From Candidatus Omnitrophota bacterium (GTDB lineage: Bacteria > Omnitrophota > Gorgyraeia > Duberdicusellales > 4484-171), in contig JAHISK010000075.1 of assembly GCA_018818105.1 (NCBI GenBank), forward strand, positions 1 to 34,114: 34,114 bases of DNA, in the 5' to 3' direction. The position numbers and the translations under genes are program-made. Positions 1 to 34,114 of the stretch are shown one piece after another. Position 1 is the stretch's first letter. Every line of letters begins with the position of its first letter. The notes below the pieces were generated by a model, which was not told the DNA's origin, made no database searches, and saw only the letters and a list, made by a program, of their open reading frames with translations.

Positions 1-100
1 CTAAAAGGCTACATATTTGACGTTGGTAGTTTTTCCGATCTTTGATAAATTCAAATCTAAGTTTAGTTATTTCTCGAAGAATTTGAATTTTTTCTTCAGA
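1..100 (-). pseudogene. IS110-like transposase fragment, cut by the window edge
   Basis: On the minus strand this stretch reads as about 33 residues in one open frame, including LREITKLRFEFIKDRKNYQR, a helical segment that resembles the conserved LRELTRLRF..L..R.....R motif between the DEDD catalytic part and the C-terminal part of IS110-family transposases. The frame runs on into the inverted repeat at 101-130 and meets a stop near 166, with no ATG, so no complete gene begins here. The rest may lie beyond the window edge. The call rests on one motif remembered from the family; an unrelated coiled helix is possible. Confidence 0.4.
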
Positions 101-381
101 AATAACAGGGTCAGCCCTTGAAATGTGAAAAGAATTGGCAGGGATAGTTATTTTGATAAGATGAATTCATGGTGAGACCATTATTAGTTAGGAAGTTGAG
201 TATCTATTTATCGAAAAGATTAAGCGGATTGACGAATAAGAAAATAGGAGTTAGATTTGATATAAGTTATTCAGCGGTAAGCAAGGTAGCAATTAATAGA
301 GAAAAGATAATAGAAGAAGATAAAAATCTGAAAAAAATGGTAGAGGGCTCATTTCACATTTCAAGGGCTGACCCTGTTATT
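101..381. repeat. Perfect 30-bp inverted repeat, arms 101-130 and 352-381
   Basis: The 30 bases at 101-130 are the exact reverse complement of 352-381; the arms contain the core AAGGGCTGACCCTG. They enclose 221 bp that carry the DnaA-like helix-turn-helix remnant. A second, direct repeat of 15 bp (370-384 and 405-419) follows the right arm. Repeats with a GGGCTGACCC core are what I would expect around REP-associated or IS200-like transposase genes, but that association is from memory. The element seems to be a decayed mobile unit lying between an IS110-like piece and a DinD-like piece. Confidence 0.85.
169..345 (+). pseudogene. DnaA-like C-terminal HTH tail of a REP-associated transposase
   Basis: About 59 residues (VRKLSIYLSKRLSGLTNKKI, then a segment with ISYSAVSKVA) match the pattern of the DnaA domain-IV-like helix-turn-helix found at the C-terminus of some REP-associated tyrosine transposases, which typically read LSG..NKEIG..F.ISYSAVSK. 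The catalytic HUH/tyrosine domain that should precede it is missing: the frame is stopped at 157-159, just upstream. It is therefore a remnant, joined by chance to what follows (the open frame continues to 582 through the repeat arm). If it is truly from such a transposase, it may explain the many palindromes elsewhere in the window. Confidence 0.5.
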
Positions 382-420
382 CTACAGTTATTCTATTATT
401 CTACGACCCTGTTATTCTAT

Positions 421-582
421 AATGAAGATTCCAAAGGGGTACCTAAACTTAAATCAGACGCTAATGCGGGGGGAACTATTTCTGGGAATGCCCGAAAGGC
501 TTTAGCAAAACGGCTTAAACGGCCGATTGTTTCCAGTAATAATTATTTGAAGGAAAAGGAATCTCAGAAGAAGATTAAATAA
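421..582 (+). pseudogene. DinD/BRO-like protein C-terminal fragment
   Basis: The last 53 residues of the open frame ending at 582 include GGTISGNARKALAKRLKRPI and then VSSNNYL. This resembles the GG.iaGNAR..LE...g..VvS..NyL tail seen in DNA-damage-inducible protein D and related phage-type proteins. No N-terminal BRO-like domain is present; the upstream bases belong to the repeat and transposase debris. I take it as the truncated 3' end of a gene lost by insertion of the mobile unit. The identification depends on one short motif and is tentative. A run of six G lies at its start (467-472 region). Confidence 0.35.
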
Positions 583-586
583 GTAG

Positions 587-712
587 TTAGTTGTCAGATG
601 TTTTGGGCGTGCTTTTATCGCCAGAATTGGCAAAATAGTCAATAAAAGGATATATTTTGGTCGGATGGGGATGATTTCGAATATAGTTGACATCTTTTAT
701 GGCAGAGATAAA
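587..712 (-). pseudogene. Tail of a second copy of the radical SAM gene
   Basis: Read on the minus strand, the bases ending at a stop (587-589) encode PFIDYFANSGDKSTP, nearly the same as PFIDYFADSNDNSTP near the C-terminus of the intact radical SAM protein encoded at 5148-6407. The DNA is also almost identical over about 25 bases (near 623-649 and 5265-5290). The upstream part of this frame (to about 712) has only weak similarity and there is no radical SAM cluster, so only the 3' end survives. The fragment overlaps the promoter of the M48 protease operon on the other strand. Confidence 0.65.
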
Positions 713-714
713 AT
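687..714 (+). promoter_or_regulatory. Sigma70-type promoter of the M48/lipoprotein operon
   Basis: A consensus -35 TTGACA (687-692) is followed after 16 bases by TAAAAT (709-714). Transcription would begin near 720, about 12 bases before the ATG at 732. This placement rules out the upstream TTG at 687 as start codon. Confidence 0.7.
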
Positions 715-731
715 TAATTAGAGAAAAAATC

Positions 732-1559
732 ATGAGAATAATCTTTATTCTTATCATTTTGTGTTGTATTCCCGCCTCTGTTAGTTACCCAGTAACCGCT
801 GCGGAGCGTGAGTTTGGATGTTTTATTGATCGGCGAGTCGTGTCTTCCAGTATAATTATTTTTGATGAGGAATTAACTAAGCGAGTAAACCAAATCGGTA
901 ATCGTATCGCTAGAGTTTCCGATAAACCAGATATCGATTACAAATTTAGAATAATTAGCAGTCCGGTTATTAATGCTAGTACTTGCGGCGCGGGGTTTGT
1001 ATATGTATACACCGGTTTATTGGATATACTTGAAAGTGAAGAAGAGTTGGCGGCAGTGCTGGCTCATGAAATAGGGCATAGTTGCAAAAGCCATCCGTTA
1101 AAGTTTTATCGTTCTTCAAAGAAAAAAGAAAGAGTATGGCAGGGGGTAGTTATGCATGCCGCTGAAATTTTTGGGGAAGTCGCGGCTCAGTTTGCCGGGG
1201 CAAGTAAGCCTTCACCGTATTCTTTCGGCTGGCAGCGGCAGTCATATGCTGATCAGGTATATCTAGCAAGTTATGGCGTGGGAATGGCTACGGCAATGGT
1301 AACGTCTCCAATGTTAATCGGATGGATTAATGGTTACGGCCGGCAGAATGAGTGTGAAGCTGATGATTTGGCGGTAGTATATCTTAAAAAGGCGGGGTAT
1401 GATCCCCGCGCGTTTCTTAAATTTTTGAGACGGCTACAATTGGTAAGAGACAGGTTAGATTTGAGCAGAAAAGGTTATTCTTCCAGTCTTATAAACGCTG
1501 AACCGGGATTAGAAGAAAGAATTAAGATGGTAGAGGCGGCGGTAGAAGGGGGAATGTAA
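732..1559 (+). CDS. M48-family zinc metalloprotease, secreted
   Basis: A 275-residue protein with an N-terminal signal peptide (MRIIFILIILCCIPASVS) followed by an M48 peptidase domain. The zinc site is visible: HEIGH at residues 112-116 and, about 95 residues on, NECEADD, whose first Glu (about 207) should be the third zinc ligand. Between them is a Ser/Lys-rich and then a hydrophobic segment. The family includes BepA- and LoiP-like periplasmic proteases that act on outer-membrane proteins, so a role in envelope quality control is plausible. The start is the ATG at 732, because a promoter lies at 687-714 and the signal peptide begins there. It is the first gene of an operon with secreted proteins; the next gene begins 2 bases after its stop. 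Confidence 0.85.
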   Translation: MRIIFILIILCCIPASVSYPVTAAEREFGCFIDRRVVSSSIIIFDEELTKRVNQIGNRIARVSDKPDIDYKFRIISSPVINASTCGAGFVYVYTGLLDILESEEELAAVLAHEIGHSCKSHPLKFYRSSKKKERVWQGVVMHAAEIFGEVAAQFAGASKPSPYSFGWQRQSYADQVYLASYGVGMATAMVTSPMLIGWINGYGRQNECEADDLAVVYLKKAGYDPRAFLKFLRRLQLVRDRLDLSRKGYSSSLINAEPGLEERIKMVEAAVEGGM

Positions 1560-1561
1560 GG

Positions 1562-2620
1562 ATGCTTCGAATATGTCAAATTTTGTTTTTTACCGCGGTA
1601 TGCGGGATTGCTTTTTCGTCTATATCCAGCGCGGAGGATTTTTCTCCTGAAGATATATCTTCAGTGAGTCAGGCTATTGCTGAAATGGATTTGATGCGGG
1701 GTGAACATGAAGAAAAAGTTGTGAACAATTCATGGTTTACTACTGTAGAAGGTGAGAGAGTGGAAAGGTATAGGGCGCTCGGATTATTGTCGAGTAATAA
1801 AGATTCACCTGTAAGGGTAATAGAATCATATTTTAGCACTATACAGTTAGGTTCTTTTCCTGGGGGAGAGATAATCCCCACGGCTAATTATATATATACA
1901 ATGTGGAAAAATAATAGTCCCAAAACATCGCAAGAGTTTTATGAAGCTACAAGAAGTTTTGATTTAATATTAGGCGGGCCTATTAGGTGTTATGGTGATG
2001 CAGTAAAGCTTATGGATTCAGATATATTTAGTTGGCCAGCTATGTTGAGCAAGCAAACTAAAGATTATGGTAAAGGCAGTTTTTTATCACAGGGAAAGTG
2101 GAGCAAGTGGTTTACTAATCAAATTTATAAAGGCCAAGTTGATAACCATCTTTCAGGAACTGTTTTTTTAGGTGAAAAGTGGGGGGGATGGGTTAGTAAT
2201 CAAATATATAAAGGCAAAATTACTTCTCAGGAATTTCAATCGTTATATGGATATAAAAAAACACGGAATATTTTTGTGAAACATTTGCCAGCCAATGGTT
2301 ATAATTCTAAAAATATTGGACAAGTTTATGATATGAAGGCATATGAATTGTATAATTTAAAGAAGAATGAGGTTTTCTCTCAGACTAAATGGCAAGGTGA
2401 TTTGGGGAGTACGTTTCAGACTGCATGTGAAAATTTTAATCATAAAAGGGGGCTAACTAGTCATAATTATCTGGTTGACAAGAACTGGGTTATTCCTAAA
2501 TCAAAAATAAATTTTTTTCAGAAGAATTACGGTTATCCAAGTATTCCTATGCAGGGTAATTTCCCTAAAGCTAATTGGAACGGGTCTAAGCTTATTCCGT
2601 ATAATAAGAGGATGAATTAG
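1562..2620 (+). CDS. Secreted protein of unknown function with KW repeat
   Basis: A 352-residue protein that I do not recognise. It begins with a signal peptide (MLRICQILFFTAVCGIAFSS, cleavage likely after SSA near residue 24). The middle holds two copies of a motif of the form KW..W(F/V).NQIYKG, at about residues 179-192 and 206-219, 27 residues apart; the DNA of the two copies is also similar. The C-terminal half is rich in Asn, Lys, Tyr and Trp, as in wall- or carbohydrate-associated exported proteins, but no catalytic motif is evident. A run of seven G (2181-2187) lies inside the second copy. It sits 2 bases after the M48 protease gene, so it may be a substrate or partner of that protease; this is inference. 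Confidence 0.75.
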   Translation: MLRICQILFFTAVCGIAFSSISSAEDFSPEDISSVSQAIAEMDLMRGEHEEKVVNNSWFTTVEGERVERYRALGLLSSNKDSPVRVIESYFSTIQLGSFPGGEIIPTANYIYTMWKNNSPKTSQEFYEATRSFDLILGGPIRCYGDAVKLMDSDIFSWPAMLSKQTKDYGKGSFLSQGKWSKWFTNQIYKGQVDNHLSGTVFLGEKWGGWVSNQIYKGKITSQEFQSLYGYKKTRNIFVKHLPANGYNSKNIGQVYDMKAYELYNLKKNEVFSQTKWQGDLGSTFQTACENFNHKRGLTSHNYLVDKNWVIPKSKINFFQKNYGYPSIPMQGNFPKANWNGSKLIPYNKRMN

Positions 2621-2684
2621 TGATGATATTGGGTATATCTTTAAAGGAAAAGATAGGATTAGACTTAAAAAGGAGGATGAAAAT

Positions 2685-3263
2685 ATGCGTGTATTGAGTT
2701 TTAAAGCAGGATTTTTAATGTTTCTTTTTACCGCGGCGGTATTAGTTTGTGGGTGCGCGGGCTCTAGATTCATGTCGATAAGTGACGGTTATCATAAAGA
2801 TTGGGGGATGATTCCCTATAAAGAGAGTTTATCGGTAAAGGTTTTTGCGACCGATTCTCAGGATAAATGGAATGATAAGGACTTGGGCCAAATATTTACC
2901 GAGAGGCTAGTTGAGAAGTTTGAAAAAGAAGGTATTTTTGATGAGGTGTTTATTATTTCTTCTGCCGAGGCACCTAAAACCAGGCTGGTTTTAGAAGGCG
3001 CGGTTGAAATCGCGGAGAAGTCCGGCTACGCGGCACGTCTGTTTGTTCCCAGTACATGTAAGGTAAATGTTTCCGGAAAGTTAGTTGACGCGCGTGATAA
3101 GGTGGAACTTTTTATCTTTACGAAATCCCGGGATAGTCAAGGAGGGTTACTTGGCGCTGGCGGTTTGCTTTCGGCCAGTTCTAAAACTATGGTAAAAGAG
3201 CTTACTCAATGGGTTGCCGATGATGTAGCGGGAATTTTAAGAAATGATAAAAAGAAAAGATAA
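2685..3263 (+). CDS. Lipoprotein, DUF4410/GNA1162-like
   Basis: A 192-residue lipoprotein. The signal peptide ends in a lipobox (AAVLVCGC, Cys about 25), followed by Ala-Gly, which favours outer-membrane sorting. The mature part is alpha/beta in appearance: a strand-rich segment with SLSVKVFATD, a helix with FTERLVEKFEKEGIFDEVFI, and near the end a Gly/Leu-rich stretch GGLLGAGGLLSASSKTM before a final amphipathic helix. This order (helix-strand, Gly-rich loop, C-terminal helix) resembles DUF4410-type lipoproteins, but the match is by eye only. AGGAGG lies 7 bases before the ATG. The 3' end overlaps the next gene by 20 bases, indicating translational coupling. Confidence 0.75.
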   Translation: MRVLSFKAGFLMFLFTAAVLVCGCAGSRFMSISDGYHKDWGMIPYKESLSVKVFATDSQDKWNDKDLGQIFTERLVEKFEKEGIFDEVFIISSAEAPKTRLVLEGAVEIAEKSGYAARLFVPSTCKVNVSGKLVDARDKVELFIFTKSRDSQGGLLGAGGLLSASSKTMVKELTQWVADDVAGILRNDKKKR

Positions 3264-3987
3264 AACTTCTGTTAGAGGAGTTTTTGCTTGTTTGCTGGTA
3301 ATATGTATAAATACTTTTTTTGTTGGGTGCGCGTCTAAGGGCGAACGTGTTTTTATCGATACAAGTGTTAAAGAAAAAGTTAAGTTTTTAACCTGCCATT
3401 TGAAAAAAAATCCTGATGACGTATTTTCTCGTTTATCATTGGGGCGGTTATTTTTTAAGGAAGAAATGCTGGTCGCGGCAAAGGATCAGTTTGAGCGTGT
3501 AATAGCTATTGCTCCTGGCAATGCCGAAGGGTATCTTTTACTTAGTCGTGTTTTATACCGTGCCATTGAGCCTGATTATTCTCATATTATTGTATTACTT
3601 GAAAAAGCCCGCGCGGTATCTCCGGAGGATGAAGCTGTACGGCTTAATCTTGGTTTAGCCTATGATAAGGAAGGGCGTTGGCAGGAAGCAGAAGCCGCGT
3701 TAAAGAAGGCTGTAAGTTTGGCTTCTCGAGTTGAAACGCTTCTTTCCGCGCGGTTAGGCTTAATGGTTATTTATAAGAGGCAGGGAAATCAGCAGGCCGC
3801 CGCGGCAGAGTATGAGGCTGCTCGTGGTATTTATCCTGATGTGGAAGATGTGATTCAGCGGGTAGAGGTGAACCGTATTGTTCCTTCTCCGGCATATCAG
3901 GGTACGCTGGGCAGAGATGGGATACATGATTTACCGGAAGACAGAGCGGCGCGGCTAGAGAAGAAATTTCTTGAGTTGGAAGAATGA
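3244..3987 (+). CDS. TPR-repeat lipoprotein
   Basis: A 247-residue protein with a basic N-terminus, hydrophobic core and lipobox (TFFVGC, Cys 29). Residues 45 to 200 form about four tetratricopeptide repeats; typical pieces are LSLGRLFFKEEMLVAAKDQF and LNLGLAYDKEGRWQEAEAAL, with the small-residue and aromatic positions of TPR helices A and B. The tail is charged and probably disordered. TPR lipoproteins act as protein-interaction scaffolds, as in outer-membrane assembly or polysaccharide export; which partner is involved cannot be read from the sequence. It overlaps the gene before by 20 bases and the one after by 4 (ATGA), so the four lipoproteins are very likely made together. Confidence 0.82.
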   Translation: MIKRKDKTSVRGVFACLLVICINTFFVGCASKGERVFIDTSVKEKVKFLTCHLKKNPDDVFSRLSLGRLFFKEEMLVAAKDQFERVIAIAPGNAEGYLLLSRVLYRAIEPDYSHIIVLLEKARAVSPEDEAVRLNLGLAYDKEGRWQEAEAALKKAVSLASRVETLLSARLGLMVIYKRQGNQQAAAAEYEAARGIYPDVEDVIQRVEVNRIVPSPAYQGTLGRDGIHDLPEDRAARLEKKFLELEE

Positions 3988-4559
3988 GAATGAACAATAA
4001 AGTTAAGTTTGTCTTTATACTGTTTTGTTTAGTAGTATCGGGATGCGCTTCCAAGAGAGTTACTATTGACGATTGCCGAATGGTATTTGGTAATGACCGC
4101 GGTGCCTATTCGGTTAATAGTGTTGGTTCATATAGCTATCCTATGTATTTAGAAAAGCAATATGATGCTGGATATGAACAGACATGGAATTTCATTATTA
4201 AAAGTATAGAAAAACTTAACGGTGTTGTAATTATAAAAGACAAAGAAGGCGGAGTTATTTCGTTTAGTAATTATAAAGAGGGAAGTGTTCCTGATAATTT
4301 TTTGCCGTTTAAGAGGGATAAGGTAAGATGGAAATGTTTTACAAATATCTATGTTAAGGAAATTGAGGAGAGAATAACAAAAGTATGGGCAGTGTATTAT
4401 ATTACGATGTTGTATTCGGTAAATGATAAAAAATACGTATGGTATGATCCGGGTGTTAGGCGCCGTTCTTCGTGTGATAGAGATGTGGTTTTGCCGAGTT
4501 ATTTAGATGTTGAGTTTTTTTACGCGTTGGATATGGTGAATAATGCGTCGGGAGAATAA
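3984..4559 (+). CDS. Lipoprotein, first of a tandem paralogous pair
   Basis: A 191-residue lipoprotein with signal peptide and lipobox (LVVSGC, Cys about 21). I do not recognise the family. Residues 55 to 90 contain YEQTWNFIIKSIEKLNGVVI followed by KDKEGGVISF: a Trp helix, then a strand, then an Asp-Gly turn. The same pattern recurs in the next gene, suggesting the pair arose by duplication. This helix-strand-turn is typical of small alpha-beta envelope lipoproteins (BamC-like or DUF-type), but I cannot name one. The start is either this ATG or the ATG two codons on (3990); coupling through the ATGA overlap supports the first. Confidence 0.75.
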   Translation: MRMNNKVKFVFILFCLVVSGCASKRVTIDDCRMVFGNDRGAYSVNSVGSYSYPMYLEKQYDAGYEQTWNFIIKSIEKLNGVVIIKDKEGGVISFSNYKEGSVPDNFLPFKRDKVRWKCFTNIYVKEIEERITKVWAVYYITMLYSVNDKKYVWYDPGVRRRSSCDRDVVLPSYLDVEFFYALDMVNNASGE

Positions 4560-5103
4560 AGTCAAAGCGGTTATGAAAGTTAACGTGTTGGCGGTAATAG
4601 TTTTTATTATGATGGCGTTTTGCGGGTGTTCCGCGCCGCTAGCGGATTTTTATTATCTTCCCGAAATAAAATTAAAAAATCGTTTTAAAGAAGATTTTAA
4701 AGATTTCAGTTTGCCCGAAATTAATGAGATAAAACTGAATGAAAATAAGAAAATCTTTCCTTACGCGGAGTTTAATCGTGTGTGGGAGGCTGTTAGTGTT
4801 GTGATGATGCAGGAAGGAGTACTCATGTATTCGTCGAAAGATAAGGGATTACTCGCGGTGGCGGTTTCTCCTCCGGTTGTTTTTTTTATCGAACGGAATA
4901 AGCCTATAAATGTATATCTTTATTATATGGTAAATTTGTATAATTACGGCAACGATGAGAAAGGAAAATTTTCTCTTTCTCGAGAGAACTTTAAGGATGC
5001 GGTCGGCAAGGATGTGGATTGCGAAGCGGCGATGAGCAATAATATTTTCGATAAAATTTCCACGCAGATTTACGCAAATCAGAAATGGAGATATTTAAAT
5101 TAA
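4543..5103 (+). CDS. Lipoprotein, second of a tandem paralogous pair
   Basis: A 186-residue lipoprotein; the lipobox is MAFCGC (Cys about 29 from this start). The segment FNRVWEAVSVVMMQEGVLMY with SSKDKGLLAVAV aligns with the Trp-helix and Asp-Gly turn of the preceding lipoprotein, with otherwise low similarity. It overlaps that gene by 17 bases. A second in-frame ATG at 4573 would give a shorter and more usual signal peptide (MKVNVLAVIVFIMMAF); neither has a strong Shine-Dalgarno sequence, so the start is uncertain. It is the last gene of the envelope operon and converges on the radical SAM gene 44 bases away, with no obvious terminator between them. Confidence 0.72.
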   Translation: MRRENKVKAVMKVNVLAVIVFIMMAFCGCSAPLADFYYLPEIKLKNRFKEDFKDFSLPEINEIKLNENKKIFPYAEFNRVWEAVSVVMMQEGVLMYSSKDKGLLAVAVSPPVVFFIERNKPINVYLYYMVNLYNYGNDEKGKFSLSRENFKDAVGKDVDCEAAMSNNIFDKISTQIYANQKWRYLN

Positions 5104-5147
5104 GAGTGTAAATTATTATGATTGGTGAAAGAGAGAGGAGAGATAGG

Positions 5148-6407
5148 TTAGTAAATAAGGTTATTAATAAACCTCTTAGTATACCGTATTTTTTCCGTTT
5201 TTAAAGTATTTATCATTGTTTGTACCCGGTTTATAGCTTCTTTACTGGGTGTGCTATTATCGTTGGAATCGGCAAAATAGTCAATAAAAGGGTTTATTTG
5301 CGCTATTTTAGGTATAATTCGCTTGTTTTTTATTATAAAAGATAGTGTTTGATTGAAATCTGTTTCTGATTCTTGCGGATATCCTAAAATTAAGCTTACT
5401 TCAAAGTGCAGGCTAGCATTTGTTAATATGGTAAAGAAGTCTAAGGCGTCGTTTGTAGTGAATCCTTTGTTCATATTTTTTAAGGTTTTGTCAGATCCAC
5501 TTTCTAATCCGATAAACAAGTTATAACATCCGCTTTTTTTCATTAGTTTTGCTAAATCTAGAGGAAAATGTTTTTTAATCCGGATTTGCGCTTCCCATTG
5601 TATGTTTAATCTTTGAGATATAATTTTTTGACAGAATTCTTCCAACCATGTGTTTTTGTAATTTATCATTGAGTCTGTAAAAATAAAATGGGTTGTTTGG
5701 TATTTTTTTATAAGATAAGTTATTTGATCTATCATGTATTGCGGCGAGTAATGTCTAAATTTTTGGTAAAGATTTTTTTCCGTACAAAAGGCGCATTTAT
5801 GCGTGCATCCGCGAGAGGTAATAAGGGCAATGCTACGGCTGTGGGAATAATCAGTTAGATTTATTGGGTCAAAATCAATGAAAGGAAGAGTATCTAGGGT
5901 ATCAATTTCCTGGAACCGGCTGATAGCGTTAGCATTATTTTGAATCGCTTGATAAAGAGGTATTTCTCCTTCTCCGATAATCCAAGAGAATTGTGGATCT
6001 AACTTGTTTGCTTTATCTAAAAAGAGTACTTGTGGTCCGCCGAAGATTATTTTTTTTGAAGGGAACTGTTGTTTTATTTTTTGTGCCAGCAGGAGGGCAA
6101 AGGGTGTGTTTCTTTTGAAAAGAGAAAAGCCTATAAACTGTGAGTCTTTTATTTCTGATAAAAGATTCGATAGAATTGAGGGAAATTTTTTTTCTATGAT
6201 AAAAAAGAGATTTTTTTCAAATGTTTCATCTAGCCCCAACCATTGGGGGGGGGTGTATAGGCCTAAGTTAAAAATAGTATGGTTAAGGTCTATTATTCCT
6301 GTGGATATTCCCTTTTTTTCTAAGTGTTTTTTAAGGTAGAAAAGTGCCAGAGGCGGAGTTTTAACCCAAAAAGGTGGAGTTTGGATTATGTAGACTAATT
6401 TTTTCAT
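5148..6407 (-). CDS. B12-type radical SAM protein
   Basis: A 419-residue protein with the two-part build of cobalamin-type radical SAM enzymes: an N-terminal Rossmann-like half (LALFYLKKHLEKKGISTGII, then FGGPQ and the WIIGEGEIPL signature), and a radical SAM half with the cluster motif C201-X3-C205-X2-C208 and downstream FIGLESGSD and LILGYPQE. A DxHxxG cobalamin motif is not obvious, so cobalamin binding is unsure. The family includes methyltransferases, lipid and hopanoid modifiers and many unassigned enzymes, and the substrate cannot be told. It is the only intact minus-strand gene here. Its 3' end has a broken second copy at 587-712. A run of nine G on the + strand (6245-6253) lies within codons 52-56; slippage there would destroy the frame. 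Confidence 0.85.
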   Translation of the reverse strand: MKKLVYIIQTPPFWVKTPPLALFYLKKHLEKKGISTGIIDLNHTIFNLGLYTPPQWLGLDETFEKNLFFIIEKKFPSILSNLLSEIKDSQFIGFSLFKRNTPFALLLAQKIKQQFPSKKIIFGGPQVLFLDKANKLDPQFSWIIGEGEIPLYQAIQNNANAISRFQEIDTLDTLPFIDFDPINLTDYSHSRSIALITSRGCTHKCAFCTEKNLYQKFRHYSPQYMIDQITYLIKKYQTTHFIFTDSMINYKNTWLEEFCQKIISQRLNIQWEAQIRIKKHFPLDLAKLMKKSGCYNLFIGLESGSDKTLKNMNKGFTTNDALDFFTILTNASLHFEVSLILGYPQESETDFNQTLSFIIKNKRIIPKIAQINPFIDYFADSNDNSTPSKEAINRVQTMINTLKTEKIRYTKRFINNLIY

Positions 6408-6413
6408 TCTTAT

Positions 6414-6441
6414 ATAATACTAAAAAAGGGGCAGAGGTCAA
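6414..6441 (-). promoter_or_regulatory. Promoter of the radical SAM gene, probably leaderless
   Basis: On the minus strand TTGACC (6436-6441) and TATTAT (6414-6419) are 16 bases apart. Only 6 bases separate the -10 box from the ATG at 6405-6407, so transcription would start at or next to the start codon. There is no Shine-Dalgarno sequence, which fits a leaderless message. Confidence 0.55.
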
Positions 6442-6458
6442 GAGAGTATAAATTTTAA

Positions 6459-6589
6459 ATTTACCAATTACCATTTTAAAATTAGCATTTATGTAAGAGA
6501 AACAATAAAGAATAAGGTATGCATAATTTTAAATTTCGTATTTAAAAGAATTGATATTAAAAATTTAAAATGGTAATTGGTAAATGGTA
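6459..6589. repeat. 22-bp inverted repeat with short AATGGTA heptamer array
   Basis: Bases 6459-6480 are the exact reverse complement of 6564-6585, with an 83-base AT-rich spacer. The right arm contains three 7-bp units (AATGGTA, ATTGGTA, AATGGTA at 6569-6589) and the left arm two units in reverse. The right arm ends 8 bases before the hemW start codon, so it supplies that gene's ribosome-binding region. Confidence 0.8.
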
Positions 6590-6597
6590 AATTTAAA

Positions 6598-7722
6598 ATG
6601 AGTATGAGTTTATATATCCATATACCGTTTTGTCGGAAAAAGTGTGTTTATTGTGATTTCTATAGTGTTAAATACGATAGAAATTTAGTTTGTGCCTATG
6701 TTGATGTCCTTTGTCGGCAGATTGAAGTGTTGGATGATAATTTTTCTACTGTTTTTATCGGCGGTGGGACGCCTACGGTGTTGGATGTAAGATTGTTAAA
6801 AAAGATACTGATAAAATTACACCGGGTGAGTAAAGATGTTAGTGAGTTTACCATTGAAGTTAATCCTGAAAGTTTCACAAGAGAAAAAGCGGATTTATTA
6901 ATTAGTGAGGGTGTTAACCGTATAAGTATTGGCGGTCAGTCTTTGTATGATAAAAAGTTGCGACGATTGGGAAGAGTTCATTCTGTTAATGATGTTGATC
7001 GTGCCGTGACTATTGCTGTATCAGCAGGATTTAAAAATATTAATCTTGATTTGATTTTTGGGGTGTGGGGCCAGAATTTAGATATGTGGAAGAAAGAGTT
7101 GAATCGTGCTGTAAGGTATCCTATTACACATATTTCTGTGTACGCGCTTACGATAGAGACGAATACACCGTTAGATATAGCTGTGAAGAGAAAGCAAATA
7201 ATTCCGTTATCAGAAGATATCACTGCAAACATGTATGGGGTTGCTATGGAGTATTTGAAAAAAAAGGGATTTTATCAGTATGAAGTATCTAATTATTCTA
7301 AAAAAGGATATGAGTGTAAACATAATTTAAGTTATTGGAACTATAATGAGTATATTGGATTAGGGCCGTCAGCGGTTTCTTTTAAAGGGGGAGTAAGAGA
7401 AAAAAACGTTAATAATTTAGAAAACTACATAAAAAATTTGGGGAATAAAAAAGGGGTAGTTGATTCTACTGAAAGCTTATCGCCGGTGGCGTTGGCTAAA
7501 GAATTTGCCGCGATTAAAATACGAACGAAAGATGGTATAAATTTTGGGGATTTTAGGGAACGGTTTGGGCTTGATTTTCTAACGTTGGAATCAGAAGCTC
7601 TTACAGAGCTATATCGTGAGAAGTTACTGAAGTATCGGATGAAGAATAAAGTGAAAATTGGCCTTTATTTGACTAAACGGGGCTTTTTATTTTGCGATAC
7701 GGTTTCAAGTAGTTTTGTTTAA
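6598..7722 (+). CDS. hemW: HemW-like radical SAM protein (coproporphyrinogen oxidase homologue)
   Basis: A 374-residue radical SAM protein of the HemN/HemW group. HIPFCRKKCVYCDFYS gives the cluster cysteines C12, C16 and C19. FIGGGTPTVL, EVNPESF and GVNRISIGGQSL are the expected family motifs, and the C-terminus ends with the LTKRGFLFCDTV block typical of HemW. HemW proteins bind heme and act as heme chaperones; true oxygen-independent coproporphyrinogen oxidase HemN is longer and has extra N-terminal residues, so HemW is preferred. The motif usually written GLPGQ reads GVWGQ here. An upstream TTG (6577) is in frame but lies inside the repeat; ATG 6598 or 6604 is the likely start. No strong Shine-Dalgarno sequence is visible. 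Confidence 0.88.
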   Translation: MSMSLYIHIPFCRKKCVYCDFYSVKYDRNLVCAYVDVLCRQIEVLDDNFSTVFIGGGTPTVLDVRLLKKILIKLHRVSKDVSEFTIEVNPESFTREKADLLISEGVNRISIGGQSLYDKKLRRLGRVHSVNDVDRAVTIAVSAGFKNINLDLIFGVWGQNLDMWKKELNRAVRYPITHISVYALTIETNTPLDIAVKRKQIIPLSEDITANMYGVAMEYLKKKGFYQYEVSNYSKKGYECKHNLSYWNYNEYIGLGPSAVSFKGGVREKNVNNLENYIKNLGNKKGVVDSTESLSPVALAKEFAAIKIRTKDGINFGDFRERFGLDFLTLESEALTELYREKLLKYRMKNKVKIGLYLTKRGFLFCDTVSSSFV

Positions 7723-7829
7723 GTCAAATAACTCCTAAATAGTTGTAAACTCTGGATAAATCAGGCTTAGACAGGTCTTCTCCTTACCTATTGCGAATTA
7801 TACGTTTATATGATAAAATTCTTGCTTAT

Positions 7830-8819
7830 ATGCAGATAAATAAGAAGAAACTCAGGGATATTGTTTTACGGTTTAAAAATAAGCGGATACTGGTTATTGG
7901 CGACCTTATTTTAGACCATTATATTTTCGGGAAAGTTGACAAAATATCTCCTGAAGGCCCTGTTCCAGTGGTGTGGGCTAATAGAGAAAATTTTGTCTGC
8001 GGCGGAGCGGCTAACGTTGGGCTTAATCTTTGTTCGTTAGGGACAAGGGTGAGTTTATGCGGGGTGTTAGGTAAAGACCGTTTTGGCGATGTGTTATTTT
8101 CTCTTATTAAAGAAAAAGGCATAGATAGCGGAATGATTGTGATAGACGGCGGTCGGCCTACTACTCTGAAAACAAGGATAATCGCTCATCATCAGCAAGT
8201 TGTCAGAGTAGACTGGGAATCCTTAGAGTTTTTAACAGTAGAGACTAATAAGAAGATTTTAAATAAAGTCAAAAAGAATATTGATGATTTTGACGCGGTT
8301 ATTATTGAAGATTATGGTAAGGGCGTAATCAATCCTACTTTGGTAGGTGAGTTAGTTAAGTTATGTAAGGAAAAGAAAAAAATAGTTACTGTTGATCCTA
8401 AAGAAGAACACTTTGATTATTATGAGAATGTAACTGTTTTGACGCCAAATTTAAAAGAAGCTCAGACCGCCGCGAATATGAAAATACGCGGGAAAGATGA
8501 TATATTTCGCTTGGGAGAAATCATTATAGGTAAACTTAATCCGAAAGTTTTGCTTATTACCTTAGGTGAAGATGGAATGATGTTGTTTCATGATGGCGGG
8601 TATGACCATATCCCTACCGCGGCATTAGAAGTGTTTGATGTAACGGGAGCAGGTGATACTGTAATAGCTATTTATACTAACGCGTTAAGTTGCGGCGCGT
8701 CGTATTTAGAAGCAGCTGTTATTTCTAATTTAGCCGCGGGAATTGTTGTTGGTAAATTAGGCGCGGCGACGATAACCAAGGAAGAGCTTTTTAATAAGAT
8801 TAAGGAGGTTGGCAAATGA
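7830..8819 (+). CDS. rfaE1: D-glycero-D-manno-heptose-7-phosphate kinase (HldE domain I type)
   Basis: A 329-residue PfkB/ribokinase-fold kinase. The N-terminal GDLILDHYIFG and ISPEGPVPV, the GGAANVGLNLCSLG sugar-binding loop and the C-terminal VFDVTGAGDT motif (catalytic Asp about 276) are those of RfaE domain I, which phosphorylates D-glycero-D-manno-heptose 7-phosphate at C1 on the way to ADP-heptose for the LPS inner core. The nucleotidyltransferase domain II of the fused HldE is absent, so a separate protein must do that step. The ATG at 7830 is preferred to the TTG at 7791, because homology begins just after it; neither has a good Shine-Dalgarno sequence. The stop overlaps the start of kdsB (ATGA), and the Kdo genes follow. 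Confidence 0.85.
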   Translation: MQINKKKLRDIVLRFKNKRILVIGDLILDHYIFGKVDKISPEGPVPVVWANRENFVCGGAANVGLNLCSLGTRVSLCGVLGKDRFGDVLFSLIKEKGIDSGMIVIDGGRPTTLKTRIIAHHQQVVRVDWESLEFLTVETNKKILNKVKKNIDDFDAVIIEDYGKGVINPTLVGELVKLCKEKKKIVTVDPKEEHFDYYENVTVLTPNLKEAQTAANMKIRGKDDIFRLGEIIIGKLNPKVLLITLGEDGMMLFHDGGYDHIPTAALEVFDVTGAGDTVIAIYTNALSCGASYLEAAVISNLAAGIVVGKLGAATITKEELFNKIKEVGK

Positions 8820-9553
8820 GTGTTATCGGTGTAATTCCGGCGAGGTATCAATCTAGGCGATTGCCTTTCAAATTGTTAAGAAAGTTATACGGTAAGTCTT
8901 TACTTCAGTGGACATGGGAAACGGCGTCGAAAGCGACATTGTTAGATAAACTTATTATTGCTTGCGATGATCCGAAAATGGAAGGGGTTGCTAAAGATTT
9001 TGGTGCCGATGTTGTGATGACTTCCGTACAGCATCTTTGCGGTACAGATAGAATTGCTGAGGCAGTAAGAGACATGGATGTAGATATTGTAGTTAATATT
9101 CAGGCTGATGAACCATTGATTCATCCTTCTAATATTGATAGTTTAGTACAGGAAATGGCGAATAATTCTAGTTTAGTTATGGCTACTCCTAAAAAAATGA
9201 TTGACGATGATAATGAAATTAGTAGCCCTAATGTAGTAAAGGTTGTTTGTGATAAAGATGATTTCGCTCTTTACTTTTCCCGGTTTCCAATTCCATATTA
9301 TCGAGAAAGTGATATCTCGAAAGTGTATTATAAACATCTGGGGCTATATTCTTATACGAAGGATTTTCTTTATACTTTTAAAAATATGCCGCCGTCGCAT
9401 TTAGAAAAGGCGGAAAAGCTAGAACAGTTAAGAGTTCTGGAAGCGGGGTATAAAATAAAAGTTATTGAAACTCAGTTCGATTCTTGGGGTGTTGATACGG
9501 AAGAAGATTTTAAAAAAGTCGAAAAAATTTTAGGGGAAAAAGGGTACGCTTAG
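8816..9553 (+). CDS. kdsB: CMP-Kdo synthetase (3-deoxy-manno-octulosonate cytidylyltransferase)
   Basis: A 245-residue cytidylyltransferase of normal family length. The nucleotide-binding motif IPARYQSRRLPFKLL is followed by IIACDD, CGTDRIAEAV and VVNIQADEPLI, the last carrying the Mg-binding Asp. The enzyme activates Kdo as CMP-Kdo in the cytoplasm before transfer to lipid A. The usual glycine of the RLPGKPL signature is replaced (RLPFKLL), which is mildly unusual. It overlaps the heptose kinase gene by 4 bases, so the two are co-translated. The gene ends just before an array of 7-bp repeats. Confidence 0.92.
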   Translation: MSVIGVIPARYQSRRLPFKLLRKLYGKSLLQWTWETASKATLLDKLIIACDDPKMEGVAKDFGADVVMTSVQHLCGTDRIAEAVRDMDVDIVVNIQADEPLIHPSNIDSLVQEMANNSSLVMATPKKMIDDDNEISSPNVVKVVCDKDDFALYFSRFPIPYYRESDISKVYYKHLGLYSYTKDFLYTFKNMPPSHLEKAEKLEQLRVLEAGYKIKVIETQFDSWGVDTEEDFKKVEKILGEKGYA

Positions 9554-9554
9554 G

Positions 9555-9610
9555 ATAGTGGTTAGTGTTTAGTGGTTAGTGGTTAGTGTTTAGGGGTTAG
9601 TGGTTAGTTA
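9555..9610. repeat. Heptamer array, unit TTAGTGG (8 copies)
   Basis: Eight consecutive 7-bp units read ATAGTGG, TTAGTGT, TTAGTGG, TTAGTGG, TTAGTGT, TTAGGGG, TTAGTGG, TTAGTTA. The array starts 2 bases after the kdsB stop and ends 32 bases before the next gene. Confidence 0.9.
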
Positions 9611-9642
9611 GGGAATAAGGAATGTCGGCGTGAGGTGAAAAA

Positions 9643-11157
9643 ATGAAAAAGTTAGGATTTGATAACGATAAATATTTAAAAGAACAGTTAACGGCGATTT
9701 TAGAAAGAGTTAAAATGTTTGATAATAAGCTTTATCTGGAATTTGGCGGTAAAATTATTTTTGATTATCATGCTTCCAGAGTTTTACCTGGATTTGACCC
9801 TAACGTGAAAATGCGTCTCTTACAGCAGCTTAAAGAAAAAGCCGATATTATATTATGTATTTATTCCGGCGATATTGAACGTAGAAAGGTGAGAGCTGAT
9901 TTTGGGATTACCTATGATGTTGACGCGTTTAAGTTAATAGATGATTTACGTGATTGGGGGATAGATGTGACCGCGGTGGTGATCACTCGGTTCGAAAATC
10001 AGCCGGCAGTAAAAATATTTAGAAATAAGCTGCAGCGTCGTGGAATAAAAGTATACACGCACATCTTTACTAAAGGGTACCCTACTGAGGTTGATACAAT
10101 TGTAAGTGACCAAGGGTATGGTGCTAATGAGCATATTGAAACCAAGCATCCTTTAGTTATAGTAACGGGACCTGGTCCGGGAAGCGGTAAGTTAGCCACG
10201 TGTCTTTCTCAGTTATATCATGATTATAGAAAAGGATTAAAGAGCGGGTACTCTAAATTTGAGACGTTTCCTATTTGGAATTTGCCTTTAAAGCATCCAG
10301 TAAACGTGTCTTATGAATCGGCTACTGCCGATATTAAAGATTTTAACATGATTGATTCTTTTCATTTGGAAGCGTATAACGAAAAAGTGGTTAATTATAA
10401 CCGAGATATAGAAGTGTTCCCTGTACTTAAACGAATCCTTGAAAAAATAACTGGCGCAGAGGCAATTTATAAGTCGCCTACGGATATGGGGGTAAACAGG
10501 GCGGGATTTGGGATTATTGATGATGAGGTTGTTAGTGAGGCGTCTAGACAGGAAGTTATACGAAGAGTTTTTCGGTATCGTTGTGAGTATGCCATGGGGT
10601 TTGTCGATAAAGATACTGTTCAGCGAGCAGAGCTTATTATGAGTGAGTTGGGCGTTAACCTTCAGGATCGGAAAGTAGTTACCAAAGCCGCTGAAGTAGC
10701 GTTAGAAGCTCAGCAGAACGGTAAAGGTAATGAAGGCGTGTTTTGCGGCGCGGCAATAGAGTTGTTGGATAAAACTATTATAACAGGTAAGAATTCGCAG
10801 CTTATGCACGCGTCATCAAGTCTTATTTTAAATGCTATAAAAACGTTGGCGAGTATTCCTGATAACATACATTTGTTATCGCCGGCGGTTATAGAGTCAA
10901 TAAGAGAGCTTAAGAAAGATATTTTATCAGCTAAATCTGTAAGTTTAGATTTAGAGGAAACGTTGATAGCGTTGAGTATCAGCGCGGCTACTAATTCTAG
11001 CGCTAAAGTCGCGATGGATAGGCTAAAAGAGTTAAAGGGGTGTCAGGTACATATGACACATATGCCTACGCCTGGTGATGAGGCGGGGTTAAGACGGTTA
11101 GGTGTACAGCTTACTAGCGAACCTAACTTTTCAAGTAAAAATCTTTTTTTAGGGTAA
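9643..11157 (+). CDS. DUF1846 family protein (UPF0371)
   Basis: A 504-residue protein recognised as DUF1846 by its start ([12 protein letters not shown]...I..R), by [20 protein letters not shown], and by the motif [20 protein letters not shown] at about residues 174-193, which looks like a nucleotide- or phosphate-binding loop. Length agrees with the family (about 500). The biochemical function of the family is not established as far as I know. What is striking is its place: it separates kdsB from kdsA by one repeat array on the left and 1 base on the right, inside an otherwise single-purpose Kdo/LPS block. GAGGTG before the ATG acts as Shine-Dalgarno sequence. Confidence 0.85.
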
Positions 11158-11158
11158 C

Positions 11159-11956
11159 ATGAAGGATTATAAGAACAAATTTATTTTTATCGCGGGACCT
11201 TGTATTATTGAAAATAGAAAAACTACTTTAGATATCGCAAATTATTTGAAGGAGTTAGTTAGCCGATACCCTGATGTTTTTTTTATTTTTAAAGCGAGTT
11301 TTGATAAAGCTAACCGAACGGCGATAAAATCGTTTAGAGGTCCGGGATTAATAGAGGGGCTTGATATTTTAAAGGAAGTTAAAGAAAAAGTCGGTGTGGC
11401 GGTTTTAAGCGACGTTCATTGTCCTGAGCAAATTAAAGCTGTTAGTGAGGTTGTAGACGTAATTCAGATACCGGCTTTTTTATGTCGGCAGACAGATTTG
11501 GTTGTCGAGGCGGCAAAAACTGGAAAGATCATAAATATTAAGAAAGGTCAATTTCTCGCGCCGCAGGATATGCGGTATGTTGTTGAAAAGGCGGAATCTA
11601 CAGGGAATAAGAATATATTTCTTACCGAGAGAGGTGTTTGTTTTGGGTATAATAATCTGGTTGTTGATTTTAGGTCTTTTTTGATTATGAAAGAGTTAGG
11701 GTATCCCATTATTTATGACGCTACGCATTCGTTACAGCGTCCTTCGGCAGCAGGAGGTGTTTCCGGAGGAGATAGAGAGTTTATTTTTCCGTTAAGTATG
11801 GCTGCGGCTGCTTGCGGGGTGTCAGGGTTATTCATGGAAGTTCATCCTAACCCGAAGCAAGCATTGTCGGATAAACATACGTCCTATCCGCTAGATAAGG
11901 TTGAAAACTTGCTTAAGAAAACGCTAGAAATCAGAGGAATTACAAAATCTATGTAG
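11159..11956 (+). CDS. kdsA: Kdo-8-phosphate synthase, metal-dependent type
   Basis: A 265-residue DAHP/KDOPS-fold aldolase that condenses arabinose 5-phosphate with phosphoenolpyruvate. Motifs include FIAGPCIIEN, FKASFDKANR, SFRGPG, SDVHCPEQ, IQIPAFLCRQ and DATHSLQRP. Cys15 in the GPC motif marks the metal-dependent class (as in Aquifex), where the E. coli-type enzyme has Asn. It begins 1 base after the DUF1846 stop. Its own TAG stop (11954-11956) lies within the first bases of a dispersed repeat that starts at 11953, so insertion of the repeat appears to have set the C-terminal end (ITKSM). Confidence 0.93.
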   Translation: MKDYKNKFIFIAGPCIIENRKTTLDIANYLKELVSRYPDVFFIFKASFDKANRTAIKSFRGPGLIEGLDILKEVKEKVGVAVLSDVHCPEQIKAVSEVVDVIQIPAFLCRQTDLVVEAAKTGKIINIKKGQFLAPQDMRYVVEKAESTGNKNIFLTERGVCFGYNNLVVDFRSFLIMKELGYPIIYDATHSLQRPSAAGGVSGGDREFIFPLSMAAAACGVSGLFMEVHPNPKQALSDKHTSYPLDKVENLLKKTLEIRGITKSM

Positions 11957-12011
11957 GGACAGGTCTTGTGACCGAAGGGAATCTCGAGTATGTTCGAGGG
12001 GCGCCTGTCCG
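11953..12011 (+). repeat. 59-bp dispersed repeat, copy 1
   Basis: Begins GTAGGGACAGG and ends CCTGTCCG, so its ends pair over 7 bases. A second copy lies at 15321-15379 in opposite orientation; 44 of 59 positions agree with no gaps. It lies between kdsA and kdsD and supplies the kdsA stop codon. Confidence 0.85.
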
Positions 12012-12028
12012 TATAAAAAAGGGAAATA

Positions 12029-13009
12029 ATGAAAAATTTTGATAAACAAGAAATTCTAGGGTGGGCGCATCAAGTTTTAGAGATAGAGAAAGAAGGAATT
12101 TCTGATTTGAGTAAAAGCATAAACGGAGATTTTTTAAAAACCATTGAAATTCTGTCTTCTTGTACCGGAAAAATTGTTGTGACGGGAATGGGTAAAGCTG
12201 GTATTGTGGGTCAGAAGTTTTCCGCGACATTGTCTTCTACAGGATCGTCGTCGTTTTGGTTGCACGCCGCTGAAGCTGTTCACGGCGATTTAGGCCGGAT
12301 TGAAGAAAAAGACGCGGTAGTTGTGTTATCTTACAGCGGCGAAACTGAAGAGATAAAAAATCTAATTCCTTTTATAAAAAAAATAGGCGCTAAAATTGTA
12401 GCGTTAACCGGTAACACTAACTCAAATCTAGCGCGGTACGCTGATAGTGTCGTAAGTGTTAAGGTTAATAAAGAAGCTTGCTCTTTAGGGCTGGCGCCTA
12501 CTACTTCTACTACGGCGATGCTTGTTATTTGTGACGCGATATCGGTTATTTTACAAAAGATAAAAGGATTTAAAGAGAAAGATTTCGCGTTCTTTCATCC
12601 TAGAGGGTCTTTAGGAAGAAAGCTTCTTCTTAAAAATAAAGATGTAATGCGCAAGGGGAGATTTAATCCTATAGTAGGTGAAGATACTCTTATAAAAGAA
12701 GTTCTGTTGAAAATTACTTCTGCGCACGCGGGGGCCGCGGTTGTTATTGATAAGGATAACAAGTTAGTTGGGATATTTACTGATGGAGATTTACGGCGTA
12801 ATATTGATCAGTACCCGCGCCTTCTTGATGAGGCAGTTTGCGTGGTTATGACGAAAAATCCTACAACTGTGGACGAAGAAGGGTTAGCTTCTGAAGCGCT
12901 AAAAATTTTAGAGAAAAAAAAGATAGACGAAGTACCGGTGGTTAATAGCGGTATGCGGCCGGTGGGAATGCTGGATATTCAAGATTTGATTGCCGCTGGG
13001 ATTGTTTAG
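12029..13009 (+). CDS. kdsD: Arabinose-5-phosphate isomerase (SIS plus two CBS domains)
   Basis: A 326-residue protein with the KpsF/GutQ/KdsD plan. The SIS domain (about residues 35-175) contains VVTGMGKAGIVGQKFSATLS, the HAAEAVHGDLG loop and SYSGETEEI; two CBS domains follow (about 205-265 and 270-326). It interconverts ribulose 5-phosphate and arabinose 5-phosphate, the first committed precursor for KdsA. The CBS pair may sense a nucleotide or sugar nucleotide. Placement between kdsA and kdsC favours the biosynthetic KdsD role over the sugar-alcohol GutQ role. Start ATG follows GGGAAATA after the dispersed repeat. Confidence 0.93.
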   Translation: MKNFDKQEILGWAHQVLEIEKEGISDLSKSINGDFLKTIEILSSCTGKIVVTGMGKAGIVGQKFSATLSSTGSSSFWLHAAEAVHGDLGRIEEKDAVVVLSYSGETEEIKNLIPFIKKIGAKIVALTGNTNSNLARYADSVVSVKVNKEACSLGLAPTTSTTAMLVICDAISVILQKIKGFKEKDFAFFHPRGSLGRKLLLKNKDVMRKGRFNPIVGEDTLIKEVLLKITSAHAGAAVVIDKDNKLVGIFTDGDLRRNIDQYPRLLDEAVCVVMTKNPTTVDEEGLASEALKILEKKKIDEVPVVNSGMRPVGMLDIQDLIAAGIV

Positions 13010-13054
13010 AAAGTGTATAGTCCATAGAAAGAGTAGAAAGAGGGGAAGAGAGAG

Positions 13055-13588
13055 ATGGATAAACAGAAAATAAAACAGTTATTTAAAAAGGTTAAATTAC
13101 TTATTTTGGATGTGGATGGAGTGTTGACTAAGGGCGAGATTGTTTATGACGATAAAGGGCGAGAATTAAAGATTTTCAATGTGAAAGATGGGTTGGGTAT
13201 ATCTCTTTTAGGAAGGCTGGGAATAAAGACCATTCTTCTTACAGCAAGGAATTCGCCGGTATTAAAACGAAGAGGCCTAGATATGAAAGTAAAAGAAGTT
13301 ATCGGGGGCATTTTACCTAAAGAAAAGAATCTCCCTGGTATTAAAAAACGGTATAATGTTAAGAGTGAAGAAATTTGTTTTATGGGAGATGATCTGATGG
13401 ATTTAGAGATGATAAAAAAAATCGGAATAGGAGTCGCGGTTGCCGACGCGGTCGAGGCGGTTAAAGGAAGCGCTAAGTATGTTACTGCCGCTTGCGGTGG
13501 TCAAGGCGCGGTAAGGGAAGTGGCTGATTTGATTATTTCAGCTAAAAATTTAGAGAAAAAAGTATACGAGTTAATTAAAAATCCTTAA
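13055..13588 (+). CDS. kdsC: Kdo-8-phosphate phosphatase (HAD family)
   Basis: A 177-residue HAD hydrolase of the C0, capless type. Asp19 and Asp21 in LLILDVDGVLT are the nucleophile and the acid/base; TARN follows as motif II, and FMGDDLMDLEMI is motif III with its Mg-binding Asp pair. Length matches KdsC, which works as a tetramer in the cytoplasm and dephosphorylates Kdo 8-phosphate before activation by KdsB. A good Shine-Dalgarno run (GGGGAAGAGAGAG) precedes the ATG. It is 45 bases from kdsD and the next gene starts 79 bases after its stop in an AT-rich gap with two TTAATTATAG repeats. Confidence 0.92.
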   Translation: MDKQKIKQLFKKVKLLILDVDGVLTKGEIVYDDKGRELKIFNVKDGLGISLLGRLGIKTILLTARNSPVLKRRGLDMKVKEVIGGILPKEKNLPGIKKRYNVKSEEICFMGDDLMDLEMIKKIGIGVAVADAVEAVKGSAKYVTAACGGQGAVREVADLIISAKNLEKKVYELIKNP

Positions 13589-13667
13589 CCCAACTACATT
13601 TTATAAATTAGATTAATTATAGGTTAATTATAGTTTTGGTGCTTTTAATTTGACTTTATGAGGTGAT

Positions 13668-14540
13668 ATGATATATTATAGATTCTCAAAATTCATAGTG
13701 ACAAATCTTTTTCTTTCGTTAATCATTGTCTTTCTATTACAAATAGCAACATCAGCGGAAGATTCTTCTAAAGAGGATTTATCCTCAACAAATAATGAGG
13801 ATGTTGCTTCCCAAAGGATAAAAGATTTTTATCTTACTAATTATAAGGAAGACGGCGCTCAGGATTGGGAAGTTAAAGGTGATGAGGCATTGATTTATGA
13901 AAATCATGTGGAGATTGATCAGATGGACGCTAAATATTACACCAACGATGATACAGTTCTTATTAAATCTGATAAAGCTAAGTTAGATAATCAGAGTATG
14001 AATGTATATTTGCGTGATAATGTTGAGATTGAAAATAAAGAGGGGATGAAATTAGTTACGGAGTCTTTAGATTGGGAGAGGAATCAAAATAATATTAATA
14101 CCGATGATTGGGTAAAAGTTAATAATCAGTCTATGCAGATAACAGCCAAAGGTATGAATGCCGACACTGAATTAAAGACTGTTGATTTTCAAGAGAATGT
14201 GGAAGTGTTGATGCCCGATAAGAAAAATAAGGCTGAATATACGATGATTACTTGTACAGGGCCGTTGGAAATTGAGCAAGTTAAGGGTATAGCGGTTTTT
14301 AATGATAACGTTGTTGTAGAAAATAAGGAAGGCAAGCTTTTTTCTGATAAGGCGACAGCGTTTTTTAATAGTGAAGAGAAAAAGCTGATAAAGGTAATTT
14401 CCGTAGGAAATGTTAAGATAGTAAAGGGTGAAAATATTACATTAGCTCAGAAAGCTACTTATTTTGGCGAGGATGACAGGCTTCTTATTGAAGGTAACCC
14501 TCGTGTAATTTATTTTCCAACAGAAGATGAAACTCCTTGA
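13668..14540 (+). CDS. Fused LptC-LptA lipopolysaccharide transport protein
   Basis: A 290-residue protein with an N-terminal membrane anchor or signal (residues 9-30). Residues about 45-190 look like LptC: FYLTNYKEDGAQDWEVKGDE followed by beta-strands with YLRDNVEIENKEGMKL. Residues about 193-285 look like the OstA/LptA domain: GPLEIEQVKGIAVFNDNVVV, GKLFSDKATAFF and LAQKATYFGEDDRLLIEG. In well-studied bacteria LptC (inner membrane) and LptA (periplasmic bridge) are separate; here the two beta-jellyroll parts are joined in one chain. The lptB gene overlaps its last 14 bases, strongly supporting the assignment. Cleavage of the N-terminus is uncertain; a TSAED site near residue 30 could be cut, whereas LptC is normally anchored. 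Confidence 0.82.
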   Translation: MIYYRFSKFIVTNLFLSLIIVFLLQIATSAEDSSKEDLSSTNNEDVASQRIKDFYLTNYKEDGAQDWEVKGDEALIYENHVEIDQMDAKYYTNDDTVLIKSDKAKLDNQSMNVYLRDNVEIENKEGMKLVTESLDWERNQNNINTDDWVKVNNQSMQITAKGMNADTELKTVDFQENVEVLMPDKKNKAEYTMITCTGPLEIEQVKGIAVFNDNVVVENKEGKLFSDKATAFFNSEEKKLIKVISVGNVKIVKGENITLAQKATYFGEDDRLLIEGNPRVIYFPTEDETP

Positions 14541-15249
14541 AGTAAATAATTTAACAAAGTCTTATAGTGGTAGACAAGTAGTTAAAGGCGTGTCTCTTAC
14601 TGTAAAGAGAGGAGAGATCGTTGGGCTTCTTGGGCCTAATGGCGCTGGTAAAACTACTACTTTCTATATGATTGTAGGGATAATTTCTCCTGAAAATGGA
14701 GATATTAATTTTGATAATCAAGATTTAACTTCTCTTCCTATTCATATGAGAGCTCGTCATGGTGTCGGTTATCTTTCTCAAGAGCCGTCAGTGTTTAGGA
14801 AACTTACAGTAGAAGAAAACATTATGGCTATACTTGAAACGGTTTCTTTATCAAAGATAGAAAGAACGCGGCGGTTGGAAGAGCTCTTACAAGAGTTAAA
14901 TATTTCTCATTTACGTAGGAATAAAGCTTATACCTTAAGCGGAGGAGAAACCCGGCGGTTAGAAATTACCCGAGCGTTAGTGACGAATCCTTCCTTTCTT
15001 CTTTTGGATGAGCCTTTTTCTGGAATTGATCCTATTGTTGTAGGGGAAGCAAAGGAAATAATTGTAGGGTTGAAACGTAAAGGGATAGGTATTCTTCTCA
15101 CAGATCATAATGTAAGAGAAACTCTTTCAATAACAGATAGAGCTTATATGATAACAGATGGACAAATTTTGATTTCAGGTACTTCTCAAGAGTTGATAAA
15201 TAACGTTAAGGCAAAGGAAGTGTATCTTGGTAAAGACTTTCGATTATAG
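14527..15249 (+). CDS. lptB: LPS export ABC transporter ATPase LptB
   Basis: A 240-residue ABC ATPase. Walker A is GPNGAGKTT, the Q-loop is in GYLSQEPSVFRKLTVEENI, the signature is LSGGETRRLEITRAL, Walker B is FLLLDEPFSGIDPI, and LLTDHNVRE holds the H-loop. The SQEPSVFRKLTVEEN segment and the GGETRRLEI signature are typical of LptB, which powers extraction of LPS from the inner membrane with LptF/LptG (not in this window). Length matches the family. The start lies within the last codons of the LptC-LptA gene, 14 bases before its end. Confidence 0.93.
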   Translation: MKLLEVNNLTKSYSGRQVVKGVSLTVKRGEIVGLLGPNGAGKTTTFYMIVGIISPENGDINFDNQDLTSLPIHMRARHGVGYLSQEPSVFRKLTVEENIMAILETVSLSKIERTRRLEELLQELNISHLRRNKAYTLSGGETRRLEITRALVTNPSFLLLDEPFSGIDPIVVGEAKEIIVGLKRKGIGILLTDHNVRETLSITDRAYMITDGQILISGTSQELINNVKAKEVYLGKDFRL

Positions 15250-15320
15250 ATAATAACGCGAAACACGGGATACATAATCATATTTATGGTATATTAATTA
15301 TCAATAATAATATCAATAAA

Positions 15321-15379
15321 CGGGAGGACGTCCCTCGGAGATACTCGGGATTTCCTTTGGGCACAAGGCCCTTTCCTAC
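15321..15379 (-). repeat. 59-bp dispersed repeat, copy 2
   Basis: Reverse-oriented copy of the 11953-12011 element, beginning GTAGGAAAGGG on the minus strand. It is enclosed by a 7-bp inverted repeat (AATATCA 15309-15315, TGATATT 15386-15392) and lies 27 bases before the trigger factor start. Confidence 0.85.
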
Positions 15380-15406
15380 AACTTCTGATATTAAATGGAG
15401 GGTAAG

Positions 15407-16294
15407 ATGAAGGTAGACGTTAAAAAATTGGATAAGTTGAAACGAGCAATAACAGTAGAAGTAAGCGGTGAGGATTTTTTAAAAGAAAAAAGGGATACAT
15501 TTACCGATATTGGTAAGAAATTAAAAGTTTCCGGATTTCGTCCGGGAACCGCGCCTTTAGATGTGTTGGAGAAGTATCATGGTACTACATTGAAAGAAGA
15601 GTTTTTAAAGAAAGTAATTCCGGGATATTATCAGAAAGCTATTGAAGAGACAAAGCTGTTTCCTGTTGTTATGCCGCGAATTTATGACGTAGAACTGTTA
15701 AAGGATAGAATGTTTTTTTCCGCGGAGTTTGAAGTAAAACCTGAAGTTGATGTGAAGGATGATGATTATATTGGAATTAAAGTTAAAGATTTAGAGGCAA
15801 AGGTTAAGGATGACGAAATTAAAAAAGTAGTAGATAACCTAAAAGGAGGAGTAAAGAAAGTTATTGAAAAAGATTTAGACGATGCTCAGATAGCGAATTG
15901 GGCGGGATACAGTAATTTTGATGTGTTTAAAGACGCGATTAGCGCTGAAATTAAAATTGAAAAGCTGCGCGATAGGAGAGTAAAAATAACTAATCAAATT
16001 ACCGCTCATCTTATAAAAGCCGTTAAGATAGAAGTTTCTAAAGAGGAAATCCAACGCCACCATAAAGAATTAGTGAATAGAGAAATATATAATTTGCAAA
16101 CAAGAGGGATTGGCGCGGCTGATATTGAAAAGTATAAGAAAGATATTGAGGAAAAATTAAAAGATATCGCTGAAAATGAAATAAAAGTGATTTATATATT
16201 AGAGGCGATAGCGAATAAAGAGAACATAAAAATTACTAATAACTTAGGGGAAGTTGTTCTGGGGTTTCTTTTTAGTAAGGCAAAATATACATAA
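15407..16294 (+). CDS. tig: Trigger factor lacking the PPIase domain
   Basis: A 295-residue chaperone. The N-terminal ribosome-binding domain is clear (VDVKKLDKLKRAITVEVSGE, then the loop VSGFRPGTAP in place of the common GFRKGKVP). After FEVKPEVDVKDDDYIGIKVK the chain runs straight into the C-terminal arm (LDDAQIANWAGYSNFDVFKD and following helices). The FKBP-like PPIase domain of about 90 residues that normally sits between them is absent, so the protein is about 130 residues shorter than usual. Chaperone activity does not depend on the PPIase domain in E. coli, so it may still work at the ribosome exit. GGAGGG at 15397-15402 supports ATG 15407 rather than 15395. clpP follows, the usual tig-clpP order. 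Confidence 0.85.
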   Translation: MKVDVKKLDKLKRAITVEVSGEDFLKEKRDTFTDIGKKLKVSGFRPGTAPLDVLEKYHGTTLKEEFLKKVIPGYYQKAIEETKLFPVVMPRIYDVELLKDRMFFSAEFEVKPEVDVKDDDYIGIKVKDLEAKVKDDEIKKVVDNLKGGVKKVIEKDLDDAQIANWAGYSNFDVFKDAISAEIKIEKLRDRRVKITNQITAHLIKAVKIEVSKEEIQRHHKELVNREIYNLQTRGIGAADIEKYKKDIEEKLKDIAENEIKVIYILEAIANKENIKITNNLGEVVLGFLFSKAKYT

Positions 16295-16327
16295 AAAAAT
16301 AATTTTAAAATTATAATAAACAACTCC

Positions 16328-16470
16328 CAAATTACAAACAATATACAATAAACAAAAGGAGAAAATAGATAAAGAAATATGTTGATAAATCTGGATTATT
16401 TTCGTTTGTGTATTGTATATTAGGTATTGTCTATTGTTTGTAATTTGTTTATTGACTATTGTTTATTTTT
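16328..16470. repeat. 23-bp inverted repeat with heptamer array, unit TATTGTN
   Basis: 16328-16350 and 16425-16447 are inverted repeats with 22 of 23 positions agreeing. The right side contains 7-bp units TATTGTA, TATTAGG, TATTGTC, TATTGTT (16411-16438) and, after an 11-base offset, TATTGAC, TATTGTT, TATTTTT (16450-16470). It fills the gap between the trigger factor gene and clpP. Confidence 0.75.
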
Positions 16471-16502
16471 GACAATACCATAACTAATAAGGGAGGTATG
16501 AT

Positions 16503-17111
16503 ATGAACGGACAGACGTATGTTCCTATGGTAATTGAGCAGACGGGGCATATTGAGCGCGCTTACGATATTTATTCCCGCCTTCTTAAAGACAGGATAAT
16601 TTTTATTGGAACACCTATTGATGATAATGTTGCTAATGTGGTAATGGCGCAAATGTTATTTTTGCAGATGGAAGATGTAAGTAAGGATATAAATATTTAT
16701 ATAAATTCTCCAGGCGGAGTGATAACTGCAGGATTGGCCATATATGATACAATGCAGTTTGTTAAGTGTGATGTGTCAACTTATTGTGTTGGTCAAGCCG
16801 CTTCTATGGGGGCGTTACTTCTTTGTGCTGGGGCTAAAGGGAAACGGTTTGTGTTGCCTAATTCTAGAATTATGATTCATCAACCGTGGGGTGGCGTTCA
16901 AGGAACAGCCACAGATATTTCTATACAAACTAACGAAATTCTGCGTTTAAGAGAAAAGGGTAATGAAATTTTAGCGAAACATACCGGACAAAAAATCGAA
17001 AAGATAAAAACAGATACCGATAGAGATTATTTCATGAGCGCCCAAGAAGCAAAAGTATATGGAATTGTTGATCAAGTTGTGAGTAACGTTGATAATACAA
17101 AGAACAAATAG
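16503..17111 (+). CDS. clpP: ATP-dependent Clp protease proteolytic subunit
   Basis: A 202-residue ClpP of normal length. Catalytic residues are visible: Ser101 in [11 protein letters not shown], His126 in [10 protein letters not shown] and Asp175 in [12 protein letters not shown]. The N-terminal residues [20 protein letters not shown] form the handle region and may include a short propeptide. It forms the 14-mer that degrades proteins delivered by ClpX or ClpA. clpX is not next to it here: the gene is followed by a hairpin leader and then serine biosynthesis. GGGAGG with a 7-base spacer precedes the ATG. Confidence 0.95.
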
Positions 17112-17128
17112 TAATCTGTGAAGTATTT

Positions 17129-17226
17129 GCCCCGTGATCTCGCTTTGCTCGAAACGGGGCTTAATTCGACTAGACGCTTTTTCTTCGCCTGCGGCTTGAA
17201 AAAACGTAAGTCTCATTAAGGAGGCA
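17129..17226 (+). promoter_or_regulatory. Two-hairpin leader upstream of the class V aminotransferase
   Basis: Hairpin I pairs GCCCCGT (17129-17135) with ACGGGGC (17154-17160) across an 18-base loop containing GATCTCGCT. Hairpin II is TTTTTC...GCC-TGC-GGC...GAAAAA (17178-17203), enclosed by AGAC/GTCT. The element ends CATTAAGGAGG, the Shine-Dalgarno sequence of the next gene. A homologous arrangement precedes hppA (22844-22950). It could be a terminator for clpP, a cis-regulatory RNA or a dispersed repeat; the conserved link to the ribosome-binding site favours a leader. Confidence 0.5.
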
Positions 17227-17230
17227 TAAA

Positions 17231-18364
17231 ATGAAACGAAAAGTGTTAATGACGCCAGGGCCATCACCAGTTCCATCTTTTATTAGGGAAGCCTTATCTC
17301 AGGAAATAATGCATCATCGAACTGACGCGTTTCGAAAAATTTTAAAAGAAGTTAATGATGGGTTAAAAGAAATCTTTTGCACGTCGAATCCAGTTATTAC
17401 CGCGGCTTCCTCTGGAACAGGAGTAATGGAAGCGGCTGTTTGTAATTTATTTTCTAAGGAAGATACGGTTGTGGCGATATGCGGCGGAAAGTTCGGCGAA
17501 CGGTGGGCTGAAATCGCGAAGAGTTATTCGCTGAATGTTATTCAGATGAATGTGCCATGGGGACAATCTCCTTCTATCGAAGAGCTAAATAATATATTAG
17601 ATAGTAATAAAGAAATTAAAGGCGTACTTACTACTCTTTGTGAAACGTCTACGGCGACGGTCTATGACATAGAGGCTATTGGGAAAATTACTAAGGAGAA
17701 AGACGTATTACTTATTGTCGATGCGATTAGCGGATTAGGTCAGGAAGTTTTCTATCCTGATAAATGGGGTGTGGACGTAGTTGTTAGCGGGTCTCAAAAA
17801 GGGATGATGCTGCCGCCGGGATTAGCTTTTATAAGTATAAGCGTGAAGGCGAAACAGGCTTTAAATAATTCTGATCTTCCTAAATATTATTTTGATTTAA
17901 AGAAAGCATTAAAGAGTTATGAGAAGGACGATACTCCTTTTACTCCTGCAGTTTCTTTAATCGTAGGTTTAAGGTGCGCTATTAGCGCGATAAAAGAAGA
18001 AGGTATCGAAGCTCGATGGAAGAAGTTTGCTAAGATGGCGCAAGCGGCAGGCGCGGCCGCGCAGGCTTTAGGGTTAGAATGTTTTTCAAAACGTCCGTCA
18101 AATTCTGTTACAGCGATTTGTGCTCCTACTTCAGTTAAGTCTAGCGATATAGTGAAAAAGTTACGAAATGAGTATGGGTTAAGTATTGCTGGGGGACAGG
18201 GTGATGTTAAGGATAAAATTTTTCGTATCGCGCACATGGGGTGGATAAATGAGCAGGATTTGATTATGTGTTTTTCTTTGTTAGAAAAAGCGTTAATAGA
18301 TTTAGGGTATAAATTTAAGTTAGGTGTTTCGTTAGCGCGCATAGAGGAGGTTATCTATGGATAA
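17231..18364 (+). CDS. Class V aminotransferase, probable serine-pathway enzyme
   Basis: A 377-residue PLP enzyme of the serine-glyoxylate/alanine-glyoxylate aminotransferase group. MTPGPSPVP, HHRTDAF, SSGTGVMEAAVCNL, DAISGLGQE and the PLP lysine K190 in SGSQKGMMLPPG are the family motifs. It overlaps serA by 8 bases. In lineages without the standard SerC, a class V aminotransferase next to serA (for example in Thermotoga and methanogens) is thought to make phosphoserine, so this is likely to transaminate 3-phosphohydroxypyruvate. Alanine-glyoxylate aminotransferase is the alternative. Translation starts after CATTAAGGAGG, the end of a structured leader. Confidence 0.85.
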   Translation: MKRKVLMTPGPSPVPSFIREALSQEIMHHRTDAFRKILKEVNDGLKEIFCTSNPVITAASSGTGVMEAAVCNLFSKEDTVVAICGGKFGERWAEIAKSYSLNVIQMNVPWGQSPSIEELNNILDSNKEIKGVLTTLCETSTATVYDIEAIGKITKEKDVLLIVDAISGLGQEVFYPDKWGVDVVVSGSQKGMMLPPGLAFISISVKAKQALNNSDLPKYYFDLKKALKSYEKDDTPFTPAVSLIVGLRCAISAIKEEGIEARWKKFAKMAQAAGAAAQALGLECFSKRPSNSVTAICAPTSVKSSDIVKKLRNEYGLSIAGGQGDVKDKIFRIAHMGWINEQDLIMCFSLLEKALIDLGYKFKLGVSLARIEEVIYG

Positions 18365-19940
18365 GATTTTGGTGTCTGATAAGTTATCGGATGAAGGTGT
18401 GAAAATTTTAAAGGACGCGGGGTTTGCCGTGGACTGTAAATATAAGTTATCTGTTGATGAACTTAAGAAAATAATCGGAGAATACAAAGGGATTGTTATT
18501 AGAAGTGAAACACAGCTAAGCAGTGAAATAATTGAACACGCTCATAATTTGAAAGTTATTGGTCGGGCCGGTGTAGGATTAGATAATGTGGATATAGCGG
18601 CGGCTACAAAAAAAGGGATAATTGTTATGAACGCGCCGGGCGGGAACACTATTTCTACTTGTGAACAGGCGTTCGCGCTTATGCTTGCCTCGGCAAGGAA
18701 TATTCCTTTTGCCTACAGTTCATTAAAACAGAAAAAATGGGAAAGGTCTAAATTTAAAGGGGTCGAATTATATTCTAAGGTTTTAGGCGTAGTCGGGTTC
18801 GGACGAATTGGTAAGGAAGTATCAAAACGAGCGTTATCGTTTGGTATGGAGGTTTTGGTGTATGATCCATTTATTTCAAGCGATGTCGCGGAAAAGTTCG
18901 GAGTTAAGTTAGTGGATTTGAACCAGCTGCTTAAATCTGCTGATTTTATAACTATTCATACACCGTTAACGAAAGAAACAAAAAGTCTAATTTCTGATAA
19001 GGAATTAGAAATGATGAAATCAAAAGCCTTTATTATTAATTGCGCGCGGGGCGGTGTTGTTGATGAAGACGCGTTATACCGCGCGTTGAAGGATAAAAAA
19101 ATAGCGGGAGCGGCGTTAGATGTTTTTTCTAAAGAACCGCCGTTAGATTCGAAATTGCTGGAATTAGACAATATTGTTGTTACTCCTCATTTAGGCGCGT
19201 CAACTGAAGAAGCTCAGATAAATGTGGCCATAGAAATCGCTCATTGCATAAAAGACGCCTTGCTTGGTAAGGCGATAAGGAATGCCGCTAATTATGTTCA
19301 AATTGAACCGGAAACGTACAAAGTTCTTGGACCGTATTTTGATCTTTGTGAGAAGATGGGCAAATTTGTTGTTCAACTTATTGAGGGAAGAGTTAAGGAC
19401 ATAAAAATATCTTTTTTAGGTGAGATTTCTTCATATAAAGTGGATATTGTAACAGCGGCGTTTGTTAAAGGGTTTCTCTCTAATATGTTAGAAGAACAAA
19501 ACGTTAATTATATCAACGCGTTAGAAATTGCTAAGGAAAGAGGCATAAAAATAAAACAAATCAAAATTAGAGAGGAAGAGGAATACGTGAATTCGGTAAG
19601 GGTAAAGGTTACTACCGACAAAAAAGAACAGATTTTAGAAGGAACTCTTTTTGCTAATAAAGAGGCAAGATTTGTGAAGATGGATGATATTTATATTGAA
19701 GTTGCTCCTTCGTCGCATATGTTAGTAATTAACAATCAGGATAAACCGGGAGTCATTGGGTTTTTAGGGACAGTTCTTGGCGCGCATAAAATAAATATAG
19801 CAGGAATGAGTTTAGGTAGAAGAGGGTTGGAAGGAACAGCTTTGACTATTCTTAATTTGGATAATCCGTTAAATGACAATGTAATAAAAGAAATCCAGGC
19901 TAATCCAAGCATTATTTCGTTAAAAGGGGTTAATCTGTAA
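18357..19940 (+). CDS. serA: D-3-phosphoglycerate dehydrogenase, long form
   Basis: A 527-residue enzyme oxidising 3-phosphoglycerate, the first step of serine synthesis. The N-terminal half has IGRAGVGLDNVDI, the NAD-binding GVVGFGRIGKEV, the catalytic Arg in NCARGGVVDE, Glu in DVFSKEPP and His in TPHLGAST. It is the long type with an intervening domain (about 320-450) and a C-terminal ACT domain starting near MLVINNQDKPGVIGFLGTVL, which usually binds serine for feedback inhibition. The gene overlaps the aminotransferase by 8 bases, so both are made together. An AGACTGA heptamer array begins 4 bases after the stop. Confidence 0.95.
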   Translation: MDKILVSDKLSDEGVKILKDAGFAVDCKYKLSVDELKKIIGEYKGIVIRSETQLSSEIIEHAHNLKVIGRAGVGLDNVDIAAATKKGIIVMNAPGGNTISTCEQAFALMLASARNIPFAYSSLKQKKWERSKFKGVELYSKVLGVVGFGRIGKEVSKRALSFGMEVLVYDPFISSDVAEKFGVKLVDLNQLLKSADFITIHTPLTKETKSLISDKELEMMKSKAFIINCARGGVVDEDALYRALKDKKIAGAALDVFSKEPPLDSKLLELDNIVVTPHLGASTEEAQINVAIEIAHCIKDALLGKAIRNAANYVQIEPETYKVLGPYFDLCEKMGKFVVQLIEGRVKDIKISFLGEISSYKVDIVTAAFVKGFLSNMLEEQNVNYINALEIAKERGIKIKQIKIREEEEYVNSVRVKVTTDKKEQILEGTLFANKEARFVKMDDIYIEVAPSSHMLVINNQDKPGVIGFLGTVLGAHKINIAGMSLGRRGLEGTALTILNLDNPLNDNVIKEIQANPSIISLKGVNL

Positions 19941-19943
19941 ATG

Positions 19944-19999
19944 AGACAGAAGACTGAAGACTGAAGACGGAAGACTGAGGACGGAAGGCTGAAGGAGAA
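19944..19999. repeat. Heptamer array, unit AGACTGA (8 copies)
   Basis: Eight 7-bp units: AGACAGA, AGACTGA, AGACTGA, AGACGGA, AGACTGA, GGACGGA, AGGCTGA, AGGAGAA. The last unit contains AGGAG and directly precedes the small open frame at 20000. Confidence 0.9.
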
Positions 20000-20134
20000 G
20001 TGAGGAATACTGTGTTACCGGAATGTTTTAGCAATACAGATTGTTTTTCTAAAAAAGATTTTAGCGCGGAATGTCAGAATTCTGGAAAAAAATCTGCTAG
20101 TTGTGTTTATCATATTACTGATAAGGTTAGATAA
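20000..20134 (+). CDS. Possible small Cys-rich protein (44 aa)
   Basis: A 44-residue open frame beginning with GTG (20000; a second GTG at 20012 would give 40 residues). It contains four cysteines in ECFSNTDCFSKKDFSAEC and, 9 residues later, SCVYH: spacing C-X5-C-X9-C-X9-C. That regular spacing suggests a small metal-binding or disulphide-stabilised protein, although I do not recognise the family. AGGAG at 19993-19997 is too near to the first GTG (2 bases) and rather far from the second (14). It lies between serA and a homocitrate-synthase-like gene. It may be a chance frame; homologues would be the test. Confidence 0.35.
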   Translation: MRNTVLPECFSNTDCFSKKDFSAECQNSGKKSASCVYHITDKVR

Positions 20135-20176
20135 TATAAATAATTTGTTTTTACAGATTCAATAAGGAGGTAATTT

Positions 20177-21412
20177 ATGCCAAAAATTTATATTGTTGAT
20201 GTTACGAATCGTGATGGGGTTCAGACTTCACGGATATGTTTATCGAAACTGCAAAAAACAATGATTAATCTTTTCCTTGATGAAATGGGGGTTTTTCAGA
20301 GTGAATTCGGGTTTCCTACGACTAATCATGAGCTTAATTATCTAAATGCTAATTTAAAACTAGTTGAGAAGAAAATTCTTAAGCATCTTCGGCTTTCAGG
20401 ATGGGTGAGGGCCATAAAGGGGGATGTTGAAACGGCATTTAAAAACGCGCCGTCTATAAAGTACTTAAATCTTTCTATTTCTACGTCTGACCAGATGATT
20501 AAGCATAAGTTTCAGGGTAAGATAGATTATAAAGGAGTTATAAAGAGTATGAGTCAATCTGTGGGGGTGGCTAAAAAGTTAGGCGCTCAGGCCCTGGGAG
20601 TTAATGCTGAAGATGCTTCCCGCTCTAGGATTGAGTATTTAGTTGAGTTTGCCCAAGCGGCAAAAGATGCTGGCGCTGACCGGTTAAGGTATTGTGATAC
20701 ATTAGGGTTTGATACTCCTAGTTCTATTTACGATAGAATATCGCAAATTTTAGAGAAAGTAAAAATTCCTATAGAAATCCATTGCCATAATGATTTAGGT
20801 CTAGGCGTTGCCTCATCTGTTGCTGGAGCTCAAGCCGCTATAGATAGTGGTGTAGACGTTTATATTAATACGTGCGTAAATGGGGTTGGGGAGAGAGCCG
20901 GGAACGCCGATTTAATAAGCGTTATATTAGCATTCAAGTATGGCAGCGGGTTAAAAAAGTATAAAATAGATGATCGCATAAATTTAAAGAAAGCATGGAA
21001 AATAAGTAAATATGCTTCATACGCGTTTGGGATTCCTATCGCGATAAATCATCCGGGAGTAGGGGCTAACGCGTTTGCTCATGAGTCAGGTATCCATGCT
21101 GATGGCGCGTTAAAGGATCGAAGAAATTATGAATTGTATGATTATGAAGAATTAGGAAGAGGGGAATTGGAGGTTATTGATACAGGCCGAAATATTACTG
21201 TTGGAGAATATTCAGGTATAAAGGGTTTTAGAAACGTGTATGATAAGTTAGAGATTAAATTTAAAGATGATAAAGAAGCACGCAAAATTTTAGAGCTTGT
21301 GAGGTATGCTAACGTTCATAATCAAAAATCGTTAGTTGATAGAGAATTGAAATTTTTGGCAAGACATCCCGATATAGCAAAAATGATTTTTACTATGGAA
21401 CCTAGAATTTAA
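20177..21412 (+). CDS. Homocitrate/isopropylmalate synthase family enzyme
   Basis: A 411-residue DRE-TIM metallolyase-type acyltransferase. VTNRDGVQ carries the catalytic Arg and metal Asp; IHCHNDLGLGVA carries the metal His pair; NTCVNGVGERAGNADL is the next metal motif, and HESGIHADG in the C-terminal part holds the catalytic base region. The family condenses acetyl-CoA with a 2-oxo acid. The closest pattern to my knowledge is homocitrate synthase (NifV/AksA-like), but 2-isopropylmalate or citramalate synthase cannot be excluded. It lacks the long LeuA C-terminal regulatory domain (length about 410, not 510), so feedback control by leucine is unlikely. A strong AAGGAGG precedes the ATG. No leuBCD or nif gene is nearby. 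Confidence 0.75.
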   Translation: MPKIYIVDVTNRDGVQTSRICLSKLQKTMINLFLDEMGVFQSEFGFPTTNHELNYLNANLKLVEKKILKHLRLSGWVRAIKGDVETAFKNAPSIKYLNLSISTSDQMIKHKFQGKIDYKGVIKSMSQSVGVAKKLGAQALGVNAEDASRSRIEYLVEFAQAAKDAGADRLRYCDTLGFDTPSSIYDRISQILEKVKIPIEIHCHNDLGLGVASSVAGAQAAIDSGVDVYINTCVNGVGERAGNADLISVILAFKYGSGLKKYKIDDRINLKKAWKISKYASYAFGIPIAINHPGVGANAFAHESGIHADGALKDRRNYELYDYEELGRGELEVIDTGRNITVGEYSGIKGFRNVYDKLEIKFKDDKEARKILELVRYANVHNQKSLVDRELKFLARHPDIAKMIFTMEPRI

Positions 21413-21417
21413 CTTGT

Positions 21418-21458
21418 CTACCCTATCGGGTTGTCAGACTCGCGAAGAGGGATTGTAG
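21418..21458. repeat. CTAC/GTAG-bounded imperfect palindrome
   Basis: The 41 bases after the homocitrate-synthase-like gene start CTACCCT and end AGGGATTGTAG. The ends pair except for a 3-base bulge, and an inner ACCCTATCGGGT can fold. It resembles the other GTAG-foot palindromes in the window. Confidence 0.45.
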
Positions 21459-21479
21459 AAACTTATTATTTAATTTTAG

Positions 21480-22796
<1,317 letters not shown>

Positions 22797-22843
22797 TTAC
22801 GGGTTTTGGTTTTACCTTAAAAAATTAGAATATTAATAATATA

Positions 22844-22950
22844 GTCATGTGATCTTGCTGAGGCTTGAAACGTGGCTTCTCGATACACCTTGATAGGGTA
22901 TTAAAAGGAAGTCGGGAAATTCTCCGCCTAAGGCGGATCATTAAGGAGGA
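22844..22950 (+). promoter_or_regulatory. Two-hairpin leader upstream of hppA
   Basis: Hairpin I pairs GTCATGT (22844-22850) with ACGTGGC (22870-22876) through G-C, T-G, C-G, A-T, T-G, G-C, T-A, with a loop starting GATCTTGCT. Hairpin II is TCCGCC-TAA-GGCGGA (22923-22937). It ends CATTAAGGAGG like the leader at 17129. Against that copy, the fourth stem pair has changed from C-G to A-T, and others to wobbles, so pairing is kept. Confidence 0.5.
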
Positions 22951-22955
22951 TTAGA

Positions 22956-25055
22956 ATGGATTTGGCAACGGTGCTCATTATAGTTTTTGTTAGTTCAATT
23001 CTTTCAATAGGGTTCGCGTTAGTGCTTATAAAATGGCTATTTAAACAGTCGCAAGGCACATCAAAAATGAAGGAGATTTCATCTTATATTCAAGAAGGGG
23101 CGTGGAGTTATCTTAAACAGCAGTATAAGGTGGTTGGCATATTTTTTGCTATTGTTTTTTGTCTTCTTCTATTTATGGCATATAAAAATTTGCTTTCTAT
23201 TTTTGTGCCGTTTGCTTTTTTTACGGGAGGATTTTGGTCGGCTCTTTGCGGCTTTATTGGGATGTTTGTCGCTACCAGGACTAACGCTCGCACGACAAAC
23301 GCGGCGAGTAAGAGTCTTAATCGCGGACTTAAAGTTGCTTTTGGCGGCGGCATGGTTATGGGCTTAATGGTAGTAGGGTTAGGCCTTTTTGATTTAGTTT
23401 TATGGTTCGCGGTTTTAAAATGGTGTTTTGCTCATAATATTTTATCTTCTGGTTTCGATGAGTTAACTACGATTACGCAGACAATGCTTTGTTTTGGTAT
23501 GGGGGCGTCTAGTTACGCTCTTTTTGCCCGTGTCGGCGGCGGTATATACACAAAAGCTGCTGATGTAGGGGCTGATTTAGTTGGTAAAGTTGAGGCAGGT
23601 ATCCCTGAAGATGACCCTCGAAATCCGGCTGTAATTGCTGATCTAGTGGGCGATAATGTTGGAGATGTAGCAGGGATGGGCGCGGATTTATATGAGTCAT
23701 ATGTTGGGTCTATTGTTGCTACAATGGCGTTAGCAGCAGCTGCCGGGTTAGGATTTAAAGGAGTAGCCTTTCCTATGGTTATCGCTTCGGCAGGAGTTCT
23801 TGCTTCTATCATAGGATTTTTTCTTGTGGGAACTAAACGGGAGGGGCATAAAGATTTAATCAACGCCTTACGCAGAGGGGTATTTTCTTCCGCGGGGATT
23901 ATCGTTGGCGCTTCAGCTGCTATTGTTTGGTTTTTGTTTGGCAAAGAATACTGGGGAATATGGGGATCTGTGATTTCAGGATTAATAGCGGGAGTTCTTT
24001 TAGGCATTGTTACTGAATATTTTACTTCGACCTCATTTTCTCCTACAAGAAAACTTGCAAAAAGCGCGTTAACTGGTCCGGCGACACTTATTATTAGCGG
24101 AATGTCCTTAGGCATGGTGTCTACGGCGCTTCCTATTCTGCTTATTTGCGCGGCAGTATTTTTTAGCTTCTATTTCGCGGGAGGATTTTCTAATTATGGT
24201 GTAGGGTTGTATGGTATAGGTATTGCCGCTGTTGGGCTTCTTTCAACGTTAGGGATAACTTTAGCCTCAGACGCTTATGGGCCTATTGCTGATAACGCGG
24301 GAGGCATTGCCCAGATGGCTAATTTAGATAAATCCGTACGTAAGCGTACAGATCAGCTGGATTCTTTAGGTAATACAACAGCAGCTACGGGAAAAGGATT
24401 TGCTATTGGCAGCGCGGCATTGACGGCTTTAGCATTGATTGTAGCGTACAAAGAGAGGGTAGAGTTATCTGGCGTGACATTAGACTTATCGTTGTTAGAT
24501 ATAAAACTTCTTATTGGTTTATTTATCGGGGGAGTAATGCCGTTTATTTTTTGTTCTTTAACGCTTGGTGCTGTAGGTCAAGCGGCTGAGTCTATTGTTC
24601 AGGAAGTAAGAAGGCAGTTTAAAGAGATAAAAGGACTCCTAATCGGGCAAGGTCAAGCGGATTATTCTACATGTGTTAAAATAACGACCGCGGCGGCTCA
24701 ACGTAAAATGATTTTACCGGCTCTTTTAGCGATAATCGCGCCGATAGCGGTTGGTTTATTATTGGGCGCGGAAGCGGTAGCTGGTTTATTAGTGGGATCG
24801 CTTATTTCAGGGTTTGTTTTAGCGGTAATGATGGCTAATTCCGGAGGAGCTTGGGATAACGCCAAGAAGTATATTGAAGAAGGCAATTTAGGCGGAAAAG
24901 GGTCTGACGCTCATAAAGCGGCGGTAGTCGGTGATACTGTAGGTGATCCGTTTAAAGATACTTCAGGACCTTCACTGAATATTCTTCTTAAACTTATGTC
25001 TATGGTTTCGATTGTGTTTAGTCAGTTTATTCTTACATATTCTATTTTGAAATAG
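22956..25055 (+). CDS. hppA: Membrane-bound ion-pumping pyrophosphatase
   Basis: A 699-residue integral membrane protein with about 16 transmembrane helices. The pyrophosphate site is clear: GGGIYTKAADVGADLVGKVE, IADLVGDNVGDVAGMGADLY, and the C-terminal DNAKKYIE and GDTVGDPFKDTSGPS. The motif GNTTAATGKGFAIGSA has Ala where potassium-independent enzymes have Lys, so it should be potassium-dependent. GADLYESYVGSI places the gate Glu in the position seen in sodium-pumping members, instead of the proton-type GSDLFGSYAE; sodium transport or mixed sodium/proton transport is likely. It recovers energy from pyrophosphate and supports a low-energy, probably anaerobic life style. Its leader resembles that of the serine aminotransferase. 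AAGGAGGA precedes the ATG. Confidence 0.95.
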   Translation: MDLATVLIIVFVSSILSIGFALVLIKWLFKQSQGTSKMKEISSYIQEGAWSYLKQQYKVVGIFFAIVFCLLLFMAYKNLLSIFVPFAFFTGGFWSALCGFIGMFVATRTNARTTNAASKSLNRGLKVAFGGGMVMGLMVVGLGLFDLVLWFAVLKWCFAHNILSSGFDELTTITQTMLCFGMGASSYALFARVGGGIYTKAADVGADLVGKVEAGIPEDDPRNPAVIADLVGDNVGDVAGMGADLYESYVGSIVATMALAAAAGLGFKGVAFPMVIASAGVLASIIGFFLVGTKREGHKDLINALRRGVFSSAGIIVGASAAIVWFLFGKEYWGIWGSVISGLIAGVLLGIVTEYFTSTSFSPTRKLAKSALTGPATLIISGMSLGMVSTALPILLICAAVFFSFYFAGGFSNYGVGLYGIGIAAVGLLSTLGITLASDAYGPIADNAGGIAQMANLDKSVRKRTDQLDSLGNTTAATGKGFAIGSAALTALALIVAYKERVELSGVTLDLSLLDIKLLIGLFIGGVMPFIFCSLTLGAVGQAAESIVQEVRRQFKEIKGLLIGQGQADYSTCVKITTAAAQRKMILPALLAIIAPIAVGLLLGAEAVAGLLVGSLISGFVLAVMMANSGGAWDNAKKYIEEGNLGGKGSDAHKAAVVGDTVGDPFKDTSGPSLNILLKLMSMVSIVFSQFILTYSILK

Positions 25056-25094
25056 TGTAGTATAGAATCTTTCTCCATAGTAAGGTGGTTTAAA

Positions 25095-25267
25095 GAGATA
25101 ACAAAAATAGCCCTTTTGCTTCGCGTATGAATCCTACAACCATATTGGTAATGAGAAATCATAATAATCAAAGCAAAAGATACCGCGATTCAGCCGATAT
25201 AAAATCGGCTTCAACGCGGATATCCATTCGGATTCAAGACGTGCGCGAAAGAGATTTTTGTCATCTC
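25095..25267. ncRNA. Multi-stem structured element after hppA
   Basis: An outer stem pairs 25095-25108 with 25254-25267 (13 of 14 bases). Inside are stems 25113-25121/25171-25179 (9 of 9), ACCA/TGGT near 25138-25148, a two-part stem CCGCG+AGCCGAT with ATCGGCT+CGCGG (25183-25219, loop ATAAA) and ATCC/GGAT (25222-25233). The outer stem can be extended weakly outwards. It could be a structured RNA or a MITE-like element; strand is unknown. Confidence 0.4.
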
Positions 25268-25308
25268 CTTAGTTATGATAGAGGTGTTTGGGTTTTTATT
25301 TAACAGTT

Positions 25309-25623
25309 GTGCTTAAGAAATATCTAAAAAATAAGGAGCAGGAGTGGGAGGATTTATGTATTAGATGCGGTGGTTGCTGTGGTTCGTTTGATGACCCCTG
25401 TGTGCATTTAAGGAAAGATAAACATAAAAAATACTATTGTGAAATTTATGAAACCAGATTAGGGTTGCATAAGACAGTTGGTGGAGAAGAATTCAATTGT
25501 GTTGGAGTAAAGGAAATAATTCGTACACGTTGGAAGAATGATCATTTATGCGCGTGTAAGAGAGAGGTAAGAAGTCCTAAAAAAAGGGTCAAGGGGCAAG
25601 GGCCAGGGGGCAAGGAAGATTGA
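25309..25623 (+). CDS. YkgJ-like Cys-rich protein (UPF0153)
   Basis: A protein of about 104 residues with the CIRCGGCCG motif near the N-terminus, then DPCVHL, YYCEIYETR, FNCVGV and LCAC. The eight or more cysteines are spaced as in the YkgJ/UPF0153 family, thought to bind an Fe-S cluster or zinc; the reaction is unknown. The start is uncertain: GTG 25309 or TTG 25288, neither with a well-spaced Shine-Dalgarno sequence. The C-terminal VKGQGPGGKED is encoded by a GGGGCAA heptamer array (25586-25613), so the natural end of the protein was replaced or extended by repeat DNA. The protein is probably cytoplasmic. Confidence 0.7.
   Translation: MLKKYLKNKEQEWEDLCIRCGGCCGSFDDPCVHLRKDKHKKYYCEIYETRLGLHKTVGGEEFNCVGVKEIIRTRWKNDHLCACKREVRSPKKRVKGQGPGGKED
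25586..25613. repeat. Heptamer array, unit GGGGCAA, inside a coding end
   Basis: Four 7-bp units GGGTCAA, GGGGCAA, GGGCCAG, GGGGCAA, then a weaker GGAAGAT, form the last codons of the YkgJ-like gene and run up to its stop. Confidence 0.75.
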
Positions 25624-25665
25624 AGATAGGAAAAGAAAACGATTTCGTAAGAAGGAGTATATTTC

Positions 25666-26373
25666 ATGAAACGAGTTGTTCCGGCGTTATTGACGGATAA
25701 TAAAGATGCTTTTATTGATATGTTGGATAAATGCGCGAAGTTTACGGATTATGTTCAAATTGATATTATGGATGGCGAATTTGTTCCATCAAGAAGTATT
25801 ACTATTGCAGATTTGGATGGCCTAAAATCTCCTGTAGGCAGCGAAGCTCATCTTATGGTAAATAATCCTCTGGCGTGGGTGGATGTTTTTAAAAATTTGG
25901 GGGCTAAGAAAATCATTTTTCATTTTGAGAGTAATAACGGTGTAGGAAAGTATGGACTTCCCTACACCACTGAAAATCTAAATAATTATCCCCAAAGGGA
26001 ATTTTCTTGTAACCATATAGCTATTATTGATGAGATTAAGTCTGGCGGGTTAGAAGTAGGGATTGCTATAAATCCTTCTACTCGATTAGATGAATTTAAG
26101 TTTCTTGTTGACGCGGTGGATTCTGTGCTGTTTATGGCGGTAAATCCGGGGTTTTATGGAGCTCCATTCATTCCTGAGGTATTAGATAATATTAAATCGT
26201 TTAAGGGGATGTTTCCTCAGAAGATGATAGGAATTGATGGGGGAGTAAAACTTTCTAATGTTAAAGATATTTTGGCAAGTGGACTTGATTATATATGTGT
26301 CGGCAGCGCTATTTTAAAAGACGCGGATCCTGCTTTAGCTTATCAGAAATTTATAAAAATAGTAAATGAATAA
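25666..26373 (+). CDS. Ribulose-phosphate 3-epimerase family protein with insertion
   Basis: A 235-residue TIM-barrel of the Rpe family. YVQIDIMDGEFVPS corresponds to the usual H.DvMDGhFVPN, so the first metal His is Gln31 here while Asp33 is kept; His62 (AHLM) and Asp191 (IGIDGGV) are the other two ligands, and VNPGFYGAPFIP is the phosphate/product loop. About 28 residues (90-117, NNGVGKYGLPY onwards) interrupt the barrel between FHFES and IAIIDEIKSGGLEVGIA. They coincide with a DNA palindrome and look like an in-frame insertion. With Gln in place of His, metal binding and activity may be altered; it may be a paralogue acting on another sugar phosphate. It overlaps the next gene by 8 bases. 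Confidence 0.8.
   Translation: MKRVVPALLTDNKDAFIDMLDKCAKFTDYVQIDIMDGEFVPSRSITIADLDGLKSPVGSEAHLMVNNPLAWVDVFKNLGAKKIIFHFESNNGVGKYGLPYTTENLNNYPQREFSCNHIAIIDEIKSGGLEVGIAINPSTRLDEFKFLVDAVDSVLFMAVNPGFYGAPFIPEVLDNIKSFKGMFPQKMIGIDGGVKLSNVKDILASGLDYICVGSAILKDADPALAYQKFIKIVNE
25939..25968. repeat. GTAGG palindrome within the rpe-like coding sequence
   Basis: GGTGTAGG (25939-25946) pairs exactly with CCTACACC (25961-25968), and AAG/CTT extends the stem after one mismatch. It lies in the insertion that separates two conserved segments of the epimerase. Confidence 0.75.
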
Positions 26374-27169
26374 AATTTCAAGAATCGCTATTTTTATAGG
26401 TTTAATTTTTGTTCCAATCATTTTTTCTAAAGTATTCAACCGTCAGGATCAGGAAATAAAAAGTGTTTTACCTGTAGTAGGTAATAAACAAAATGATGTT
26501 TATCGGCCTAAAATCGCGTTGATTTTTGATGATTTCGGCGAAAGTTTAAAAGATTTAAAGACGTTGTACTCCTTAGATATTCCGGTTACTCTCGCGATTA
26601 TTCCAGGCTTAAAATTTTCTAAAAATATTGCTTATATTGGATCTCGATGCGGTTTTTCTATTTTTATTCATCTTCCCTTTCAGCCTAAAGCGGCAGCGCG
26701 GTATAATACAAAAAAATATGAATTTATAAACAGTGATTTGAGTAAACGGGAAATAGACGATTTGTTAAGGTATTACCTCAATTATATAAGAGTAGCAATA
26801 GGTGTTAATAATCATATGGGGTCAGGGGCAACGGAAGATGAGGCGTTAATGAAGTATGTTTTAGGGGTGGTTAAAGGGAAAGGGTTAATTTTTATCGATA
26901 GCCGTACCTCTTTAAATTCTGTTGCTTATAAGGTCGCGAAAGAAAATAATTTAATTTGTGGGTATAATGAAGGATTTCTTGATAGTGTCGATGATATTGA
27001 CGCGATTGAAAAAAAGATGGATAGTTTAGTTGAAAAAGCAAAGGATAAGGGGAAAATTATTATAATAGCGCATCCTAAAGAAAATACATTTAGCGTTTTA
27101 AAGAATAAGATAGAGGAGCTAAAAAAAGAAGTTGAGTTCGTTACAATAAGAGATTATTTTGGAATGTAA
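26366..27169 (+). CDS. Divergent polysaccharide deacetylase (YibQ/DUF610 type)
   Basis: A 267-residue protein with an N-terminal membrane anchor (IAIFIGLIFVPIIFSKVF) and an extracytoplasmic deacetylase-like domain. Motifs of the YibQ family are present: IALIFDDFGES with the metal Asp pair, VTLAIIPG, IHLPFQP with the His, VNNHMGSGAT with a second His, FIDSRTSLNSVAY and FLDS. The fold is that of divergent polysaccharide deacetylases; substrate and activity are not known. It is coupled to the rpe-like gene (8-base overlap) and the next gene starts directly after its stop codon. Confidence 0.85.
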   Translation: MNKISRIAIFIGLIFVPIIFSKVFNRQDQEIKSVLPVVGNKQNDVYRPKIALIFDDFGESLKDLKTLYSLDIPVTLAIIPGLKFSKNIAYIGSRCGFSIFIHLPFQPKAAARYNTKKYEFINSDLSKREIDDLLRYYLNYIRVAIGVNNHMGSGATEDEALMKYVLGVVKGKGLIFIDSRTSLNSVAYKVAKENNLICGYNEGFLDSVDDIDAIEKKMDSLVEKAKDKGKIIIIAHPKENTFSVLKNKIEELKKEVEFVTIRDYFGM

Positions 27170-27694
27170 ATGATGAAGAAGGTATTATTACATATCTGCT
27201 GTGGGGTTTGCGCTTATTCGGCGATAAAAGCTTTAAAAGATAAAGGATTTTATGTGGAAGGTTTTTTTTATAATCCAAACATTGAACCTTTGGATGAGTA
27301 TATAAAGAGAAAAGATACAGCCGCGGAAGTATGTCAAATTAGTAAGGTCTCTATTAGTGAAGGAAGTTACTCTCCTCAACAATGGCATGATATTATTGAT
27401 GGATATAAGGATGATATTGAAGGCGGGCGGCGATGTGATTTGTGTTATGAGATGAGATTAAGGGAAACTCTACGAGTATGTCAAGAAAAAAAAATTGATT
27501 TTTTCACCACGACATTAACAATAAGCCCTTATAAGAATAGCAATAAAATTCACCAGATAGGTAAAAAATTAAGCGATTCGCGGTTTTTAGCGGTAGATTT
27601 TAAGAAAAATGACGGATTTAAAGAAACAATGAGGTTTGCTAAAAAACATAACTTGTATCGTCAGAATTATTGTGGATGTTTATATAATCGTTAA
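27170..27694 (+). CDS. queH: Epoxyqueuosine reductase QueH
   Basis: A 174-residue protein of the QueH (formerly DUF208) family, which reduces epoxyqueuosine to queuosine in tRNA, independently of cobalamin. HICCGVCA gives C10, C11 and C14; RRCDLCYEMRL gives C89 and C92; TTTLTISPYKN and the C-terminal YRQNYCGC (C168, C170) complete the metal- and cluster-binding set. Length is near the family norm. The ATG at 27170 abuts the preceding stop; the next ATG (27173) is equally possible. No other queuosine gene is in this window, and QueG is not seen. Confidence 0.92.
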   Translation: MMKKVLLHICCGVCAYSAIKALKDKGFYVEGFFYNPNIEPLDEYIKRKDTAAEVCQISKVSISEGSYSPQQWHDIIDGYKDDIEGGRRCDLCYEMRLRETLRVCQEKKIDFFTTTLTISPYKNSNKIHQIGKKLSDSRFLAVDFKKNDGFKETMRFAKKHNLYRQNYCGCLYNR

Positions 27695-27703
27695 AAATGT
27701 TCT

Positions 27704-27727
27704 GTAGGGGACGGGCCTGCCCGTCCC
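27704..27727. repeat. GTAGG palindrome, 9-bp stem
   Basis: GTAGG then GGGACGGGC (27708-27716), CT, GCCCGTCCC (27719-27727). The perfect stem is G+C-rich in an AT-rich setting and lies between queH and the next gene. There is no T-run after it, so it is not a standard terminator. Confidence 0.75.
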
Positions 27728-27742
27728 GTTAATTATTAATTT

Positions 27743-28654
27743 ATGAAAGAAAGATATTGCTCGTTTAATCGGTATTTACAGGATAAGTTTGGGGTAAGGG
27801 TGCATCGTATCAGCGTTAACGCGGGGTTTGGCTGCCCTAACTTTGATGGAACAAAAAGTAGAGAGGGGTGTATTTTTTGTAATAATAAAGCCTTTAGCCA
27901 TTATACTAATTTAAAAGGGGTGTCTTTAGAGGAACAAATTACGCAGGGAATGAAATATGCACGTAATCGGTTTAAGGCTAAGAAATTTATTCTTTATTTT
28001 CAGTCGTTTTCTAATACTTACGCGGATATTTCGACTTTACGAGAAAAATATTCATATATAAAGAAGTTTGATGATATTGTAGGCTTGGCAATCTCAACAA
28101 GACCCGATTGTATTGATAAAGAAAAGCTGGATATGATTGAAGGGTTCTGTTCCGATTATGAAGTTTATCTTGAATATGGGTTAGGTAGTGTTGGAGATAA
28201 AACTTTAGAATTAATTAATCGAAACCATCTATTTATAGATTTCGTTAAGGCAGTAGAACTTACTACTAAGTATAATATTAATATTGGGGTTCATCTTATT
28301 TTAGGCTTACCAGGAGAAAAGATTGACGATATGTTTGAGACAGCGCGAATTCTGTCAAAAATGCCTTTATGGGGTGTCAAATTTCATTGTTTACATGTGG
28401 TTAAGGACACAGGGTTAGAGAAGTTATATAATAATCGGGAAATAGAATTACTGTCTCAAGACGAATATGTTAATATATTGGTAAGGGCTCTTGAGATAAT
28501 TCCTGATAATTGGGTGATATTGCGGCTGGTTTCAGACGCCGATAGAAGCCAATTAATAGCACCTTTATGGATAAATAATAAACAGGAAGTTTTAAGAAAA
28601 ATTGAGGCGGAATTAGTTAAACGTAATTCTTGTCAGGGGTTGTTAAATAGATAA
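27743..28654 (+). CDS. TIGR01212/YhcC-type radical SAM protein
   Basis: A 303-residue radical SAM protein. The N-terminal RYCSFNRYLQDKFGVRVHRI, the cluster region GFGCPNFDGTKSREGCIFC (long Cys spacing typical of this group instead of C-X3-C-X2-C), YFQSFSNTYA, ISTRPDC, LEYGLGS and GVHLILGLPGE are the motifs of the TIGR01212 group, to which YhcC belongs. The substrate is not established. Start is ATG 27743 by homology; no strong Shine-Dalgarno sequence is seen because the palindrome at 27704-27727 occupies the leader. Confidence 0.88.
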   Translation: MKERYCSFNRYLQDKFGVRVHRISVNAGFGCPNFDGTKSREGCIFCNNKAFSHYTNLKGVSLEEQITQGMKYARNRFKAKKFILYFQSFSNTYADISTLREKYSYIKKFDDIVGLAISTRPDCIDKEKLDMIEGFCSDYEVYLEYGLGSVGDKTLELINRNHLFIDFVKAVELTTKYNINIGVHLILGLPGEKIDDMFETARILSKMPLWGVKFHCLHVVKDTGLEKLYNNREIELLSQDEYVNILVRALEIIPDNWVILRLVSDADRSQLIAPLWINNKQEVLRKIEAELVKRNSCQGLLNR

Positions 28655-28662
28655 TAAAAATT

Positions 28663-28782
28663 GTAGGGGCGTCGCTTGTCTACGCCCGTAATAATATAAA
28701 ATTATCAATAATTGAATGATTGTGACATTATACAAATTATAATCGTGATTAATAATCGGGCGCAGGCAAGCGACGCCCCTAC
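28663..28782. repeat. 120-bp palindromic element, 26-bp arms
   Basis: Arms 28663-28688 and 28757-28782 are inverted repeats agreeing at 24 of 26 positions, beginning GTAGGGGCG and ending CGCCCCTAC. The 68-base centre is AT-rich. The arms are far richer in G+C than their surroundings. It ends 6 bases before the lgt start. Confidence 0.88.
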
Positions 28783-28788
28783 GAAATC

Positions 28789-29562
28789 ATGCATCCAATA
28801 CTTTTTAAATTAGGGTCGATAACTATTTATACCTATGGAGTATTTGTTTTCCTTGGGTTGATTCTTGGTTTTTTTTTCGCCCAAAGAGAGGCTTGCCGTT
28901 TAAGAATAGATGTTAACAAATTTACCGATATTATTTTTTGGACAGCATTAACGGCATTCGCTGGAGCAAGGCTTCTGTATGTTATTATTGAGTATAGATG
29001 GTTTTTAGAACGGCCGTTAGAAATAGTTTTTAGCAGAAGCGGATTTGTTTTTCTTGGCGGGATTATTTTTGGGCTTATTCCATTGTATTTGTTAACGAAA
29101 AAGCATAAAATTAGTTTTTTGAAAATGGCTGATTGTATTGCGATAGGTTTGCCGTTGGGGCATTCTTTGGGGCGGTTAGGTTGTTTCTTTTATGGATGTT
29201 GTTATGGCAGGTCTACAAGTTCATTCATAGGTGTGTTATTTCCTTCTAATTCTGCCGCGGGTATGCTTGGTGAAAAAGTAATTCCAACTCAGTTGATTTC
29301 GTCTTTTTTCCTGTTTTTGATTTTTTTAACGTTATTTTTTCTTCGCAAGTATAAACGGTTTTCCGGCCAACTTTTTGTCTGGTATTTATGGCTGTATGGT
29401 TTTTTTCGATTCATAATTGAGCTTTTTAGAGGTGATGACCGGGGCACTTTTTGGGGGTTTTCACCGGCACAAATTATATCTGTGATATTAATTCTTATCG
29501 GCACGTATATATTTCTAAAAAAACGCCGTTCTAGCCTTAATTCCGCGCGTTGTATTCTGTGA
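28789..29562 (+). CDS. lgt: Prolipoprotein diacylglyceryl transferase
   Basis: A 257-residue membrane enzyme with about seven transmembrane segments that transfers diacylglyceryl from phosphatidylglycerol to the lipobox Cys. MHPILFKLGSITIYTYGVFV is the usual start; GHSLGRLGCFFYGCCYG contains the Lgt signature with its essential Arg, and FWGFSPAQIISVILI closes the chain. It would process the four lipoproteins encoded at 2.7-5.1 kb. Immediately upstream lies a large palindromic element, so the ribosome-binding region is not standard (CTACGAAATC before the ATG). The stop is 10 bases from a 54-bp direct repeat. Confidence 0.94.
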   Translation: MHPILFKLGSITIYTYGVFVFLGLILGFFFAQREACRLRIDVNKFTDIIFWTALTAFAGARLLYVIIEYRWFLERPLEIVFSRSGFVFLGGIIFGLIPLYLLTKKHKISFLKMADCIAIGLPLGHSLGRLGCFFYGCCYGRSTSSFIGVLFPSNSAAGMLGEKVIPTQLISSFFLFLIFLTLFFLRKYKRFSGQLFVWYLWLYGFFRFIIELFRGDDRGTFWGFSPAQIISVILILIGTYIFLKKRRSSLNSARCIL

Positions 29563-29571
29563 GTTTTCTAA

Positions 29572-29625
29572 GAATTATTCGTAACGAAAATTGCGTAATA
29601 ATTATCGCTATTTTCAGGTGATTCC
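29572..29625 (+). repeat. 54-bp direct repeat, left copy
   Basis: Matches 30425-30478 in the same orientation at 52 of 54 positions. It contains an imperfect palindrome centred on ACGAAAATTGCGT. The two copies bracket the VapBC genes. Confidence 0.93.
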
Positions 29626-29655
29626 GTTCTAATTCGCAATAATTTAGAATGTTTC

Positions 29656-29684
29656 TTGACTTACACATTGTTATGTGTTATATT
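29656..29684 (+). promoter_or_regulatory. vapBC promoter with palindromic operator
   Basis: -35 TTGACT (29656-29661) and -10 TATATT (29679-29684) are 17 bases apart. The spacer contains ACACAT-TGTT-ATGTGT (29663-29678), a perfect inverted repeat with a 4-base centre. Antitoxins of this class repress their own promoter by binding such palindromes, so this is probably the VapB operator. AAGGAGGT (29693-29700) follows. Confidence 0.75.
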
Positions 29685-29707
29685 CTGTGTAGAAGGAGGT
29701 GGAAAAT

Positions 29708-29905
29708 ATGGCTACAAATCTAGCATTAGATGATAAATTAATCTTGCAAGCTCAAAAAATAGGACATCATAAAACTAAAAGGGCGGCTGTAACTATCGCG
29801 CTTAAAGAATATATCGCTCACAAAAAACAACTTTCAATAAAGAAACTATTTGGCATCATTGATTTTGATAATACCTATGATTATAAAAAGGCAAGAAAAA
29901 GATGA
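29708..29905 (+). CDS. vapB: VapB-type antitoxin
   Basis: A 65-residue ribbon-helix-helix antitoxin. NLALDDKLILQAQKIG is the strand and first helix; TKRAAVTIALKEYIA is the second helix, and LFGIIDFDNTYDYKKARK is the C-terminal toxin-wrapping tail typical of the VapB family 2 group. It should bind VapC and shut its own promoter, whose spacer carries a palindrome. ATG 29708 has AAGGAGGT at ideal spacing, better than the in-frame GTG at 29699. Its stop overlaps vapC (ATGA). Confidence 0.88.
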   Translation: MATNLALDDKLILQAQKIGHHKTKRAAVTIALKEYIAHKKQLSIKKLFGIIDFDNTYDYKKARKR

Positions 29906-30297
29906 AGATATTAGTTGATACCTGCATATGGTCTCAAGTCTTACGTCACAAAAATCCTAATAGAGAATTGATCAAAAAAATACAAGATCTTATAAATGAC
30001 GCGAGAGTTTCTATTATCGGTCCTATTCGCCAAGAACTTCTTTCAGGAATATCAAACATAAAACAATTCAACCAACTAAAAGAACTTCTTTCTTCTTTCG
30101 AAGATATCCCTCTTGAAACGCGTCATTTCGTCACAGCAGCTGAATTTACAAACATTTGTCGAAAACAAGGCATTCAGGGTTCAACTATAGATTTTCTAAT
30201 CTGTGCCGTTGCTCATTTAGAAAATTTTATAATTTTTACATCAGATAAGGATTTTGAAAACTATAAAAAATATTTATCAATAAAATTAATGAAATAA
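29902..30297 (+). CDS. vapC: VapC-type PIN-domain toxin
   Basis: A 131-residue PIN-domain ribonuclease. Acidic active-site residues are visible: Asp6 (ILVDTCIW), Glu45 (GPIRQELLSG), Asp97 (GSTIDFLI) and Asp115 or 117 (TSDKDF). The domain is complete, so the toxin is probably active and cleaves RNA (tRNA or rRNA in characterised members; target here unknown). It overlaps vapB by 4 bases and the pair lies between 54-bp direct repeats. Confidence 0.88.
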   Translation: MKILVDTCIWSQVLRHKNPNRELIKKIQDLINDARVSIIGPIRQELLSGISNIKQFNQLKELLSSFEDIPLETRHFVTAAEFTNICRKQGIQGSTIDFLICAVAHLENFIIFTSDKDFENYKKYLSIKLMK

Positions 30298-30424
30298 AAA
30301 CTCTAAAGCATCCAGGGGATTTTGTCCGCGGCAAACCCGCTGATTTTCGCGTTGAAGCTATAGAAAAAGTCCACGAAGACCTAATTATTTGTCTGTCTTA
30401 AATTATCGCAAGTGCCTATTTAAT

Positions 30425-30478
30425 GAATTATTCGTAACGAAAATTTCGTAATAATTATTGCTATTTTCAGGTGATTCC
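30425..30478 (+). repeat. 54-bp direct repeat, right copy
   Basis: Second copy of the 29572-29625 repeat, with two base differences. In this copy the central ACGAAA-A-TTTCGT palindrome is perfect. Confidence 0.93.
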
Positions 30479-30513
30479 AGCCAAATTTACTCCCAAATTT
30501 TCTTTCAAAATTC

Positions 30514-30543
30514 TTGGCAATTTTTGCGAAAATATGGTATATT
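30514..30543 (+). promoter_or_regulatory. Probable promoter of the subtilase gene
   Basis: TTGGCA (30514-30519) and TATATT (30538-30543) are 18 bases apart. Transcription would start near 30550, giving a leader of about 130 bases before ATG 30678. Confidence 0.45.
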
Positions 30544-30677
30544 TATTGTAATTTATAAATTCCTCAACGGTGGTCTTTGTAAGTCATTCATTATCAGTAG
30601 GTTGAAAACAAACAGGGTGAATTAAAACATAAATTCACGATTATATAGGCATATAAAAAATAGGAGAGTATTATAAA

Positions 30678-33600
30678 ATGAAGAAATTAATTAATTTAAT
30701 AATATTGGGCGGGATAGTATTACTGATTTTTAATTATAGTTATGCTTTAGATAATAAAGCCACACCGCTTATAGAACGGCATGATGAATCTTTACTCCAA
30801 AAAGATATTCAAAAACCAAATACGCCTGATTATGCGAAGGATAGGATAATTGTGAAACTTAAAGAAGGTGAAACATTAGACGCTATTAAGGAATTGAATA
30901 CTAAATATAATATTGTTAGCGCAGGACCTCTTTTTCCCACGGTTTCTTCTCCCCAAGATAAATTACAAAGTCTTAATCAGAGGCTTTCAGAATTAGAAAC
31001 TGAACCTCATCAAAGCTGGTATTGGCAGTTAGATAAAGATTCGCGGGAGTATAAGGATTATATAGCGAAGATGGAGAAAGAAAAACAAGAACTGCGTGAT
31101 CAGATAGTCGTTCAGGAGCAGCTTGTTAATCGTTTCGAAAAAAGACAGGAACGCGCGCCGGAAGGAGTAGAGGCGCCGGATTTGGAAAATATATATCTTT
31201 TAGAAATTGAAGCGAATATTGAAGATGATGAAGGGGGGGATGAAAATAATATAGATATCCCTTTGATCGTAGCTGAATATAATACTCATTCCAACGTAGA
31301 ATACGCTCAGCCGGATTATATTATGTCAACACAGATGATTCCTAATGATCCTTATTACGCTTCGGCAGGATCTTGGGGACAGCCGCACGATGATTTATGG
31401 GGATTAAAAAAGATTGAAGCGGAAAAGGCATGGGATATTACCCAGGGAGAAAATATAATCGTAAGCGTTGTTGACAGCGGTGTTGATTATAACCATCCTG
31501 ATATTAGTGAAAATATCTGGCATAATCCCGCTGAAATCCCTTTAAATGGTATTGATGATGATCATAACGGCTACATTGATGATTATTGTGGATTTGATTT
31601 TATTAATAGTGAAGATACTAATGAGGATGGTGATTATACTGATGACGAAGACGTAAGTGATTCTGATCCCATGGATGATAAGGGGCATGGGACTCACGTA
31701 GCCGGCACTATTGCCGCGGTTGGTAATAATGGTGTTGGCATTATTGGTGTTGCCCCGCGGGCTAAAATTATGTCCGTAAAATGTTTGGATTCTAGCGGAA
31801 ATGGGACAATTAGTGTGTTGGCTAAGGGTATTTTGTATTCTATAGATAATAATGCTGATGTGATTAATAATAGCTGGGGATGTAACAATAGATGTCCGGA
31901 GCTTCCCTTAGCAGAAGATGTCATACGCAAGGCAGTTAGTTTAGGCGTGGTGGTGGTATTCGCGGCAGGAAATAGTAATGATGACGCAGCTTATTATAGC
32001 CCTCAGAATATGTGGGAAACAATTACAGTAGCGGCAAGCACGGAAATTGACGCGAAAGCGGTTTTTTCCAATTATGGGTATTTCATTGATATTTCCGCTC
32101 CCGGCGCCGGCGAAAATGTTAGTTCGCCTTTTTATCATCGTAATATTCTTTCTTTACGCGCCGCTAGTACCGGAGATGAAAATTTGATTGTTGACAGTCA
32201 ATATCTCCGCAATGCAGGCACGTCTATGGCCGCGCCGCATGTTGCCGGCGCCGCGGCAATGATATTAGCGAATCAGCCTTCTTTGACAACTGAGCAAGTA
32301 AGACAAGCCTTAAAAAAAGGAAGCGATGATATTTTATCTGCCGGGTATGATAAATATTCCGGTGCCGGCCGGTTGAATTTACATAAAGCTTTACAAATTA
32401 ACCAGCCGCTGGAAGTAGTAATGACTTCTCCCAAAGAGCAAAGTTTTTTCGACGTAAAAAATATTGAAATTAAAGGGACTATCAATGGAGAAGGGTTTCT
32501 TGATTGGACATTAGACTATGGTATAGGTGAAAATCCCACACAATGGGTTTCTATTGCTTCTTCGAGTTTACCGGTTATAGATGATGTTCTTGCTGTATGG
32601 GATATAAGCGATTTTCTAATTGAAGAAATCGTTTTAAGGTTACGTGCTAATTCTAAAAGCGGTATATTTGAAGATAGAAGAGGTTGTAGTATTACTAATG
32701 CTTATATTACTTCACCAATGCATACTGATATTATAAATGCTAATCAGCAGATTGATATTATAGCGACCATTGCTGGAAAAGTTACAAACTATAGTGTAGA
32801 GTATGGCCGGGGATTATATCCTACTGAATGGTTAAGTAAAGGAGTTATTCTTACTGGATTAGACCAGGGAGCTAGTTATAACAATATTATTGCTACAATT
32901 GCTCCTAATACCTTGCCTGAGGAAGGATTTTATAGCTTACGCCTACGGATATATAATAACCAGGGGGCAAGAGATTTATTCGTAAAAATGATATTCGCGG
33001 ATTTTAAACTTAAAAAAGGCTGGCCGGTAGATTTCCCCAAAAATTCATTAGCCCTCAATGATGCTCAGTCATTTGCGGTTGAAGATATAAATAATGATGG
33101 GTTTAAAGAAATCGTTACTATTAGAAATCCGGGAAAAGATTTTATAAATAATCCCGATAAAGATTATGAAGGTAACTTTTTAGAAGTTTACGATTATCAA
33201 GGGCGTTTACTGTGGGCAGTTTTATTATCAACAAGAATAAATAATTATGATGATGCTTTTGCTATTGCGGATGTTGATAATGACGATTATAAAGAAATTT
33301 TTGTTAATGGAAATAACAAAATTGGAGAAATAAAAGCATTTCACTATGATGGTACGCCAATGGATGGCTGGCCGGTATTAACAAAACTAAGTAAGGGGCC
33401 GATGAAGATCATCGCCGATGTGGATTGTGATGGAAATAAAGAAGTTGTTGCATGGTCAAATTCTGATGAACGATTGTATATTTTTAGTAAAGAGGGAAAT
33501 GAGAAGCTTGATCTTTTTCTGCCGTCGGGTAACATTAGCTCATACTATTCTTCTTTGCCCGCAATTGGTAATCTTGATGAAGACAGGGAATTAGAAATTA

Positions 33601-34114
33601 TTATTACGCAGAGACAGGGTGATGGTGATGATTACAAGGGGACAAATAAGATATTTGCTGTTAATCCTGATGGTACAGAGGTTTCCGGCTGGCCGATTAG
33701 TTTAGGAGAGGGACGTATACTTAATGTTGTCACGGGAGATATCGATAATGATGGCAAGGATGAGGTCGTTGTTAAGTTTGAGAATAGCGTTTATGTTTTT
33801 CAAGGAAATGGTTCGCTTTTTCCCGGTTGGCCGATAATAGACGAAGAAGATTTTTTCAGCGGCAGTGGAGTAGCTTTAGCTGATTTTGATGACGATGGAG
33901 ATTTAGAGATAACTTGGGCCAAAAATAATTCTTTAGGAACTTTTACTATACATGTTGTTCACCATACTGGTATTTATGCTCAAGGATGGCCGCAGACAGC
34001 AGAGTTAGCAGGGGTTAATAATATTGTAAGTCCTACAATTGGAGATGTTAATAACGACGGAAAAGCGGATATTGTTATAGCCAATGGAGGGTTAGCAAAA
34101 ACACTTTTGGTCAA
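30678..34114 (+). CDS. Secreted subtilisin-like (S8) protease with FG-GAP repeats, partial
   Basis: The open frame runs from ATG 30678 past the window edge (at least 1145 residues). A signal peptide (IILGGIVLLIFNYSYA) is followed by a prodomain starting DRIIVKLKEGE and ending VEYAQPDYI; inside it a charged coiled-coil-like stretch of about 70 residues (about 92-165) is inserted. The S8 catalytic triad is Asp266 (VVDSGVDYNHPD), His337 (KGHGTHVAGT) and Ser516 (NAGTSMAAPHVAGAA). An acidic segment (DDDHNGYIDD and following) may bind calcium. After about residue 570 come Ig-like beta segments, then from about residue 800 FG-GAP/VCBS repeats with DINNDGFKE, DVDNDDYKE, DIDNDGKDE and DVNNDGKAD. It should be exported and may attach to the surface or to polymers; its sorting signal would be beyond the window. 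A run of seven G lies at 31233-31239. Confidence 0.93.
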   Translation, partial: MKKLINLIILGGIVLLIFNYSYALDNKATPLIERHDESLLQKDIQKPNTPDYAKDRIIVKLKEGETLDAIKELNTKYNIVSAGPLFPTVSSPQDKLQSLNQRLSELETEPHQSWYWQLDKDSREYKDYIAKMEKEKQELRDQIVVQEQLVNRFEKRQERAPEGVEAPDLENIYLLEIEANIEDDEGGDENNIDIPLIVAEYNTHSNVEYAQPDYIMSTQMIPNDPYYASAGSWGQPHDDLWGLKKIEAEKAWDITQGENIIVSVVDSGVDYNHPDISENIWHNPAEIPLNGIDDDHNGYIDDYCGFDFINSEDTNEDGDYTDDEDVSDSDPMDDKGHGTHVAGTIAAVGNNGVGIIGVAPRAKIMSVKCLDSSGNGTISVLAKGILYSIDNNADVINNSWGCNNRCPELPLAEDVIRKAVSLGVVVVFAAGNSNDDAAYYSPQNMWETITVAASTEIDAKAVFSNYGYFIDISAPGAGENVSSPFYHRNILSLRAASTGDENLIVDSQYLRNAGTSMAAPHVAGAAAMILANQPSLTTEQVRQALKKGSDDILSAGYDKYSGAGRLNLHKALQINQPLEVVMTSPKEQSFFDVKNIEIKGTINGEGFLDWTLDYGIGENPTQWVSIASSSLPVIDDVLAVWDISDFLIEEIVLRLRANSKSGIFEDRRGCSITNAYITSPMHTDIINANQQIDIIATIAGKVTNYSVEYGRGLYPTEWLSKGVILTGLDQGASYNNIIATIAPNTLPEEGFYSLRLRIYNNQGARDLFVKMIFADFKLKKGWPVDFPKNSLALNDAQSFAVEDINNDGFKEIVTIRNPGKDFINNPDKDYEGNFLEVYDYQGRLLWAVLLSTRINNYDDAFAIADVDNDDYKEIFVNGNNKIGEIKAFHYDGTPMDGWPVLTKLSKGPMKIIADVDCDGNKEVVAWSNSDERLYIFSKEGNEKLDLFLPSGNISSYYSSLPAIGNLDEDRELEIIITQRQGDGDDYKGTNKIFAVNPDGTEVSGWPISLGEGRILNVVTGDIDNDGKDEVVVKFENSVYVFQGNGSLFPGWPIIDEEDFFSGSGVALADFDDDGDLEITWAKNNSLGTFTIHVVHHTGIYAQGWPQTAELAGVNNIVSPTIGDVNNDGKADIVIANGGLAKTLLV

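Follow-up and report, generated by a model that had tools for sequence, protein, structure and literature searches.

The 24 extra residues of the Rpe-family epimerase encoded in our window (the whole 34,114-nucleotide stretch of a Candidatus Omnitrophota bacterium contig analysed here) are very likely one copy, inserted in frame, of a dispersed DNA element that is non-autonomous and built of two hairpins. Taken together, our sequence, covariation and structure-prediction analyses are best read as describing mobile palindromes of a new, non-autonomous family, able to become protein segments. The host gene and the parts of the insertion are:

25666-26373, + strand: Rpe-family epimerase gene, host of the insertion (Pfam PF00834; top Foldseek rows Rpe and allulose-6-P epimerase)
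25931-25937, + strand: left flank GTAATAA, the T-tract target position in most copies, not T-rich here
25938-26009, + strand: inserted palindromic element, 72 nt, 24 codons (from the relatives' length, the repeat copies, the boundary profile and a covariance model match of 80.5 bits)
25939-25946, + strand: hairpin 1, 5' arm GGTGTAGG
25961-25968, + strand: hairpin 1, 3' arm CCTACACC
25972-25977, + strand: hairpin 2, outer 5' arm GAAAAT
25990-25999, + strand: hairpin 2, inner stem-loop CCCC-AAA-GGG
26001-26006, + strand: hairpin 2, outer 3' arm ATTTTC, with the conserved end TTG directly behind it at 26007-26009

The epimerase reading frame (25666-26373, + strand) runs uninterrupted for 235 aa and matches Pfam Ribul_P_3_epim with E=5.9e-39. 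Among the relatives' Rpe loci, 26 of 29 could be parsed by a motif script (the other 3 were left out), and in these the gap from FHFE to H is 4 (24 loci) or 5 residues (2 loci) against 28 in the window Rpe, and the IIFHFE...NPST span is 33 (24 loci) or 34 residues (2 loci) against 57, so that 24 residues are extra in the window protein. This segment of 24 aa, or 72 nt, is best placed at 25938-26009, in the stretch that links strand 4 to helix 4. None of the 26 readable relatives has it, and in the window protein it is translated in the Rpe frame as GVGKYGLPYTTENLNNYPQREFSC plus one edge residue; matches of the window Rpe to proteins of the same family split in two (residues ~1-90 and 112-235). 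These results agree with the first-pass annotation, which had described an interruption of about 28 residues at 25933-26017, open in the direction used, and had proposed alignment with the Rpe of relatives as a check. Since the genome has one Rpe-type gene, the insert-bearing protein is probably, as judged from the gene content, the working copy. The window Rpe misses the NCBIfam rpe equivalog cut-off (129.2 vs 212.6), and its exact reaction is therefore uncertain. Rpe-like proteins of the clade (the window Rpe and its readable relatives) carry a Gln in VQIDIMDG, at what we take to be the position of the metal-binding His of canonical Rpe. An AlphaFold2 model of Rpe with the insert, made from a two-sequence alignment, keeps the barrel (pTM 0.73), and a Foldseek search with the Rpe model places Rpe structures on top, with Rpe 4nu7 as the best match (TM 0.76). 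Residues 88-115, between strand 82-86 and helix 110-126, fall below pLDDT 50, as would also be expected from so shallow an alignment, and the inserted segment is predicted to be probably a flexible loop.

Hairpin 1 of the insertion does contain the 8-bp perfect stem previously claimed for it (GGTGTAGG/CCTACACC), beyond which come an A.C mismatch and 4 further pairs, and the 98-nt insertion strand folds more stably than its shuffles (z -2.79, with 1 of 200 shuffles equally good). A 4-bp TAAC flanks the element on both sides. The accompanying claim that it starts at GTAGG like the intergenic palindromes did not hold, as the palindrome at 28663-28782 shares just five letters with it and the family consensus is GGTATAGG; kinship between the two was rejected, their sequences being unrelated. 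That palindrome is 120 bp long, with GTAGGGGCGTCGC arms that are 92% complementary, and is of the GTAG kind. Another repeat in the window, a 76-nt direct repeat pair (29559-29634 and 30412-30487, 84% identical), flanks a pair of small ORFs (68 and 131 aa) that by eye looks like a putative VapB/VapC-type toxin-antitoxin.

A 93-base insertion query found 9 other significant places in the own genome (E 5.5e-17 to 8.6e-5), and a covariance model recovered nine strong copies there plus a truncated tenth on contig 134. Once oriented, the copies have in common a hairpin on the left and, on the right, an asymmetric part, GAAAAT...CCCC-AAA-GGGG-ATTTTC-TTG. Other than the one in rpe, all lie at gene edges or between genes, including the rplC-rplD junction, sites just before fusA and before a response regulator, and one beside the end of a sigma factor, with neighbour names read from translations by eye and not by domain scan. 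A common-looking REP, GTCATTCCCGCGAAAGCGGGAATCC...GGATCCCCGCTTTCGCGGGGATGAC, is also present at two loci of this genome (L058 and L061). The second check proposed in the first-pass annotation, a search for the inserted peptide in further proteins, also came out in favour of its reading: the DNA recurs in the genome, and related genomes carry it in frame within other proteins. Within the own genome rpe holds the sole in-protein copy found, and the other in-frame copies belong to five other genomes.

A covariance model built from 23 copies identified 136 copies in 46 of the 292 genomes of the class, with up to 15 per genome, and in a sample of the phylum 55 of 384 genomes matched, of which 53 belong to the same class and 2 do not. 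The spread is patchy (the host's family has four matching genomes in the 292-genome search, the own one included), and a single non-coding copy is present in 24 of 45 genomes. Paired columns covary beyond shuffled and slid versions, which supports both hairpins; in alignment A3 12 pairs changed on both sides and the covariation score was reached by 0 of 500 shuffles, and in A4, which was fitted to the model, the figures were 13 pairs and 0 of 500. The consensus structure was set by hand on A2 and again on the broader A3, and RNAalifold on A2 returned no structure, probably through a MAFFT misalignment of the first hairpin. A loose half-element search of seven genomes added matches that were weak or antisense, a pattern scan of viral contigs gave 0 elements, and Rfam gave 0 matches in the window and two miRNA matches only, far below gathering score, at four other element loci. 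Literature found under the lineage name Omnitrophota describes no such repeats, which says little. At L123 (G208) and L124 (G238), which belong to different genera, the element has identical flanks and the neighbouring ORFs are equal over ~3 kb; this identity may reflect binning contamination or recent transfer.

The ends of the element are sharp. In the 136-copy profile, information is near zero before the first model base, rises at a T-tract TTTTTTA followed by [T/C]GG, and drops right after ATTTTCTTG, giving an element that runs, behind a T-rich tract, from [T/C]GG to ATTTTCTTG. Ends defined in this way delimit 25938-26009 in rpe, exactly the 72 nt required by the protein comparison. A XerC/D site allows filled and element-free orthologs to be compared, at a linker of variable length: in the filled site (G129) AATTTTTTA precedes the element, and three element-free orthologs have (N/R)-F-L across AATTTCTT(A/G) with the same F-L codons, the DNA being seen for two. 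In an element-free ortholog (L278, G084) this linker holds a different stretch, which is lineage-specific and has a CCGCCTAAGGCGG palindrome, and the linker seems to be a frequent acceptor of repeats. A hairpin of dG <= -6 lies immediately outside the left end in 18 of 131 copies, against 2 of 131 for the right end (five of the 136 were left out, their flank being too short), a left bias that is expected if the T-runs of terminators serve as targets. The flanks and this one ortholog comparison suggest that the T-tract is a pre-existing target and not part of the element, and that it is often a terminator's T-run. The rpe copy deviates in that its left flank, GTAATAA, has no T-tract, either an argument against a strict target rule or a sign of later change.

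Open frames of at least 40 codons on each side cross 14 of the 136 element loci, and we judged 10 copies, spread over 6 genomes, to be real internal in-frame insertions. These lie in rpe (own genome, G000); a XerC/D-like recombinase, a glycosyltransferase 9 and a TPR membrane protein (G129); an AsmA-like protein, FtsQ and ApbE (G303); an AsmA-like protein (G231); and, on the reverse strand, a HEAT protein (G295) and a serine recombinase named by eye (L239, G070). Besides rpe, the XerC/D-like recombinase, the glycosyltransferase and one AsmA-like protein have Pfam domains on both sides of the element, and five other hosts on one side only, in a scan that left out L239 as well as L146 and L214. 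The glycosyltransferase has ~34 extra residues at the element site relative to solved structures; host homologs without the element were compared for 2 of the 10, rpe and XerC/D. All ten in-frame cores are multiples of three, from 69 to 96 nt (that of L241, which has an extra base in its left end, was set by hand), and 8 of the 10 are read in the forward frame with TTE after hairpin 1. Of the non-coding copies 68 of 121 are also 3n (mean per genome 0.58, with 5 partial copies left out), which may reflect ancestry, the copies being related. Dropped as insertions were the + frame of L223 and the frames of L146 and L214, which look antisense or spurious, L174, where the element stands beside the start and the 5' side is unsupported, and L231, where it supplies start and leader. 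In this last case (G129) the element apparently gives a type IV prepilin its start codon and leader MLSHTIKN, directly before GFSLLEV. The XerC/D and TPR proteins of G129 (L223 and L222) also contain, in frame, a repeat of another palindromic family, GGCA(A/G)TGGTTTGGC...GCCAAAGCCA; it encodes a peptide RQWFG...SQSHK, for which the XerC/D query gave many peptide matches in G129. In the AsmA-like protein of G303 (L208) a variant of the GTCATTCCCGCGAAAGCGGGAATCC...GGATCCCCGCTTTCGCGGGGATGAC REP is in frame as VIPAQAGIQ...DARFYGHD.

An open frame and a protein that scores well with Pfam are what would also be seen if the segment were an old, family-specific Rpe loop whose coding sequence is palindromic by chance. 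We consider this reading refuted, and its probability minimal, given that readable relatives uniformly (26 of 26) lack the segment and that the same DNA occurs, dispersed, 9 more times in the genome, always in a gene-edge or intergenic position. The conserved two-hairpin fold with its covariation, the copies that directly precede the fusA start codon and that of a response regulator, and the single copies in many genomes, which are also expected of a conserved RNA, could instead point to a cis- or trans-acting RNA (riboswitch, attenuator or sRNA) with the rpe copy as a stray duplicate. However, the inspected loci have no common neighbour gene, copies occur in both orientations and reach 15 per genome, ten proteins contain one, and no Rfam family scores above threshold, which together make such an RNA highly unlikely.

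A classical MITE, with terminal inverted repeats, a target duplication and mobilisation by a DDE transposase, would likewise be short, non-coding and dispersed, and could account for TAAC on either side in rpe. We nevertheless regard it as unlikely: the element has no terminal inverted repeats, the flanks beyond its ends are nearly without information, TAAC/TAAC is absent at the other copies of the own genome, and with core lengths of 3n in all ten in-frame copies a target duplication could only measure 0 or 3n bases.

Returning to a non-autonomous mobile palindrome, we searched the ~1.5 kb flanks of 67 Y1-transposase loci (PF01797) in 16 genomes and obtained 0 element matches better than E 0.5, the best being at chance level (E 0.79). 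Given this lack of an element-flanked Y1 gene, and of a fitting left guide, we infer that mobilisation takes place in trans. The enzyme supplied in trans would probably be single-strand-specific, recognising the hairpins and joining the element 3' to a T-rich target, and within this proposal many copies would follow terminators for that reason. The rpe copy would be tolerated, and have survived, because it entered the β4-α4 loop, where it would form a flexible excursion and leave the barrel intact. At present we can only speculate, and with considerable doubt, on a broader scheme: a mobile element of the whole phylum, using T-tracts as targets, in many cases those behind terminators, and having a body shaped for protein read-through. 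It would have repeatedly added segments of 23-32 residues to housekeeping proteins (Rpe, XerC/D, FtsQ, AsmA, ApbE, heptosyltransferase), and would stay 3n even outside genes. If true, passage through coding sequence would be a regular part of the element's life and not an accident. Protein-coding palindromes are best known from Rickettsia, where the question is still asked whether such repeats are neutral parasites or provide proteins with new segments. A second family from another lineage, alike in behaviour, spread over dozens of genomes, sharply bounded, and offering an inferred target together with at least one orthologous site in filled and empty form, would allow comparative tests of the rate of gene entry, of which loops accept an element, and of how long segments persist.

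Among known systems, IS200/IS605 ends are described as carrying a subterminal hairpin close to each end and, flanking the left end, a short target sequence (PMC6006769). Our element similarly has a hairpin near each end and no visible inverted terminal repeats, and its putative T-rich left target (T-tract missing in the rpe copy) may be a further point of resemblance to single-strand transposition of the IS200/IS605 type. However, its left hairpin starts at most 1 nt from the element start in the 136-copy profile, which leaves no room for a left guide tetranucleotide, and in contrast to IS200/IS605 it has no left guide and no autonomous partner was found; ACTG could be its right guide. The GTAG/CGTC REPs, hypothesised to be miniature transposons, are characterised as short hairpin repeats, mostly intergenic with some inside ORFs, and intragenic REPs are known in several genomes (PMC3733652). 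The element is likewise a short hairpin repeat, chiefly intergenic and sometimes within ORFs, but differs in its two unequal hairpins and large bulge, in showing no GTAG or CGTC tag at either end of the 136-copy profile (TTTTTTA-[T/C]GG and ATTTTCTTG), and in having no Y1 transposase partner in 67 loci; unlike RAYT-associated REPs, its copies flank 0 of these 67. Another close system is the RPE of Rickettsia, palindromic repeats of ~150 bp that are reported in frame in unrelated genes, where they add a short peptide, as well as intergenically (PMC10969869), and of which RPE-4 and RPE-6 are assigned to the CGTC superfamily (PMC3733652). The likeness to these elements that the first-pass annotation had drawn holds as behaviour, with dispersed palindromes in multiple copies, both intergenic and in frame in unrelated genes (10 of 136 copies, all 3n). 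Compared by description only, the two differ in lineage, in core length (52-110 nt here) and in the ends [T/C]GG...CTTG, and by analogy we would file the element apart from both RPE and REP, as a new family with a known kind of behaviour.
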